Part shown: piece by piece, positions 1-64,000 of the stretch | Numbering within the stretch: the first letter of the stretch is position 1 | Layout of the letters: each line of letters opens with the position of its first letter | Source: Moorella glycerini | GTDB lineage: Bacteria > Bacillota > DSM-521 > Neomoorellales > Neomoorellaceae | Direction of reading: 5' to 3' | DNA length: 64,000 nt | NCBI RefSeq assembly: GCF_009735625.1 | Contig: NZ_CP046244.1 | Span: forward strand, 1,240,001 to 1,304,000 | Translations under genes and position numbers: made by a program | The notes under the pieces: generated by a model | Told to the model about the DNA's origin: nothing | Database searches by the model: none | What the model saw: the letters and a program-made list of their open reading frames with translations, nothing else

Positions 1-437
1 TCGGTATTCCCCTTCTTAATGGTTTCTTTGACCGGCAGGGCGGCAACGGCCGCCCCGGTATCCCGGGCCGCGGCAATCACCCGCTCCAGCAGGGCCGGAC
101 TCAAAAAAGGCCGTGCACCATCGTGCACGGCCACCCATTCTGCCCCCGGCGCTACGGCCTTAAGGCCGGCCGCAATGGAATCCTGCCTCTCCCTTCCACC
201 AGCGACTATTTGCCTCACCTTCCGGTAAGGCCCACCTGTAACCACCTGGTGGCACAGGGGGATATTTTCGGGCCGGGTAACGACGATGACTTCATCTACC
301 AGGGGGGAAGCCTCGGCTACCGCCAGGGTGTGGGCCAGGATGGGTTTATCTCCCAGGGGTAAAAAAACCTTATTGCCGCCGGCCCCCAGCCGCCGGCCCT
401 GGCCGGCGGCGGCCACGATCAGGCTTAAGAAAGGCAC
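1..437 (-). CDS. ispD: 2-C-methyl-D-erythritol 4-phosphate cytidylyltransferase, partial (3' end outside window)
   Basis: IspD transfers CMP from CTP to MEP, the third step of the non-mevalonate isoprenoid pathway, in the cytosol. The frame opens with a GTG at 437 and reads [18 protein letters not shown], the nucleotide-binding loop of the family, followed by [14 protein letters not shown] and later [11 protein letters not shown], both characteristic. The frame stays open to the window edge ([19 protein letters not shown]), so roughly the first 145 residues of an expected 230 are present. The start overlaps the end of the upstream PIN-TRAM gene by 13 bases, so the two are probably co-transcribed and translationally coupled. 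The yacL-ispD order is common in Firmicutes. Confidence 0.93.
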
Positions 438-1576
438 TGGTACTCACCCCGCTCCAGGGCCTGGTGGTTGGAACCTATTTTACGTTCCGGCCCTTTGGGC
501 CGGGCAAAAATCATCCGGCCGGCTGCCGTTTGCAGGACGCTTGTTACCAGGACGGCAATGGTCTGGCCTATGTAGCGGCGGCCATTTTCGACCACAATCA
601 TGGTGCCGTCATCCAGGTAAGCCACCCCCTGGCCAATCTCCTTGCCATCCTTGATGACCTGGACAGTCATTTCTTCACCCGGCAGGACAACGGGTTTGAC
701 AGCATTGGCCAGCTCATTGATGTTCAGTACCCGCACGCCCTGGAGTTCAGCCACCTTATTCAGGTTGTAATCATTGGTCAGGATGGGGGCGGCCAGCTTC
801 TGGGCCAGGCGAACTAATTTGCTATCCACCTCCGTCAGGTCTTCAAAATCAACTTCCAGAACCTTGACGTTCACAGCCATTTCCTTGCGAATTTTATTGA
901 GGATATCCAGGCCCCGCCGGCCGCGGTTACGTTTTAACAGGTCAGAGGAATCAGCTATGTGCCGTAATTCTTCCAGAACAAAGGAGGGTATCACCACCGT
1001 GCCTTCAATAAAGCCGCTTTTAATAATATCGGCTATGCGGCCGTCAATGATAACGCTGGTATCCAGGATTTTGGCTACCGGTTTCCCGCCTTCACCCTTG
1101 CCTTTTTCCCGGTCCTTGCCACCCCAGCGGGGAATGAGATTAAACAGTCCCCAGACTTCGTCCTTGCGCTTGGTGCCCAGGCTCCAGCCCAGGTAGCCAA
1201 AGAAGAGGCTGCCGGCCATAGGAATGTAGGGTCCCACCAGGGGCAGGTGAAAGAAAGAGGCCCCCAATAAATTAGCGATGATAAGTCCAAAAATAAGTCC
1301 TAAGGAACCGCTGATTATTTCCTGGGCCGGTGTGCGCTGCAACCTCCCTTCCAGCCAGCGCGTCGATTGGGTGATGAAATTAATCAGGCGCTGGGCCAGG
1401 CTATAGCCAGTTAAGGCCGCAATCAAGGTCACCAGGGCCAGCAGGGTCCAGCGCAGGCCCGGTAGAGGCCTGGTGCCCCAGCTCTGCTGCCAGATGGCCA
1501 GTCCCATTTGGGCAGCATAAAAGCCCGTCGCTGCCGCCACCAGGGCTATGGCACCCCGTAAAATCCGGTACAACAT
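425..1576 (-). CDS. PIN and TRAM domain membrane protein (YacL family)
   Basis: 383 residues. The first 120 or so carry about four hydrophobic segments. Then comes a PIN nuclease-like domain starting near [16 protein letters not shown] with the acidic residues expected for metal binding, and a C-terminal TRAM domain (about residues 300-360, [20 protein letters not shown]) predicted to bind RNA. This is the architecture of B. subtilis YacL; the substrate is not established. ATG start preceded by GGTGAAGGG. It sits between carD and ispD, all minus strand. The tail overlaps ispD by 13 bases. Confidence 0.9.
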
Positions 1577-1646
1577 CCCTTCACCTTCTTTACTTCCTTT
1601 CTTTCAATTCTTCCTCACCCGGCCCCATCTTATACCATGGGAACCA

Positions 1647-2129
1647 TCAGGCTAAAAGTTTTTCCAGCATGGTTTCTACCTGCTTTTTTTCATAGTTACG
1701 GGCCAGGGCCAGTTCACTGATTAAAATCTGGCGGGCATTTTCCAGCATTTTGCGCTCGCCGGTGGACAGCCCCTTATCGTGCTCCCGCCTGGCCAGGATA
1801 CTGACTACCTCGGCTATCTGGTAAATATTACCGCTGCGCAGCTTCTCCAGGTTGGCCCGGTAGCGATGGTTCCAGTTGGTGCCAGAACTGCCGGTAACTT
1901 TTTTCTCTTTGAGAATCTTTATTACTTGTTCAACGCCTTCTTCGTCTACCACTTCCCTTAAACCCACCACCTGCTCGCTTTCCAGGGGCAGCATCACCTT
2001 CATATCACCCAGGGGAAAGCGCATAATGTAGTATTTTTTCTTTTGACCCAGTACCTCCCGCTCCTCGATGGCCTCAATGATTCCCGCCCCGTGCATGGGA
2101 TACACTACTTTATCGCCCACTTTAAACAT
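1647..2129 (-). CDS. carD: CarD-family RNA polymerase-binding regulator
   Basis: 160 residues starting MFKVGDKVVYPMHGAGIIE, the conserved opening of the CarD/CdnL/TRCF RNA-polymerase interaction domain. The helical C-terminal half is the part that contacts promoter DNA in CarD proteins. Family knowledge: CarD proteins bind the RNA polymerase beta subunit and stabilise open complexes at many promoters, including rRNA promoters. Length matches the family. It lies between radA and the PIN-TRAM gene, a common clostridial order. In many Firmicutes disA follows radA at this place; no disA is present here. Confidence 0.92.
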   Translation of the reverse strand: MFKVGDKVVYPMHGAGIIEAIEEREVLGQKKKYYIMRFPLGDMKVMLPLESEQVVGLREVVDEEGVEQVIKILKEKKVTGSSGTNWNHRYRANLEKLRSGNIYQIAEVVSILARREHDKGLSTGERKMLENARQILISELALARNYEKKQVETMLEKLLA

Positions 2130-2184
2130 TCCTTTGTTACCCCCCGTTCCGGCAAAGCCGTGCCTATTATGATTATAACATGAT

Positions 2185-3543
2185 TTAAGCCGTCAAACCG
2201 AGTTCCAGGGCCTCAACCACTGAGCGTACATCATAGATTTCGTAATCATTCCGGCCTATTAGACGGCATTTATTCCCCGCCGGGATGAGAAAACGCCTGA
2301 AACCCAGCCTGGCTGCTTCTTCGATGCGCCTTTCAACCTGGCTTACGGCCCGGACTTCTCCCGCCAGGCCAACTTCCCCTAAAACTAAAGTTTCGGCCTC
2401 TACCGGCCGGTCTTTAAGGCCGGAGGCGATGGCCAGGCAGATAGCCAGGTCGGCTGCCGGTTCATTGATGGCGATGCCGCCGGCGACGTTAAGGTAAACG
2501 TCATAGCCCCCCAGCTGTAATCCCGCCCGTTTTTCCAGTACTGCCGTAAGCAACAGGGCGCGGTTAAAATCGACCCCTGTAGCCAGCCGCCGCGGGTTGC
2601 CAAAGGTAGTCGGGCTTACCAGGGCCTGGATTTCCAGGAGCAGGGGCCGGGTCCCTTCCAGGCAGGCCACTACACAGGAGCCGGCTACCCCGGCCGGCCG
2701 CTCGGCCAGGAGCATTTCCGAGGGGTTGGCCACTTCCTTAAGCCCCCCGGTAACCATCTCAAAGATCCCGATTTCATTGGTGGAACCGAAACGGTTTTTG
2801 GCGGCACGCAGGATGCGGTAGGCCTGGTAGCGTTCTCCTTCCAGGTAGAGGACGGTGTCCACCAGGTGTTCCAGGACCCGGGGACCGGCCAGGAAGCCTT
2901 CTTTGGTGACGTGCCCCACCAGGATTACTGCCGGGCCACCGTCTTTGGCCAGGCGCAAAAAACGCGCCGCACATTCCCGCACCTGGGATACGCTCCCTGG
3001 CGCCGCCTGGATGGCCGGCAGGAACATGGTCTGGATGGAGTCCACAATGACTGCCACCGGGCCTAACCCTTCTATCCCGGCCAGGATGGCTTCTACATCC
3101 GTCTCGGCCAGTAAATAAATCTCGCCACTAAGGGCCCCCAAGCGCTGGGCCCTGAGCCTGACCTGCCCGGGCGATTCTTCACCGGAGACATAAAGGATCT
3201 TGCCATACCTGGCGGCAAGCCTGTGGGCCACCTGGAGGAGTAAAGTCGACTTGCCAATGCCAGGCGCCCCGCCGACCAGAAGCAAGGAACCAGGTACCAG
3301 GCCACCCCCCAGCACCCGGTCCCACTCGCTGAAAGAACTTACCAGGCGTTCCCCGGCAATATCGGTTATCCCTGCCAGCAAAGCAGGAGGTGCCTTCAAA
3401 CCAGCCGGCCGGCTTATTCCTTCCAGGGTTACCATCTCCGCCACCAGGCTGTTCCAGCTGCCGCAACCGGGGCAGCGGCCTAAAAAACTTAAGCTTTCAT
3501 AGCCACATTGCTGGCAGACAAAGCGCTCTTTTGTTTTCGCCAG
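2185..3543 (-). CDS. radA: DNA repair protein RadA
   Basis: RadA is a RecA-like ATPase that promotes branch migration in recombinational repair. Visible in order: an N-terminal zinc finger (CQQCGYES and CPGCGSW), Walker A GGAPGIGKST, the family-defining KNRFG motif (within AAKNRFGSTNE), and a C-terminal Lon-protease-like domain. Start choice: the longest frame opens with GTG at 3552, but the Shine-Dalgarno GGGGGAG touches that GTG. A CTG at 3543, six bases after GGAGGTG, would give MAKTKERFVCQQCG, matching the usual RadA N-terminus. I therefore place the start at 3543 with moderate certainty; GTG 3552 is the alternative. Confidence 0.93.
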   Translation of the reverse strand: MAKTKERFVCQQCGYESLSFLGRCPGCGSWNSLVAEMVTLEGISRPAGLKAPPALLAGITDIAGERLVSSFSEWDRVLGGGLVPGSLLLVGGAPGIGKSTLLLQVAHRLAARYGKILYVSGEESPGQVRLRAQRLGALSGEIYLLAETDVEAILAGIEGLGPVAVIVDSIQTMFLPAIQAAPGSVSQVRECAARFLRLAKDGGPAVILVGHVTKEGFLAGPRVLEHLVDTVLYLEGERYQAYRILRAAKNRFGSTNEIGIFEMVTGGLKEVANPSEMLLAERPAGVAGSCVVACLEGTRPLLLEIQALVSPTTFGNPRRLATGVDFNRALLLTAVLEKRAGLQLGGYDVYLNVAGGIAINEPAADLAICLAIASGLKDRPVEAETLVLGEVGLAGEVRAVSQVERRIEEAARLGFRRFLIPAGNKCRLIGRNDYEIYDVRSVVEALELGLTA

Positions 3544-3564
3544 GAAGATCACCTCCCCCAGGCA

Positions 3565-4350
3565 TTATACACCAACCGCCCGGGGTTGGGAAGTCCTACC
3601 AGTCAAGGCCTTTTCTTCCTGGGTTAGCTGGAGGCGCCGGCGATGCCAGCCCAGGTATTCCTTAACGCGGTTGATAGTCAAATTGAGCACCTGGTCTTCG
3701 CCAATACCGGCACTGCGGGCCACCTGCCAGGCCCGGGCAAAATTGCCCACTGCCGTGAAGACATGGGCATCGCTATTTAAAGCCACCCAGACCCTATATT
3801 TTTGCGCCAGCCTGGCCAGGAGCTGACAGCGGGGCAGGCTGCCCGGCCGGCTGATATTGAAGGAATTGTTATTGATTTCCAGGGCTTTACGCTCGGCGGC
3901 AGCCGCCAGGACCAGCTTTTCTATATTCAGGGGAAATTCGGGATTGCCCGGGTGGACGATAATATGGACCCGGGGATTCCTTAAGGCCGCCAGGGCAGCC
4001 CGGGTATATTCTTCCTCGGACCGGTTATCGAAACCAGTCCCTGTATGGAAACCCGCCAGGACAATGTCTAACTGGTCCAGCAGGCGGTCGGGTACATCCA
4101 GGTGCCCCTCCGGGTCCAGGATATTTGCTTCCACGCCCCGGAGAATTGCTACGCTGCCAATCTTGCGAGGCAGGGCTACCAGATTGCTGAAGTGATATTC
4201 ATGGGGACCGCCGGGCATTTTGAGGCCGTGATCGGTAATGGCAATCATCTTCAGTCCCCGTTTTTCAGCAGCTTCAGCCAGTTCCTTAACGGTACTGTAC
4301 GCATGGCCGCTGGCGATGGTGTGGGTGTGGAGGTCCGCTTCCAGGTGCAC
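3565..4350 (-). CDS. PHP-domain phosphoesterase (YcdX-like)
   Basis: 261 residues. It begins LEADLHTHTIASGHAYSTV, the first PHP metal-binding motif, followed by AITDHG, GVEANI, HPGNPE and NSDAH, which together supply the histidines and aspartates of a trinuclear metal site. Family members are phosphatases or phosphoesterases, often of unknown substrate; YcdX is the closest named relative in layout. GTG start at 4350 preceded by AAGGAGTGAAGGAAA. It lies just upstream of radA, separated by about 20 bases, so probably co-transcribed. Confidence 0.88.
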   Translation of the reverse strand: MHLEADLHTHTIASGHAYSTVKELAEAAEKRGLKMIAITDHGLKMPGGPHEYHFSNLVALPRKIGSVAILRGVEANILDPEGHLDVPDRLLDQLDIVLAGFHTGTGFDNRSEEEYTRAALAALRNPRVHIIVHPGNPEFPLNIEKLVLAAAAERKALEINNNSFNISRPGSLPRCQLLARLAQKYRVWVALNSDAHVFTAVGNFARAWQVARSAGIGEDQVLNLTINRVKEYLGWHRRRLQLTQEEKALTGRTSQPRAVGV

Positions 4351-4439
4351 TTTCCTTCACTCCTTTTTACTCCTTCTAGCTTAACAAAAGATTATTAAAG
4401 TCACATTAGAATTGCTTTATCTTAAGCTTAATCCATAAA

Positions 4440-4477
4440 TTGGCATCAATTTTGGGGGCTTAAGTATAAATATTAGC
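4440..4477 (+). promoter_or_regulatory. possible promoter for the candidate RNA at 4470-4942
   Basis: TTGGCA at about 4440 and TATAAA 19 bases later resemble -35 and -10 hexamers. The spacing is longer than ideal. The next tract, CATAATACTAG, is also AT-rich. Weak call, useful only together with the terminator at 4902-4942. Confidence 0.3.
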
Positions 4478-4942
4478 TGTTAACGGGGGCATAATACTAG
4501 CAGCAGGGTCGGCCAGGGCCGAGCCCAGAAAATTATCGGGTCCGATGCCGGGCTCGCTAATTTTCGGCCAAAGGTCGCCAGCAGGTCAAAAGGCTTGCTG
4601 GCCGGCCGGCGGGCAGATCAGCAGCGGTTCGTCACGGCTTGCCGTTAGTCCGAAGGATTAATGGCAGGTCGGCAAGGATGGTTGCTGGTCGAGCTAAGAT
4701 GACCATAGTTGCCGCAAGGCTTTCAACACCAAAAAGCTCGAGGTTCGTAAAGGTCGAGAGATCTTTACGGGCTTCCCAGGTAGCTGTGGTCGTCGAGCAA
4801 AGGTTATTGTAGTTGCCGTAATGGTCTGTGGCAGCCGAAAGGTTGTCGCCGGCTATGCAGGTAGCTGCCGTAGCCGGAGTTAAGGTTCTGACCGGCTCTT
4901 TAAAATGAAGGCCCTCCTCCACGGAGCGGCCTTCATTTTTAT
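4470..4942 (+). ncRNA. candidate structured non-coding RNA, unidentified
   Basis: The 746-base gap between the PHP gene and the histidine kinase has no convincing reading frame but many perfect or near-perfect hairpins on the plus strand. They are: 4518-4569 (GAAAATTA pairing TAATTTTC, extended by GGCC/GGCC), 4578-4601 (CCAGCA/TGCTGG), ACGGC-TT-GCCGT near 4635, 4746-4769 (CGTAAAG/CTTTACG), 4851-4875 (GGCTA.GCAG/CTGC..TAGCC), and a terminator at 4902-4942. Related short tracts such as GTAGYTGCCGTA recur at intervals. I do not recognise it as tmRNA, RNase P RNA, 6S or SRP RNA: no tRNA-like ends and none of their signature tracts are seen. Confidence 0.45.
4902..4942 (+). terminator. strong intrinsic terminator, probably bidirectional
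   Basis: AAAATGAAGGCC at 4902-4913 pairs with GGCCTTCATTTTT at 4928-4940, with an inner CTCC/GGAG helix. A T-run follows on plus and an equivalent T-run exists on minus. It ends the candidate RNA on plus and could also stop minus-strand read-through from the histidine kinase operon. Confidence 0.75.
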
Positions 4943-5010
4943 ACCTAAAAAAGTGGCCCAGAAAACCTGGGCTCAAAAGAGTGTATATATTAAAGGAGGT
5001 CAGAGGACAC

Positions 5011-5031
5011 CTGATTTGGAGGTAATCAGGT
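5011..5031. repeat. short inverted repeat upstream of 5097
   Basis: CCTGATT and AATCAGG (7 bp each) flank a TGGAGGT loop. It lies between the terminator at 4942 and the stop of the histidine kinase. It may be a second minus-strand terminator stem, but no clear T-run follows. Nothing else is seen in 4943-5096. Confidence 0.3.
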
Positions 5032-5096
5032 ATTGGCTTCAATGATATTATAACTCATTCCTGTTAAGAATCAATAATGGCCTTGTTAAGTTTAGA

Positions 5097-6584
5097 TTAA
5101 TTTTGGGCCTTCTCCGGTATGGGGCTTTCCGCCTGGGCCTTTCCTTCAGTTACTACCGGTAAGGTAAAAAAGAAACAGCTGCCCTGCCCCGGCTGGCTGG
5201 TTACACCGACATTACCACCGTGGGCTTCAACGATATGCTTAACTATAGCCAGGCCCAGGCCGGTACCCCCCATTTCCCTGGAACGGGCCTTGTCAACCCG
5301 GTAAAAACGTTCAAAAACCCGGGGCAGGCTTGCTGCCGGTATACCAATACCGCTATCTTCTACTTCTACCCGCAGGCCATCATTCTCCAGGCCGGCCCGT
5401 ACCGTGACCCTGCCGCCGGCAGGGGTGTACTTAATGCCATTGTCAATTAAATTTAGCAAAACCTGGCTTAAATAATTCTCGCCAATGGCCAGGGGCGGCA
5501 GGCCTGCCGGTATTTGTACTTCCAGGTTAACTCCCTTTTCCCGGGCCAGGGGATTAACAGTAGCCAAAACCCCTTCCAGGGTAGGCATGAGCTTGGCCCG
5601 TCCGGGGCGGATCCGCTGGGGTTGATTTTCCAGCCGCGAAAGGGCCAGGAGATCTTCGATTAACTGCTGCAGGCGCTGGGCCTCTTTATTGATAATCCCC
5701 AGAAAACGGCGGCTCACTTCCGGGTCTTCCAGGGCCCCTTCCAGCAAAGTCTCCACAAACCCCCGGATAGACGTCAGGGGCGTGCGCAGTTCATGGGAAA
5801 CATTGGCCACAAACTCCGTCCGCATTTGTTCCAGGCGGCGGATGTTTGTTATATCCCGGATGGTCAGGGCCGCACCCACTACCCGCTTTTGGGCACTGAT
5901 AATGGGCGCCCCATAAATTTTAAAAAGCTGGTTAGTGGTAGGAAAAAGGCGGGTTTCTATCTCCAGGGGTATGCCGCTGGCCAGGATTTCTTTGACGAGT
6001 TTATCGATCTCATGATTGCGAATTACTTCCAGTAAATACTTATGCTCAACTTCCGTCCCTTTCTTGCCGAACATGGTTTCGGCCGCCGGATTTAAGAGCA
6101 TTACCCGGCCCACCTGGTCCACAGTTAACAGGGCGTCACTCATACTGGCCAGAATTGCTTGCATTTTATTTCTTTCTTCTGCCATTTCCCGGAAGTTGTT
6201 GCGTAAAGTTTCCACCATGACATTGAGGTGGTGGCTCAACAACCCTATTTCATCATTACTTTGAATCTCAATCCGCTGCTCCAGGTCGCCGCCGGCAATC
6301 TTTTGCGTCAGGGGTAGCAGGGCCGTCAGGGGCATAATTATCCCCCGGGACAGGATAAAGGTCCCGGCGGTCATGACTACCAGGACCACCAGCATGGTCA
6401 GCAGGAGCTGCCCTTCCAGCCTGGCTACCAGGACACCGGCCCGGAAGGGCGGCAGCCACGGCAGGCCCAGGGCGTTAAGGATGGCCTGGTGCAGGTAAAG
6501 ATAGGCAGCCACCAGGGTCAAGAAGAGGAGGGTTAAAAAATTTAAGGCGATCTTCCAGCGCAAAGAACGCAAGGCCATCACCAC
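5097..6584 (-). CDS. PhoR/PnpS-like sensor histidine kinase
   Basis: 495 residues. TM segments at about 13-33 and 57-80 with only a short loop between; HAMP at about 82-135; PAS at about 142-250; HisKA with NVSHELRTPLTSIRG and phosphoacceptor His264; then an HATPase_c domain with the N box (NLIDNGIKYTP) and G1 box (DSGIGIP). It autophosphorylates and passes phosphate to a response regulator. The small extracytoplasmic loop argues against a large ligand pocket; sensing may be via membrane or PAS. No response regulator gene is adjacent; the upstream neighbour is an HD-GYP protein seven bases away. GTG 6584 or ATG 6578 are both possible starts. Confidence 0.9.
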   Translation of the reverse strand: MVMALRSLRWKIALNFLTLLFLTLVAAYLYLHQAILNALGLPWLPPFRAGVLVARLEGQLLLTMLVVLVVMTAGTFILSRGIIMPLTALLPLTQKIAGGDLEQRIEIQSNDEIGLLSHHLNVMVETLRNNFREMAEERNKMQAILASMSDALLTVDQVGRVMLLNPAAETMFGKKGTEVEHKYLLEVIRNHEIDKLVKEILASGIPLEIETRLFPTTNQLFKIYGAPIISAQKRVVGAALTIRDITNIRRLEQMRTEFVANVSHELRTPLTSIRGFVETLLEGALEDPEVSRRFLGIINKEAQRLQQLIEDLLALSRLENQPQRIRPGRAKLMPTLEGVLATVNPLAREKGVNLEVQIPAGLPPLAIGENYLSQVLLNLIDNGIKYTPAGGRVTVRAGLENDGLRVEVEDSGIGIPAASLPRVFERFYRVDKARSREMGGTGLGLAIVKHIVEAHGGNVGVTSQPGQGSCFFFTLPVVTEGKAQAESPIPEKAQN

Positions 6585-6590
6585 CTCTGG

Positions 6591-7793
6591 CTATGTAAGC
6601 AAACATGGGGCGACGGCCACAACTGCCGGGTCAAACTGGCTGCCACTACCCCGGGTTAGAATAGCCACTGCTTCTTCGGGTGTCCGGGTAGGCTGGTAGG
6701 GCCTTAAGGAAGTCATGGCATCAAAGGCATCGGCTACGGCTATGATGCGCGCCCCCAGGGGAATTTCCCCATCATGCAGGCCATAAGGATAACCTTGGCC
6801 ATCATAACGTTCGTGATGCAGGCCGGCATCATGGGCTATATCTTTTAAACTGGTAACGCTGGTCAATAAATCTATGGTTCGCACCGGATGCTGGCGTACC
6901 ACTTTTAATTCCCGGGCATCGAGCCGGCCTGGTTTATCTAATATGGCCCGGGGAACGGCAATTTTGCCAAAGTCATGGAGGAGCCCGGCAATTTCCAGGC
7001 GCTGGATTGCTTCTTCGCTAAAGCCCAGGCAGCGGGCCAGCCGCATGGCGTAGCTGGCCACCCGCCGGGAATGACCGGCCGTATAAGCGTGTTTGGCGTC
7101 GATTATCTGGGCAAAAAGGTCGATGGTAACTTTCATCGGCTCAGCCACCTGGAAATTTACCGGTGGCAGGTCTAAAATTACCCGGAACATCTTTAACTCC
7201 AGGGCTGCATTGGTGGCTACTTCCGCAAATAGCGAGCCCGCCAGCAAGCTATCGAGAACTGTTAACAGTTCCGGGGGAAAGGCCTCCTGGACCGTCCAGG
7301 CCATGGCCTTTTTGACGGTAGACCAGTCGCTGCCCGGGTAAGCCCGCAGAGTTAGATCAAATTCATCGGCCAGCCCCAGCAGCAGGGCACCGGGGACGAT
7401 GGCTCCGTCCTTAAGGCCCCGGGGGTAGCCGGAACCGTCCCAGCGCTCATGGTGATCCCGGATCATGGCCGCCACTTCCTCGCCCAGACCGGGAATGGGG
7501 GTAACCATGGCCGCCCCCCTGGCAGGATGGTCTTTGATCTCCGGGTTTTGCCAGGCTCCGGCCTTGAGCGTAAGGTGTACCAGGTGGTCGTCCAGGCCCA
7601 TGGCACCAATGTCGTGAAGCAGGCCGGCATAAAAAACCGGCGTTGCCTGGCCGGGCAATACTTTTTGGGCCAGTTCCCGGGCCACCAGGGCTACCCGCCA
7701 GGCATGGTAAAGTTTGGTTTCTTCTTCCACATCCAGGATGGTTGATAAAGCCACCACCAGTTCCCGGAAAGAGCGGTCCTCCGGGCAGCTCAC
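6591..7793 (-). CDS. tandem HD-domain protein with C-terminal HD-GYP-type domain
   Basis: 400 residues with two HD units. The first (residues about 20-150) has HAWRV, FYAGLLHDIGAMG and DHHERWDGSGYPRGL. The second (about 230-390) has HSRRVASYAMRLA, IAGLLHDFGKIAVP, HHERYDGQGYPYGL and ADAFDAMTS, the HD-GYP pattern of cyclic-di-GMP phosphodiesterases. Metal ligands appear present in both. I infer c-di-GMP hydrolysis by the second unit. GTG start with GGGGGAGGGGCACG upstream. The close spacing to the histidine kinase suggests a shared transcript, so the pair may link a signal to c-di-GMP turnover. Confidence 0.85.
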   Translation of the reverse strand: MSCPEDRSFRELVVALSTILDVEEETKLYHAWRVALVARELAQKVLPGQATPVFYAGLLHDIGAMGLDDHLVHLTLKAGAWQNPEIKDHPARGAAMVTPIPGLGEEVAAMIRDHHERWDGSGYPRGLKDGAIVPGALLLGLADEFDLTLRAYPGSDWSTVKKAMAWTVQEAFPPELLTVLDSLLAGSLFAEVATNAALELKMFRVILDLPPVNFQVAEPMKVTIDLFAQIIDAKHAYTAGHSRRVASYAMRLARCLGFSEEAIQRLEIAGLLHDFGKIAVPRAILDKPGRLDARELKVVRQHPVRTIDLLTSVTSLKDIAHDAGLHHERYDGQGYPYGLHDGEIPLGARIIAVADAFDAMTSLRPYQPTRTPEEAVAILTRGSGSQFDPAVVAVAPCLLT

Positions 7794-7812
7794 CGTGCCC
7801 CTCCCCCTTTAT

Positions 7813-7855
7813 AAAAAAATCGCCCTTTATGCTGGTTATAAAGAGCGATTTCCCC
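7813..7855 (-). terminator. intrinsic terminator after the DUF1858 gene
   Basis: AAATCGC..TTTAT pairs with ATAAA..GCGATTT around 7815-7852; on the minus strand the stem is followed by a run of T. It separates the DUF1858 gene from the HD-GYP/histidine kinase unit. Confidence 0.8.
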
Positions 7856-7865
7856 TGGTATAGCT

Positions 7866-8081
7866 TTAATCTTCCTTAGCCCCTTTGTTTACCACCTTAT
7901 TCAGGTCGGCAACAAGGCTGGCAACATCAATACCGTGGGCCATGGCTCCCTGCTCGATATTTTCAAAGCGTGCTGCCGCGCAGCCCAGGCAACCCATCCC
8001 ATGCTCCATAAAAACCGGCACCGTCTGCGGGTACTTGCTGACTACTTCCGTAATGCTCATTTCCTTGGTAATGGTGGCCAA
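7866..8081 (-). CDS. DUF1858-domain small protein
   Basis: About 71-74 residues. ITKEMSITEVVSKYPQTVPV followed by FMEHGMGCLGCAAA is the DUF1858 fold with its CxxC pair, also seen at the N-terminus of ScdA/RIC iron-sulfur repair proteins. A redox or iron-sulfur role is inferred for the family, not shown. The longest frame starts GTG at 8090, but GAGGAG abuts that codon; TTG at 8081 (MATITKEM) has better ribosome-binding spacing. Single-gene unit ended by the terminator at 7813-7855. Confidence 0.85.
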   Translation of the reverse strand: MATITKEMSITEVVSKYPQTVPVFMEHGMGCLGCAAARFENIEQGAMAHGIDVASLVADLNKVVNKGAKED

Positions 8082-8144
8082 AGGACTCACCTCCTCATCA
8101 TGTTTATCATTATAAACGGTAAGAGGCCCTTTGTAAAGAAAACT

Positions 8145-8792
8145 CTATACTATACCCATTTCCTTAAGACAGGTAATCACAGAAGGAGGAGGGTCCTGCC
8201 ACAGCCAGTCTACCTTGAGCCAGAAACCTGGCAAGATCTCTGTACAGTAAACGCCCTTCCCGCCAGGTGCTATGGTCCGGTAGCGGCCGTTCTCTCCCAG
8301 GCGATAGAACTCCGCCTCCTGCCGGTCAGGGTCGATAAGCCAGTATTCCTGGACTCCGGCGGCCTCGTACTCCACATATTTTTCCCCCCGGTCCCGGGCC
8401 AGGCTTTCCGGTGAGGTTATCTCTACAATCAGGTCGGGAGGGCCATCCATATAAGTTTCCTTTAGAAGAGGAAGCTTTTCGTTGCTGACATAGAGGATAT
8501 CCGGTTCCCGGCCCCGGCGCAAGGTACCGGGCAAGCGCACCAGGAAGGGAGCGTCAAAAACTCGCCCTGTTTTTTTGTAATGCAAGAACTCACGTATAAC
8601 ACTGTACAAAAAACCTTTAATATCCTGGTGTTTCCTCTTGGCTGGCGTCAAGACAATTACCTCCCCGTCCACCCACTCCGCCCAGGTATCCTCGTCGCAC
8701 CAGGCCAGGAACTCCTCAAAGGTTAGCTTGCCTTCCGGTAGGGACCTGCCAGTTTCGTAGGTCACTGCTGCTTCCCGTATTGCCGTAGTCAT
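8145..8792 (-). CDS. Uma2 family (DUF820) PD-(D/E)xK nuclease-like protein
   Basis: 215 residues. It shows the Uma2 pattern: TFEEFLAWCDEDTWAEWVDG near the N-terminus, GREPDILYVSNE, DLIVEITSPES (core PD-ExK acidic residues) and YVEYEAAGVQEYWLIDPDR. The family is predicted to be a restriction-like nuclease fold, abundant in cyanobacteria and some thermophilic Firmicutes, with unknown role. ATG start preceded by GGAGGGCAAAAAG. A broken second Uma2 copy lies directly upstream (8823-9056). Confidence 0.88.
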   Translation of the reverse strand: MTTAIREAAVTYETGRSLPEGKLTFEEFLAWCDEDTWAEWVDGEVIVLTPAKRKHQDIKGFLYSVIREFLHYKKTGRVFDAPFLVRLPGTLRRGREPDILYVSNEKLPLLKETYMDGPPDLIVEITSPESLARDRGEKYVEYEAAGVQEYWLIDPDRQEAEFYRLGENGRYRTIAPGGKGVYCTEILPGFWLKVDWLWQDPPPSVITCLKEMGIV

Positions 8793-8822
8793 CTTTTTGC
8801 CCTCCTTCCAGGGACGGATTCC

Positions 8823-9056
8823 CTAAGCCCAAACTTTTGCCAGTTCAACCGCCAGACCCGGGAAGAGTTCAGGTGTAAAAGGTTCCTCTTTTTCCCAGCG
8901 GCGGATAAGCATGTAAATACCTCTTTCCAGGCGGAACTCCTCCACCGTCTTTTCCTGGGGGTCCACCACCCAGTAGTAAGGTACGCCATAACGGGCATAG
9001 ACCTGAGCCTTGGTTACTTTATCGGTAGAGGATAATCTCCCCTGCGGCGGGTACAG
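8823..9056 (-). pseudogene. 5'-truncated Uma2 (DUF820) gene remnant
   Basis: In the frame ending at TAG 8823-8825 the translation reads STDKVTKAQVYARYGVPYYW, then VVDPQEKTVEEFRLERGIYM, and ends FPGLAVELAKVWA. This is the C-terminal third of a Uma2 protein (YARYGVPYYWVVDP equals the family YxxxGVxEYWxVDP motif). The N-terminal half, with the catalytic PD and ExK residues, is missing and no start with ribosome-binding site is seen. Probably debris of a tandem Uma2 duplication. Confidence 0.7.
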
Positions 9057-9205
9057 GCCGGCTCACTTCGCCCTCTCCTTCCGGCAACCATTTATTTGGG
9101 ATCATTGTATAATCGTTCCCCAGTGTTGTCAATCAAGCAGCTAACCGGACCAGCCATTTTGTGGCGCTACTATCGGGAAATAATCACTGGTGTACGACAA
9201 TAGAA

Positions 9206-9249
9206 AACCCCACTAGCGGTTCCCTCCATTTTTACCCGCCGGTGGGGTT
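9206..9249 (-). terminator. intrinsic terminator downstream of the MTH1187-family gene
   Basis: AACCCCAC at 9206-9213 pairs with GTGGGGTT at 9242-9249, with an inner GCGG/CCGC helix. On the minus strand the stem is followed by TTTTC. It directly follows the stop of the 9263-9574 gene. Confidence 0.8.
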
Positions 9250-9262
9250 TAATTCACTCTGG

Positions 9263-9574
9263 CTATTTGCTTGTTACCAGCTTTTCCTCTACCGATTTAA
9301 CCTTTCCTTCCATGGACAACTCCTTATCGCGCCGGTCGTCAATGCGGATAATGGTCATCGACCGCCGGGCGCCCTTTTCAAAAGGTACTTCGTGTAGCCG
9401 CTGCAATAGGGGAAATAAGACATCCAGCTCACCTTCGATAATGGTCCCCATGGGCGTCAGCTGGTACTTAATTCCCGGCGTTTCCTGGAGTACCCTGTGG
9501 GCATCGGCCACATACGGGCTGAGGCTGGTACTGCCTGTTCCCAGGGGGGCTATGACTACTTCCAGGACAGCCAT
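9263..9574 (-). CDS. MTH1187 family (DUF77) thiamine-binding-type protein
   Basis: 103 residues: [20 protein letters not shown], then [18 protein letters not shown] and [12 protein letters not shown]-like segments, the ferredoxin-like fold of MTH1187/YkoF-related proteins. Some members bind thiamine or its pyrimidine part; the biochemical role here is not known. ATG start with AAGGAGG nine bases upstream. Monocistronic, with its own terminator. Confidence 0.85.
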
Positions 9575-9675
9575 GGTTTAAACCTCCTTACCTGCTTTTA
9601 AGCAAAACCTGGCACAACATATAAAAGGTCGTTTCCTTCTCGCGAACGGTACGACCCCCATTAGCACTATACTTC

Positions 9676-9775
9676 TGGCGGGAGTGGGTGGGAATCGAAC
9701 CCACCGCGCCCGGGGCTCACCCACGCGCCGGCTGGATTTGAAGTCCAGGCAGGCCACCAGGCCCGATCCACTCCC
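9676..9775 (-). tRNA. selC: tRNA-Sec (anticodon TCA)
   Basis: On the minus strand the 5' end is GGGAGTGG at 9775 and the 3' end is CCACTCCC plus discriminator G and an encoded CCA (9678-9676). The acceptor stem is therefore 8 bp, diagnostic of selenocysteine tRNA. The anticodon stem-loop CTGGACTTCAAATCCAG has TCA, reading UGA. The variable arm is long and GC-rich (about 9700-9735), and the T arm is GTGGGTTCGATTCCCAC. About 100 nt. It works with SelA (16689) and SelB (14779), both encoded a few kb away on the same strand with the liv operon in between. Confidence 0.96.
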
Positions 9776-10096
9776 ACGCCATTATACGACCATCACTGGA
9801 ATTGAGTCAAGCTGTCCTCACATATTGCCTAATTCCTTACATTTTTAACAGCTATTTTATCCCTAAAGCGCACCAATGATATCCTCTCTCAAGTTTTCTT
9901 GCCTCTTAATATCGCAAGGGAAACTCAAACTACAAAGGGGTGCTAAATTAAATCATGTTTAACAGCTCGAGGTGCCATTATCTCCGCACCCTCTCCGCTT
10001 CCACTCCGCTTTTGTTCCAAAAAGCACAATTAAATGTAATTTAACTTCCTGCCGTCAATATAACAGCTACCCGCCCGCAGCGCCAATGCTTACCAA
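9776..10096. other. intergenic region with AT-rich and purine-rich tracts
   Basis: No gene is supported. On the minus strand it holds GGAAGCGGAGAGGGTGCGGA (about 9985-10004) followed by GTTAAACATGATTTAA. Closely similar tracts occur on plus at 53890-53935 (see findings). The region probably carries the tRNA-Sec promoter and the 3' end of the liv transcript; no clear terminator is seen. Confidence 0.4.
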
Positions 10097-10807
10097 TTAC
10101 CCGCCCAGGTAGGCCTTTTTGACGGCTTCGCTGCTGGCCAGTTCGGCGGCACTGCCTGCCAGGGTGATCCGTCCCGTCTCTAAGACATAACCGCGGTGGG
10201 CCACGCTCAAGGCCATGTTGGCGTTTTGCTCTACCAGTAAAATCGTCGTCCCCTGTTCGTTGATCTCCCTGATGATATTAAAAATTTCCTGTACCAGGAT
10301 AGGGGCCAGGCCCATGGACGGCTCGTCCAGCAGCATGAGCTTTGGCCGGGACATCAACGCCCGGCCGATGGCCAGCATCTGCTGTTCACCGCCGCTTAAG
10401 GTACCGGCCATCTGTTTCTGGCGTTCCTTGAGGCGCGGAAAGCGCCGGAAAACCTCCTGCATACTTTTATTTATTCCTTCCAGGTCCCGGTGCAGGTAGG
10501 CACCCAGCTCCAGGTTTTCGCGCACCGTGAGATTGGGAAAAATCCGCCGGCCTTCCGGCACCTGGGAAATGCCCATCTTTACTATGGCCTGGGCCGGCAG
10601 GCCGTTAATGTTCTGGCCCTGGTAGGTGATGGTGCCGCTCTGGGGCCGTAAAAGACCAGAAATGGTTTTCAAGGTAGTACTTTTACCGGCCCCGTTGGCC
10701 CCGATCAGGGTTACAATTTCGCCTTCATTTACCTCCAGGAAAATGCCCTTCAGGGCATGGATGGCGCCGTAATAGACATTAAGGTTTTCTACCTTGAGGA
10801 GCAACAC
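10097..10807 (-). CDS. livF: branched-chain amino acid ABC transporter ATP-binding protein
   Basis: 236 residues, second ATPase of the HAAT-type importer. Walker A GANGAGKST, signature LSGGEQQ, Walker B LMLLDEPSMGL and the switch histidine-containing LLVEQN segment are present. Compared with LivG it is shorter and lacks the extra C-terminal tail, as usual for LivF. GTG start with GGGAGGTGAACG. It overlaps the end of livG by 29 bases, so coupled translation is likely. Last gene of livKHMGF. Confidence 0.94.
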   Translation of the reverse strand: MLLLKVENLNVYYGAIHALKGIFLEVNEGEIVTLIGANGAGKSTTLKTISGLLRPQSGTITYQGQNINGLPAQAIVKMGISQVPEGRRIFPNLTVRENLELGAYLHRDLEGINKSMQEVFRRFPRLKERQKQMAGTLSGGEQQMLAIGRALMSRPKLMLLDEPSMGLAPILVQEIFNIIREINEQGTTILLVEQNANMALSVAHRGYVLETGRITLAGSAAELASSEAVKKAYLGG

Positions 10808-11582
10808 CGTTCACCTCCCGCCCCAGATAAGCCTCGATAACCCGTTCGTTGTTGCGAATGGCCTCTGGTGGTCCCTCGGCAATAACCTGGCCGTAATCCA
10901 GGACATAAATGCGCTCGCAAATGCCCATTACCAGGGACATGTCGTGCTCGATTAATAAAATCGTCAGGTCGAACTCCTGCCGTACCCAGTTGATCAAGGC
11001 CATTAATTCCCTTGTTTCCTGGGGGTTCATCCCGGCCGCCGGCTCGTCCAGCAAGAGGAGTTTAGGCCGGGCCGCCAGGGCACGGGCAATCTCCAGCCGG
11101 CGCTGTTCGCCGTAAGGCAAATTTTTGGCTTTTTCATGCTGATAGGGTTCCAGTTTAAATATCCGCAGGAGTTCTTTACTCCGTGCCAGTATCTCTGCCT
11201 CGCCCCGGTGAAAGGAGGGCAGGTGTAAAATGGCGTTGAGTACACTGTAGCGGCTGTGCCAGTGGTAGGCAATACGGACATTATCCAGCACACTCAGATC
11301 GCCAAAAAGGCGGATATTCTGAAAGGTCCTGGCAATCCCCCGCTGGGTAATCTGGTAGGGTTTCAGGCCCACCAGGTTCTGGCCGTTAAAAATAATCTCC
11401 CCCCTGGTGGGACGGTAGACACCGGTCAGCAGGTTAAAAATCGTCGTTTTCCCCGCACCGTTGGGGCCAATCAGGCCTACCAGTTCTCCCTGCTGTAAAC
11501 ACAGGTCCACATTGGCTACCGCCATCAGGCCGCCAAAGGAAATTGTCAAATCCCTAGTTTCCAGCAGAGCCACTGGCTTCAC
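10779..11582 (-). CDS. livG: branched-chain amino acid ABC transporter ATP-binding protein
   Basis: 267 residues, first ATPase of the system. Walker A GPNGAGKTT, signature in LPYGEQRRLEIARAL (LivG-type, replacing LSGGQ), Walker B LLLLDEPAAGM, and the LivG-typical C-terminal VIEAYLG. GTG start at 11582 overlapping the livM tail by 29 bases. It energises import through LivH/LivM. Confidence 0.94.
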   Translation of the reverse strand: MKPVALLETRDLTISFGGLMAVANVDLCLQQGELVGLIGPNGAGKTTIFNLLTGVYRPTRGEIIFNGQNLVGLKPYQITQRGIARTFQNIRLFGDLSVLDNVRIAYHWHSRYSVLNAILHLPSFHRGEAEILARSKELLRIFKLEPYQHEKAKNLPYGEQRRLEIARALAARPKLLLLDEPAAGMNPQETRELMALINWVRQEFDLTILLIEHDMSLVMGICERIYVLDYGQVIAEGPPEAIRNNERVIEAYLGREVNGVAPQGRKP

Positions 11583-12516
11583 CTCGTTTCGGCACCCAGC
11601 GGTCCAGGGTAAATTCCTTGGTGCCCATTAAACCCTGGGGGCGGAAAACCATGATGACAATCAATAATATGGCGTAGATAACCATCCTTAAAACGGCCAG
11701 GTCCTGGAGGGCGGCATTAATAAGGGTAATGGCTGCCGCGGCAATAATGGAGCCGGTGATGCTTCCCAGGCCGCCAAAGACTACCATGACCAGGATGTCA
11801 AAGGAGCGGAAAAAGGTAAAAGTGGTCGGCTGGATGAGATAAAAATAATGGGCATAGAGGGCACCGGCAATCCCGGCAAAAAAGGCGCCTATGGCAAAGG
11901 CCAGGACTTTATAGTAAGTGGTATTGATACCCATGGTTTCGGCGGCAATCTCATTTTCCCGGATGGCCACACAGGCGCGGCCGTGGGTAGAATTAAGAAA
12001 ATTGACTATAACCAGGATGGTCAGCACCATCATCAGGTAGAGCCAGGTCCAGCTGGTCAGGCGCGGGATACCAATCATCCCGGCGGCGCCGCCAATGTAG
12101 TTGATATTATTGGCCACCCCCTTGATAATTTCACCAAAGCCAAGGGTGGCGATGGCCAGGTAATCGCCCTTCAGGCGTAAGGTTGGCAGGCCGATAATTA
12201 TCCCCGCTAGAGCAGCCGCCAGTGCCCCGGCTATAATGGCCAGTAAGAAAGGCTGGTGCAGCTTCATGGTTAGGATGGCAGCCACATAGGCGCCGACGGC
12301 CATAAAGCCGGCATGCCCCAGGGCCAGCTGGCCGGTGAAGCCGACGATGAGGTTTAAGCTTACCGCCAGGATGATGTTGATCCCCAGCATCATCAAGTTA
12401 ATTTCCTGGAACTTGCTGATCATACCCAGGGACTGGAGGCTAAAGATGAGGAAGTACACCAGTAGCGCACCGGCCAGGGTAAGAAGATTTTTCTTGCTAA
12501 ACCGCACCTCGGTCAC
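11554..12516 (-). CDS. livM: branched-chain amino acid ABC transporter permease
   Basis: 320 residues with about eight to nine hydrophobic segments and the LivM signature region GALYAHYFYLIQPTTFTFFRS, then VFGGLGSITGSIIAAA, which forms the ATPase-coupling loop. GTG start at 12516, directly after the livH stop (12517-12519). It forms the membrane channel with LivH. Confidence 0.93.
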   Translation of the reverse strand: MTEVRFSKKNLLTLAGALLVYFLIFSLQSLGMISKFQEINLMMLGINIILAVSLNLIVGFTGQLALGHAGFMAVGAYVAAILTMKLHQPFLLAIIAGALAAALAGIIIGLPTLRLKGDYLAIATLGFGEIIKGVANNINYIGGAAGMIGIPRLTSWTWLYLMMVLTILVIVNFLNSTHGRACVAIRENEIAAETMGINTTYYKVLAFAIGAFFAGIAGALYAHYFYLIQPTTFTFFRSFDILVMVVFGGLGSITGSIIAAAAITLINAALQDLAVLRMVIYAILLIVIMVFRPQGLMGTKEFTLDRWVPKRGEASGSAGN

Positions 12517-13410
12517 CTACACCTTCTCCGTGTTGTTCTTGCCCAGTAGACCGGCCGGCTTGAGCAGCAGGATTAAAATCAAAAGGATAAAGACGATAGG
12601 ATCCCTCATTTTACTGCTCCAGTAACCGCTGACCATGGTTTCAAAGACCCCTAAGGCAAAGCCCCCCAGCATGGCGCCGGGGATCAGGCCAATGCCCCCG
12701 ATAACAGCCGCCACAAAGGCCTTTAAACCCGGCATAATGCCCATTAATGGCTGGATGGTATTGTAATAGAGACCCAGGAGAATACCGGCCACAGCGGCAA
12801 AGGCCGAGCCCAGGGCAAAGGTAACGGAAATGGTGTTATCTACATTGATACCCATGAGCCTGGCGGCATCCGGGTCGTGGGAGACGGCCCGCATGGCTTT
12901 ACCGGTCCTGGTGTAATGGACAATATACTGCAGGACAACCATCATCACCACAGTAACGGCCAGGATCAACAGCTGCAGGGTAGTGGCCGTCAGCTGCATG
13001 CCCAGGACTGATAAGGGTAGCTGCTTGTTGGTGATTATACCACCCGGGTAAGAGCGGATGTCGGTCCCCAGGACCATCAGGCCCCCGTTTTCCAGCAACA
13101 GGGACATGCCTATGGCCGTGATCAGGGCCGCCAGGCGGGGCGCATTGCGTAAAGGCTTATAGGCCACCCGTTCAATAATGACGCCCAGGAGGCTTGCGCC
13201 GGCCATGGCGATGATAAAGGCCCACCAGATGTTGAGCTTTAAATAGACTACCGCAAAAAAACCGATATAAGCTCCCACCATCAAGATGTCGCCGTGGGCA
13301 AAATTAATCAGTTGAATAATGCCGTAAACCATGGTATAGCCCAGGGCGATGAGGGCATAAATGCTGCCCAGGGATAAGCCGTTAATTACCTGCTGGAGAA
13401 ACCCGGCCAC
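12517..13410 (-). CDS. livH: branched-chain amino acid ABC transporter permease
   Basis: About 297 residues from the preferred start. FLQQVINGLSLGSIYALIAL, then GYTMVYGIIQLINFAHGDI is the canonical LivH N-terminus, and IGGIGLIPGAMLGG the ATPase-coupling loop. The longest frame begins at 13473, but those extra residues are atypical. GTG at 13410 follows AGGAG by nine bases and gives the normal family N-terminus, so I place the start there. livK lies just upstream. Confidence 0.93.
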   Translation of the reverse strand: MAGFLQQVINGLSLGSIYALIALGYTMVYGIIQLINFAHGDILMVGAYIGFFAVVYLKLNIWWAFIIAMAGASLLGVIIERVAYKPLRNAPRLAALITAIGMSLLLENGGLMVLGTDIRSYPGGIITNKQLPLSVLGMQLTATTLQLLILAVTVVMMVVLQYIVHYTRTGKAMRAVSHDPDAARLMGINVDNTISVTFALGSAFAAVAGILLGLYYNTIQPLMGIMPGLKAFVAAVIGGIGLIPGAMLGGFALGVFETMVSGYWSSKMRDPIVFILLILILLLKPAGLLGKNNTEKV

Positions 13411-13492
13411 AGCTGCCAACTCCTGTCTCAGGCCAAAATAAAGTCCAATGAGGGGGTAAAATGGCCCCCCCATTGGCTTGTCTATCCAGGTT

Positions 13493-14701
13493 TTATTCTT
13501 GCGGTTTGATTTTAGCCTTTAAGGTTTGCTTGCCATCCACCAGGGCAATAATGGCGATTTCCTTAACCGGGTTGTGGTTGGCATCAAAACTCAGCTTGCC
13601 GGTAACGCCCTCAAAGCTCTTGGTATCCGCCAGGGCCTGCCGGATGGCTTGCGGATCGGCTTTGCCGGCCCGGTTGATGGCATCGTACAGGAGGTAGGCG
13701 GCGTCGTAACCCAGGGCGGCAAAGGCATCGGGCTCGCTGCCGTATTTTTCTTTATACGCCTTGACAAAGGCCTGGACCTTGGGGTTGGGGTCGCTGGCCG
13801 AATAATGGTTGGTGAAGTAGGTGTTCTTCAAGTTGGCCGCCCCGCCGGCAAATTCGGCCAGTTTGGGGGAATCCCAGCCGTCGGCCCCCAGCATGGGCAC
13901 GGTGAGTCCCAGTTCCCGGGCCTGGCTGATAATTTTACCAACCTGTTCATAATAGGCGGGCACATAAATCAGGTCGGCGCCGGCGTTCTTAAAGCGGGTC
14001 AGGGCCGGGCGGAAATCCTGGTCGCCCTGGTTAAAGCTTTCTTCGGCTACCACCTGGCCACCCCTTTTGGTGAATTCCGCTTTAAATACCTGGTACAACC
14101 CCTTGCTGTAGTCATTGGTATTGTCATAAAGGATGGCCGCCTTCCTGGCCCCTAAATCTTTCGCCGCAAATTCAGCACCAACAATAGCCTGGGGTGGATC
14201 GGTAAAGCAGATGCGGAAGATATAGTCGCGGACCTTTTTAGTTTGGGGGTCGACGGTAACATCGGGGTTGGTTGCCGAAGTGGTAAGTAAAGGTACTTTA
14301 TTGTCGGTAGCTACCGGTACTGCGGCCAGGGTATTGCCCGTGGTGGCCGGTCCCAGGAGGGCAACTACCTTATTTTCAGTTACCAGCTTGGCAGCGACAC
14401 TCATAGACTCTTCTTTCTTGCTGCCGTTGTCCAGGACAATGGGGTTAATCTTTTTGCCCCCCAGGACGCCCCCCTTGCTGTTGATTTCCTCGAAGGCCAG
14501 CATGATGGCATTCTTGGTATTGGTACCATAGGTGGCCACGTCGCCCGACAGCTCGTAGTTGACGCCAATGTTAATCTCGTTGCTACCAGCAGCAGTTCCC
14601 TGCTTTTCGCCACCCGACTTGCTCTGGCCGCAGCCGGTGATTAAAGCCGCCGCCAGGAGCAATACCAGGATAACCAGGGCGATTCTTTTAAGCCTCCCCA
14701 T
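13493..14701 (-). CDS. livK: branched-chain amino acid ABC transporter substrate-binding lipoprotein
   Basis: 402 residues. Lipoprotein signal: positively charged MGRLKR, a hydrophobic core, then lipobox ITGCGQ (Cys24). The mature part is a type I periplasmic-binding-protein fold (INIGVNYELSGDVATYGTN, later LLGPATTGNTLAAVPVA and ILYDNTNDYSKGLY). It captures leucine-type amino acids, or related solutes, outside the membrane for LivHMGF. ATG start with GGAGGAGGTC upstream. First gene of the operon, downstream of a near-consensus promoter. Confidence 0.93.
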   Translation of the reverse strand: MGRLKRIALVILVLLLAAALITGCGQSKSGGEKQGTAAGSNEINIGVNYELSGDVATYGTNTKNAIMLAFEEINSKGGVLGGKKINPIVLDNGSKKEESMSVAAKLVTENKVVALLGPATTGNTLAAVPVATDNKVPLLTTSATNPDVTVDPQTKKVRDYIFRICFTDPPQAIVGAEFAAKDLGARKAAILYDNTNDYSKGLYQVFKAEFTKRGGQVVAEESFNQGDQDFRPALTRFKNAGADLIYVPAYYEQVGKIISQARELGLTVPMLGADGWDSPKLAEFAGGAANLKNTYFTNHYSASDPNPKVQAFVKAYKEKYGSEPDAFAALGYDAAYLLYDAINRAGKADPQAIRQALADTKSFEGVTGKLSFDANHNPVKEIAIIALVDGKQTLKAKIKPQE

Positions 14702-14752
14702 TTTACATGACCTCCTCCGGTTGTTTTGCCTTTAACAGGCACACTTGCATTT

Positions 14753-14782
14753 ATTATAAACCTGCCCTTGAAGAGCTGTCAA
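14753..14782 (-). promoter_or_regulatory. sigma-A type promoter of the liv operon
   Basis: On the minus strand TTGACA (14782-14777) and TATAAT (14758-14753) are separated by 18 bases. Both hexamers are perfect. The -35 overlaps the last codons of selB. The leader to the livK ATG is about 50 bases. Confidence 0.75.
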
Positions 14783-16683
14783 TTGGCAATAACCACCCGC
14801 CTGTCCCCCTGGCGGCGGGTCAATTTTATCCGGTCCAGGTACTCTAAAAAAGGCAGGACATATTTACGGGAGCTGCCCAGGGCGTCCCTTACTTCCGCCA
14901 GGCCAAAGGGGCCGGCCAGGCCTAAATTTTTAACTACCGCCAGGGCCTCCTCAAAGGCCTCCCGGTGCCAGTAAAACTCGTCATTGATTTTAACCAGCAC
15001 TCCTTCCCGCGTCAGGTAGTGAAGGAGCTCTTCCAGTTCTGCCGGGACCAGGTTGTAAGCAGCTGCTACTTCATTAAAACCAGGGGGCTGCCAGCGGGCC
15101 GACCGGTAACGTTCTGCCAGGGCTTGTAAAAGTTCTTTTTGCCGGGAGCTAAACTCGGGTTTAAAATCAGCCAGGGCCACCGTGCTGGCCGTCAGTTGAA
15201 TACGGCCTTCCCGCGACCATCGTTCCAGCAGGGCCTGGAAGGCCCGCGCCGGCAGGCGGGAGAAATAACGGGAACGTAATTCCTCCCTGGCCAGGCCGGG
15301 ACGCAGGGGATACTGGCGGTGAAAATCAGCCAGGGCCCGGGCCGCCTCCTGCCACCAGGCAGCCAGGCGTTCATTGCTCACCGCATACAGGTCGTTATCG
15401 GCAGCCAGCAAGGTGAGCTGTCCCGCGGTAGCCATATCCTGCAACAATTTCCTGGTTTCCTGCGGCGTTAAGGCCGCCCTGGCTGCCGCTTCCTGCCAGT
15501 CCAGGCCATCCCGGTACTCCCGGACAATCTGGGCCAGGATTTCCTCCGGCGAACCTTCCAGGCGCTGCTTTAAGGAAGCCAGGACGGATGGCTCAAAACG
15601 GCGGTGCCGGGGCGGTGCCGGGTCAATGACCAGCCCGCCGCCAATGGTTTCCATGGGCGAATAGCTGCGCAAGATAAAGCGATCGGCCCGGGTAGCCACC
15701 ACCGGCTCCTCCATGAGCAGCTGAACAAAGGCCTTTTCCCCGCCCTTTAATTCCTCACGATCAAGGAGGATAATTCTCCCCAGAACCTCGGCCGTGCCCA
15801 GGTAAAAACGGATGCGACTGCGGTTAACCAGGGTACGGGCGCCTGCCAAAAGCTTAAAACTGGCATCCAGGCGATAGGTAGGCCGCAAAAAGCCCGGGGT
15901 CAGCAGGGAACTGCCCCGGCTGATGGCTTCCTTTTCTATGCCGGCTAAATTTACGGCTACCCGCTGGCCGGCCAGGGCTTCTTTGACATTCTTACCATGG
16001 ACCTGGAGGTTGCGGACCTTGGTCTTTATACCTTCCGGCTGGACCTCCAGCTCGTCCCCGATCCGGATGGTTCCTGACCAGAGGGTACCGGTAACTACCG
16101 TGCCAAAACCGGTAATGGAAAAAACCCGGTCGACGGGGAGCCTTACCCCGCCTTTTGCCGGCCGGGGTGGAGTTGTTGCCGCCAGGGCCTCCAGCCGGGC
16201 CAGGAGCTCGGCTATCCCTTCTCCGGTCAGGGCGGACACAGGTATGATGGGGGCGTCTGCCAGTACTGTTCCCCGGACGGCCTGGCGCACCTCTTCCCGG
16301 ACCAGTTCCAGCCACTCGGCATCCACCAGGTCGATTTTCGTGAGCACAATGATACCCTGCTTAACCTGCAGCAGGTCAATGATGGCCAGGTGTTCCCTGG
16401 TCTGGGGCATCACGCCTTCGTCGGCCGCCACCACCAGCATGACCAGGTCCATGCCGCCGACACCGGCCAGCATCTGGCGAATAAAACGTTCATGGCCGGG
16501 TACATCCACCAGGCCTAACTGGCGCCCGCTGGGTAAAGTCAGGGGAGCAAAGCCCAGCTCGATGGATATGCCGCGTTCCTTTTCCTCTTTGAGCCGGTCC
16601 GTATCAACGCCGGTTAAGGCCTTGACCAGCACCGTCTTGCCGTGGTCAACATGACCGGCAGTCCCGACAATAATGTAGTCCAA
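14779..16683 (-). CDS. selB: selenocysteine-specific translation elongation factor SelB
   Basis: 634 residues, TTG start. G domain: [11 protein letters not shown] (G1), [11 protein letters not shown] (G2), DVPGHERFI (G3) and TKID (G4), followed by two beta-barrel domains and a C-terminal set of winged helices (from about residue 380). These winged helices are the SelB part that binds the mRNA SECIS hairpin. SelB delivers Sec-tRNA-Sec to UGA codons. The start lies six bases after the selA stop, so selAB is an operon. No SECIS-containing selenoprotein gene is visible in this window. Confidence 0.96.
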
Positions 16684-16688
16684 AGTTC

Positions 16689-18092
16689 CTATCGCTCCTT
16701 CTCTCCCAGGGCCTCTGCCAGGGCGCGGGCCAGTTCTTCTCCTTCACCGGGCAGGAGGGTGCGGACGTCAAGGATTAAGGTATCGTCCTGGACCCGCGCC
16801 ACTACCGGCGGATCTGTTTGCCGCAGGCGCCCGGCCAGCTCCTCTATCGTCAACTGCTCCGGTTTGACGGTTACACCCCAGGACGGCAGTTCAGTTAACG
16901 GCAGGGAACCACCTCCGGCCTGGGAGGTGATCGCTTTTATGCCTACCCGCGCCCGGGCACCCAGCACTCCTGCCAGCAAGGCCTGCAACTGTTCCGCCTG
17001 CCGGCGTAAGGCCTCCGGCCGGGCTACCAGGGCGGCCAGGGTGGGGATCTCCCGGACGGCCCGGTCCGGGTGACGATAAACCCGCAGGGTTGTCTCCAGG
17101 GCGGCCAGGGTCATTTTATCAACCCGCAGGGCGCGGGTTAAAGGGTGACGGGCAATGGCGGCCACCAGTTCCCGGCGGCCCAGGATAATCCCCGCCTGCG
17201 GCCCGCCCAGCAACTTGTCCCCGCTGAAGGTTAAAAGGTCTACTCCCTGTTTAATTTCTGCCTGCACAGTCGGTTCGCCGGAAATGCCGTAGTTCTCCAG
17301 GTCCACCAGAAAACCGCTGCCCAGGTCTTCCATGACGGGTACCTGCCGGCGCCGGCCCAGGTCAACCAGTTCGGCCGTGGTCACCTCATGGGTAAAGCCC
17401 TGGATGCGATAATTGCTGGGGTGAACTTTGAGGAGGAGGGCTGTATCCGGCCCCATGGCAGCCTCGTAGTCCCGCAGGTAGGTCTTATTGGTAGTACCCA
17501 CTTCTACCAGCCTGGTGCCGCTCTGGGCCATAACCTCAGGTACCCGGAAGGAGCCGCCGATTTCCACCAGCTGGCCCCGGGAAATAATGGTCTCCCTGCC
17601 GGCAGCCAGGGTGGCCAGGCTTAGGAAGACGGCGGCAGCGTTGTTGTTAACCACCAGGGCTGCTTCGGCACCGGTCAGTTCCTGGAGCAAACCGGCCACA
17701 TGATCATAACGGTTACCCCGCTGTCCCCTTGCCAGGTTAAATTCCAGGTTGGTATAGCGCCGGGCTGCCATCAGGGCTGCTTCCGCAGCGGCCTGGCTTA
17801 AAACAGACCGGCCCAGGTTGGTATGTAAAACAATACCGGTAGCATTAATGACCGCTCGCAGGCTGCTGCGGCTGCTGGCTTTGTACCTGTTCCTTATTTC
17901 CCGCGCCAGCTCTTCCGGGTCCGGCGGCTCAATTCCTGCAGCCAGTATTTTCTCCCGCCAGCCAGCCAGGACCTGGCGGGTACAGGCTACCACCAGGTTA
18001 TGGTCTTGTTGGGATAATTCCCGGAGCAGGGGATGCCGCAACATCTGGTCTACTGCCGGTAATTGCCGCAAAAGGTTTTTGGGCTGTTCCAT
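16689..18092 (-). CDS. selA: L-seryl-tRNA(Sec) selenium transferase SelA
   Basis: SelA is a PLP enzyme converting Ser-tRNA-Sec to Sec-tRNA-Sec with selenophosphate. About 467 residues from the ATG at 18092 ([16 protein letters not shown]), preceded by GGAGGCAACC. An in-frame upstream start at 18161 gives an unusual hydrophobic extension and is disfavoured. Recognisable: [27 protein letters not shown], and the PLP-lysine loop [13 protein letters not shown]. Pairs with selB immediately downstream and the tRNA at 9676. Confidence 0.95.
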
Positions 18093-18175
18093 GGTTGCCT
18101 CCAAAAATTGAAATAGGAAAACGGCGGTCTGGCAAAAACGAACTATCGTTATTATAACCATAAGCTAAAAAATGT

Positions 18176-18199
18176 GGAACCGGTACAGGTACCAGTTCC
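18176..18199. promoter_or_regulatory. compact dyad in the selA-hsp20 divergent intergenic region
   Basis: GGAACCGGTAC and GTACCAGTTCC (11-bp arms, one mismatch) are separated by only AG. So short a centre fits a protein-binding operator better than an RNA hairpin. It is not the CIRCE sequence. It lies between the divergent starts of selA (18092) and hsp20 (18287). Confidence 0.4.
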
Positions 18200-18286
18200 G
18201 CGTAAAGTTTTCCCCGCCGGGTTATAAACTCCGGCTGCTGGTTAAAAAATATAGCTTAAGAATACTTGCCAAAGGAGGTTTTCCCC

Positions 18287-18703
18287 ATGAGTATCGCTCC
18301 CTGGCGCCCCTGGCGCGAACTGGCCGATATCCGCGAGGCCATGTTCCGTAACCTCATGCCCGGCCTCTGGGAAGTCGGCCCCCGCTTTGACATCTACCAG
18401 ACCGACAGGGAAGTGGTGGCCACGGCAGAATTACCGGGCCTGACATCCAAGGACGATGTGGAGATCACTGCCACCGAAGACACCCTGGCCATTCGGGGTG
18501 AAATTCGCCGCAGCGAAGAAACAGAGGATCAGAATTACCACCGCGCCGAGCGCTTTTACGGTACCTTTGCCCGGACCGTCAGCCTGCCAGCCAAGGTAGA
18601 ACCGGAAAAAGCAACGGCGACTTATAAAAACGGTATCCTGGAGGTCCGTATACCCAGGGCAGAAAACCAGCGGCAGCGGCGCATCCCCATTAATCTCCAC
18701 TAG
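18287..18703 (+). CDS. Hsp20/alpha-crystallin family small heat-shock protein
   Basis: 138 residues from ATG 18287, which has AAGGAGG seven bases upstream; an in-frame start at 18266 is less likely. The alpha-crystallin domain runs from about residue 35 (FDIYQTDREVVATAELPGL) to the end, with the conserved A-x-x-x-n-G-I/L-L motif (ATYKNGILEVRIP). It holds unfolded proteins without ATP. Plus-strand gene in a minus-strand region. Its TAG stop overlaps the stop of the convergent GerMN gene in a shared CTAG. Confidence 0.93.
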   Translation: MSIAPWRPWRELADIREAMFRNLMPGLWEVGPRFDIYQTDREVVATAELPGLTSKDDVEITATEDTLAIRGEIRRSEETEDQNYHRAERFYGTFARTVSLPAKVEPEKATATYKNGILEVRIPRAENQRQRRIPINLH

Positions 18704-19731
18704 TGTTTAAGAAAATTTAATTGCTCCGGCCGGGACAGGGGTTTGTCAATAGCTGAGCCCTCCGGTAAATATTCGCGTTTCTGCCCCTCAATCAACAGCT
18801 GTACCCTGTTAATCTCCGGGAACTGGGTTAAGGTAAAGAGGAGGGAATTAAGAAGGGCGGTTTCGGCCGTACTACCCCCGCCATAGCCTGTTACCTCGCG
18901 ACTGAAATTCACAGTGGCCAGGCCGTGCTCAATTTTTAAATCCAGGAGCCTGGTCCCGGGCCAGATGGTCCGCACCAGCCTGCTATCCGGCGGCGGCCCG
19001 GCCAGCAAGGCCAGGATAGCCGCCCGGGGCAGATCGCTTCCCGTGGCTCCGGGCGGCAGCGCCACTGTGACCGGTACCAGGAAGTTGGCGCTGGCGTCAT
19101 TAAAGTAGACCTGGACACCCTGCTGGTTATCTTTTTTTAAGAGGCTGTTAATTGTGGCCGGCCGGGCCAGGGGTGGATCAAGTTTTACCCCGCCAACCTC
19201 CGGCACAGCCTGCCCCTCGACCAGAACTTGTACATAGCGCACATTATCCAGACCGGTCAAAGTTAAAACCAGGGCTTTAATCGCCCTTTCTGCCTGCCCG
19301 CTATCCTTCACCTGCAACAATTCTTTTGTTAAATCTACATATACCGTCTGCTGGTTATCTAAAAGATAAACATCCCTCAGCTTAACGCCGTCCGGTATTA
19401 CTCCCTTTAAACCATCCACCTGGGGACCGGCGAGGAGTTTTTCCACCGCTACTTTAGCTACTTCGCGGGTCGGGTTAAAGGTAACCGTTACCGGTACCAG
19501 ATAAGCTCCATCCCGGGTCAGGTAATACACTAAAACCTGGCTCAATTCCCTGTCATATAACAACGGGCGTCTCTCTTTGGCAGTTTTGCCGGGCAAATCC
19601 TGGGTAGCAGGTTTGGGTTTGCTGAAACAACCGCCGCTAAGCACAACCTGTACCAGTAGCAATAATACCAGTACTACTCGCGACCACCCCCAGCGCCAGT
19701 TTCCCGGGTGGTCTGCCTTCATATCCTTCAC
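18700..19731 (-). CDS. lipoprotein with two GerMN domains
   Basis: 343 residues. N-terminal TM/signal region VVLVLLLLVQVVLSGGC with a lipobox (LSGGC). Two GerMN (sporulation/germination GerM) repeats, about residues 70-185 and 210-330, each with a V..V.L.......A...LLAGP start and ending near RVQLLIEGQ. GerM is needed for sporulation and germination in B. subtilis, acting in the envelope with the SpoIIIAH-Q complex; the same is inferred here. GTG 19731 or ATG 19722 could start it; the second has better spacing from GGAGGGA. Confidence 0.87.
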   Translation of the reverse strand: MKDMKADHPGNWRWGWSRVVLVLLLLVQVVLSGGCFSKPKPATQDLPGKTAKERRPLLYDRELSQVLVYYLTRDGAYLVPVTVTFNPTREVAKVAVEKLLAGPQVDGLKGVIPDGVKLRDVYLLDNQQTVYVDLTKELLQVKDSGQAERAIKALVLTLTGLDNVRYVQVLVEGQAVPEVGGVKLDPPLARPATINSLLKKDNQQGVQVYFNDASANFLVPVTVALPPGATGSDLPRAAILALLAGPPPDSRLVRTIWPGTRLLDLKIEHGLATVNFSREVTGYGGGSTAETALLNSLLFTLTQFPEINRVQLLIEGQKREYLPEGSAIDKPLSRPEQLNFLKH

Positions 19732-19796
19732 TCCCTCCCAGGTTTTTTAAAGATTTTTTCGACAAACAAGAGCTAAAATCCTGCCTGTCCTGCATC

Positions 19797-20822
19797 TTAA
19801 AGACGGCGTATTAAAGAGAGGATTAACAAGCACAGGCCCAGGTAACCGAAAAGGGGGTAAATCCAGCTTACCAGGTTGATAAAGCCACAAGTAGCCACCG
19901 GCAAAGCCAGGATGAGAATTACTACCGCCGCCCGCCAGGGTGGAAGGGCGGGAATTTGCCCCAGCCTTGTCGCCAGCCCGTAAAGATCACTTGCCGCCGT
20001 CGTCACGATAGCCAGCCAGAGGGCCAGGGCATAAAGGTGAAAAAGTCCGGGTTGCAGGCCGGACACCAGGTACAATAAAGGTAGTTCTGCCCGCAGGCCC
20101 GCAGGACTTAAAACCGCCAGGGCCGTCACCAGCAAGTACGCCAGGACGCCCAGCACAAGCCCGCCCAGGCCGGCCCCCAGGACCCCCTGGCGGGAGGCCG
20201 GCAGGGAGGTAAGTAAAACCGCAACACCAGCCATATTATAAGTAACGTAGAGGCAGGCGTTGAGGACCCAGTTGCTGCTGATGAGCCCCCCTGGTGGTGC
20301 AGGCGGGGCAGCAGCAAATGGCCCTGGCCGGGACATGATGGCAACAGCAGCGGTTACAGTCATAATTACCAGCATAACCGGTACCAGCAGGGCATTTAAA
20401 AGCAGCAGGCCGCGGCCCTGGCCCAGGCTGGCCAGGAAAGCCAGGACAATGCAGGCCAGAATCCCGGTAATGGGCGCGAAACCAAAATACTGCCGGGCCA
20501 CGGCGCCGGACCCGGCCAGCATAATAGCCAGGCCACCAAACAGGAAGGCGCCTGTGGCCAGGTCGGCCGGTTTCTCCCAGTTGCCCAGGAGTACCACCAG
20601 GAAATCATGGTAAGAGTTAGTACGCCACTTCAGGGCCAGGCGGCGTACCTGGCTGGTAGCCAGGATTAAAAGGGTCCCCATTAAAATTATGGCCGCCGGG
20701 GCCTGCGGCCCCAGGATCACGAAAAACTGGACCAGTTCCTGGCCGGAAGCAAAGCCGGCCCCGACCATGGTTCCCACTACCGCTACGGCTACAGCCAGTT
20801 CGTCCCTAAGGATCAGGACCAC
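19797..20822 (-). CDS. YkvI-like integral membrane transporter
   Basis: 341 residues with about ten hydrophobic helices. The N-terminal motif VGAGFASGQELVQFF is the hallmark of the YkvI group, a poorly characterised branch of the LeuT-fold superfamily. Substrate unknown. GTG start with GGGAGG upstream. Divergent from yyaC. Confidence 0.82.
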   Translation of the reverse strand: MVLILRDELAVAVAVVGTMVGAGFASGQELVQFFVILGPQAPAAIILMGTLLILATSQVRRLALKWRTNSYHDFLVVLLGNWEKPADLATGAFLFGGLAIMLAGSGAVARQYFGFAPITGILACIVLAFLASLGQGRGLLLLNALLVPVMLVIMTVTAAVAIMSRPGPFAAAPPAPPGGLISSNWVLNACLYVTYNMAGVAVLLTSLPASRQGVLGAGLGGLVLGVLAYLLVTALAVLSPAGLRAELPLLYLVSGLQPGLFHLYALALWLAIVTTAASDLYGLATRLGQIPALPPWRAAVVILILALPVATCGFINLVSWIYPLFGYLGLCLLILSLIRRL

Positions 20823-20869
20823 CCTCCCTCAATCTTTGTACATTAATATGCCAGGAGGGTCGTCCTATA

Positions 20870-20899
20870 GTATAAAAAAGCTGATTCCGGCATATACTC
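20870..20899 (+). promoter_or_regulatory. possible forespore (sigma F/G type) promoter of yyaC
   Basis: GTATA at 20870-20874, a 15-base spacer, and GCATATACTC at 20890-20899 fit the short-spaced sigma F/G pattern loosely. B. subtilis yyaC is in the sigma F regulon (established knowledge); the match here is inference. Confidence 0.4.
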
Positions 20900-20928
20900 T
20901 AGGCACAAGGTTTCTCAGGAGGTAAGGT

Positions 20929-21558
20929 ATGGCACTGTTACCTTTTTTCACCTCTAATCAACCTGAGGCAACCCTCCCTCCTAAGATTAAATATTACTAC
21001 CAGGACCCCGTGGCAGTGGAAAAATTAAGCCAGACCCTGGCTGGGCACCTGCAGGAGCTTAACCCTCAGGGTAAACAACCCATTGTCGTTGTATGTATTG
21101 GTACTGATCGTTCAACGGGTGACTGCCTGGGGCCCCTGGTAGGCACCAATCTTTTACGCATGCCCAGTTTGCCCTTTGCGGTGTACGGGACCCTGGACGA
21201 GCCAGTTCACGCCAGCAACCTGACGGAAAAACTGGCCTATATTAAGACCCACCATCCTGATCCCATAATCATCGCCGTTGATGCCTGCCTGGGACAGGCG
21301 GAAAATGTCGGCACCATTACCCTGGCCCCGGGGGCTTTAAGACCCGGCGCCGGGGTGAATAAAAATCTCCCGGCTGTAGGAGACATTCACTTTACGGGCA
21401 TTGTCAACGTCGGCGGCTACATGGAATATTTTGTCCTCCAGAATACCCGCCTGTCCATTGTCATGCGCATGGCCCAGCAAATTGCCAGCGCCATTTACCA
21501 GGGTGTGTGCCTGGTTTGCAAGCAGCGCAGTATTGCCGTTGCCCAGGTCCTGCAGTAG
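20929..21558 (+). CDS. yyaC: YyaC-type sporulation protein (GPR-protease-like fold)
   Basis: 209 residues. VVVCIGTDRSTGDCLGPLVG is the YyaC signature, with IIAVDACLGQAENVGTI and GDIHFTGIVNVGGYMEYF further on. The family shares a fold with the germination protease GPR and is limited to spore formers; its exact reaction is unknown. ATG start preceded by CAGGAGGTAAGGT. It stands alone on plus between minus-strand genes, with a possible forespore promoter upstream. Confidence 0.92.
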   Translation: MALLPFFTSNQPEATLPPKIKYYYQDPVAVEKLSQTLAGHLQELNPQGKQPIVVVCIGTDRSTGDCLGPLVGTNLLRMPSLPFAVYGTLDEPVHASNLTEKLAYIKTHHPDPIIIAVDACLGQAENVGTITLAPGALRPGAGVNKNLPAVGDIHFTGIVNVGGYMEYFVLQNTRLSIVMRMAQQIASAIYQGVCLVCKQRSIAVAQVLQ

Positions 21559-21560
21559 GA

Positions 21561-22202
21561 TCAGGAAGCACGTTTGAACTTCGCTAAAATATTTTCCACC
21601 TCGTCATCTGAAACCTGGCTGAAATCTTCATAGAACTGGCCCACGGCGTAAAAGGGCGCCGGAGTTGCCAGGCAGATTAAGTCTCCTACGAGAGGCCGCA
21701 GGCGTGCCACGGTTTCCGGCGGGGCCACCGGTACGGCCAGGACCAGCCGCCCGGGGTTGGCCTGCTTTACCGATTGCAAGGCCGCCTCTATAGTCAGGCC
21801 GGTAGCAATACCGTCATCTACTACAATAACAACCCTTCCGGTGATTTCCGGTTCACTTTCATGACCCCGGTAAACCTCCAGCCGCCGTTTGATTTCTGCC
21901 AATTCCCGCCCGATGAGGTCTTTAAGATCGGCCGGCAGCAGATTTAAAGAGCGCATAACGGGTTCGTTGTATAAAACTGTACCGTTCGGCGCCACGGCGG
22001 CTACAGCCAGTTCCGGATTGCCCGGCAGGCCCACTTTGCGGGGGATAATCAAATCCACTTCCCCTGCCAGGGCCGCGACGATGGGCGCGGCGACTACCAC
22101 CCCACCCCTGGGCACGGCCAGCACCAGGGGTTGCTGGCCCCGGTAAACCTGCAGGGCCCTGGCCAGCCGGCAACCGGCATCGTGGCGATCTTTAAAGAGC
22201 AT
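21561..22202 (-). CDS. phosphoribosyltransferase-fold protein
   Basis: 213 residues. The PRPP loop VVIVVDDGIATGLTIEAAL (two acidic residues then ATG-T) marks a type I phosphoribosyltransferase, and the N-terminus FKDRHDAGCRLARAL, then LAVPRGGVVVAAPIVAAL is typical of the stand-alone PRTase group found in many bacteria. Substrate unknown. ATG start. It converges with yyaC, two bases apart. Confidence 0.85.
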   Translation of the reverse strand: MLFKDRHDAGCRLARALQVYRGQQPLVLAVPRGGVVVAAPIVAALAGEVDLIIPRKVGLPGNPELAVAAVAPNGTVLYNEPVMRSLNLLPADLKDLIGRELAEIKRRLEVYRGHESEPEITGRVVIVVDDGIATGLTIEAALQSVKQANPGRLVLAVPVAPPETVARLRPLVGDLICLATPAPFYAVGQFYEDFSQVSDDEVENILAKFKRAS

Positions 22203-22218
22203 GCGGGTCTAACCCCCC

Positions 22219-22248
22219 GGGAAAAGAGAAGTAGTAATAGCTTTTCCC
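22219..22248. terminator. hairpin between bactofilin and the phosphoribosyltransferase gene
   Basis: GGGAAAAG (22219-22226) and CTTTTCCC (22241-22248) form an 8-bp stem. The T-content after the stem is modest on either strand, so terminator function is uncertain. Confidence 0.35.
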
Positions 22249-22342
22249 TTATTTACCTGGCTATGTATGTATTCTCCCGGCCGGAGGCGCAGCAGGTCCC
22301 ACGGGCCTGGCCCGGCAGAGCCCGGTATAAGCTCCTTCCAGG

Positions 22343-22702
22343 CTAGGAGTCGGCCGCTAAGGGCATCTGGCAGTGGCCCTGGAGCAAACCGCCGGGTTCG
22401 ACAATCAGCCGCACCGTCTGGACATCGCCCTCCACCTTGCCCGTCGGGGCAATTTCCAGTTGACCTGTGGTTACTACATCGCCTTTGATGGCTCCCACCA
22501 CCAGCAGGTTGCGGGCCCTGACCGTGGCTACCACCTGGCCGCTTTCCCCGACCACCAGGTCACCCTCGGTACTTACCTCGCCTTCCAAATTACCGTCGAT
22601 GCGGACGGCGCCTTCCGCCACCAGTTTGCCGGTTATTTTAGCCCCCTTACCAATGACCGTATCTACCGTTGCCGCAACGGCGTCATTCTTTTTCCCCAGC
22701 AC
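22343..22702 (-). CDS. bactofilin (polymer-forming cytoskeletal protein)
   Basis: 119 residues of repetitive short beta strands: TVIGKGAKITGKLVAEGAVR, IDGNLEGEVSTEGDLVVGES and KVEGDVQTVRLIVEPGG, the right-handed beta-helix of bactofilins. They polymerise without nucleotide and often sit beside an M23 peptidase that they localise. Here that peptidase (24755-25669) is upstream on the same strand but separated by about 2 kb of inserted DNA. GTG start with GGAGGAGGT upstream. Confidence 0.92.
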   Translation of the reverse strand: MLGKKNDAVAATVDTVIGKGAKITGKLVAEGAVRIDGNLEGEVSTEGDLVVGESGQVVATVRARNLLVVGAIKGDVVTTGQLEIAPTGKVEGDVQTVRLIVEPGGLLQGHCQMPLAADS

Positions 22703-22888
22703 TGCCGGCGACCTCCTCCGAAATCACTAAGGCTTACAGTTCAGCCCATATTTCACTTTAGTGGAAATAATTAGTGTGCGTTATTGCTGTATAAACTTTA
22801 CTCTGGCGGTATAGCTATACTAAAATGTGTCTTTTTACCATTGCATGCTTGCACCTAGCATTTATCTTTCCTTTGGCTTTTTTTAAAA

Positions 22889-24127
22889 CTAGGCAACAGA
22901 AGGCTTTTCTTCTAGAGTTACTGTGTAACCTTGGGCTTCTATTTGCTTTACTAACCGCCTTATTCGGCGTTCTCGTTCTTCTTTGGTATAGTAGTTTGGT
23001 CCTGGATCCTGGTAATGGGCTTTATCTTTTAGGAGATGGTAGATAATTTTTATCAGACTATGGGCGATGGCTAGCAGGGCTTTTTTCTTGCCTAGTCGTG
23101 GCGCTAATCGACGATATTTCGCGGAGAGATAGCTGTCTTTTGTTCGTATTGCGGCCCAGGAACATTGGACTAATATTGCTCTTAAGTGTTGATTTCCTTT
23201 ACGGGTTTTCCCACTCTTTCGTTTACCGGCACTTTCGTTGTTACCGGGACAGACCCCTGCCCATGAGGCTAAATGGTCAGCATCAGGAAAGGGGGTCATG
23301 TCGACGCCTATTTCGGCAATTATATCCTGGGCTGCTTCTTTTTTTATGCCGTTTACTTCAGCTAGTCTCCCCGCTTCTTCGAAAAAAGGCTCCATCCTTT
23401 TTTCGATTTCGGCATTTAGTTCTTCGATTTGTTGCTCTAAAAACTCCAGGTGCTCTAGTTGTTGTTTCAACAATAGCCGGGTATGTTCTTCTATTTTCCC
23501 CTCCAGGGCTTTTTCTAGTTCTGGTATCTTCTTGCGTAATTTCCCCCTGGCCATTTGCGCTAGTTCTTTTGGATCTTCGTTCCCGTTAAGCATCGCTTTT
23601 AGTATCTCTCGCCCTGATACGCCCATGATATCTGTGGCTACTGAACTTAATTTGATATTGCTGTTTTCTAGCTGCTTTTGGACCCTTTGCACCTCGCGGC
23701 TGTGTTCTGCTACCAAAGCCGCCCTATACCTGGTTAACTCCCTTAATTCCCTTATTTCTTTCGGCGGGATAAAGCTTCCTGCTAGCAGGCCATGCCTTAA
23801 AAGTTCGGCTAGCCACACCGCGTCTTTGCAGTCGGTTTTCTTCCCCTTTAAGGCTTTAAAGTGTTCGGGGTTGATCAATATTAATTCTGGTATTTGGCCT
23901 TCTAAAATGTTGTATATCGGTTTCCAATATACTCCGGTGCTTTCCATGGCTACGGCAGTAACTCCGTTTTCTAAAAGCCATCCCCGTAACCCTTCTAAGT
24001 CTTCGGTCATGGTGCCAAAGGTTCTTATTTCTTGTTTTAGTTGTTTTTCTCCTGGCGTGATCAGACACGCCACTACCTTTTTCTTGTGGACATCTAGCCC
24101 ACAGCAGCGTTCATACACTACTTCCAT
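22889..24127 (-). CDS. IS110 family transposase
   Basis: 412 residues. The N-terminal DEDD RuvC-like domain starts CCGLDVHKKKVVACLI (first Asp), with TAVAMESTGVYWKP (Glu) and KTDCKDAVWLAELL (later Asp residues). A central coiled coil of about 60 residues follows, then the C-terminal Tnp domain with the serine nucleophile region (ADHLASWAGVCPGNNESAGK). IS110 recombinases use a bridge RNA from the element's own leader to pair donor and target. The gene appears intact. Base composition is more AT-rich than its neighbours, consistent with recent arrival. Confidence 0.95.
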   Translation of the reverse strand: MEVVYERCCGLDVHKKKVVACLITPGEKQLKQEIRTFGTMTEDLEGLRGWLLENGVTAVAMESTGVYWKPIYNILEGQIPELILINPEHFKALKGKKTDCKDAVWLAELLRHGLLAGSFIPPKEIRELRELTRYRAALVAEHSREVQRVQKQLENSNIKLSSVATDIMGVSGREILKAMLNGNEDPKELAQMARGKLRKKIPELEKALEGKIEEHTRLLLKQQLEHLEFLEQQIEELNAEIEKRMEPFFEEAGRLAEVNGIKKEAAQDIIAEIGVDMTPFPDADHLASWAGVCPGNNESAGKRKSGKTRKGNQHLRAILVQCSWAAIRTKDSYLSAKYRRLAPRLGKKKALLAIAHSLIKIIYHLLKDKAHYQDPGPNYYTKEERERRIRRLVKQIEAQGYTVTLEEKPSVA

Positions 24128-24179
24128 TTCGTGGTTTCTTGCTTTCCCCTCTTTCTTTTTTATTTTTTATTTAACTACT

Positions 24180-24360
24180 GCCAAGAGACACCTCCATGGT
24201 CTAAGAATCTCCTCCACGTGCTCAGCCTTCCAAGGCGGGTACTTTACCTTGTTGAGGCCTGCTTTACAGTTCGTGGTTCCTAAAGGTGTCTGGATCAGAC
24301 TCCTCCTCGGGCTCCTTGTCCGGCACCAGAGCGAAATCGATCCTTTTCATGGCAGTGTTT
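24180..24360 (-). ncRNA. candidate IS110 bridge RNA
   Basis: Directly 5' of the transposase on minus. A -10-like TATAAG lies at 24369-24364. Downstream are two nested stem-loops: TCTGG/CCAGA (24330-24289) enclosing a GA-rich loop, and AGACACC/GGTGTCT (24291-24186) enclosing a smaller GCCTT-GG-AAGGC hairpin. Two loops in this order match the target-binding then donor-binding layout described for IS110-group bridge RNAs. Position and form are seen; function is inferred. Confidence 0.5.
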
Positions 24361-24400
24361 TAACTTATACTATCACCTATTTCATGTGTCGTGGAGGGGG

Positions 24401-24428
24401 CGCCAGCCCCCATGGGGGGCTCCTCCGG
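24401..24428. repeat. 28-bp direct repeat, copy 1 (with 24753-24780)
   Basis: This tract matches 24753-24780 at 25 of 28 positions in the same orientation; both contain CAGCCCCCATG and GGGGCTCCTCC. The pair brackets the structured RNA copy at 24460-24713. Copy 1 lies at the IS110 5' edge; copy 2 encodes the last residues of the M23 peptidase. Confidence 0.75.
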
Positions 24429-24459
24429 AAATAGGGTTCTGCCAGAATTGGTGTCTTCT

Positions 24460-24713
24460 GGTGGGGATATGTCCCTCCGCCGCTCAGGAGTTACGCGCCG
24501 ACAGGACGACGGCTCGGTTCGGACCGCTGCTCGTCGCCTGCGGATTGCCCATGAACAGGCTCCTGGTTCCGCCAACTTTACTCCTTCTATGAGATTACGT
24601 CGTTCTCTCACAAAGGTACGCTCAGGCGTCCTCGGCTCCGGCAGCGGTTGCCTCACCTCGCCTGTCCTGTTACCGGCGCTCCACTATTCGCGGCTCCGGG
24701 ACATACCCCCACC
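24460..24713 (-). ncRNA. dispersed 254-nt structured repeat RNA, copy A
   Basis: On the minus strand the unit starts GGTGGGGGTATGTCCC (24713-24698) and ends with its complement GGGACATATCCCCACC (24475-24460): a 16-bp closing helix with one G-U pair. Inside are CAGGCG/CGCCTG, TGAGA/TCTCA and CGGTCCGAACCG hairpins. Copy B at 32569 has the same length and long identical blocks, but a different closing helix that still pairs. No protein coding is supported. It lies between the M23 gene and the IS110 element. Possible identity: a stand-alone OMEGA (HEARO-type) RNA; see findings. Confidence 0.65.
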
Positions 24714-24752
24714 CTAACGCCCAGGCAAATCTTAACCGTTTGCTGGCGGGGT

Positions 24753-24780
24753 CGTCAGCCCCCATGAGGGGCTCCTCCCG
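24753..24780. repeat. 28-bp direct repeat, copy 2, inside the M23 gene end
   Basis: Same tract as 24401-24428 with three differences. Read on minus it encodes the last seven residues of the M23 peptidase (GGAPHGG) and its TGA stop, so the peptidase tail may be derived from inserted DNA. Confidence 0.7.
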
Positions 24781-25669
24781 AAAGATATTTTAAGGGATCC
24801 TGTAACTGGTCATATAGTTTCACTTGAAAGTGCAAGTGGGGACCGGTACTGCGACCGCTGCTGCCCACCCTGGCGATAGGCTGGCCGCGCACTACCTGTT
24901 CTCCCGTTTTAACTAAGAGTTCAGAATTATGGCCATACATACTTGTTAGCCCATAGCCGTGATCAATGATAATGGCACGTCCATAAACCGGCATCCAGCC
25001 GGCAAAAACCACCCGGCCGTTGCCAGCAGCCTGGACCTCCGCGCCATAGGCAGCGGCAATATCAATGCCTTCATGAAATTCTTCCCGCCGGCCAAAGGGG
25101 GAATCCCGGTAGCCAAAAGGGGAAGAAACCGGCCCCCTTACCGGCCAGTGGGAGGGCAGGGCTGCCAGGTAAGCCAGGTGCTGTTCCATTTCCCGGGCCA
25201 GTTCTTTGAGTTTGACCTCCTGGCGGGGAGTTTCCCGGGCTACGCCGTTCAGGATAGAACGTACCTGGTTTAAAGTTTGTTCCTGTTCCCGTGGTCTTAA
25301 ACGGCCACCCCGGGAAGCTTCACTGGGGCGCCCACCGCCTCCCTGGCCCAGGCCCAGCAAGGACCTTACCCGGGCATCCAGTTCGTCGATGCCCTGGATT
25401 TTTTCCTGTAAAGCCCTGGCCTGTTCCTCCAGTTGCATAATCTGGGCGGCCTGGCTGGCATTGATCTGGTCAATAACTCTAAGCTCGGCAACCCTTTTGT
25501 GCAGGTGATATACTGCTCCTGCGGCTGTAATTAAGGCTATAATAAGCAGTATGGCCATTACGACCGCGACCTGGAAAAACCATGCCGGGAGTAAATAGCG
25601 ATAAACTCCCCGGCGCCCTTCCGGGACAAGCATTAGCGTAAAGTAACGATCACGCCGGCTACCCTTCAA
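24755..25669 (-). CDS. M23 family peptidase (LytM-type endopeptidase), membrane-anchored
   Basis: 304 residues. One TM segment near residues 25-50, a coiled coil at about 55-105, a low-complexity linker, then the LytM domain (about 180-295) with FHEGIDIAA (zinc His/Asp), GRAIIIDHG and TGPHLHFQVK (catalytic HLH). It cleaves peptidoglycan cross-links. TTG start at 25669. DUF4446 is just upstream and bactofilin formerly just downstream. The C-terminal GGAPHGG comes from the 28-bp repeat (24753-24780), suggesting that the native end was replaced by the insertion. Confidence 0.92.
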   Translation of the reverse strand: MKGSRRDRYFTLMLVPEGRRGVYRYLLPAWFFQVAVVMAILLIIALITAAGAVYHLHKRVAELRVIDQINASQAAQIMQLEEQARALQEKIQGIDELDARVRSLLGLGQGGGGRPSEASRGGRLRPREQEQTLNQVRSILNGVARETPRQEVKLKELAREMEQHLAYLAALPSHWPVRGPVSSPFGYRDSPFGRREEFHEGIDIAAAYGAEVQAAGNGRVVFAGWMPVYGRAIIIDHGYGLTSMYGHNSELLVKTGEQVVRGQPIARVGSSGRSTGPHLHFQVKLYDQLQDPLKYLSGGAPHGG

Positions 25670-25681
25670 ACCCGGATCCCC

Positions 25682-26200
25682 CTAACTGGCTGCCTTTTCC
25701 GGCGTCAGCAAGCCGAGGGCCATGGCCAGGGCCTTTTCTTCCTCTTCGCTCAGGCGGTAAGTCGAACGCCCACCGTGAACGGGTTTAATAAAGACGCGAG
25801 TCTCGTCCCGGGCATAAAGGCTGGTGAGGATAAAACCGTGCCCTTCCCTGTTAAGGAGGGCCAGGGCAAAACTCAAATCGCTGCCGGTATCGGGAAAGGC
25901 ATTAAAGCGGATCAAGCCCATGCGGCTGAAACTTTTTTCCAGGCCCACCTGGAGATCGGCTGCCTTTTCGTGCACCTGTTCAAGGGCTTTCTTTATCTCC
26001 CCGAGGTCATGAAAGCGCGCCAGGACGGCAGTCAGGTCGTGGCCTTCGCCAGTTTCAGCTAAACGCTTGATGCGTCCTTCCAGGCGCCTTACCTCAGCAT
26101 GGTTATACCAGAGAAAAAGGATGATAAGCAATTGCAAGCCGGCCAGCCCCAGGAGGATAGGGATATAATAGGGTGCCAGTAAAGAAGTAAGTGCCGCCAA
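25682..26200 (-). CDS. DUF4446 family membrane-anchored protein
   Basis: 172 residues. A TM helix at about 12-32, a short coiled coil (VRRLEGRIKRLAETGEG), then the conserved DUF4446 core LIRFNAFPDTGSDLSFALAL, continuing LLNREGHGFILTSLYARDE. Function unknown; the family usually sits near parAB or bactofilin in Firmicutes, as here. It precedes the M23 gene by 12 bases. Confidence 0.87.
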   Translation of the reverse strand: MAALTSLLAPYYIPILLGLAGLQLLIILFLWYNHAEVRRLEGRIKRLAETGEGHDLTAVLARFHDLGEIKKALEQVHEKAADLQVGLEKSFSRMGLIRFNAFPDTGSDLSFALALLNREGHGFILTSLYARDETRVFIKPVHGGRSTYRLSEEEEKALAMALGLLTPEKAAS

Positions 26201-26373
26201 GGCAAAATCCTCCCTACTAAATTACAGCAAAGGATTTATTTCCACATGAAATGCCATTTTCCTGTTATTTAAACTTACCTTTCGCAAAAATAAACTGGTT
26301 AACTACCGCTAATATCATGCTATCCCGAGAGAACCTGTATCTGCAAGTATGCAAATTCTATCATCCCGAAAAA

Positions 26374-26395
26374 AATAAATCCAGCAGGATTTATT
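26374..26395. promoter_or_regulatory. perfect 9-bp dyad upstream of larE
   Basis: AATAAATCC and GGATTTATT flank AGCA. It is about 55 bases before the larE start in the divergent DUF4446-larE gap. It could be an operator or a hairpin; no T-run follows. Nothing else is recognised in 26201-26451. Confidence 0.4.
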
Positions 26396-26451
26396 AAGGT
26401 AGAAGAAGAAAGTCTATATGCCTATAAATAAATTAAAGCGTGGTGATATTA

Positions 26452-27294
26452 ATGATAACTGCTGATCTAGCTGCCAAACTGGAACACCTGCAAAATAATT
26501 TAGCAGGCATGGAAGCCATCCTGGTGGCCTATTCCGGTGGTGTTGACAGCAGCCTTTTACTCAAGGTAGCCAGTATGACGCCAGCCAGGGTCCTGGCGGT
26601 AACGGCCGCTTCACCCACTTATCCCCAGGTGGAAATAGAAGCCGCTACCCGGCTGGCGCGGGAACTTGGTATCTCGCATATGGTAATAAATACCAAAGAA
26701 ATGGCAAACCCTGCCTTTACTGCTAACCCGCCGGAACGCTGCTACCATTGCAAAAAGGAACTTTTTGCTACCTTGCAGGAACTGGCCCGGGAACACGGAC
26801 TGAAAGTAATAGTTGATGGCGCCAATGCCGATGACAGCAGCGATTTCCGCCCTGGTAGCCGGGCGGCCAGAGAGTTCGGCGTCCGCAGCCCCCTGCAGGA
26901 AGCAGGCCTGACCAAAGAGGAGATCCGCCGGCTGGCAAGATACTTAAGCCTGCCCAACTGGGATAAGCCTTCCATGGCCTGCCTTTCCTCCCGCATCCCC
27001 TACGGCCAGGCCATTACACCGGAAAAACTGGAGCAAGTGGCTGCTGCCGAAGCTTTCTTACGCCAGCTGGGTCTAAGGGAAATCCGGGTACGTCATCACG
27101 GCGCCGTTGCCCGCCTGGAGGTAAACCCATCCGCCTTTGCCCTTCTCATTGATACAAGTGTCCGGGAAAAGCTGGTTAACTGTCTCCACGAACTCGGGTT
27201 TACCTATATCACCCTAGATTTAGAAGGCTTCCGCAGCGGCAGCATGAATGCCGTGCTTAGCCCGGTGGAACGGGTAGTAAGGCACAATGCTTAA
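26452..27294 (+). CDS. larE: ATP-dependent sulfur transferase for nickel-pincer cofactor synthesis
   Basis: LarE adenylates and thiolates the P2CMN precursor of the nickel-pincer nucleotide used by lactate racemase-type enzymes. PP-loop motif AYSGGVDSSLL near the N-terminus. Three cysteines are seen: CYHC (101 and 104 in the longest frame) and MACLSSR (181). The last corresponds to the sacrificial cysteine of L. plantarum LarE. The extra CxxC pair matches the variant reported to hold an iron-sulfur cluster, so sulfur may be supplied catalytically. ATG 26452 follows GGTGAT; GTG 26440 is an alternative. larC follows 15 bases later. Confidence 0.92.
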   Translation: MITADLAAKLEHLQNNLAGMEAILVAYSGGVDSSLLLKVASMTPARVLAVTAASPTYPQVEIEAATRLARELGISHMVINTKEMANPAFTANPPERCYHCKKELFATLQELAREHGLKVIVDGANADDSSDFRPGSRAAREFGVRSPLQEAGLTKEEIRRLARYLSLPNWDKPSMACLSSRIPYGQAITPEKLEQVAAAEAFLRQLGLREIRVRHHGAVARLEVNPSAFALLIDTSVREKLVNCLHELGFTYITLDLEGFRSGSMNAVLSPVERVVRHNA

Positions 27295-27309
27295 AGCAGG
27301 GGGAGAAAA

Positions 27310-28500
27310 ATGAAAGTCGCCTACTTTGACTGCTTTTCCGGTATCAGCGGTGATATGTGCCTGGGGGCCCTGCTGGCCAACGGCCTCTCCCGGGATGAAC
27401 TGGTGGCGGGCTTAAAAGGCCTGGCCCTGGAGGGATGGGAATTAAAGGTCAGTAAAGTCAAGCAGCAGGGTATTGCGGCCATAGATGTAGCTGTGCAGGT
27501 GTCCGGTCACCAGCCCCACCGCCACCTGGAAGATATCCTGGAACTGATCAATAACAGCCCGTTGCCTGCGCCGGTACGGGAAAAAGCAACGGCTGTCTTC
27601 CGGCACCTAGCCCGGGCTGAGGGCCAGGTGCACGGCATCAGTCCCGAAAAGGTCCACTTCCATGAAGTCGGGGCCGTCGATGCCATTATCGATATTGTGG
27701 GCACCGTCCTGGGCCTGAACCTCCTGGGTATTGAGCGGGTTATAGCATCACCCCTGCCCCTGGGCTGCGGCTGGGTCGAATGCCATCACGGCAAGCTACC
27801 GGTACCGGCACCGGCGACCCTTTACCTGCTCCAGGGTTACCCTGTTTACGGCACTGAAGATAAAGCCGAGCTGGTAACCCCCACCGGCGCGGCCCTCATC
27901 ACCACCCTGGCCGAAGCTTTCGGTCCTTTCCCGGCCATGGATTTGACCAGCGTTGGCTTTGGCGCCGGGAAAACCCTTCTTGCGCATCCCAACCTCCTGC
28001 GCCTGGCCCTGGGAGAAATTACCGAAAAACAGCTAGAAGGAGAGGAGAGCAGCCTGGTCATCGAGACGACCATTGATGACATGAACCCCGAGTTTTTCCC
28101 CGTCCTCATGGAGCAGGTCCTGGCTGCCGGGGCCGTGGATGCCTACTTTACGCCGGTACAGATGAAGAAAGGTCGCCCCGGCGTTCTCTTTACAGCCCTC
28201 TGCCCGGAAAACCGCCTGGCCTCAGTAGCGGCGGCCATCTTCCGCCATTCCAGCACCCTGGGCCTGCGCTTCCGCCGCGACCAGCGCCTGGTCTGCCAGC
28301 GACGGAGTACCGAGGTGCTGACTCCCTACGGACCGGTTACCGTCAAATGGGGGCTTTACCATGATCCTGAGGGCCGGGCAATCACTAACGTAGCCCCGGA
28401 ATATGAATCCTGCCGCCGGGCCGCCCTGGCCGCCGGCGTGCCTGTAAAGGAAGTCTACGCCGCCGCCCTGGCTGCCGCCCGGGCCGTAAAGGTATGGTGA
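27310..28500 (+). CDS. larC: nickel insertion protein for nickel-pincer cofactor
   Basis: 396 residues, one continuous frame, unlike L. plantarum where larC is read through a programmed frameshift. [17 protein letters not shown] at the start and [16 protein letters not shown] are conserved; [20 protein letters not shown] marks the start of the C-terminal half. LarC inserts nickel into the pincer nucleotide in a CTP-dependent step. Start ATG 27310 after GGGGGAG. LarB and a LarA-type target are not in this window. Confidence 0.93.
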
Positions 28501-28502
28501 CC

Positions 28503-28552
28503 TAAGCTAACCCCTTGCCTGCCAGCGACAGGTCAAAGGGTTAGCTTTTTTA
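28503..28552 (+). terminator. intrinsic terminator of larEC, shared with DUF554 gene
   Basis: AAGCTAACCC and GGGTTAGCTT form a long stem around 28504-28547, followed by a T-run on plus. The stem is symmetrical enough to serve the convergent DUF554 gene as well. Confidence 0.85.
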
Positions 28553-29236
28553 GTGCCACCATAAGGACAGCAGGGCAGCAAAGACAAGGGCTGGTAAAAG
28601 GTTACCGGCGGGGATCTCCTTTATCTTCAGTACTCCAAGGGCAATGGCGATAATGAGCAATCCGCCGCTGGCAGTAATTTCGGTTACTGCTGGCGTCAGG
28701 TAGTTCTGCAGCCAGGCGGCCATGAGGGTCAAACTGCCCTGGTAAACAAGCACCGGCAGGGCCGCCAGGGCCACTCCCCAGCCCAGGGTGGTACTCATGG
28801 TAACGGCCAGGATGCCGTCCAGCAGAGCCTTGGCATAAAGGGTATTGTAATTGCCACGTAAACCAGCCTCCAGGGAACCCATAATGGCCATAGCACCGAC
28901 ACAGTAGAGAAGACTCGCGCCGACAAAGGCCCGGGTAAGCTCTCCGCTACCGCCCCGGGTAAGAAGTAGCTCCAGGCGCCGCCCCAGGCCGGCCAAACGC
29001 CCTTCAATATCCAGGAGTTCCCCGCTAATACCCCCGGCTACCAGGCTGACAATCACCAGCACGATATTTTTGCCCTGGGCGGCCATGGCCAGCCCCACCA
29101 GTAATATACCCAGGCCAGTGGCCTGGGTAACTGTTTTCAGCAGGCGCCGGGGCAGGCGCTGGCCAATTAAGGACCCTAAAAGGGAACCGGCCAGGATGGC
29201 CAGGACATTAACCCATGTCCCCCACAAGTTCTTCAC
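28550..29236 (-). CDS. DUF554 family membrane protein
   Basis: 228 residues with about seven hydrophobic segments. TWVNVLAILAGSLLGSLIG at the start, FVGASLLYCVGAMAIMGSLE in the middle and LIIAIALGVLKIKEIPAGN near the end are typical DUF554 (YdfK/YqgA-like) segments. Role unknown. GTG start at 29236. Convergent with larC. Confidence 0.88.
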   Translation of the reverse strand: MKNLWGTWVNVLAILAGSLLGSLIGQRLPRRLLKTVTQATGLGILLVGLAMAAQGKNIVLVIVSLVAGGISGELLDIEGRLAGLGRRLELLLTRGGSGELTRAFVGASLLYCVGAMAIMGSLEAGLRGNYNTLYAKALLDGILAVTMSTTLGWGVALAALPVLVYQGSLTLMAAWLQNYLTPAVTEITASGGLLIIAIALGVLKIKEIPAGNLLPALVFAALLSLWWH

Positions 29237-29269
29237 CCCGATTTCAGGCGCCGGCCGGCGCCTTTTTCT

Positions 29270-29824
29270 TTAAAACTCCCTGGGTTTGCAAATTATCTCT
29301 CTGATTTTGGTGGCGAAAAAGTCCTGGGAATGGGCCGGGCGTAAAACCAGGGCCGTATCGACACCTTCGTTGCTGCCGCCCAGGGCAATGACATCCACCC
29401 CCGCCGGTATGAGACCAGCGTCCAGGGCCATGCCGGCAACCTCGACGGCCACCTTGGTGCCCTGGCCAAAGAGACGCAGGGTATTGGCGATAATTTCGGC
29501 CGGGTAAATGCCCTGGAAACTGAAGCGCAGGGCGCGGTCCAGGCCGGCCAGCAGGTGGGTGGTGGTCAGGACTTTAATCCCCCCATCCTCCAGGCGCCGG
29601 CGCGTGGCCGCATCCATTTCTATTTCCCCCGGATTTTTAAAACCGGCCTGGTGGGTAACGCAAACGATATTTAAGTCGTTATTCCCCAGGCACAGCGAGG
29701 CGCTGTAGCCGGTTGCCGAAGCAACAACCACATCCTTTAGCCCCAGCTGCCTGGCCCGTTCCAGGGCCAATTTCACCGTCCCTTCTGTATTTATCTTTCC
29801 TTTGGCTTGCCAGTATGTTGTCAT
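29270..29824 (-). CDS. stand-alone pyruvate kinase C-terminal-like domain protein
   Basis: 184 residues starting TTYWQAKGKINTEGTVKLAL, with VVVASATGYSASLCL and VIALGGSNEGVDTALVLRPA. This resembles the pyruvate kinase alpha/beta allosteric domain found as a separate protein in many anaerobes. It has no catalytic barrel, so a regulatory or ligand-binding role is likely. ATG start. The IS607-type element ends just upstream, so its promoter region may be altered; two TATCAAGA direct repeats lie 29850-29890 on minus. Confidence 0.8.
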   Translation of the reverse strand: MTTYWQAKGKINTEGTVKLALERARQLGLKDVVVASATGYSASLCLGNNDLNIVCVTHQAGFKNPGEIEMDAATRRRLEDGGIKVLTTTHLLAGLDRALRFSFQGIYPAEIIANTLRLFGQGTKVAVEVAGMALDAGLIPAGVDVIALGGSNEGVDTALVLRPAHSQDFFATKIREIICKPREF

Positions 29825-29889
29825 GTATAGATTCCTGGCTCAAAAAACCTAACAAGTCTTGATACATTGTACCAATTCTTGATAGGCGG

Positions 29890-30165
29890 CCTCCCCATGA
29901 CCAGGCTTTTCGCTCCTTTCGGATTTGATTTGCCTGCCCCTGGGAACAGGCTTCGCGACAGGGAGACCTCGGCCCCGGGGGTCTCACCCGGACGGGAGAA
30001 CGGCACTTGAACCGGGCGTAAGGCGTGGCCTTAAGGAGAACCATAAAAGTTCCCGCCTTACGTTGACCGTTAAGTGGTCCAGCGCTTTAGTCTTTCAAGA
30101 GCCGGACGCCTCCGCGCGATCTGTTGGATGCGGCCTACCGGTTTGTCCGATACCGGTTAACGGGG
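29890..30165 (-). ncRNA. candidate omega RNA / right end of the IS607 element
   Basis: Downstream of tnpB on minus. GTAAGGCG...CGCCTTAC encloses GGAAC...GTTC, then GAGACC...GGTCTC and GCCTG...CAGGC hairpins follow. TnpB guide RNAs are encoded at this position, overlapping the tnpB 3' end and running into the flank that serves as guide. No known sequence signature could be verified here. Confidence 0.4.
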
Positions 30166-31834
30166 TCACCTACTTGATAAAGCAAGCCGTTTCAAGTCGT
30201 GCCAGGCAGAGTAAAAAGATTCCTGTTTATAGCGGTCTAAACCGTTATGAACGGAAACCTTTTCGTCCAGCCGCTTGAAAAGCCGCTTTACCTTTCGGGT
30301 CATCCCTTTTCCTTCCCCAGGTAAGGTATCGACCTTTTGGTTCGACTTTTCTTTAATGGCTTGGATTTTTTGTTTTAACTCTTTAGTGATGCGTTCTTTA
30401 AAACCTATAGCCCGACGGGCAATTGTCATCGCGGCAGCATGGTGGATTGTTATCCCGTACCGCTCCATGTATTTCCAATAGCCGATAGTGGAAGTGTGAG
30501 CTGGCCGGACCGGCTTAAGGGGAAATTGGCTGCCATGCGGTTGAATTTTTTATTGGTGTCCAGCCGGTCTTTGCCGAAGTCCAGATCTTCTAAAGCGATG
30601 GGCTTGCCTAATGTTTTGGTAATATCCACCACTACCTGAGCCAGAACGCCGATGAGGTAAGCGCGTCTGAAACTGCGGCTGTAAGCCAATTCGGGCATCT
30701 TGATGTAAAAAAACCGTTCGGGTGCATTGTAACCTGAAATTCCCCGTCGAATTTATGCAGTGCCTTCGGATACGGTACGATAAATCCTTCCGGCCAGGGC
30801 TCGGGCTGGCCAAAATAGTTGACGTTGGCTAAAGCCACCCCGTCCGGGTTGGTGTCTAAGCCCACATAACCCAGGTTGGGGTCGGTCACCAATTCAGGCG
30901 CCGTCATGGTGAAGGCGATATGAACCCTGTACCGGCCGTCCCGGCCTTTGATCAGCTCTACGGTATAAGGCACGCCTGTTAAGAGCAATTCCCATACTTT
31001 CAACCGGTGTTTCTCCGGCAGCCAGAGCTTCCCTGTCACCCGCGGAGCCCTGGTCATTATCGGCCTCCCTTTGCTGTCTATGCCTTTTTGTTCGGATAAA
31101 TGGGAAATAGTGATGTTAAGGCGGAATTCCCCGCCTTGATAAACTGCTCTTATGTTGGGATTGCCGTTTTTAGTGTCGTCACCGCGGGCGTATAACCGGT
31201 TCTGCCGGACGTCCCGCCATTCTTCCCGGCTGGCCTTGCCCTGGCAGACCTGCCGCCATAAAGAACGTCCCCCGAAAACTACCTTGGGGATAGTGACGTT
31301 AGCTTCATGCTTCTGGAGTTCGGCCAGTTTAGCGGCAAGCTTTTTGACCCGAGTCTTGCGGCCGTGGAATGTCCGTTTAGCTTGCTCTATTTTTGCGGGG
31401 TCATTGGCCTTAATCGCTTTGTCTAGATCCTTTTCAGCCCAGCGGAGTTTCTTTTTAGCCCGGCTCAGTTTGGTTTCTGTTTCCTCGATTTCTAACGACA
31501 GGAGTTCCTTTTGTGATTCTATGACAGCCTTCGCTTTCATTATGGCGTCGTCACAGTAGCGGGAGTTTAAGCCGCATACCCCTTGGCCTTCTTGTTTAAG
31601 TTCTTCCCGGGAACGACCCTCCAGCAACCTGTTGAACGCCCAGCGCTCGCAGGAGCAAAAAAGACGCATCTCCGTGTCCAGCGGGTCTTCATCCCCCCGG
31701 CTCCATTTCTCGGACCGGAAAGCAGGGTAAGCTTCCGGAAACCACTCGCCGCAGACGGTATACTTGAGGCCGCCGTTAAGTTCACTCATTTTCTTTTTGT
31801 TTTTTCTCTTTTTGTTCTTTCGCTGCTCCTTCAT
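30166..31834 (-). pseudogene. tnpB: tnpB (RNA-guided nuclease family), two frameshifts
   Basis: Three consecutive frames make one TnpB. Frame 1 (31834 to about 30690) carries the N-terminal domain and RuvC-I (GYVGLDTNPDGVALANV). Frame 2 (about 30698-30450) carries RuvC-II (PIALEDLDFGK). Frame 3 (30468-30166) carries the RuvC-III region (ITIHHAAAMTIARRAIGF). The first break is at a run of seven T (minus strand, near 30705); one more T would restore NGFFYIKMPEL. The second is near 30485 (LSAIG to YWKYMERYG). In RuvC-III the usual Asp before HxAAA appears replaced. Probably inactive. Confidence 0.85.
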
Positions 31835-32462
31835 CTGGCTCCACTCCCGCGATTAGTTCCCGAAACCCCTGTCTCACTTTTTTGCCGCCCCTGGCCCCGT
31901 ACAGCCGGGCAGAAAATGACGTGACTATGGCTAACAAATCCTTAACCAGTTCGCTTTGGGCGTCTTCCGGTTCTTTTTCCGCTATGGCGACTATTTCTAC
32001 GCCGCAATATTTTAAATGACGCTCAATGTACGAATACCCAAAACGGGCCAGCCGGTCGGGGTACTCGATAATAAGCTTTTTGTATTCTCCCCCCTCGGCC
32101 AGTTTGATGGCATTGGTTAACCCCCGGCGTTTCTGGTTCAGGCCGCTGGCCACGTCCGCAAATTTCGCCCTGATGGTAAAACCGTGCTCTTTAGCGTATT
32201 GGCGCAACCGTTCCATCTGCCTCATCAGGTTGCCAGCATCAGCCTGCTTTTTAGTGGATACCCGGGCGTATAGCACGGCTGCCTCGCGTCCGTCAGTCAA
32301 TTGATCGGACTGCAAAAGCCTGTTGAGTTCATCCATAGAGTAACGGCGCTGGCCTCCAGGCAAACGGACGGGCTTAATTAACCCTCGCTTTTCCCAATTG
32401 CGCAGGCTGTTAGGATGGACTCCTAATTTCTTTGCTGCTTTGCTGATGGTTAATAGTTCCAT
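31782..32462 (-). CDS. IS607 family serine recombinase TnpA
   Basis: 226 residues. N-terminal MerR-like HTH (LLTISKAAKKLGVHPNSLRN, then WEKRGLIKPVRLPGGQRRYS), then a serine-recombinase domain with VLYARVSTKKQ (nucleophile Ser) and IIEYPDRLARFGYSYIE. It excises and inserts the element through serine-DNA intermediates. It overlaps tnpB by 53 bases, the normal IS607 arrangement. The lysine- and glutamate-rich tail may be disordered. Appears intact. Confidence 0.93.
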   Translation of the reverse strand: MELLTISKAAKKLGVHPNSLRNWEKRGLIKPVRLPGGQRRYSMDELNRLLQSDQLTDGREAAVLYARVSTKKQADAGNLMRQMERLRQYAKEHGFTIRAKFADVASGLNQKRRGLTNAIKLAEGGEYKKLIIEYPDRLARFGYSYIERHLKYCGVEIVAIAEKEPEDAQSELVKDLLAIVTSFSARLYGARGGKKVRQGFRELIAGVEPDEGAAKEQKEKKQKENE

Positions 32463-32568
32463 AATCTTATGGTAATCATTTTGTTATGTTTTGTCAATAT
32501 TTATTAACCTTTAGCAGCTGCTACAACCCTCCCAAAAAAGACTTCTTAATCTCGTTGACTATTGAAGT

Positions 32569-32822
32569 GGTGCTGCTGTGTCCCGGAGCCGCGAATAGTG
32601 GAGCGCCGGTAATAGAACAGGCGAGGTGAGGTTACCGCTGTCGCCGCCGAGGACGCCTGAGCGTGCCTTTGAGAGGAAACAAGCGTAATCTCATAGAAGG
32701 CTCATAGCTTGCGGAACCAGCAGCCTCTTCATTGGCAATCCACAGGCGGCGAGCAGCGGTCCGAACCGAGCCGTAGTTCTGTCGGCGCGTAACTTTTGAG
32801 CGGCGAGGGACACAGCATCACC
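32569..32822 (+). ncRNA. dispersed 254-nt structured repeat RNA, copy B
   Basis: It starts GGTGCTGCTGTGTCCC (32569-32584) and ends GGGACACAGCATCACC (32807-32822); these pair over 16 positions with one mismatch. The interior matches copy A (24460-24713) in long blocks, for example CGGTCCGAACCGAGCCGT and AGGCGAGGTGAGG. Helix partners change together between copies, so base pairing is conserved rather than sequence. It lies in the 540-base gap between the IS607 recombinase and parB; the rest of that gap (32823-33002) holds no supported gene. Confidence 0.65.
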
Positions 32823-33002
32823 AACTGATAACTACCAGAGCCCGAAGCCTGTATCCGCCACCACTTACCTGAGCCCGCATTTTCATGTTTCGCCGGAGGA
32901 GGCGTTAGCCCCCCTCCATGATTGGTCGAGGGCTGGCTATACTTTGAAGCGAACTTTAATTTACAGCCCTTCTCTAAGCCGGAAGGGTTAAGGAGGGATG
33001 GT

Positions 33003-33896
33003 TCATAATGTTTCACGTGAAACATTTTCCCTGGTTAATACCGCTATAATCCTTTCTAAGTCCTCGGTTCCAAAATAATAGATTTCTATTTTACCTTTAT
33101 TTTTCCCGTGATTCAGTTTGACCTTTGTGCTTAAAATGTGCTGGAGTCTATCTTCAAGTTGCTTGACTTCTAAATTAACTTTTTCGTACTTCACCTGCTT
33201 TTTCTGAGGGATTTGAAGGGCCTCAACTTGAGCCTGCATCTTTTTAGCAATTATTTCTGCCTCACGGACTGCTAACCCTTCTTCTTTAACTTTTTTTGCT
33301 AGCATTATCTGCTGTTCTCTGTCCTTCAAACTAAGGATTATCCTGGCATGTCCGGAGGATATTTCATTCTTCCGGAGCATCTCCTGTATTTCCTCTGGTA
33401 ACTGCAACAGGCGCAGGGCATTGGCGATTACGGGCCGGCTTTTACCTACTCGGTGGGCGATTTCTTCCTGGGTAAGATTATGTTCGTTTATTAGTGCCTG
33501 GTAAGCTTCAGCTTCCTCGAGGGGATTGAGATCTTCCCGTTGCAGGTTCTCTATCAAGGCTATTTCAGCCGTTTCCCTGGCATCCAGGTCCTTGATGATG
33601 GCTGGTATTTCCTTTAATCCAGCCAATTTTGAGGCGCGCCAGCGGCGTTCGCCGGCAATTAGTTCGTACCTGTCATCGCCAACGGGTTTAATCACTATCG
33701 GCTGGATAACGCCGTGGCTTTTGATTGACAGGGCCAATTCCTCTAATTTCCCGGCATCGAAATCTCGCCTTGGCTGGTGCCGCCCGGCTATAATCCGGTC
33801 AATTGCTACGCTGGTTACTTCCCCTGCTATAACTTCTTTTTCTTCAGTTGGTGGCAATAAAGCTCCCAGGCCCCGGCCCAGGCCCCTTTTAACCAT
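33003..33896 (-). CDS. parB: chromosome partitioning protein ParB (Spo0J)
   Basis: 297 residues. It starts MVKRGLGRGLGALLPP; the CTPase/arginine-patch motif GERRWRASKLAG and the HTH (NLTQEEIAHRVGKSRPVIAN) are present, with a C-terminal dimerisation domain. ParB binds parS, spreads as a CTP-dependent clamp and works with ParA in origin segregation. The start overlaps the parA end by 8 bases. A perfect parS is built into the last codons (33009-33024), read as ENVSRETL. Confidence 0.96.
   Translation of the reverse strand: MVKRGLGRGLGALLPPTEEKEVIAGEVTSVAIDRIIAGRHQPRRDFDAGKLEELALSIKSHGVIQPIVIKPVGDDRYELIAGERRWRASKLAGLKEIPAIIKDLDARETAEIALIENLQREDLNPLEEAEAYQALINEHNLTQEEIAHRVGKSRPVIANALRLLQLPEEIQEMLRKNEISSGHARIILSLKDREQQIMLAKKVKEEGLAVREAEIIAKKMQAQVEALQIPQKKQVKYEKVNLEVKQLEDRLQHILSTKVKLNHGKNKGKIEIYYFGTEDLERIIAVLTRENVSRETL
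33009..33024. promoter_or_regulatory. parS centromere-like site
   Basis: TGTTTCACGTGAAACA is a perfect 16-bp match to the bacterial parS consensus. It lies in the 3' end of parB, as one parS does in B. subtilis spo0J. I saw no second copy in the window. Confidence 0.97.
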
Positions 33897-34650
33897 TGTT
33901 TATCACCTCCCTTGCCAGTTCTTGATAGGCTTCGGCCCCACGGGAACGGGGGTCATAAAGGCTGATTGGCTGGCCATAGCTTGGCGCTTCACTTAGCCGC
34001 ACATTACGCGGGATAATGCTTTTAAATACTTTTTCGGGGAAGTGATTTTTCACTTCATCAACTACCTGCATGGATAAATTGGTCCGCGGGTCATACATTG
34101 TTAAGACAACCCCTTCTACTTTCAAGCGGGGGTTCAAGTGGCGCGCAACCAGCTGGATGGTGTTCATCAACTGGCCCAGCCCTTCCAGGGCATAATATTC
34201 ACATTGAATAGGAATTAAGACGCCGTCGGCTGCCGTCAGGGCATTGATGGTGAGCAAACCCAGGGAGGGCGGACAATCGATTATTATGTAGTCATAGTTA
34301 TCTTTGACTTCTTTCAGGGCTTTCTTTAATTTCTGCTCCCTGGCAATGGCAGTCACCAGTTCAACTTCAGCGCCTGCCAGTTCAATGGTCGCCGGCGCCA
34401 GGTCTAGAAGGGACACTCCTGTGGCGATAATTACACCGGCTATGGGTACGCCGTTAATAATGACATCATAGATACAGTGCTCGATGCGCAGGCGATCAAT
34501 GCCCAGGCCGCTAGTGGCGTTACCCTGGGGATCAATATCTACCAGTAGTACTTTCTTTCCCGCCTGGGCTAAAAAGGCACTCAAATTGACGGCAGTGGTG
34601 GTTTTACCAACCCCTCCCTTTTGATTGGCAATGGCCATAACCTTGCCCAT
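33889..34650 (-). CDS. parA: chromosome partitioning ATPase ParA (Soj)
   Basis: 253 residues. Deviant Walker A KGGVGKTTTAVNL, Walker A' VDIDPQGNATSGLG and Walker B YIIIDCPPSLGLL. It partners with ParB and in spore formers also modulates DnaA. ATG start. Normal length, no N-terminal HTH, as expected for the chromosomal type. Confidence 0.96.
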   Translation of the reverse strand: MGKVMAIANQKGGVGKTTTAVNLSAFLAQAGKKVLLVDIDPQGNATSGLGIDRLRIEHCIYDVIINGVPIAGVIIATGVSLLDLAPATIELAGAEVELVTAIAREQKLKKALKEVKDNYDYIIIDCPPSLGLLTINALTAADGVLIPIQCEYYALEGLGQLMNTIQLVARHLNPRLKVEGVVLTMYDPRTNLSMQVVDEVKNHFPEKVFKSIIPRNVRLSEAPSYGQPISLYDPRSRGAEAYQELAREVINNG

Positions 34651-34729
34651 GGGATTGACCTCTCCCTTGACTTTTTTTCTTTATTTCGGCATGCTTGTTC
34701 GGGTTCCTGCCGGCCTTGATTATTTTCCC

Positions 34730-35458
34730 TCACTTCAGCGGCCGTTTGGCCGGCACCCCCACCCGGCGCGGGTAAGCTGGCGGTGTAGTCTTTTCCTTTT
34801 TGATTATAACTAAAATGCGCATTTCTTCTCCTTCTGGTAGTTGATGCCGCCATATTTTTGTCTCACCACCTCCCAAAAGGTTTATTGCCTTTTCAGCTGC
34901 TGCTAATTCTTGCTCTCCTGCCGGCCCCTTATAGGCAACCATAAAACCACCTACCTGTACCAGGGGCAGGCAGTATTCCGCCAGGGTAATTAAAGGCGCT
35001 ACAGCCCGGGCTACGGCCAGGTTATATTTTTCCCGGTAATTTCTGTTTTGACCTACCTCCTCGGCCCGGCCCCACAAGCAATCAACCCCGTTTAACCCCA
35101 GCCTGGCAACTACCTTTTCCAGGAACTTAACCTTTTTTTGCTGGGCTTCCAGCAGTGTAAGCTGCATGTCCGGCCGGTATATTTTGAGGATAAAGCCCGG
35201 TATCCCTGCGCCGGTACCTACATCAATAATCCTGGCACCTGCCGGGATTTCCAGGGCACAAAAAAGGAGGAGGGAATCCAGGACGTGTTTCCGCCAGATT
35301 TCTTCCTCCTCAACAATGGCTGTCAAGTTTACCTGCTTATTTGACTCTAAAAGGAGATTGATATAACTTTTTATTTTAGCAATTTGTTCAGCCGTTATTT
35401 CCAGGCCGGCGTTCCGGATCAAGCTGGTAATTATGCTATTATTAACCGGCACAGGCAT
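34730..35458 (-). CDS. rsmG: 16S rRNA (guanine(527)-N(7))-methyltransferase
   Basis: 242 residues. It methylates G527 (E. coli numbering) of 16S rRNA with [15 protein letters not shown] and [18 protein letters not shown] (SAM-binding motif I) are visible, as are the downstream [17 protein letters not shown]. It overlaps the mnmG end by 17 bases. Usual place in the mnmE-mnmG-rsmG-parAB cluster. Confidence 0.95.
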
Positions 35459-37334
35459 TAACCCCTTCCCGCCGTTTTTGTTCTAGATAGACCAGCAGGA
35501 TACTGATATCAGCCGGGGTAACGCCTGGTATGCGCAGGGCCTGCCCCAGGGAACGAGGTCTTACCCTTTCCAGGTGATCGATGCTCTCCCGGGATAAGCC
35601 ACGGATTTCCCGGTAATTGAGATTATCCGGTAAACGCCGTCCCTCCAGTTTTAACATCCGCTCTACCTGGGCTTTTTCCTTGGCAATATAGCCTTCGTAT
35701 TTGAGAATCATTTCTATTTCCCCGGCAATATCGGCCGTTAGCGGTGGTACCAGGCCGGCTTCTGCCATTTCCTGGTATCTTAATCCCGGTCTTTTCAGGA
35801 GATCGGCCAGGCTGGCCGTTCCCTTCAGGGGCGTCTCCTGGTGGCGTTGCAGTATCTCCTGGATAGCCTCATTGTTACTGCCTACATGCTGCTTTTGCAG
35901 CATCGCTATTCCTTCTTTGATGGCTTTTTCTTTGGCCTGCAACTTCTTGTAGCGTTCCCCATCCAGGAGCCCTATTTCATAACCAATGGCCGCCAGGCGC
36001 AGGTCGGCGTTATCTTCCCGCAGGAGCAAGCGGTGTTCAGCCCTGGCCGTCAGCATGCGGTAGGGCTCGGTGACACCCCTGGTGACCAGGTCATCAATAA
36101 GGACGCCGATATAGGCCTGGTCGCGCCTTAAAATAATTGGTTCCTTTCCCTGCACCAGGCGGGCGGCGTTGATACCCGCTATTAACCCCTGGGCCGCAGC
36201 TTCTTCGTAACCAGAGGTACCGTTGATCTGCCCGGCCGTGAATAAACCACCAATGGTTTTGCATTCCAGCGTTGCCTTGAGCTGGGTCGGTTCCAGGTAA
36301 TCATATTCAATGGCATAGCCAGGACGCATCATTTCCGCCTTTTCCAGGCCAGGGATACTGTGCAGGACAGCCAGCTGGACGTCTTCCGGCAGGCTGGTGG
36401 ACAAACCCTGGACGTACCATTCTTCCGTACTTAAGCCTTCCGGTTCCAGGAAAACCTGGTGCCCGGTCTTATCGGCAAAGCGGACCACTTTGTCTTCTAT
36501 TGACGGGCAGTAGCGCGGTCCCTTACCTTCGATCATGCCGCTGAAGAGGGGCGCCCGGTCCAGGTTATCCCTGATAATCCGGTGGGTCGTCTCGTTGGTA
36601 TGGGTCAGCCAGCAGGAAACATTGGGCCGGTGGCTGTTGTCCTCCCAGAAGGAGAAATTTAATGGCTCTTTGTCCCCGGGCTGTTCAATTAATTTCTCCC
36701 AGTTTATGGAACGCCCGCTTATCCTGGGCGGCGTACCGGTCTTAAAGCGGCCCATGGCGAGACCCAGGTCCTTTAAACTCGCCGCCAGATCAATGGCCGG
36801 GAACTGGCCGTTGGGCCCGCCGGAATAGGCAACATCGCCAATGATAATCCGGCCCCTAAGATAAGTTCCGGTAGTTAAAACAACAGCCCGGCAGTTAAAG
36901 AAGGCTCCCGTTCTGGTCAGGACACCCTTTACCCGGCCATTTTCCACCACCAGCCTGGTAACCTCACCCTGCTTGACCTCGAGATTATCCTGCCGTTCCA
37001 GGGTAAGGGTCATGAGCTGCTGGTAAAGCTTTTTATCGGCCTGAGCCCGCAAGGCCCTGACTGCCGGGCCTTTGCCGCCGTTGAGGCGCCGGATCTGGAT
37101 GCGACTGCGGTCGGTATTTAAGCCCATGGCGCCGCCCAGGGCGTCAATCTCCCTTACCAGGTGACCCTTGGCCGGCCCGCCCACCGAAGGGTTGCAGGGC
37201 ATCATGGCAATACTCTCCAGGCTGATGGTCAGCACCAGGGTACGACAGCCGAGCTTGGCTGCCGCCAGGGCGGCTTCACTGCCAGCATGACCGGCGCCAA
37301 TGACAATGACATCGTAATTCCCGGCGTTGTACAT
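35442..37334 (-). CDS. mnmG: tRNA uridine-34 carboxymethylaminomethyl modification enzyme MnmG (GidA)
   Basis: 630 residues from the ATG at 37334, preceded by AGAAGGTGAACAAA; an in-frame upstream start at 37439 adds an unlikely leader. FAD-binding [19 protein letters not shown] at the N-terminus, conserved [19 protein letters not shown] (with the reactive cysteine), [11 protein letters not shown], and a C-terminal helical domain. It acts with MnmE to modify wobble U34. Confidence 0.96.
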
Positions 37335-37481
37335 TTTGTTCACCTTCTTTCTACTTAACTTTCTAACCTGAAAATAACTTTGCTCCAGGCTGGCATTGTT
37401 TTTGCTCGCTCCAAACAAATGCCAGCCCGTTATTTTCATCCTTCTGCTGGTGCCGTGTTAGCGGTATCAGGGTCTTGTCAT

Positions 37482-38858
37482 CTATTTACCAATACAGAAG
37501 TCGCTAAAGATCCGGTCCAGGAGATCCTCCCGGGCGGTAGCTCCGGTGATTTCGCCCAGGAAATCGCGGGCCGCCCAGAGATCAATTGCGATTAGATCGC
37601 CGGGGATACCCTCTTCCCAGGCGGCTATGGCCGCGTTCAGGTGTTCCAGGCATTTTTCCAGGGCGTCCCGGTGGCGGGCCCGGGTGAGTAGGGGATCTCC
37701 CCGCCTCCTTACTGCTTTCCCGCCAAGGACGATCTCCTTTACCCTTTGGGCCAGTTCATCCAGGCCCCTGCCTTCCCGGGCGGAAATGGCCACACGGGGG
37801 TAAAGGCCGGCAAAAGCCGCAAGCCCGGTTTTCTTTTCGCCTACCAAGTCAACTTTATTGCCTACGACAATCAAGGTTTTACCCGCCACTTCCTCAAGAA
37901 TACGCTCATCTTCCGGTAAGATTCCGGTACTTAGATCAACGACCATCAGGACCAGGTCGGCTTCCTTTACTGCCTGCCTTGTCCGCGCCACACCGATACT
38001 CTCTAGGGTATCGGCCGTTTCCCTTAAACCCGCAGTATCGATAAGGCGACAGGCAAAACCACCCAGCAGCAAAGTTTCTTCTATGGTATCCCTGGTGGTA
38101 CCCGGAATCTGGCTGACAATAGCCCTTTCCTGGCGCAGAAGTGCATTTAACAGGCTGGACTTGCCGACGTTGGGCCGCCCGACAATGGCAATTTTCAGGC
38201 CTTCATTAAGGAGTCGCCCTTCTTCCCAGGTGGCCAGTAGTTTTTTTACCTCTTCCCGGGCCTGGCGCAGCTTATCCAGCTCGCCAGCACTTACTTCGCC
38301 AACCTCTTCGGGAAAATCCAGACTGGCTTCAATGGCTGCCAGCACGCCGGTAAGAAGATCGTTTATCTCCGTTATTTTTTGAGACAGTTTACCCTGCAGT
38401 TGGCCCACGGCAGCTGCCAGTCCCTGGCTGCTCCTGGCCCGGATGACATCCAGCACTGCCTCAGCCTGGGCCAGGTCCAGGCGCCCGTTTAAAAAGGCGC
38501 GCCTGGTAAATTCTCCCGGCTCGGCCAGCCTGGCACCGTGGCGTAAAGCCAGTTGTAAAACCCTGGCTACCGCCAGGGGACCACCATGGCAGTTGATTTC
38601 CACTACATCTTCGGCCGTATAGCTGCGGGGAGCCCGCATAATGCAGGCCAGGACCTCATCAACGGTTTCCCCCGTCGCGGGATCGACAATCACTCCCAGG
38701 CGCAAGGTATGGCTGCGGCTGGCAGCAAAATCCGGTCCCCGGCGGGGCTGAAATATTTTACTGGCGATGGCTACAGCTTCACTGCCGCTCAGGCGAACTA
38801 TGCCGATGCCGCCTTCACCCGGCGGTGTGGCTACTGCGGCTATGGTGTCGGCCAGCAT
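37482..38858 (-). CDS. mnmE: tRNA modification GTPase MnmE (TrmE)
   Basis: About 458 residues from ATG 38858 (MLADTIAAVATPPGEGGIGI), preceded by GGGGAGGGC; the longer frame from 38906 is disfavoured. Contains an N-terminal formyl-THF-binding domain, then the inserted G domain (GRPNVGKSSLLNALL, DTAGLRET, NKVD) and the C-terminal CIGK motif whose cysteine is conserved. Partner of MnmG, which follows 147 bases downstream. Confidence 0.96.
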   Translation of the reverse strand: MLADTIAAVATPPGEGGIGIVRLSGSEAVAIASKIFQPRRGPDFAASRSHTLRLGVIVDPATGETVDEVLACIMRAPRSYTAEDVVEINCHGGPLAVARVLQLALRHGARLAEPGEFTRRAFLNGRLDLAQAEAVLDVIRARSSQGLAAAVGQLQGKLSQKITEINDLLTGVLAAIEASLDFPEEVGEVSAGELDKLRQAREEVKKLLATWEEGRLLNEGLKIAIVGRPNVGKSSLLNALLRQERAIVSQIPGTTRDTIEETLLLGGFACRLIDTAGLRETADTLESIGVARTRQAVKEADLVLMVVDLSTGILPEDERILEEVAGKTLIVVGNKVDLVGEKKTGLAAFAGLYPRVAISAREGRGLDELAQRVKEIVLGGKAVRRRGDPLLTRARHRDALEKCLEHLNAAIAAWEEGIPGDLIAIDLWAARDFLGEITGATAREDLLDRIFSDFCIGK

Positions 38859-38952
38859 AGCCTGCCCTCCCCACATAATAAAACCCAGCAATACTGAAGG
38901 TATCACTGGGCCATAGCAACATACCAGGTAATTTTATTTTAGCGTAAAAATG

Positions 38953-39573
38953 TTAATGACGCAAGGCAATAACAACCTTACGGTTTGGTTCCTGCCCTTC
39001 ACTGAAGGTCAAGATCTCATTGTCGTTTTGTAAAGCAGTATGGATAACGCGCCTCTCCTGGGGGTTCATGGGTTCCAGGACGACCCTTTTCCCGGTTGCT
39101 TTTACCCGGGCCGACAAACGGCGGGCGAGATTGATTAAAGTTTGCTCCCGGCGCTTGCGGTAGCCCTCTACATCCAGGACGATCTTGACTTTGTTCTTTA
39201 ATACCCGGTTTACGGCCAGGTTGCATAAATACTGCAGGGCGTCCAGGTTGTCGCCCCGCCGGCCAATTAAGATACCCAGGTCTTTGCCGTGAAAACTGAC
39301 AAAATAATATCCTTCCCGCTGCCGGATTTCGATGCCGGCTGTTACATGCATGGCTTTTAATACCTTGGTTAAAAAGTCGTTAATTACTTCTTCGGGGCTA
39401 TCGGGCAGGACAACCTTTACCCGCGCCTGGCGCGAGCCCAGTAAACCTAAAAAACCCTTACTGCCTTCTTCTAAAATATAAATTTCTACCTCTTCCCTTT
39501 TGGCCCCCAAACTTTTCAGCGCTGCCTCAATGGCTTCCTCAACAGTCTTGCCGCTGGTTTCAATCTCCTTCAT
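38953..39573 (-). CDS. khpB: RNA-binding protein KhpB (Jag/SpoIIIJ-associated)
   Basis: 206 residues from ATG 39573, whose ATGA overlaps the yidC stop; an upstream in-frame start (39624) would lie inside yidC and is unlikely. Jag-N domain (KEIETSGKTVEEAIEAALKSL), KH domain (ILIGRRGDNLDALQYLCNLA) and R3H domain (RVVLEPMNPQERRVIHTAL). It binds RNA with KhpA and influences cell-wall growth. Confidence 0.94.
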   Translation of the reverse strand: MKEIETSGKTVEEAIEAALKSLGAKREEVEIYILEEGSKGFLGLLGSRQARVKVVLPDSPEEVINDFLTKVLKAMHVTAGIEIRQREGYYFVSFHGKDLGILIGRRGDNLDALQYLCNLAVNRVLKNKVKIVLDVEGYRKRREQTLINLARRLSARVKATGKRVVLEPMNPQERRVIHTALQNDNEILTFSEGQEPNRKVVIALRH

Positions 39574-40250
39574 TTGGCGCTGATTTCCTCCTTCACCAGG
39601 TGCGGCTTCCGGCGTACCAGCCACTGTTCTAAAATGCCCATTAAACTAAAGGTTACCCAGTAGAGAGATAGGCCGGCCGAAAAGCTCCGGCTCATCCAGC
39701 CAATTACCAGTGGCATGACTATAAGCATCGTCCTCTGGGTCTGGTCTTGATTGCCGCCGACCATACTTACTTTTTGCTGGAAAAAAGTACCCAGAGCAAC
39801 TAAGATAGGTAAGATATAGGGATCCGGTTGCCCTAAATTGCTGACCCATAAAAAGTTGGCGTGGGCCAGTTCCACATAGGCCGGGTGGTGAACGGGATCA
39901 AAGAAGGTACGCAGGGCACTGAATAAAGCAAAAAGAACGGGCATTTGCACCAGTAGAGGTAAACATCCCCCCAGGGGATTGACGCCTTCCTTCTGGTACA
40001 GTTCCATCATGGCCTGCTGGGCCTTTTGCGGGTTGCTCTTATACTTTTTTTGCAATTCCTGGATCTTGGGTTGAATTTCTTGCATCCGTTTCATGGAGCG
40101 CAGTTGCCTGTAGGTTAAAGGGAAAAGGATTACCTTAACGAGAATGGTAAACAAAATTATAGCCAGGCCATAATTGGGTATCCCCATCGTCCTGGTAATA
40201 TTATATAAAAATTGTATTGATTGTGACAGGAAATCAACTAATATATTCAA
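39570..40250 (-). CDS. yidC: membrane protein insertase YidC/OxaA (SpoIIIJ-like)
   Basis: 226 residues with about five TM helices. The first helix has GLAIILFTILVKVILFPLTY, including the conserved hydrophilic-groove arginine just after (RQLRSMKRMQEIQPKIQ); GGCLPLLVQMPVLFALFSAL follows. No lipoprotein signal is evident at the N-terminus. It inserts membrane proteins with or without SecYEG. Between yidD and khpB, the standard order. Confidence 0.94.
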   Translation of the reverse strand: MNILVDFLSQSIQFLYNITRTMGIPNYGLAIILFTILVKVILFPLTYRQLRSMKRMQEIQPKIQELQKKYKSNPQKAQQAMMELYQKEGVNPLGGCLPLLVQMPVLFALFSALRTFFDPVHHPAYVELAHANFLWVSNLGQPDPYILPILVALGTFFQQKVSMVGGNQDQTQRTMLIVMPLVIGWMSRSFSAGLSLYWVTFSLMGILEQWLVRRKPHLVKEEISAK

Positions 40251-40310
40251 CTAGCACCCTGCCTTCTTCCCCTCTTTAAGGAAAAGGCAGCCTTCACCTC
40301 CCTGCTGGCT

Positions 40311-40532
40311 TTAACGAACCGGGTCATAACCTCCAGGCTGCCACGGGTGACAGCGCCCTAATCTTTTTACAGCCAGGATACCTCCCCTGAATACTCCATA
40401 TCTGCTTATTGCTTCCAGAGTATACTGGGAACAAGTGGGATAGAAACGACAATTTTTACCCAGGATAGGGGAAATAAATATCTGATATAAACGAATAAAT
40501 AAGATAACACTTCTTTTAATCACCCGGGCCAC
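40311..40532 (-). CDS. yidD: membrane protein insertion efficiency factor YidD
   Basis: 73 residues. [20 protein letters not shown], then [20 protein letters not shown] is the diagnostic YidD segment with its paired cysteines, ending [15 protein letters not shown] start overlapping the rnpA end by 17 bases. Confidence 0.95.
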
Positions 40533-40884
40533 CGCTTTCCTTTTTAACCAAAATTTTCCCCCAGCGCCCTAAATTTAATACTTCTTGCTCCAGTTCATTA
40601 AAATTACTTTGCCCCGCACTCTCCCTGGCTACCAGCACCACATCCCAACCCGGCTGGAAAGAAGTTATATGTTTACGACAGATTTCCCGCAGGCGGCGCT
40701 TTAATAAATTGCGCTTTACAGCTTTGCCTACTTTTTTGGAAATGGAAAAACCAAAACGGGTAAGGCCATAGTTATTGGGCCTATAATATAGTTTTAACAT
40801 TTTGCCGCTTACTTTGCGGCCCTGGCGGTAAACCCGGCGGAAATCCTTGGCTTTGACAATACGCCGCCCTGCAGTTAACAACAT
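40516..40884 (-). CDS. rnpA: ribonuclease P protein component
   Basis: 122 residues. [20 protein letters not shown] at the N-terminus and the RNR-type motif [20 protein letters not shown], which contacts the RNase P RNA. It processes tRNA 5' ends. Immediately downstream of rpmH on the minus strand, the universal order. Confidence 0.95.
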
Positions 40885-40917
40885 CCTGCCTCCATGGAAA
40901 AAGGGATAGGGCCTGCC

Positions 40918-41052
40918 TTAAGCAGACAGGCGTTTACGACCTTTCCGGCGCCGCCGCTTGATGACTTCCTGGCCGGCTCGCGTGCGCATCCGCTTTAAAA
41001 AACCATGAACCCTCTGATGGCGTCTCTTTTTGGGTTGATAAGTCCTTTTCAA
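40918..41052 (-). CDS. rpmH: 50S ribosomal protein L34
   Basis: 44 residues, too short for a 60-residue cutoff: [20 protein letters not shown] followed by [20 protein letters not shown] and LSA. TTG start at 41052 with AGGAGG upstream. Highly basic. It is the first minus-strand gene left of the origin and leads rpmH-rnpA-yidD-yidC. Confidence 0.96.
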
Positions 41053-41290
41053 ACTTACTTTTCCCTCCTACCAGAGTTATCTTTTATCTTTTTCCAGCCG
41101 TATCATTCAAATTATAGCTGAGTCTTTTTCCATCTGTCAAGGAAAAGGAATTTTTGTTGCCTGTTGATAGTTATCCCCAAAGCTGGTAAGATAAAAATGC
41201 GTGATTTCCCTTTATACCTCTCATTTATCCCCGATATTCATTTTATAGACAGCTGACTTTATTAACATCATCCCCAGGGAGGTTTCCTTT
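41053..41290. other. origin-proximal intergenic region rpmH-dnaA
   Basis: AT-rich divergent gap. DnaA-box-like sites: TTATCCCCA at 41171-41179 and TTATCCCCG at 41225-41233. Gene orientation flips here. Probably contains the dnaA and rpmH promoters and part of oriC. Confidence 0.7.
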
Positions 41291-42619
41291 TTGTCACCAA
41301 ATCAACTCGATCTAGCCTGGCAACAGGTATTATCTATTTTAGAAAAACAAATTAGTTTCTCCGCCCTGGAAGCATGGTTTTTTGATACCCGGCCGGTAAC
41401 CATGCAGGGTAACACTCTGGTCCTGGCCGCAGCCAACGAATTTGCCCGCGATTATATCCAGAGCCGTTATTATCCTTTGGTTCAGGAATCCCTGCAAAAA
41501 GTCCTGGGCCGGGAACCAATTAATATCCAGGTTATTTGCTTTTCTCCTGCTGGGGACCTGGCCACAGCCCCCCCTGAAGCAGCATACGACGACCTGCCCC
41601 GCCTTAATCCCAGGTACACTTTTGATACTTTTGTGGTGGGCAACAGCAACCGCTTCGCTCACGCTGCCTGCCTGGCAGTAGCCGAAACGCCGGCCAATTC
41701 TTATAATCCTTTATTTATTTATGGTGGTGTTGGCCTGGGGAAAACCCACCTCATGCAGGCTATCGGCCATCACGTCCGCCAGCACTTACCTAATTTCCGG
41801 GTCCTGTACATTTCCTCGGAAAGGTTTACCAACGACCTGATTAACGCTATTCGCGATGAGCAGACGGAAGAATTCCGGGCTAAATACCGTAACATTGATG
41901 TCCTCCTTATTGATGATATCCAGTTCCTGGCAAAAAAAGAAAGTACCCAGGTAGAATTTTTCCATACCTTCAACCACCTGTATGAAGCCAATAAACAGAT
42001 AGTAATCTCCAGTGACCGGCCGCCTAAAGAAATACCTACCTTAGAAGACCGCTTACGATCGCGTTTTGAGTGGGGACTCATTACCGATATCCAGCCGCCC
42101 GACCTGGAAACCAGGATGGCTATCTTACGTAAGAAAGCAGCTGCCGAAAATATTATTCTCCCGGATGATGTCATGTTTTTTATGGCCCAAAAAATAGATT
42201 CTAACATCCGGGAACTGGAAGGGGCTTTGATCCGGGTAGCAGCCTATGCCGCCTTTACGAAAGAAGAAGTTACCATCGAGCTGGCGGAAAAAGTTCTCAA
42301 GGATGCCTTAAATCTGGCCCGGCCGAAGCCAATTACCATCAACCTGATCCAGGAAGTGGTGGCTCGCTATTTCAACTTGAAGCCTGAAGATTTAAAGGCT
42401 AAAAAGCGGAACCGTTCGGTAGCCTTTCCCCGGCAAATAGCCATGTACCTGGCCAGGGAGATGATCGATGCCTCTTTACCTCAGATCGGGGAGGCCTTTG
42501 GCGGCAGGGATCATACAACTGTCCTTCACGCCTACAACAAGATACGCGATGATTTAATAAGCGATCCCTCCCTGCCCCAGATGATATCCCAGCTTATGCA
42601 GGAAATTAGAAACCAGTAA
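41291..42619 (+). CDS. dnaA: chromosomal replication initiator DnaA
   Basis: 442 residues, TTG start with AGGGAGG upstream. Domain I (to about 85), short linker, AAA+ domain III with GGVGLGKTHLMQAIGHH (Walker A) and LLIDDIQFLA (Walker B), and domain IV with the DnaA signature GRDHTTVLHAYNKI that reads DnaA boxes. It melts oriC and loads the helicase. First gene of the plus-strand replication cluster. Confidence 0.97.
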   Translation: MSPNQLDLAWQQVLSILEKQISFSALEAWFFDTRPVTMQGNTLVLAAANEFARDYIQSRYYPLVQESLQKVLGREPINIQVICFSPAGDLATAPPEAAYDDLPRLNPRYTFDTFVVGNSNRFAHAACLAVAETPANSYNPLFIYGGVGLGKTHLMQAIGHHVRQHLPNFRVLYISSERFTNDLINAIRDEQTEEFRAKYRNIDVLLIDDIQFLAKKESTQVEFFHTFNHLYEANKQIVISSDRPPKEIPTLEDRLRSRFEWGLITDIQPPDLETRMAILRKKAAAENIILPDDVMFFMAQKIDSNIRELEGALIRVAAYAAFTKEEVTIELAEKVLKDALNLARPKPITINLIQEVVARYFNLKPEDLKAKKRNRSVAFPRQIAMYLAREMIDASLPQIGEAFGGRDHTTVLHAYNKIRDDLISDPSLPQMISQLMQEIRNQ

Positions 42620-42730
42620 TCCACAAATCTCAAATCCCGTCCTGACAGCATTTACGGCTGCTATTAACATATCCACAGGCCCTATTACTACTACTATTCA
42701 TCTTTAAGATGATGATGGAGGATTTGTTCC
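42617..42730. other. dnaA-dnaN intergenic region with DnaA-box-like sites
   Basis: TAATCCACA at 42617-42625 (overlapping the dnaA stop) and ATATCCACA at 42669-42677 each differ from TTATCCACA by one base. As in other Firmicutes, the origin may be bipartite around dnaA. Confidence 0.65.
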
Positions 42731-43882
42731 ATGCATATTTACTGTTCCCAACCCCAGCTTTTACAGGCTGTGCAAAAGGTTTACCGTGCCGTAGCCACCA
42801 GCACTACTCTACCGGCCCTTACAGGTATTTTATTCCAGGCACAAGATAATATGCTAACTTTACAGGGAACTGATCTCGATCTAGGTATTATTTACAGTTT
42901 CCCTGTGGAAGTACTAACTCCCGGCGAACTACTCCTGCCGGCGCGCATTTTTTCAGAAATGGTGCGGCGTTTACCACCGACTAACCTCTCTTTACAGGCC
43001 CTGCCGGATAATACCGTTGCCATAACCTACATGCAGTCCAGGGTCCAGTTAAACAGCTTCGATCCCAACCAGTTTCCTTCCCTGCCAGACCTGGAAGGCA
43101 ATATATCCCTGGAGATAAATATAAACACTATTAAAGACGCCGTCCGCAAAGTAAGTATAGCTACCAGCAGTGAAGATTTGCGTAGTATTTTTAGCGGGAT
43201 ACTACTGGAAATAGAACCCGGGGGGAATCAATTTAACCTGGTGGCTACCGATACCCACCGGCTAGCCGTCTACCATGGCCGGCTGGCCGGAATTACCAGC
43301 CAGGAGCCGGTAAACGCCCTCATTGGCAGCCGTTCCTTGAATGAACTGGCCCGCCTGCTGCCGGGTGAAGAAGGCCAGGTGCAAATAAGCATAGGTTCCA
43401 GCCAGATTTTTGCCCGGTATGAAAACTTAAAGCTATATGCCCGTTTGCTTGATGGTAAGTTTCCTCATTATCGCCAGGTTATTCCTCAATCCCATATTAC
43501 CACCGTAAAGGTGGCAACCAGGGACATACTGGAAACAACAGAACGGGCTACCTTGCTGGCCCGGGATGAAATAAAATCCCGTTCTCATATTATCTTCCTG
43601 CAGGTAGGTGAAACTTTAAAGATTACCAGCGACGCTACCGAAGTTGGCCACCTGGAGGAAGAACTAGCGGCGCAGGTTGAAGGTGAGCCTTTAACCCTGG
43701 CCATGAACGGCCGTTATTTACTGGAAACGTTACGGATAATAGACACGGAAGAGGTTATCCTGGAGATGCTGGCACCTTTAAAACCAGTAGTTGTGAAACC
43801 GGCAGGCGAGGATAATTATTTTTGCCTCATCCTGCCGGTAAGGATCAATACCGCACCGGAAAGCAGCCCGCCAGGTGTCTAA
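42731..43882 (+). CDS. dnaN: DNA polymerase III beta subunit (sliding clamp)
   Basis: 383 residues with three clamp domains. VKV..YRAVATSTTLPALTG near the start and SLPDLEG, ATDTHRLAVYHG, LDGKFPHYRQVIP and the C-terminal LPVRI are typical. It forms a ring holding polymerase on DNA. ATG start with GGAGGATTTGTTCC. Confidence 0.97.
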   Translation: MHIYCSQPQLLQAVQKVYRAVATSTTLPALTGILFQAQDNMLTLQGTDLDLGIIYSFPVEVLTPGELLLPARIFSEMVRRLPPTNLSLQALPDNTVAITYMQSRVQLNSFDPNQFPSLPDLEGNISLEININTIKDAVRKVSIATSSEDLRSIFSGILLEIEPGGNQFNLVATDTHRLAVYHGRLAGITSQEPVNALIGSRSLNELARLLPGEEGQVQISIGSSQIFARYENLKLYARLLDGKFPHYRQVIPQSHITTVKVATRDILETTERATLLARDEIKSRSHIIFLQVGETLKITSDATEVGHLEEELAAQVEGEPLTLAMNGRYLLETLRIIDTEEVILEMLAPLKPVVVKPAGEDNYFCLILPVRINTAPESSPPGV

Positions 43883-43893
43883 AGGGTTTAATT

Positions 43894-44121
43894 ATGCCTA
43901 GCAAAAACGTACCTATTACTACTCCATCTATCCGGCTGGACCAGTTCTTAAAATGGGCTGGCATAGCAGCAACCGGCGGCCAGGCAAAAGCAATGATTGC
44001 CGGCGGCCTGGTACGGGTTAACGGTCAAACAGAGAAACGCCGCAGCCATCCTATAGGGCCTGGCGATGAGGTGGAAGTTAAGGGTGACAGCTATAAGCTT
44101 ACGGCAGCTCCAGTTGACTAA
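43894..44121 (+). CDS. S4-domain RNA-binding protein (YaaA/RlbA)
   Basis: 75 residues from ATG 43894. IRLDQFLKWAGIAATGGQAK, then AMIAGGLVRVNGQTEKRRSH is an S4 fold. Found between dnaN and recF in many Firmicutes. The start at 43822 would lie within dnaN and is unlikely. Its end overlaps the start of recF. Confidence 0.9.
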   Translation: MPSKNVPITTPSIRLDQFLKWAGIAATGGQAKAMIAGGLVRVNGQTEKRRSHPIGPGDEVEVKGDSYKLTAAPVD

Positions 44122-45175
44122 TTTTCGCAGTTACCGCGAGTTAACCTGGAACTGCCAGCCGGGCCTGAACATTATCCAGGGTCCCAACGCGGCCGGCAAG
44201 ACCAATCTCCTGGAAGCTGTTGGCTATTTAAGCTTTGCCCGATCCTTGCGCCAGCAGCAAGACCAGCAAGTGGTAAGCTGGGGAGCAAACTCTTTCCAGG
44301 TAAAAGGCTTCTGCAATGCCGGCCAGGAAAACCTGGAAGTAGCTATTATTTACCATCAAAGTCATAAAGAGTTAACAATTAACGGCCAGCACCACCGCTT
44401 AGTTGATCTCCTGGGGATCTTGCCGGTTATCTATTTTGGACCCGATGACCTGCTCCTGCTTAAAGGTGCGCCTGTCTACCGGCGCCAGTTCCTGGACCGG
44501 GAGATAAGCATCCTGGACCGGCTCTATTGCCACAGCCTCCAGTCTTACCGTCGCCTCCTTTTACAGCGCAACCGTTTACTGCGGCAGATCAAGGCAGGCC
44601 GGGGAAAATTTCAGGAGCTTGAACCCTGGAATATCCAGTTAGTATCTACCGGCTTGACCATTATCCAGAGAAGACGGGCCTTTCTCCAGGCCCTGGAACC
44701 CCTGGCAGCGGCCATCTACCAGAGTATGGATGCCAGGGAACAGCTAACCCTTACCTACCGGCCCAGCGGCGGTGACGGAGAGGAATGGCTGGCAAAAATA
44801 ACTGCGGGAATGGAAAGGGAGATCCAGGCGGGCTTAAGTCTCTGGGGACCCCATCGTGACGATTTCTCCTTTTTTATCGGCGACCATGAAGCGCGTTGCT
44901 TTGCTTCCCAGGGCCAGCAAAGGTCAGCCGTGCTGGCCCTCAAAATTGCTGAAGCCAGGATCTTTATGCAGGTCCTGGGAAAGAGGCCTATTTTGCTCCT
45001 GGATGACGTTTTCTCCGAGCTGGATAGCAAACGCCAGCAAGCCTTGCTGGAACTCCTGGCTACCGCTGGCCAGACCTTTTTAACGACCACGGAATTGACC
45101 AGACTACCGGCCAGCCTCCTGGAGCAGGCCACCCTCTGGCAATTATCAGGGGAAAGACAGTTAGTGGCAGGGTAG
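44084..45175 (+). CDS. recF: DNA replication and repair protein RecF
   Basis: About 363 residues. LRQLQLTNFRSYRELTW at the N-terminus, Walker A GPNAAGKTNLLEA, ABC-type signature region (SQGQQRSAVLALKIAEA) and Walker B PILLLDDVFSELD. It loads RecA at gaps. GTG 44084 gives the normal N-terminus; the frame opens from 44066. The stop (45173-45175) abuts repeat RNA copy C. Confidence 0.94.
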   Translation: MTAISLRQLQLTNFRSYRELTWNCQPGLNIIQGPNAAGKTNLLEAVGYLSFARSLRQQQDQQVVSWGANSFQVKGFCNAGQENLEVAIIYHQSHKELTINGQHHRLVDLLGILPVIYFGPDDLLLLKGAPVYRRQFLDREISILDRLYCHSLQSYRRLLLQRNRLLRQIKAGRGKFQELEPWNIQLVSTGLTIIQRRRAFLQALEPLAAAIYQSMDAREQLTLTYRPSGGDGEEWLAKITAGMEREIQAGLSLWGPHRDDFSFFIGDHEARCFASQGQQRSAVLALKIAEARIFMQVLGKRPILLLDDVFSELDSKRQQALLELLATAGQTFLTTTELTRLPASLLEQATLWQLSGERQLVAG

Positions 45176-45177
45176 GG

Positions 45178-45264
45178 ATATGTCCCGGAGCCTATGAGGC
45201 GTGGAGCAAAGGTCAAAAGGCAGGCGAGGTGAGGTAACCGCTGCCGGAGCCGAGGACGCCTGAG
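45178..45264 (+). repeat. structured repeat RNA, truncated copy C
   Basis: ATATGTCCCGGAGCC at 45178 and AGGCGAGGTGAGGTAACCGC, then GAGGACGCCTGAG to 45264 match the 5' third of copies A and B; the remaining two thirds and the closing helix partner are absent. It begins three bases after the recF stop and ends 32 bases before remB, so it lies in the recF-remB-gyrB leader. Confidence 0.65.
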
Positions 45265-45295
45265 AGTAGCAGAACCTTATGCGGAGGTGGTTATT

Positions 45296-47582
<2,287 letters not shown>

Positions 47583-47586
47583 GGTA

Positions 47587-47610
47587 GGGGGGCTGACCCC
47601 CGTTTTTCTT
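47587..47610 (+). terminator. intrinsic terminator after gyrB
   Basis: GGGGG-CTGA-CCCCC (47588-47601) followed by GTTTTTCTTT. It separates gyrB from gyrA. Confidence 0.8.
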
Positions 47611-47681
47611 TAGAACTGTTTGTCGCTAGCTTCCAGCCGGGTATAATTAAAGGGTCACTCTTGAAAGAAGGTGGAAAATAC

Positions 47682-50102
47682 TTGGCCTTGAGAGAGGGCG
47701 GTAAGATTTTAGAAGTCAACCTGGAAGAGGAAATGAAGCGTTCCTACATTGACTATGCCATGAGCGTTATTGTGGGCCGCGCTTTACCTGATGTCCGCGA
47801 TGGCTTGAAACCTGTCCACCGGCGGATCCTTTATGCCATGTACGAAGAGGGGCTGACCCCGGATAAGCCCCATAAAAAGTCGGCCGTCGTCGTGGGTACG
47901 GTGTTGGCCCGTTACCACCCCCACGGCGATGCCGCCGTCTATGAAACCATGGTCCGCCTGGCCCAGGATTTTGCCTGCCGCTATCCCCTGGTGGACGGCC
48001 ACGGTAACTTCGGTTCCGTCGACGGCGACTCCCCGGCGGCCATGCGCTATACCGAAGCCCGGCTGGCGAAAATTGCCCTGGCCATGCTGGCCGATATTGA
48101 TAAAGCGACCGTCGACTTCAGCGATAACTATGACGGCAGCCTGAAGGAACCGGTCGTGCTCCCGGCACGGATTCCCCAGCTTTTAGTCAACGGGTCGGCC
48201 GGCATTGCCGTGGGTATGGCCACCAACATCCCGCCCCATAACCTGGGGGAAGTTATCGATGCCCTGGTCTACCTGATTGACCACCCGGAGGCCGATCTCA
48301 AAGACCTGACCCGGTTTATCAAAGGACCGGACTTTCCTTCCGGAGGCCTGATTATCGGCCGGGAAGGGATTAGAAATGCCTATCGCACCGGGCGGGGTAG
48401 CATTAAGATTCGCGCCAAAGCCCAGGTGGAAACCTTAAACAACGGCAAGAGCCAGATTGTGGTCACGGAAATCCCCTACCAGGTCAACAAGGCCCGCCTG
48501 GTGGAAACTATTGGTGAGCTGGTGCGGGAAAAAAAAATTGACGGCATTGTTGAGCTGCGGGACGAGTCCGACCGGACGGGGATGCGCATTGTCATCGAGC
48601 TGCGCCGGGATGTCCAGCCCAGGGTGATCCTTAACCAGCTCTATAAACACACCCAGATGCAGGAGAATTTCGGGGTCATTATGCTGGCCCTGGTAGATGG
48701 AAGGCCGCGGGTCCTCAATTTACAGGAAATGCTGACCCTCTACCTGGATCACCAGAAGGAGGTTATCACCCGCCGTACCCGCTATCTCCTGGCCCAGGCC
48801 GAAGCCCGGGCCCATATCGTGGCGGGCCTGCGCATTGCCATCCAGTTTCTCGATGAAGTAATCAAGATTATCCGCCAGTCGCCCAATGAACCTGAAGCCT
48901 GCCGGGGCCTGATGGAGCGTTTTGCTTTAAGCGACAGGCAGGCCAAAGCCATTGTCGACATGCGCCTGGGGCGCCTCACGGCCCTGGAAAGGGAAAAACT
49001 GGAAGAAGAGTGGGAGGAACTGCAAAAGCGTATAGCCTACTTGAAGGAAGTCCTGGGCCATGAGGCCATGGTCTACGGCATAATCCGGGAGGAACTCCTG
49101 GAGTATAAAAATAGATTTGCTGATCCCCGCCGGACGCAAATTGTCCTGGAAGAAGAAAACCTGGAGGTAGAAGACCTGATTGCCCGGGAAGATATCGTCG
49201 TCACCCTGACCCGCCGCGGCTATGTCAAGCGCCAGCCGGTAGACGCCTACCGCAGCCAGAAGCGGGGCGGCCGCGGCATCCAGGCCATGGGTACCCGGGA
49301 AGAAGATTTTGTCCAGGACATCTTTGTCACTACCACCCATCACTACCTCCTTTTCTTTACCAATAAGGGGCGGGTCTTCCGCCTGCGGGGCCATGAAGTA
49401 CCGGAGGCCGGCCGCCAGGCCCGGGGGACGCCGCTGGTCAATTTAATTTATCTCCACAAGGAAGAAACCATTACCGCCGTTATTCCCATCCGCGACCCGG
49501 GCGAAGAGGCTTATCTCTTCATGGCCACCAGGAGGGGTACGGTGAAAAAGACCCCCCTGGCTGAATACCAGACTTCCCGGCGGGACGGCCTCATTGCCCT
49601 TAACCTGGAAGATGGCGATGAACTGATCGGTGTCCTGCGGACGGAAGGGGATAACGAAGTTATCCTGGTGACGCGCCGGGGCAAGGCCATCCGTTTTGCC
49701 GAAGATGAAGTCCGGCCCATGGGCCGGGCCGCCCACGGCGTGAAGGGCATCGAACTGGAAGACGGGGACGAGGTCATCGGCCTGGTCCGGGTTAAAGAAG
49801 GGGCCGAACTGGTCGTTGTTTCTGAGAAGGGTTTCGGCAAGCGGACGCCTTTAAGCGAGTACCGGGCCCAGGGCCGGGGCGGCAAGGGGATTATAACCAT
49901 GAACGTCACTGAGCGCACAGGCCCGGTAGCCGCGGTGACCGTCGCCGCCCCGGATGACGAGCTAATGCTGATTTCGGCCGAGGGGATTCTCATCCGCCTG
50001 GGGGTGGAAGACATCTCCCGCCAGGGACGCATTACCCGCGGCGTCACCCTGATGCGCCTGGATCCCAGTGACCGCGTGGTAGCCATAGCTCGCGTGCAGT
50101 AA
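47682..50102 (+). CDS. gyrA: DNA gyrase subunit A
   Basis: 806 residues from TTG 47682, seven bases after GAAGGTGG; an in-frame TTG at 47661 is the alternative. N-terminal breakage-reunion domain ([20 protein letters not shown], then [13 protein letters not shown]; catalytic Tyr in [10 protein letters not shown]), coiled coil, and six-bladed C-terminal beta-pinwheel with the GyrA box region [15 protein letters not shown]. The box identifies gyrase rather than topoisomerase IV. Confidence 0.97.
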
Positions 50103-50236
50103 GACTTAAGTTTTATAGCAAAAATTATGTTATATTGAAGGATTATTGCTTAAGAGGTATCCCTGTAGTAGAATGAAGGAGAATGAAACTGTGCAGCCTG
50201 AACGGTCGAAGAGTGAACAATGTGGGGGGGTACAAA

Positions 50237-51124
50237 ATGGCAGCAGAAAAGGGAACCTGGACGGTAAAAAAGGGCCTGGCGGAGATGCTTAAAGGCGGCG
50301 TCATCATGGACGTCACCACCCCGGAACAGGCTAAAATTGCTGAAGAGGCCGGGGCCTGCGCCGTCATGGCCCTGGAACGGGTGCCGGCCGATATTCGCGC
50401 TGCCGGCGGGGTGGCCCGCATGGCCGACCCGACGGTTATCTTACGGATTATGGACGCCGTATCCATTCCGGTGATGGCCAAGGCTAGAATCGGCCATTTC
50501 GTGGAGGCGCAGATTTTAGAGGCCCTGGGCGTTGACTATATCGATGAAAGCGAAGTCCTAACGCCGGCCGATGAAGAATTCCATATCAATAAACATGAAT
50601 TCAAAGTGCCCTTCGTCTGTGGCGCCCGCAATCTCGGCGAGGCTTTAAGGCGCATCGGCGAGGGGGCGGCCATGATCCGCACCAAGGGCGAGCCCGGTAC
50701 AGGCAATGTCGTGGAGGCTGTCCGTCATATGCGCCGGGTAATGAGCGAGATCCGGCGCCTGCAGAACCTGCCCGATGAGGAATTGATGACCTTTGCCAAA
50801 GAAATCCAGGCTCCCTATGAACTGGTCCGGCAGGTGAAGGAACTGGGGCGCTTGCCGGTAGTCAACTTTGCCGCCGGCGGCATCGCCACCCCGGCCGACG
50901 CCGCTCTAATGATGCAGCTGGGCGCCGACGGTATCTTCGTCGGCTCCGGTATCTTTAAATCCAGCGACCCCATGAAACGGGCGCGGGCCATTGTGGCCGC
51001 CACCACCCACTTCCGGGAACCGGAAGTCCTGGCCGAGGTATCTAAAGACCTGGGTGAAGCCATGCCCGGCCTGGAGATTGCCACCATCAGGCAGGAAGAA
51101 CGCATGCAGGAACGCGGCTGGTAG
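50237..51124 (+). CDS. pdxS: pyridoxal 5'-phosphate synthase subunit PdxS
   Basis: 295 residues from ATG 50237, after a G-run ribosome-binding site; a start at 50183 is less likely. (Beta/alpha)8 barrel: [35 protein letters not shown] (active-site Lys), [15 protein letters not shown] and [20 protein letters not shown]. It makes PLP from ribose 5-phosphate, glyceraldehyde 3-phosphate and ammonia from PdxT. Confidence 0.97.
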
Positions 51125-51180
51125 GGCAGCATTGCAATCGTTACAATTTAATGTACTCAGGGGATAAAGAGGCGAGTAAA

Positions 51181-51747
51181 ATGAAAATCGGTGTGCTGGC
51201 CATGCAGGGCGCCTTCCGGGAGCATATTGCCTCCCTGGCGGCCCTGGGTGTGGAAGGTATAGAGATCCGGCGGGAAAGGCAACTGGAAGGTATTGCCGGG
51301 CTGATCATACCGGGCGGCGAGAGTACAACCATCGGCAAGCTAATGGAAGAGTTCAACCTCCTGGAACCTGTACGGTCACTGGCGGCAGCCGGTATGCCGG
51401 TCTTCGGCACCTGCGCCGGGATGGTACTCCTGGCCAAAGATATAATCGGCAGCGACCAGCCCCGCCTGGGGCTGATGCACGTCAGCGTCCGGCGCAACGC
51501 CTATGGCCGCCAGGTGGACAGCTTTGAGGTCGACCTGGAGATCCCCGTCCTGGGGGAGGAGCCCTTTCATGCCGTCTTTATCCGCGCTCCTTACCTGGAG
51601 AGGGTTGAGCCCCCGGCGGAATCCCTGGCCACCTTTATGGGCAAGTCCGTCATGGCCCGCCAGGGGAACCTCCTGGCGACGGCCTTCCACCCGGAACTGA
51701 CTAAAGATTTACGAGTACACCGCTATTTCCTGGCGATGATAAAATAA
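51181..51747 (+). CDS. pdxT: pyridoxal 5'-phosphate synthase glutaminase subunit PdxT
   Basis: 188 residues from ATG 51181. GVLAMQGAFREHIASL, IPGGESTTIGKL, FGTCAGMVLLA (nucleophile Cys) and TAFHPELT (His-Glu) form the class I glutaminase triad. It feeds ammonia to PdxS. 56 bases after pdxS; ends at a clear terminator. Confidence 0.97.
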   Translation: MKIGVLAMQGAFREHIASLAALGVEGIEIRRERQLEGIAGLIIPGGESTTIGKLMEEFNLLEPVRSLAAAGMPVFGTCAGMVLLAKDIIGSDQPRLGLMHVSVRRNAYGRQVDSFEVDLEIPVLGEEPFHAVFIRAPYLERVEPPAESLATFMGKSVMARQGNLLATAFHPELTKDLRVHRYFLAMIK

Positions 51748-51775
51748 GAGGGCTGGCGACAGCCCTTCTTTTCTT
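51746..51775 (+). terminator. intrinsic terminator of pdxST
   Basis: GGGCTG-GCGA-CAGCCC (51750-51765) followed by TTCTTTTCTTT. Confidence 0.85.
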
Positions 51776-51813
51776 TCACTCAGCCAATTATCAAGAACTA
51801 CCGGGGAGACTTT

Positions 51814-52950
51814 ATGGAAGCAGGTCAACTTTTTGCCCGCAGCATAGATATCTTGAAAGCCTACCAGTCACCTACGGGTGCTTTTCCTGCGGCTCCTGAT
51901 TACCCGCCCTATAATTACGCCTGGCTGCGGGATGGGACCTTTAGCGCCCGCGCCCTGGACCTGGTCGGGGAAAGGGAAGCAGCCGCTGGCTTTTACCGCT
52001 TTGGAGCCCGCACCATTATCGCCCATGGCTACAAGGTAGAGAGAGCCATGGCGGCCGTGGCCCGGGGCCAGCCCATAGGGGATGCCACCTGCCTCCATAC
52101 CCGCTATACCCTGGCCGGGGAAGAAGGCCGGGAGCCCTGGGGCAATTTCCAGCTGGACGGCTACGGCACCTACCTCTGGGGCCTGGCCGCCCACCTGCGG
52201 GCCGGCGGCCCCTGGGAAGATATTTACCGCCGGGCCGTTGACCTGGTGGTGCCTTACCTCACCGGCCTCTGGCAGCACCCCTGCCTGGACTGCTGGGAGG
52301 AATACGGTGATTACCGCCACCCCTCCACCCTGGCGGCCATATATGGCGGCTTGCAGGCCATTTTACCCTGGCTGGAGGACGAAAGCCGAAAAACAGGATT
52401 CCACGACGCCGGCAGGGAACCAGAAAGGGAGCAAAATCCGGGACGGCTGGTTTTAAAGGTAGAAGATGTACTGGAACGGCTGCCTGAACTGGCCAGGAGT
52501 GAGTTTATCCGGGACGGTCACTGGGTAAAGTTTGCCGGGCAGGATGCCGTTGATGCCAATCTCCTCTGGCTGGGAGTACCCTTCGGCCTCTGCAGCCTGG
52601 ATGATCCCGTCTTCCGGGAGACGGTGGCCAGGATCGCAACCGAACTTTGTTCCGGTGGCGTCAAGCGCTATTCTGCAGATACCTACTACGGCGGCGGGCA
52701 GTGGCTGCTCCTCACCGCCTGGCTGGCCTGGTACTACCGCCTGCGGGGGGAAGAAGCCCCGGCCCGGAAACTCCTGGCCTGGGTGGAAGCCCGGGCCGAT
52801 ACCAACGGCTTCCTGCCGGAGCAGGTGCCGGAAAACCTTACTTCCGAGGCCCACTACCACTACTGGCTGGAGCGCTGGGGGCCCATCGCCAACCCCCTCC
52901 TCTGGTCTCACGCCATGTATATCATTGCCGCAAGGGGCATGGAAGTTTAA
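51814..52950 (+). CDS. glycoside hydrolase family 15-like protein
   Basis: 378 residues. SPTGAFPAAPDYPPYNYAWL, then RDGTFSARALDLVGE is the GH15 (glucoamylase/trehalase-like) substrate-site region; HPSTLAAIYGGLQAIL and FLPEQVPENLTSEAHYHYW are also family-like and carry candidate catalytic glutamates. It is shorter than full bacterial glucoamylases, with only the (alpha/alpha)6 barrel and no N-terminal super-beta domain. No signal peptide, so probably cytosolic. ATG 51814 after GGGGAG. Confidence 0.82.
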   Translation: MEAGQLFARSIDILKAYQSPTGAFPAAPDYPPYNYAWLRDGTFSARALDLVGEREAAAGFYRFGARTIIAHGYKVERAMAAVARGQPIGDATCLHTRYTLAGEEGREPWGNFQLDGYGTYLWGLAAHLRAGGPWEDIYRRAVDLVVPYLTGLWQHPCLDCWEEYGDYRHPSTLAAIYGGLQAILPWLEDESRKTGFHDAGREPEREQNPGRLVLKVEDVLERLPELARSEFIRDGHWVKFAGQDAVDANLLWLGVPFGLCSLDDPVFRETVARIATELCSGGVKRYSADTYYGGGQWLLLTAWLAWYYRLRGEEAPARKLLAWVEARADTNGFLPEQVPENLTSEAHYHYWLERWGPIANPLLWSHAMYIIAARGMEV

Positions 52951-53048
52951 AATAACTATCGTCCGTCGCCATCATGACCTGCAAGTGTTAATTCAACCGC
53001 TTGCAGAACTTACCTTCATCTGATATACTGATATTCGGAGGTGGGATC

Positions 53049-53354
53049 ATGAACGCTGCTCTAACAGAAACCACAAAAATAGGTAAAAGGGGTACGGTTG
53101 TAATTCCGGCAAGCCTGCGTCGTAGATACGGCTTGAAAGAAGGGGCTTTGATGATAGCCGAAGCATGCCCGGAAGGGATATTATTGCGCCCGGCGGTAGC
53201 CCTGCCCGTAGAAATTTATAGTCCTGAACGTAAGGCCGAATTTCTTTTAAATAATTGCATAACACCTGAAGATTATGCCTGGGCCGTCGAGGAGGTACGC
53301 CGGCTGGGATTGGATCCAGCTAATATCCCCCATGAAAGGTTAAAAGATAATTAA
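53049..53354 (+). CDS. AbrB/MazE-type antitoxin
   Basis: 101 residues from ATG 53049 with GGAGGTGGGATC upstream. N-terminal swapped-hairpin AbrB domain: TTKIGKRGTVVIPASLRRRY followed by GLKEGALMIAEACPEGILLR. The C-terminal part probably wraps the toxin. Its TAATG end overlaps the toxin start. Expected to repress its own promoter. Confidence 0.87.
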   Translation: MNAALTETTKIGKRGTVVIPASLRRRYGLKEGALMIAEACPEGILLRPAVALPVEIYSPERKAEFLLNNCITPEDYAWAVEEVRRLGLDPANIPHERLKDN

Positions 53355-53770
53355 TGGACCGGCTATTTTTGGATGCCAATGTATTATTTTCCGCCGCTTA
53401 TGGCAGTCCTACGCTAAACCAGTTATGGGAAAGGGAACGCCATAATCGCTGTCGGCTTTTGGCCTCCAATTATGTAATCGAAGAAGCCCGGCGTAACCTT
53501 GAACAACAGGAACATTTAATACGCCTGGAAAAACTGGTGGCGCAACTTAGAATCGTTCCCGAGGCCGACATCACCATTCCCTGTCCAATTAATCTACCGG
53601 TTAAGGATCATCCTGTACTTGTAGCTGCGATCCAGGCCCGGGCAACCCATCTCATTACAGGGGATTTACGTCATTTTGCCCCTTATCGTGGCCAGGTTAT
53701 TGCAGGTGTACGCATCTGTACCCCCCGTGATTACTTTAGCAGCCTGGAGGACGTAGCCACGCCCGGATAA
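53354..53770 (+). CDS. PIN-domain toxin (VapC-like)
   Basis: 138 residues. LFLDANVLFSAAYG supplies the first catalytic Asp, VIEEARRNL a Glu, VKDHPVLVAAI and HLITGDLRHF the remaining acids of the PIN ribonuclease site. Forms a toxin-antitoxin pair with the gene just upstream. Confidence 0.87.
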   Translation: MDRLFLDANVLFSAAYGSPTLNQLWERERHNRCRLLASNYVIEEARRNLEQQEHLIRLEKLVAQLRIVPEADITIPCPINLPVKDHPVLVAAIQARATHLITGDLRHFAPYRGQVIAGVRICTPRDYFSSLEDVATPG

Positions 53771-54135
53771 CCCTCGCAGTTGCGGTCGAAGCCGGTGCCT
53801 GTAGTGACGGCTACCCCGGCCCTCCCCGGCACTTTGATTTTAGACATACTTTATGCTCCATATGTCCATAAAGCGGAGAGAAAGTGGAGAGAAAGCGGAG
53901 AGGGTCCGGAATAAAGCGTTAAATATAGTTTAACCTGCAGTAGCTTTACGAGGGCGGCGCAACTTTAAGATTTTTACGGATTACGAAAAAGACACGCCGG
54001 TGGCCGGACCGGTAACCACCTGATTTTTTATCCCTTCTACCGGCAACGAGAAAAACGTCCCGGTCCCGGACGGTTACGCAATTAGCCATCACCTCCGGCT
54101 CCCTGTTAGAATGGGGGCGAAAGGAGGTGAGCAAG
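53771..54135. other. intergenic region with tandem purine-rich motif
   Basis: Three near-copies of GYGGAGAGAAA (53873-53905) end in GCGGAGAGGGTCCGGA, followed by GTTAAATATAGTTTAA. A similar tract lies on minus at 9960-10015. A minus-strand frame at 53946-54167 has no good ribosome-binding site and is not called. Confidence 0.45.
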
Positions 54136-54474
54136 ATGGCCAGAGTAACAGCGCCCCTAATGTCCATGGATGCCAGCGGCGCTGTGGGGAAATCCCTGGT
54201 ATTCGGTAAATGGAAGGGTATTAATTATGCGCGCCGGTATCTTGTGCCTGTGAATCCCAATACCATGAACCAGAAGAAAGTCCGCGGCTATTTCTCCCGC
54301 GCGGTGGCCGCCTGGCACGGCGAGAACAGCGAGGTTAAAACGGCATGGAACACGGCCGCCGGCAGCAGGGCCATGACAGGGTTTAATTACTACGTGGCCC
54401 AGTACATCAAGTACCTTCACTCCCACAACGGCGAGGACCCTACCGCCCCCTACCAGCCGCCCGGACAACCGTGA
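54136..54474 (+). CDS. hypothetical protein, possibly phage-related
   Basis: 112 residues from ATG 54136 with a strong AAAGGAGGTGAG upstream. Sequence MARVTAPLMSMDASGAVGKS, then VFGKWKGINYARRYLVPVNP. I do not recognise a family with confidence; small basic proteins with a GxxGKxLVFxxWKG pattern occur in prophage regions. No secretion signal or TM segment. Followed by a strong hairpin. Confidence 0.65.
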   Translation: MARVTAPLMSMDASGAVGKSLVFGKWKGINYARRYLVPVNPNTMNQKKVRGYFSRAVAAWHGENSEVKTAWNTAAGSRAMTGFNYYVAQYIKYLHSHNGEDPTAPYQPPGQP

Positions 54475-54486
54475 TTGCTGCACCCC

Positions 54487-54521
54487 AAGGAGCGGCAAGG
54501 CTATTAGCTTTGCCGCTCCTT
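54487..54521 (+). terminator. strong hairpin after the hypothetical gene
   Basis: AAGGAGCGGCAA and TTGCCGCTCCTT pair perfectly around a short loop. The following sequence (GAATC) has no T-run, so termination is probable but not certain. Confidence 0.55.
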
Positions 54522-54593
54522 GAATCATGCCGATGAAGCCCCGGCACCATCTCCGCCTTGCCGGCAAGGCCAGAGGCGGAATAGTCTCGAGGT

Positions 54594-54628
54594 TTAAGGA
54601 AGTGAAGAAAACCTCATTATCTTGAAAT
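54594..54628 (-). pseudogene. displaced 3' end of the vapC at 59004-59408
   Basis: Joining minus-strand sequence at the 9-bp duplication TCTTGAAAT restores a vapC ending HFKIMRFSSLP followed by TAA at 54596-54594. Endings of the type FDRHF..M.F..LP are common in PIN proteins. This is the native tail separated from its gene by the element at 54629-59020. Confidence 0.75.
54620..54628. repeat. left 9-bp target-site duplication of the DUF4338 element
   Basis: TCTTGAAAT, identical to 59021-59029 on the other side of the element. Confidence 0.85.
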
Positions 54629-54841
54629 CAGTGCTGACGCATGAACTTATTTCAAAACGGGTTTAAAGATCAAAAAACAGGCGACCAGGCGATGTGATAA
54701 GAAACCAAGACGGGAAAAAGGGCTTTTTATGTCTGCGGGAGTTTGGGAGGGAAAAGCGGGGGTAAAAAAAGGTGCAGCAAAGTAAGCCACCCCTTAAGGG
54801 GGCTTGTGGGTAGGGATTAAATGGCAACTGGCGTAAAAATA

Positions 54842-55788
54842 TTAAAGGGCCAGCCGTATCCTGGGGGCTCTGGTGCAAAGGGCTAGCAATTGGTCGGGAT
54901 TAAGCCAGCGGTTCATCCAGGTTTCCCGGAGAAACCTGATGGTTCCCCTTAGGCCCAATTCCTGTACTTTTTTCATCAAGGCCTCTGTATGTAAGGTCAG
55001 GATATTCAACAGATGCCCCAGATGCATGAGCAAATGCCAGTTTTTCATTGCCGTCCAGTTCAGGGAAAAGGCGTGTTCGTACTGGTAGCCCTGATGCTTT
55101 TCCAGCAGGATATTTTCTTCGATGTCCCAGCGGTGGCGGGCCGCTTTATTGCAACGGGCGACTATATTTTGTTTCGTTAATGGCCGTGAGGATACCCACA
55201 TCCAGTGGGCCTCCTTCTTGGCACCGTTCTCTTCCCATGTCTCTGTGCATCCCGCCACATGGATTTTTAACCGTCGTAAGGACCCGGAAACTTCCCGGAA
55301 CTCGTAGTCGATGTGGTTGGCCCACCAAAAGTTTTGCTCCCGATTGCCCCACCGGTACTTTAGGGTCTGGTCTTTTTCCAGTTTTCTAATGGCCTGCGCC
55401 TCTTCCGCAACACTTATCAGGCGGTCTTGAGGCAGAACAAACATAAAATCCAGATGTAATTGGCGGCACAGGGCCATTATTGGTCCATTGGCATACAGGC
55501 CGTCAGCTACTATCATCATGCGTAACTTGGGAAAGGCTTTACGCAGGCGTACCAGTAACCGTTTACAGGCTTTTAATTCGCAATCCTGTTTGGTGAATAT
55601 GATGTCCTCGCCGGCGGGGTTTTCACAGAACTCCGTGAGTAAGGGGATGGTTACCCCCTGGGGGCCGACCAGGACTGCTTCTAAAGCATAAGCGGCATAT
55701 GATACCTCTTCCCCACGTTGACGGTGGAGGGCTTCTTTAGCCCAGGGCCACCGGCGCGCTATCTTCTGGGTCCCATCGATGGCTACTA
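54842..55788 (-). pseudogene. C-terminal part of split IS4-like transposase
   Basis: Carries the DDE core: AIDGTQKIARRWPWAK (first Asp), MMIVADGLYANGPIM (second Asp) and RHRWDIEENILLEKHQGY (Glu), which shows the R-3-E-6-K spacing of the IS4 group. Joined to 57484-57960 across the 5-bp TACTA duplication, the frame reads LLVEKHYIVAIDGTQ without interruption. The fragment has its own ATG at 55804 only because of IS1380 sequence. Not expected to be functional alone. Confidence 0.88.
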
Positions 55789-57483
55789 CCTGAATCCGTG
55801 ACAACCCAATAACAAAATATCTGGATATGGCTCAAAACCTCGCGAAAAATAAGGTATAATAGGCTGGATGGCAAACGAATCCATGTTCACCTGCGAGGTG
55901 CGGCCATGAAATTCATCATTGAACAGTCTGATGAACACCTTACCCCCGTTGCCGGACTGGCTCTGGTGGGGGAAATCATTGATCATACTGCTCTGAAACT
56001 CAGGCTAAATAAGACCCGGATACCTGGTGTTTCTTCTCCGGATATTTCTCACGGGGATGTTATCACCTCTTACGTGGGCCTGCTTTGCCAGGGTCGCAGT
56101 GATTTTGACCATATTGAGCTTTTTCGGGATGACCCCTTCTTCGCTGCGGCGCTGGGTATTCAGGATGTGCCTTCAAGCCCTACCCTGCGCCAGCGCCTGG
56201 ATATGATAGCTCATAGTGTACCCTACCAGGAGATTATCCTCGAGGAAACGGCCAGGTTCCTTAAGAAACTTAAGGCACCGGTAACTCCTGTTACCCTGGG
56301 TTCCAGGGAACTAAAGCGCCAATATGTCCCTTTGGATATTGATGTTACTCCCTTTGATAATTCAAATTCCAAGAAAGAGGGTGTTTCCAGGACCTATAAG
56401 GGCTACGACGGTTATGCGCCTATCTTCGCCTACCTCGGTAGGGAAGGCTACTGCGTCCATACCGAACTGCGGGCCGGGAAACAGCATTGCCAAAAAGGGA
56501 CGCCGGAGTTCCTGCGACAAGCTCTAACCTTTGCTCGCGCTATCACTTCGCTGCCACTTTTAGTACGGATGGATGGCGGTAATGACAGCCAGGATAATCT
56601 CCAGGTCTGTTTGGACCCGGAAATCAAAGCCGATTTTATCATTAAGCGTAACCTGCGCAAGGAAACGCCGGAGGCCTGGCTGGCCATTGCCAAGGAAAAT
56701 GGTACCGCCACCCTAGAACGGGAGGGAAAAACCGTCTATCGGGGGCACCAGATGGTGAAAATCGAGGGTGCTGACACCCCTGTCCGTCTGGTGTATAAGG
56801 TCACCGAGCGGACGATATTACGAAACGGCCAGCTTCTCCTGGTCCCGGAAATTGAGGTCGAAACCTACTGGACCACTTTACCCGACCCGGTGGAGGATAT
56901 CATTACCCTCTACCACGACCACGGCACCAGTGAGCAATTCCACAGTGAAATCAAAAACGATTTAGACCTGGAACGGCTGCCCAGCGGCAAGTTTGCCACC
57001 AATGACCTGGTGCTACACCTGGGTGTTTTCGCCTACAACATTCTAAGGCTTCTGGGGCAGTTTAGCCTCCCGCTAAAGGAGGTACCGCTGCGCAATAAGA
57101 AAGCTCAACGCCGGCGGCTGCGTACCGTTATACAAAACCTGATTACCATAGCGTCCCGGCTGGTTCACCACGCCCGGCAGGTCAAATTACGATTTGGGCA
57201 GCACAGCCCGTGGTATCCAGCTTTCCGGTACCTATATAAAGCGTTGGCTTAATACAGAACTTCTAGCTCCAGTTAGCTGTATAAGCAGGCTCCAAGCCTC
57301 TTAGGACGAGAGGTCTACTTTGTTATTCCCTTATCCAGGGGACCCAAGGTAAGAGTAAATAGCCTTCGTCCACATAATCAACTTTAGACCCAATTCAATG
57401 TATCAGCAGATGTTAAATATAACTGTTAATACCATTTACTGTTAGTGCGAGTTCTACCCAGTTGTTATTATCACGGATTCAGG
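55789..57483 (+). mobile_element. IS1380-family insertion sequence, complete
   Basis: 1695 bp. Terminal inverted repeats CCTGAATCCGTGA (55789-55801) and TCACGGATTCAGG (57471-57483), 13 bp perfect. Target duplication TACTA at 55784-55788 and 57484-57488. Inserted in the transposase gene of the surrounding element. The 200 bases after its transposase are non-coding. Confidence 0.95.
55906..57252 (+). CDS. IS1380 family transposase
   Basis: 448 residues, DDE fold. PLDIDVTPFDNSNSKKEG (first Asp), LPLLVRMDGGNDSQDN (second Asp), and HDHGTSEQFHSEIKNDLDLE (Glu) match IS1380. ATG 55906 within the element. Intact, so the element may be active. Confidence 0.95.
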   Translation: MKFIIEQSDEHLTPVAGLALVGEIIDHTALKLRLNKTRIPGVSSPDISHGDVITSYVGLLCQGRSDFDHIELFRDDPFFAAALGIQDVPSSPTLRQRLDMIAHSVPYQEIILEETARFLKKLKAPVTPVTLGSRELKRQYVPLDIDVTPFDNSNSKKEGVSRTYKGYDGYAPIFAYLGREGYCVHTELRAGKQHCQKGTPEFLRQALTFARAITSLPLLVRMDGGNDSQDNLQVCLDPEIKADFIIKRNLRKETPEAWLAIAKENGTATLEREGKTVYRGHQMVKIEGADTPVRLVYKVTERTILRNGQLLLVPEIEVETYWTTLPDPVEDIITLYHDHGTSEQFHSEIKNDLDLERLPSGKFATNDLVLHLGVFAYNILRLLGQFSLPLKEVPLRNKKAQRRRLRTVIQNLITIASRLVHHARQVKLRFGQHSPWYPAFRYLYKALA

Positions 57484-57960
57484 TACTATATAATGCTTTT
57501 CTACCAGTAATGCCTGGAGCTGCCGGTTACGCAGCAGTCGTTTGATTGTTTGCACCAGAACTCCTTCCAGTTGCTCCGGATTGATCTTTTCCAACAGACG
57601 ATTGACGGTGTCCATATGGGGGATACTTTCAATCTCCGGAAATACCTCCCTAAATAGCTCCCAAAAGGTGGGTCGGGTCAGTTCTCGATTGGCTTCCCTC
57701 CTTGAACTATAGGCGAAGATGAATAGAAACAGCGCGAAGGTCAGGAGTACGACCAGTTTATGCCGGATGCTTCCCGGCCGCCTGGGGTCTGGTAGGCGGG
57801 CGAATTTCTCCATCAATTGCGGTAACTGTGAACGCCATACCGGCAATTGTGCCGCCAACGCCCCTTGCCGTTCGGCGCCCTCCTTGGCACTGTTGATATA
57901 GGCATTTTTACGATTGGCCAGGGTCGCCGGGTGGAGGGTTTCGGGATGCCGTAAGGCCAT
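57484..57960 (-). pseudogene. N-terminal part of split IS4-like transposase
   Basis: About 159 native residues from ATG 57960: MALRHPETLHPATLANRKNA, an LTFALFLFIFAYSSRREANR segment and ESIPHMDTVNRLLEKINPEQ before the break. Interrupted by IS1380 after LLVEKHYIV. The start is 3 bases downstream of the DUF4338 gene stop, so the two were translated from one message. Confidence 0.85.
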
Positions 57961-57962
57961 AT

Positions 57963-58889
57963 TTATTCCCCTCCCTCGTCTAAGGTTTCTTCAATATACT
58001 CCGGGAAGGGTTCCACCAGCCGCCGGCGCCAGTTACGTACCAGGGGGTACACCCAGATTGCTTTGACCGCAACGGCATATTGATTAAAGGTGTCTTGACG
58101 CCCGCGGCCGGCGGTCTCGCCTATATATATCCAGTTGGCCGCCCGGTAACAGGTACCCTGGTATTCCGGTTCCACAAAGGTTTCTAAAAGAACAGGTTCA
58201 TAGCCGTAACGTTCCCGCCAGTCCACCCTGATCCGGCGGGCCGCCAGGGCAAGAGCGTGACTCGCTAAGTGCGGGATATGGACTTCCGGTAAGATCAAAA
58301 AGCGGTTGTTGTTGACAATCCTGGGCCGGTAACGCCGACGCTCCTCGGCCGTCCAGCCGATCCATTGATCCCTCGCTGCCAGAGCCTTGGCGGCGGCGCC
58401 AAACAACATCGCCCCTACTATCTCCCGGCCATTGGCTCCTTGCACCCGAATCCAATACCGTTGCTGCGCCCCGATGGCACGAACATACCCTAAAGGATGG
58501 TAAGCCGCCATCGTGGCGTTCCAATCTGCCCTTTCTAAAGGGGTGACTGGATCTATGGTAACCGGCGCCACTTCTTGAAGTTTGGCCTCGAGCCGTGTTT
58601 GTATCGCAGTTCCCAGTCGCTCTCCGCCGACTTGGCGCACCTTATTCTTTTGCAGCGGTGGTAAGGTGATGACCCCTTTTTGTTCTAATTCTAGCAGCAG
58701 CTTTCTACAGGCTTCCATCTTTAGCCGCCCATTCGGAGCCTTCCAGGGCAAATTCTCACATATGGTCGCCGCTATTTCTTCTCGGCTTAATCGGGAAAAT
58801 CGCTCTACTGTGTCGCGTATTAAGTTGATATCCGCCTCGGTAAACTCTCTATCCCCAATCCAAAAAGGCACGTCCATCTGAAATTTCAC
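57963..58889 (-). CDS. DUF4338 family protein (DruA-like)
   Basis: 308 residues. LSREEIAATICENLPWKAPN, NGRLKMEACRKLLLELEQKG, YHPLGYVRAIGAQQRYWI and RFLILPEVHIPHLASHAL are characteristic of DUF4338, the family that includes DruA of the Druantia anti-phage system. Here it is the first gene of a transposon with matching inverted repeats, not beside druBCDE. I infer a transposition or target-related role; a defence role cannot be excluded. ATG start at 58889. Confidence 0.8.
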   Translation of the reverse strand: MKFQMDVPFWIGDREFTEADINLIRDTVERFSRLSREEIAATICENLPWKAPNGRLKMEACRKLLLELEQKGVITLPPLQKNKVRQVGGERLGTAIQTRLEAKLQEVAPVTIDPVTPLERADWNATMAAYHPLGYVRAIGAQQRYWIRVQGANGREIVGAMLFGAAAKALAARDQWIGWTAEERRRYRPRIVNNNRFLILPEVHIPHLASHALALAARRIRVDWRERYGYEPVLLETFVEPEYQGTCYRAANWIYIGETAGRGRQDTFNQYAVAVKAIWVYPLVRNWRRRLVEPFPEYIEETLDEGGE

Positions 58890-59003
58890 CTCGCTATTTC
58901 TCCAAGGCTATTTTCTCAGATTGGCTCGTGCCTGTCCAGTCCTATTTGCGATAAAATTTTCTCGGAACCTCTGTTTTATCCAGATGTCGCAAGGCCTTTT
59001 TTG

Positions 59004-59408
59004 TTAATGCGTCAGCACTGTCTTGAAATGGCGGTCGAAGGTGGCGATACGAGGGATGTTGTTAAGCCGCAAAATAGCGGCGCTGGTAGCGTCGGCTAAA
59101 GTTAGGGAATGATCGGAAAACTTCTCCAGGAGCCTACGCGCTTCCTGCAGAATTTCCTTATCGACCCAGATTATTTCGGTAAATCCTTCCTCAACTTGCT
59201 GCTTTATTATATCAAGGAACTGCAGGGCTGCCTTTGTATTTAACTTGCGCATCAGTAAAGTATAAGTTTCAGATAGGATCAAATCAGAGGTGATAAGCAG
59301 GGTGCCTTCGGCTTGTAAGGATAACATCACCTGAGCGGCTTCGTCATGATGCTGGTCGCTCCGGACCAGGTAAGCAAACCATAAACCTGTATCGACAAAT
59401 ACTTTCAT
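59004..59408 (-). CDS. PIN-domain toxin VapC, C-terminus replaced by transposon end
   Basis: 134 residues. VFVDTGLWFAYLVRSD (Asp), LILSETYTLLMRKL (Glu), LADATSAAILRL (Asp) and ATFDRHF (Asp) form a complete PIN site. The last residues TVLTH and the stop lie in the inverted repeat of the DUF4338 element (54629-59020); the native end HFKIMRFSSLP is preserved at 54594-54628. All catalytic residues precede the junction, so the toxin may still work. Start overlaps the antitoxin stop. Confidence 0.88.
   Translation of the reverse strand: MKVFVDTGLWFAYLVRSDQHHDEAAQVMLSLQAEGTLLITSDLILSETYTLLMRKLNTKAALQFLDIIKQQVEEGFTEIIWVDKEILQEARRLLEKFSDHSLTLADATSAAILRLNNIPRIATFDRHFKTVLTH
59021..59029. repeat. right 9-bp target-site duplication of the DUF4338 element
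   Basis: TCTTGAAAT, identical to 54620-54628; within the vapC coding region. Confidence 0.85.
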
Positions 59409-59686
59409 TGATTTGCCTCCGGATACCCCGGGCCATATATTATTTCATCATGCCTTTCGCTGGCTGTAAAGGGGCTCGTTTCGCCAGCAAAAATTCCTAT
59501 CGCCTTCAATACCGGATTCTTTTCCGGAGGTGTATTACGCCGCTTTTCCTGCTCAAGGTACATGATCAGCGCCCGGCGAACGATTTCCGATTCAGAAACC
59601 CTGGCTCGTCGGGACAATTCTTTTAATTCTTTATTCAGGGTAACAGGCACATACAACTGGCGTCTTACCATCTTGATTTGGGGCAT
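59405..59686 (-). CDS. ribbon-helix-helix antitoxin (VapB-like)
   Basis: 93 residues. QIKMVRRQLYVPVTLNKELK, then ELSRRARVSESEIVRRALIM is a ribbon-helix-helix DNA-binding fold; the C-terminal tail likely covers the toxin. It overlaps vapC by 4 bases. The promoter upstream overlaps a perfect dyad, consistent with autorepression. Confidence 0.85.
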   Translation of the reverse strand: MPQIKMVRRQLYVPVTLNKELKELSRRARVSESEIVRRALIMYLEQEKRRNTPPEKNPVLKAIGIFAGETSPFTASERHDEIIYGPGYPEANQ

Positions 59687-59711
59687 ATGAATTTACCTCC
59701 TTCTCAGTATC

Positions 59712-59754
59712 ATTATAGTATAATGGTGTATAGTGGGCAAGTATTATACACCAT
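59712..59754 (-). promoter_or_regulatory. vapBC promoter and operator
   Basis: On minus, TTGCCC (59740-59735) and TATAAT (59717-59712) are spaced 17 bases. Perfect 10-bp arms ATGGTGTATA (59723-59732) and TATACACCAT (59745-59754) overlap the spacer and the upstream flank. Fits RHH autorepression. Confidence 0.7.
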
Positions 59755-59786
59755 CTAAATACTTGTAGTGGCAATGTTGGATAGAG

Positions 59787-59792
59787 CTTTAT
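59787..59792. repeat. left target-site duplication (CTTTAT) of the TniAB-like element
   Basis: CTTTAT, also at 63121-63126 across the element. A 5-bp duplication plus one chance match is also possible. Confidence 0.7.
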
Positions 59793-59916
59793 TGTCATTT
59801 AGCACACTATCATCCTTAAAACTAGTCCTAACTTTATCAATTTAAAATATCGAGATAACATGTAACAGTTCCCCCAAAGTGATATAATTTTAGCAAATTA
59901 TTCTGGGGGGCTGTTT

Positions 59917-60447
59917 ATGCAACTGGTATACAATTTCGGTATTTCCCTGGAGGATTATGCTGCCCGGGGTAAGAAAAATGAGTTTCCCGTCATAGAGTCT
60001 TGCCCTATCTGTATGGCCCGGCAGGCTCTAAAGCGGCATGGTTTTTACTGGCGTAATGCCGGTAGTGACTCGGAAAAGTGGCTACAGCTGCCCATCTGCC
60101 GCTTTTGGTGCCGCTCCTGCCGGCACACCTTCTCTCTTTTGCCTTCCTTTCTCCTGCCGTATTACCAGTATTCCCTTAAGTTCATTCTGGACTGTCTCAT
60201 ATATTTCTTCTCCAAGGCCCGCCTCCTTATTTACTACCAGCTGCTCCAGTTCTACCGCCGCCGTTGGGCGAAGAACATGAATTGCATCCAGGCCTTCTTC
60301 CGGGAGCAGGGTTACCAGGAAATAATCCCGCCGGAATTTAAACAAAGGGCCATAAAATTGCTGGAAATGATTGCCGCGTTCCCCAACGCCGAAACCTTTT
60401 CCCAAAGGTTCCATAATCATTTCCGGCGCAATTTTATGGCTAATTAA
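59917..60447 (+). CDS. DUF6431-type zinc-ribbon protein
   Basis: 176 residues. Two cysteine pairs (CPICMARQ and CRSCRHTF) form a probable zinc ribbon; a helical C-terminal half follows (YQYSLKFILDCLIYFFSKAR). This fits DUF6431, found in mobile-element contexts. Role unknown; by position it could be a DNA-binding or targeting subunit. ATG after GGGGGG. Confidence 0.75.
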   Translation: MQLVYNFGISLEDYAARGKKNEFPVIESCPICMARQALKRHGFYWRNAGSDSEKWLQLPICRFWCRSCRHTFSLLPSFLLPYYQYSLKFILDCLIYFFSKARLLIYYQLLQFYRRRWAKNMNCIQAFFREQGYQEIIPPEFKQRAIKLLEMIAAFPNAETFSQRFHNHFRRNFMAN

Positions 60448-60529
60448 TTTTACCATGCTTTCCCCGGTTCCGTAAAGCCTCCCTGCTACATTAGCCACCA
60501 CACACCTTTTGCCTGTCCTGGGGGACAGG

Positions 60530-60570
60530 TTAAGGTTAAACTGGTAAATGACCGGACCGGTTAACCTTAA
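60530..60570 (+). promoter_or_regulatory. large inverted repeat before the integrase gene
   Basis: TTAAGGTTAA (60530-60539) and TTAACCTTAA (60561-60570) pair perfectly with an inner CTGGT/ACCGG helix. It ends about 10 bases before the integrase ribosome-binding site. Just upstream, CCTGTC/GGACAGG forms another hairpin. Candidate operator or attenuator limiting integrase expression. Confidence 0.5.
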
Positions 60571-60589
60571 ATCCTGGGGAGGGGTTGTG

Positions 60590-61846
60590 ATGGACGAGAA
60601 GGACCGGGAAAATATCGCTCTTTTTCGCTTTAGCTTGATTGCGCCGTTGTTGCAGGGTCAGGTAGCCAGCAGGAAGGCCTACCTGGAGAGTATTACGGCC
60701 AGACCCCATGAAGTACCGTATTATGGCCTCTGCGACTATAGCCCCCAGACCATTGCCAGCTGGCTCAGGGATTACCGCCGCGAGGGGTTTGAGGGGTTAA
60801 AACCGAAAAGGCGTTCTGACCGGGGAAGGCCGCGGGCCTTATCCCCGGAGTTACAGGAGCAACTCCTGGCCCTGCGCCAGGAGGAGCGTTCCTGTCCGGC
60901 TTCTGTCTTTTATGAACAACTGGTGGCTAAAGGTGTTATTTTACCGGACGCCGTTTCTTACGCTACCATTTACCGTTTCCTGAAATCCAGGGGGCTTTTA
61001 GGCCGGGAGATGCGGCGGGAGCCGGAACGGAAACGCTTTGCCTATGATACGGTGAATACCCTCTGGCAGGGGGATGTGGCGGCCGGGCCTTACCTTCGCG
61101 TTGGCAACAAAAAGGTGGCTACTTTCCTCTTTGCTTTTATCGATGATTGTTCCCGCCTGGTGACTTTTGCCCAGTTTTTTACTTCCGAGAAGTTTGAGTC
61201 TTTGAAGGTGGTCTTCAAGGAGGCTATCTTACGCCGGGGCATTCCGCAGATGGTCTACGTGGATAATGGTAAAATCTATCGTTCGGAGCAGCTGCAGCTG
61301 GCCTGCGCGGCCCTGGGGATAGCCTTGATCAATACTAAACCCTATGACCCGCAGAGCAAGGGTAAGATCGAAAGGTTCTTCTTGACCGTCAGGCAGCGTT
61401 TCTTGCCCCTGGTTAAAGATGAACACCTTAAATCTCTGGATAACTTGAACCGCTCTTTCTGGCAGTGGCTGGAGGAAGATTATCACCGCCAGGTCCACAG
61501 TGCTTTGGGTATGAGCCCCCTGGATAAGTTTATGTCCCAGTTCAGCCAGGTTAAGATGGTGAGCGACCCGGCTGTTCTGGAGCCGCTTTTTTTCAAGCGG
61601 GAGGAACGGCGGGTACATCATGATGCTACTATCTCCATTAACAAGCGCCTTTTTGAGGTGCCGCCTCAATTTATCGGCAACCGGGTGGAGGTGCGCTTTG
61701 ACCCGGAAAAACTGGAGCGGGTCTTGATTTTTGTGGCCGGTAAAGAGGTGGCGGTGGCACAGCCGGTGGCGCTCAGTGTTAACGCCCGGGCAAAGCGGGA
61801 GAGCAAACTTTCTTTTGCCAGCTTACAGGGAGGGGGCCAAAACTAG
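60590..61846 (+). CDS. DDE integrase/transposase (TniA-like, rve fold)
   Basis: 418 residues from ATG 60590 after GGGGAGGGG. N-terminal HTH (YYGLCDYSPQTIASWLRDYR, REGFEGLKPKRRSDRGRPRA), integrase core with TLWQGDVAAGP (Asp), QMVYVDNGKIYRSEQ (Asp) and QSKGKIERFFLTVRQRFLPL (Glu), and a C-terminal beta-barrel (about 335-400, Mu-transposase C type). Catalyses strand transfer for the element. Its stop is one base before the ATPase start. Confidence 0.9.
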   Translation: MDEKDRENIALFRFSLIAPLLQGQVASRKAYLESITARPHEVPYYGLCDYSPQTIASWLRDYRREGFEGLKPKRRSDRGRPRALSPELQEQLLALRQEERSCPASVFYEQLVAKGVILPDAVSYATIYRFLKSRGLLGREMRREPERKRFAYDTVNTLWQGDVAAGPYLRVGNKKVATFLFAFIDDCSRLVTFAQFFTSEKFESLKVVFKEAILRRGIPQMVYVDNGKIYRSEQLQLACAALGIALINTKPYDPQSKGKIERFFLTVRQRFLPLVKDEHLKSLDNLNRSFWQWLEEDYHRQVHSALGMSPLDKFMSQFSQVKMVSDPAVLEPLFFKREERRVHHDATISINKRLFEVPPQFIGNRVEVRFDPEKLERVLIFVAGKEVAVAQPVALSVNARAKRESKLSFASLQGGGQN

Positions 61847-61847
61847 A

Positions 61848-62648
61848 ATGTACCAGGCTTTTTATGGCTTAAAAGGGGCTCCTTTTGGCAAGGAGCTAAA
61901 ACCCCAGGATGCCTTCCTTTCCTGCAGTTTAAAAGAAACGAGGGCCCGGCTGGAGTATTTATCCCGCGTCCGGGGCATGGGGGTCCTGGTGGGGGAACCG
62001 GGAGCCGGTAAGACCTTTGCCTTGCGGGTCTTTTGTGCTAATTTAAACCCGGCCCTCTTTAAGGTTATTTATTTGCCCCTGGCCACAGGGACGGTCATGG
62101 ATTTTTACCGCGGTTTGGCCCGGGGCCTGGGGGAAGAACCGTCTTTCCGCAAGATTGACCTTTTTCACCAGATCCAGCAGGCGGTCCAGGTGTTCTTCCG
62201 GGATAAAAAGATTACGCCCGTCTTCATCCTGGATGAGATGCACCTGGCTAACCCCAAATTCCTGCTGGACCTGGCCCTGCTCTTTAATTTCGCCATGGAC
62301 GCCTTTAATCCTTTTATCCTGGTCCTGGCCGGCTTGCCTTTTTTGTTGAGCCGCTTGGAGTTGAACCAGACCCAGTCTCTGGCCCAACGCCTGGTGGTTC
62401 GCTTCCAGGTGGAACCTTTAAACCGTGAGGAGGTGGGCGCCTACCTGGAGCACCATTTATCCCTGGTGGGGGCTACCAGGCCTTTATTTGAGCCGCCTGC
62501 CGTCGAGGCCATCGCTTCTCGCTCCCGCGGCTGGCCGCGCCTGGTGAACAACCTGGCCCTGACTTCCCTCCTCTGGGGCGCCCAGCTTAAAGCCCAGCTG
62601 ATTAGTGCTGATGTGGTCCGCCAGGCAGCTGCCGAAATTGGCCTCTAA
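61848..62648 (+). CDS. AAA+ ATPase (TniB/ExeA-like) of the transposon
   Basis: 266 residues. MYQAFYGLKGAPFGKELKPQ at the start is ExeA/TniB-like; Walker A GEPGAGKTF (residues 49-57), Walker B PVFILDEMHLAN. Resembles TniB, TnsC and the IS21 IstB type of target-selecting ATPase. ATG 61848; the longer frame starting at 61731 is inside the integrase and unlikely. Confidence 0.88.
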   Translation: MYQAFYGLKGAPFGKELKPQDAFLSCSLKETRARLEYLSRVRGMGVLVGEPGAGKTFALRVFCANLNPALFKVIYLPLATGTVMDFYRGLARGLGEEPSFRKIDLFHQIQQAVQVFFRDKKITPVFILDEMHLANPKFLLDLALLFNFAMDAFNPFILVLAGLPFLLSRLELNQTQSLAQRLVVRFQVEPLNREEVGAYLEHHLSLVGATRPLFEPPAVEAIASRSRGWPRLVNNLALTSLLWGAQLKAQLISADVVRQAAAEIGL

Positions 62649-62659
62649 GGGTGGTGGCT

Positions 62660-62962
62660 ATGCTTAAGCTTGCTTCCCCCAGAGACGTGGAAAGTCTCCT
62701 GGAGATCCTGGCTTTCGTCCTCTGGGCGAATACTTCTGGTTCCTACGGTGAGGAATTGGAACGCCCGGTATTGGATTTCGCCCGCGACCTTTACGCTGAA
62801 TTGCTAAAATACCTGGAGTCTTTCTATACCGCCCGCGAGGAACCCCATTATTACAGCTTTATTTGCCAGTTGCAACTGGAACAAGGATTTGATTTCCAGA
62901 GAAAACGCCTGGCTGCCCTTGATAAAAAATTGGCGGAACGGTTCAAGGCCCCTTCTTTTTAG
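62660..62962 (+). CDS. small helical protein of the transposon, function unknown
   Basis: 100 residues from ATG 62660, mostly helical, with acidic and aromatic residues: LASPRDVESLLEILAFVLWA and YSFICQLQLEQGFDFQRKRL. I do not recognise a family. 11 bases after the ATPase stop, so same operon. By position it could be a TniQ-like accessory, but no zinc motif is visible. Followed by a terminator. Confidence 0.7.
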   Translation: MLKLASPRDVESLLEILAFVLWANTSGSYGEELERPVLDFARDLYAELLKYLESFYTAREEPHYYSFICQLQLEQGFDFQRKRLAALDKKLAERFKAPSF

Positions 62963-62985
62963 GCCGCGTTGAGCGGCTTTTTTCT
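62963..62985 (+). terminator. intrinsic terminator of the transposon operon
   Basis: GCCGC-GTTGA-GCGGC followed by TTTTTTC, directly after the stop of the small gene. The remaining right end (62986-63106) is non-coding with TTGCACATTAGCACAAT-like subterminal repeats on minus. Confidence 0.85.
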
Positions 62986-63120
62986 TTGTGGCTTTTATTG
63001 TGCTAATGTGCAATTCCTGAGAATTTGGGGTGCTGTAATTTGATAATCTTGCAGTTTGTGCCGGCGGCGTGAGTTACTTTAATTTGAAAAACGGTGGTTA
63101 ATTTAATGTGCTAAATGACA

Positions 63121-63126
63121 CTTTAT
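63121..63126. repeat. right target-site duplication (CTTTAT) of the TniAB-like element
   Basis: CTTTAT, matching 59787-59792. Confidence 0.7.
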
Positions 63127-63189
63127 CACAGTCACAGGATCTTTCTGGGACTTATTTGTCCTGTCAATTGCAAGACATGAAGATTGATT

Positions 63190-63216
63190 AAGGCAGCCGG
63201 TAATGGTTGCCTTTTT
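63190..63216 (+). terminator. intrinsic terminator upstream of the DeoR-type gene
   Basis: AAGGCAGCC-GGTAAT-GGTTGCCTT followed by TTT. Probably the end of a transcription unit whose gene was displaced by the transposon. Confidence 0.75.
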
Positions 63217-63252
63217 AACTATTAAGTTACGATTTTTTTCGTTAAAATGATC

Positions 63253-63281
63253 TTGACATCAAAAGTAAATAATCGTAAACT
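63253..63281 (+). promoter_or_regulatory. promoter of the DeoR-type regulator gene
   Basis: TTGACA at 63253-63258, 17-base spacer, TAAACT at 63276-63281. The leader to the start codon is about 40 bases. Confidence 0.65.
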
Positions 63282-63325
63282 ATAAGCGAAGAAAATGAAA
63301 AAATATGAAAGGTATAAAGCAATAT

Positions 63326-64000
63326 ATGTTCGCAAGCGAACGCAAACAAAAGATAATAGAAATCCTGGAACATACACCGGCAGTGAGAGTAGCGGAATTA
63401 AGCGAGCTCTTTCAAGTTTCCGAAGTAACCATCCGACGTGATCTCCAGGAATTAGAAGCGGCCGGCCTCCTGAAACGTACCCACGGCGGTGCCGTGAGCA
63501 TTACCACGGCTTCCTTTGAACCAACTCTTATAGAGAAAGAAGAAGAACACCTGGAAGAGAAAAAGGCCATCGCGCGGGCCGCCCTGGATTTGATTGCTGA
63601 CGGCGATACTATTTTACTGGATGCCGGTTCCACCACCTTACAGCTGGCCCGCTTGCTGAAGGCGAATAAAAAACAGGCCCTCACAGTGGTGACCAACGCC
63701 CTCAATGTAGCCTGGGAACTGGCCTTCGTTGAAGCCATCGATTTAATTCTCACCGGCGGCCACCTGCGTCACCGCACCCTTTCTTCCGTCGGTCCCATTG
63801 CCGACAATACCCTGCTGGGTTTATACGTCGATAAAGTGTTCCTGGCTACCAATAGCTTAGATGTCGAGCGGGGCCTGACTACGCCCAATATCTACGAGGC
63901 GCAGACCAAACAGAATATGGTCAAAGCTGGCCGCGAGGTTATTGTCCTGGCCGACCACAGCAAGTTCGGCCGCACCTCACTGGGATTTGTTTGCCCCATA
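63326..64000 (+). CDS. DeoR-family transcriptional regulator, partial (3' end outside window)
   Basis: 225 codons to the window edge. N-terminal HTH: FASERKQKIIEILEHTPAVR, then VAELSELFQVSEVTIRRDLQ and LEAAGLLKRTHGGAV, the DeoR motif. The sugar-phosphate sensor domain begins near LLDAGSTTLQLARLL and includes LTGGHLR and ILADHSKFGR. Controls a sugar or polyol operon, likely just downstream. ATG 63326 preferred; an in-frame ATG at 63305 is possible. Confidence 0.92.
   Translation, partial: MFASERKQKIIEILEHTPAVRVAELSELFQVSEVTIRRDLQELEAAGLLKRTHGGAVSITTASFEPTLIEKEEEHLEEKKAIARAALDLIADGDTILLDAGSTTLQLARLLKANKKQALTVVTNALNVAWELAFVEAIDLILTGGHLRHRTLSSVGPIADNTLLGLYVDKVFLATNSLDVERGLTTPNIYEAQTKQNMVKAGREVIVLADHSKFGRTSLGFVCPI
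63327..63342. promoter_or_regulatory. candidate DeoR-type operator overlapping the start codon
   Basis: GTTCGC-AA-GCGAAC (63328-63341) is a perfect palindrome in the context ATGTTCG....CGAAC, resembling GlpR-type DeoR-family operators. Its position over the start suggests autorepression. It also encodes the conserved FASER start of the protein, so part of the symmetry could be coincidental. Confidence 0.4.

Follow-up and report, generated by a model that had tools for sequence, protein, structure and literature searches.

The hairpin repeat found in the window, the whole stretch of 64,000 nucleotides of Moorella glycerini DNA analysed here, proved to be real. This non-coding mobile element is found in dozens of copies in Moorella, and relatives of it are scattered through the phylum. 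We consider it probable, at roughly 65%, that the repeat is a dispersed, non-coding, non-autonomous mobile element which in Moorella often lies within IS110-type ends. A preliminary description of this DNA had called it a mobile or element-derived structured RNA. Mobility and structure are borne out by empty sites, transposon-type ends, dozens of copies and covariation, while the term "RNA" is uncertain, as G.U and A.C combinations occur in equal measure in the helices of distant homologues and G.U is only modestly commoner in those of Moorella.

Copies in the window and their distribution

Copies A (24460–24713, minus strand) and B (32569–32822, plus strand) of the hairpin core, here termed core 1, are both 254 nt long, as had been described, and identical at 218 of 253 aligned positions (86%). 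Each is closed by a 16-bp helix of its own. The arms of A (GGTGGGGGTATGTCCC / GGGACATATCCCCACC) form 15 Watson–Crick pairs and one G.T pair, and those of B (GGTGCTGCTGTGTCCC / GGGACACAGCATCACC) form 15 Watson–Crick pairs with one C.T mismatch, so that the helix of B is imperfect; the earlier observation that the closing arms differ between the copies and yet pair with their own partners therefore holds. Both copies do lie beside insertion sequences, an IS110 element that abuts unit A (see below) and an IS607 element (29834–32532, minus strand; NF033518) that ends 18–36 bp from the start of B. Further copies of the same IS607 terminate at about the same base without a copy of B, and the adjacency thus looks incidental. 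The repeat copies examined encode no protein, again in agreement with the first account. The similarity of B to other B-type copies spans approximately 32550–32844, with outer flanks that are specific to B-type copies and common among them. By eye, the flanks of one such locus (L019) resemble the two ends of another core, core 2, and the resemblance is less clear in B; on the basis of these sequences, B-type copies may represent core 1 enclosed by remnants of core 2.

The shorter third copy reported between recF and remB was also recovered. Copy C (45169–45268, plus strand) holds the 5′ ~100 nt of core 1 with the remainder deleted, and is followed by a right-end remnant, GCAGAACCTTATGCGGAGG (45269–45287, plus strand), at the ribosome-binding position of remB (ATG at 45296). 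At this site M. stamsii has the same deletion, M. mulderi has a collapsed hairpin, and two other genomes of the genus (G008 and G011) have no copy. At other orthologous sites, a full copy in one genome is matched elsewhere by a collapsed stem with one arm preserved (L007 in G008) or by assorted internal deletions (L003, L008 and L009). Decay would proceed through deletion of the hairpin at short direct repeats (GGGA or TCCC), after which a short stem-loop remains; slippage at a long hairpin is expected to produce such collapsed stems and deletions, and copy C is a remnant of this kind. Two other interpretations were set aside. One was that the covariation arose when the core inserted into a hairpin that was already present; the collapsed sites GGGGATATGTCCCC and GGGGACATATCCC are more simply explained by deletion between GGGA or TCCC repeats. 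Loci L016 and L018, 13 kb apart, are not one split copy; they are two copies, each separately deleted.

In the genome of the window (3.56 Mb), core 1 has 30 matches, about 15 of them near full length, and the best partner (E = 1e-125) is far above chance. Genomes are cited by handle where needed, G004 to G013 belonging to the same genus (G005, Moorella mulderi DSM 14980; G010, Moorella stamsii DSM 26217). Core 1 is present in 10 of 11 genomes of the genus and in 0 of 7 other genomes of the same family. A covariance model, R1, built from 39 Moorella copies, gave matches in 27 of 398 genomes of the phylum, spanning 15 genera, with up to 32 matches in a single genome, some of them partial. The distant loci that were inspected carry no gene of their own and are found mostly in the gaps between ordinary genes; about half of the distant copies examined are antisense to both neighbouring genes.

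The flanks of the distant homologues vary. Units with a left end resembling that of Moorella (..CACCAAC..ATGAAAAT) and right ends such as TATTTTCAGGGCAG enclose the homologues of four genomes (G064, G089, G260 and G306). In G137, the same terminator-like hairpin stands on both sides of five copies (L366 and L398–L401), and in G352 some copies are surrounded by AAAAAGGGGAC..GTCCCCTTTTT. These different flanks in G137 and G352 indicate that the hairpin is not bound to one transposon type. The hairpin appears to be an older and wider module than the Moorella unit, occurring across the phylum and also with other flanks.

IS110-type ends at Shine–Dalgarno-like sites

Copy A forms part of a non-autonomous unit of ~351 nt (24421–24772, minus strand) composed of a left end, GCCCCTCATGGGGGCTGACGACCCC (24748–24772), the core, and a right end, AGAACCCTATTTCCGGAGGA (24421–24440); these end motifs are common to many copies. 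At the GGAGGAG right end of the unit stands an IS110 element (22716–24420, minus strand), whose transposase ORF (22889–24127) matches PF01548, PF02371 and NF033542 (IS110 family RNA-guided transposase). This IS110 has nine identical copies in the genome, every one at an AGGA/G target. In G005, G008, G009 and G010, unit A and the adjoining IS110 are both absent and position 22715 is joined to 24772; the empty site in G010 is CTTACGGGAGGAGAGGTCG, the ribosome-binding site before the bactofilin gene. Unit A starts with GCCCCTCATGGGGGCTGACGACCCC directly after GGAGGA and terminates with CCTATTTCCGGAGGA, and the IS110 starts with GCCCCCCATGGGGGCTGGCGCCCCC after AGGA and terminates with TGATTTCGGAGGA in all nine copies. 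The left end of the IS110, GCCCCCCATGGGGGCTGGCGCCCCC, can thus be compared with GCCCCTCATGGGGGCTGACGACCCC of unit A, and its right end, TTTCGGAGGA, is similar to that of the unit. More generally, A-type units have as left end a GC-rich hairpin followed by ..ATGAAAAT and as right end ..CCTATTTTCGGAGGA, and both ends, which are not recognisable in all copies, resemble those of the IS110 of the same genome. The left end of a second IS110 group in the genus is comparable and includes ..CATGAAAATAG. The units and the IS110 share the Shine–Dalgarno-like target GGAGGAG, and the unit sites are empty in relatives.

Right-end motifs lie 3–19 nt before a gene start in 45 of 71 cases, compared to 28% for any GGAGGA (p = 9e-10, with orthologues included in the count), and several of the remaining motifs are followed by another left end. 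Since the unit terminates in GGAGGA, the downstream gene keeps a ribosome-binding site. The same ends enclose core 2 instead of core 1 in G007 and G012, once inverted (L227), and core-less short units with these ends occur in distant species (G006, G012 and G013 among others). Two other intergenic sites, followed through the genus, are empty in some species and hold core 1, core 2 or core 3 in others. Core 2 has no match to model R1 or to any Rfam family, and core 3 matches R1 weakly (E = 0.008).

The unit may be moved in trans by an IS110-family (bridge-RNA–guided) recombinase. The ends are similar over a short length (~25 nt and a motif), an autonomous IS110 with precisely the ends of the unit was not found, and the IS110 of this genome is missing from most genomes carrying the unit. 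Furthermore, five Moorella copies (L005, L009, L010, L013 and L015) have no recognisable IS110-type ends; because of these copies and the differently flanked homologues in G137 and G352, IS110 cannot be the sole carrier. Compared to IS110 insertion sequences and their non-autonomous derivatives (MITEs), the unit has the end motifs and the target site of the IS110 of the window, but it has no recombinase, a large conserved hairpin takes the place of the bridge RNA and gene, and several cores are interchangeable. A search of the literature on Moorella repeats and IS110 MITEs found no account of this element.

Pairing of the hairpin arms

The core is an imperfect hairpin of ~220–250 nt with conserved internal loops and a closing helix that is free in sequence but paired. 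Covariation is overwhelming. Among the 39 Moorella copies, 11 of 15 closing pairs are changed on both sides, which upholds the earlier claim of covariation rather than simple repetition. Over the whole structure, 93.9% of the cells in these copies pair and 18 pairs are doubly changed; there are 124 doubly changed cells compared to 33 in shuffles, and none of 500 shuffles reaches 124. Double changes extend to all 15 closing pairs, and to 53 of 59 pairs overall, in the 38 distant homologues, where the pairing score is 0.62 against 0.17 when shuffled and at most 0.11 when slid, in an alignment that was fitted to the model and leans toward the structure. The closing helices, of 14–18 bp, are unrelated in sequence between genera and are still paired. 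Across the phylum, the internal loops keep their tandem G.A steps and GGTAAC.

The kinds of pair tolerated bear on whether RNA or DNA is folded. In the distant set, supported pairs include 38 cells of G.U and 37 of A.C, both commoner than other mismatches, and in Moorella G.U is modestly commoner (49 versus 28). In contrast, 15 tRNAs from the same sequences gave 13 G.U and no A.C. The difference from tRNA has p = 0.0005 for the distant set and p = 0.008 for Moorella by Fisher's test, applied here to non-independent cells and with a small control. An early G.U excess, 120 compared to 35 A.C, stemmed mostly from two columns whose pairing was doubtful; it shrank in Moorella once the consensus structure was improved, and the distant set shows no such excess. 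Similar counts of G.U and A.C would follow if the two kinds of single transition were tolerated equally, so that the covariation here is not by itself proof of RNA. The pairing looks Watson–Crick only. Instead of ordinary selection on RNA, these results suggest a hairpin of DNA, or the copying of one arm from the other, and they suggest that a folded DNA strand or inter-arm copying shapes the hairpin at least as much as an RNA function does. The asymmetric loops point to one strand as the folded strand.

Related families and alternative readings

The closest known family is the Rfam orphan TwoAYGGAY (RF01731, clan CL00106), which was considered a probable RNA, not cis-regulatory, in its original report (PMC2864571) and later proposed to bind CsrA (PMC4333381); tandem GA steps in a stem have been noted for it as well (PMC4333381). 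Its covariance model gave no match to A or B at E ≤ 10. Two distant homologues from one genus (L398 and L312), the only ones among the loci tested, match the model at full length above threshold (E = 1.5e-8 and 2.7e-5). The two-hairpin part alone can reach 46 bits and clear the threshold, as in L307, where a partial match lies outside the element, and the superfamily link, though likely, is therefore moderate. Two hairpins with AYGGAY-type loops are absent from the Moorella core, and similar AGGAY loops are seen in homologues of G137 and G168. Unlike TwoAYGGAY, the Moorella copies and most homologues lack both AYGGAY hairpins and do not match the model; the portions of the TwoAYGGAY reports used here make no mention of mobility, IS110-type ends or multi-copy dispersal, which mark the Moorella element. 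The Moorella element is probably an unrecognised outgroup in the same superfamily rather than a member of the family.

Two readings of the hairpin can coexist with the mobile-element reading. In one, the core is a functional structured RNA family, a TwoAYGGAY-like sRNA borne by mobile elements, with selection acting on the transcript. This is somewhat doubtful in our view. The very strong covariation, the internal loops conserved across the phylum and tetraloop-like swaps (CCGAGG/CTTAAG) are consistent with it, as are the better folding of the sense strand over the antisense strand in 34 of 38 homologues, the scores of L398 and L312 and the proposed CsrA binding of TwoAYGGAY. However, the G.U and A.C counts differ from those of tRNA, about half of the distant copies examined run antisense to both neighbours, the Moorella core is without the two AYGGAY hairpins, and a promoter-like site is found nowhere near A and, near B, once on the opposite strand. 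In the other reading, which we regard as possible at well below even odds, the repeat is a DNA palindrome without an RNA role; its arms would stay paired through template switching in replication (quasi-palindrome correction), or because the folded single strand serves in transposition. Doubly changed pairs with few single-step intermediates, the G.U and A.C parity, and frequent hairpin deletions at GGGA/TCCC repeats argue for it, and the G137 copies sit between terminator-like hairpins as if DNA hairpins were the target. Strand-specific conservation argues against it, and arm copying alone would erase the unpaired tandem G.A and GGTAAC loops that are conserved phylum-wide.

That the core could instead be the bridge RNA of a non-autonomous IS110 element, with its own target and donor loops, is improbable. 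The core does sit where a bridge RNA does, just inside the left end, and a short stretch, GGAAGGCTGAGC, seen by eye and not far from a chance match, is common to the IS110 left end and core 2. On the other hand, the conserved parts have, by eye, no clear guide-like match to the GGAGGAG junction, the same core is found with other targets and other ends, and one target is shared by three different cores. The suggestion in the preliminary description of a stand-alone OMEGA/HEARO RNA of the IscB group has next to nothing in its favour beyond general form, an orphan, dispersed, structured element near insertion sequences. HEARO (RF02033) gave no match for A and B at E ≤ 10 or for the distant homologues at E ≤ 0.1, no IscB (HNH nuclease) gene lies beside the window copies or the distant copies examined (whose neighbours were inspected by eye), and the ends differ from those of HEARO and are IS110-like. 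For A and B, group II intron and other Rfam families likewise gave no relevant match at E ≤ 10.

If the mobile-element reading is correct, an orphan "RNA" family would gain a genomic role as cargo of non-autonomous transposons, and an IS110-type system would be aimed at Shine–Dalgarno sequences, with units that bear one at their exit end. A broader proposal, which we advance as an unlikely one, is that the hairpin is a phylum-wide DNA module, of which Rfam shows only the small "RNA" family TwoAYGGAY, and that this module works as folded DNA in mobility, passing between transposon ends of unrelated kinds (IS110-type at Shine–Dalgarno sites in Moorella, terminator-flanked in G137), so that a class of covariation-based "structured RNA" calls would be mobile DNA. 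Strong covariation alone is no proof of RNA, and the count of G.U versus A.C is a simple added test.

REP/ERIC-type palindromes are intergenic, dispersed and imperfect, and are frequent targets of insertion sequences. The Moorella element is likewise a dispersed intergenic imperfect palindrome, but it is far longer and has conserved internal loops, phylum-wide homology and IS110-type ends.

IS110 and its insertion sites

The IS110 element adjoining copy A occupies 22716-24420, and eight further identical copies lie at other loci (L145-L151 and L094). All nine were inserted at an AGGA/G junction (AGGA|G), a target that is Shine-Dalgarno-like. Both GAGGAGGAG and TGGAGGAGAT are present in the left end of the element and its identical copies, and they are possible candidates for the guides of a bridge RNA.

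Other hairpin cores and distant homologues

A second hairpin core of about 250 nt (core 2), unlike that of copies A and B (core 1), is present in many copies in two Moorella genomes, G007 and G012 (L215-L231), where it is enclosed by the same IS110-type ends as core 1 and is inverted within them once (L227); comparison of one copy (L218) with Rfam gave no match. In other Moorella species these intergenic sites hold a third hairpin family (core 3), GGAGCGAGCGACTTGG...GGGAGCGAGCG (L318-L320 and L342-L346), which can point either way and matches the core 1 covariance model R1 weakly (E=0.008, L318). Homologues of core 1 in the distant genome G137 (L398-L401 and L366) are insertions flanked by two copies of a transcription-terminator-like hairpin, for example ACCCGTATCACTTTGATACGGGTTAA on each side at L366.

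Orientation and other features

By hand count in the own genome, 24 of 29 repeat copies are codirectional with replication (p=0.0005), assuming an origin near dnaA (about 41 kb in the window) and a terminus opposite; gene orientation may be the cause of this excess. The second protein of the IS607 element beside copy B (30632-31834, minus strand) has no Pfam match at E<=0.001, and its sole match, to the transposase N-terminal model TIGR01765, is below the cut-off; it is probably a diverged or broken TnpB. A selenocysteine tRNA gene (RF01852) lies at 9676-9775 on the minus strand.
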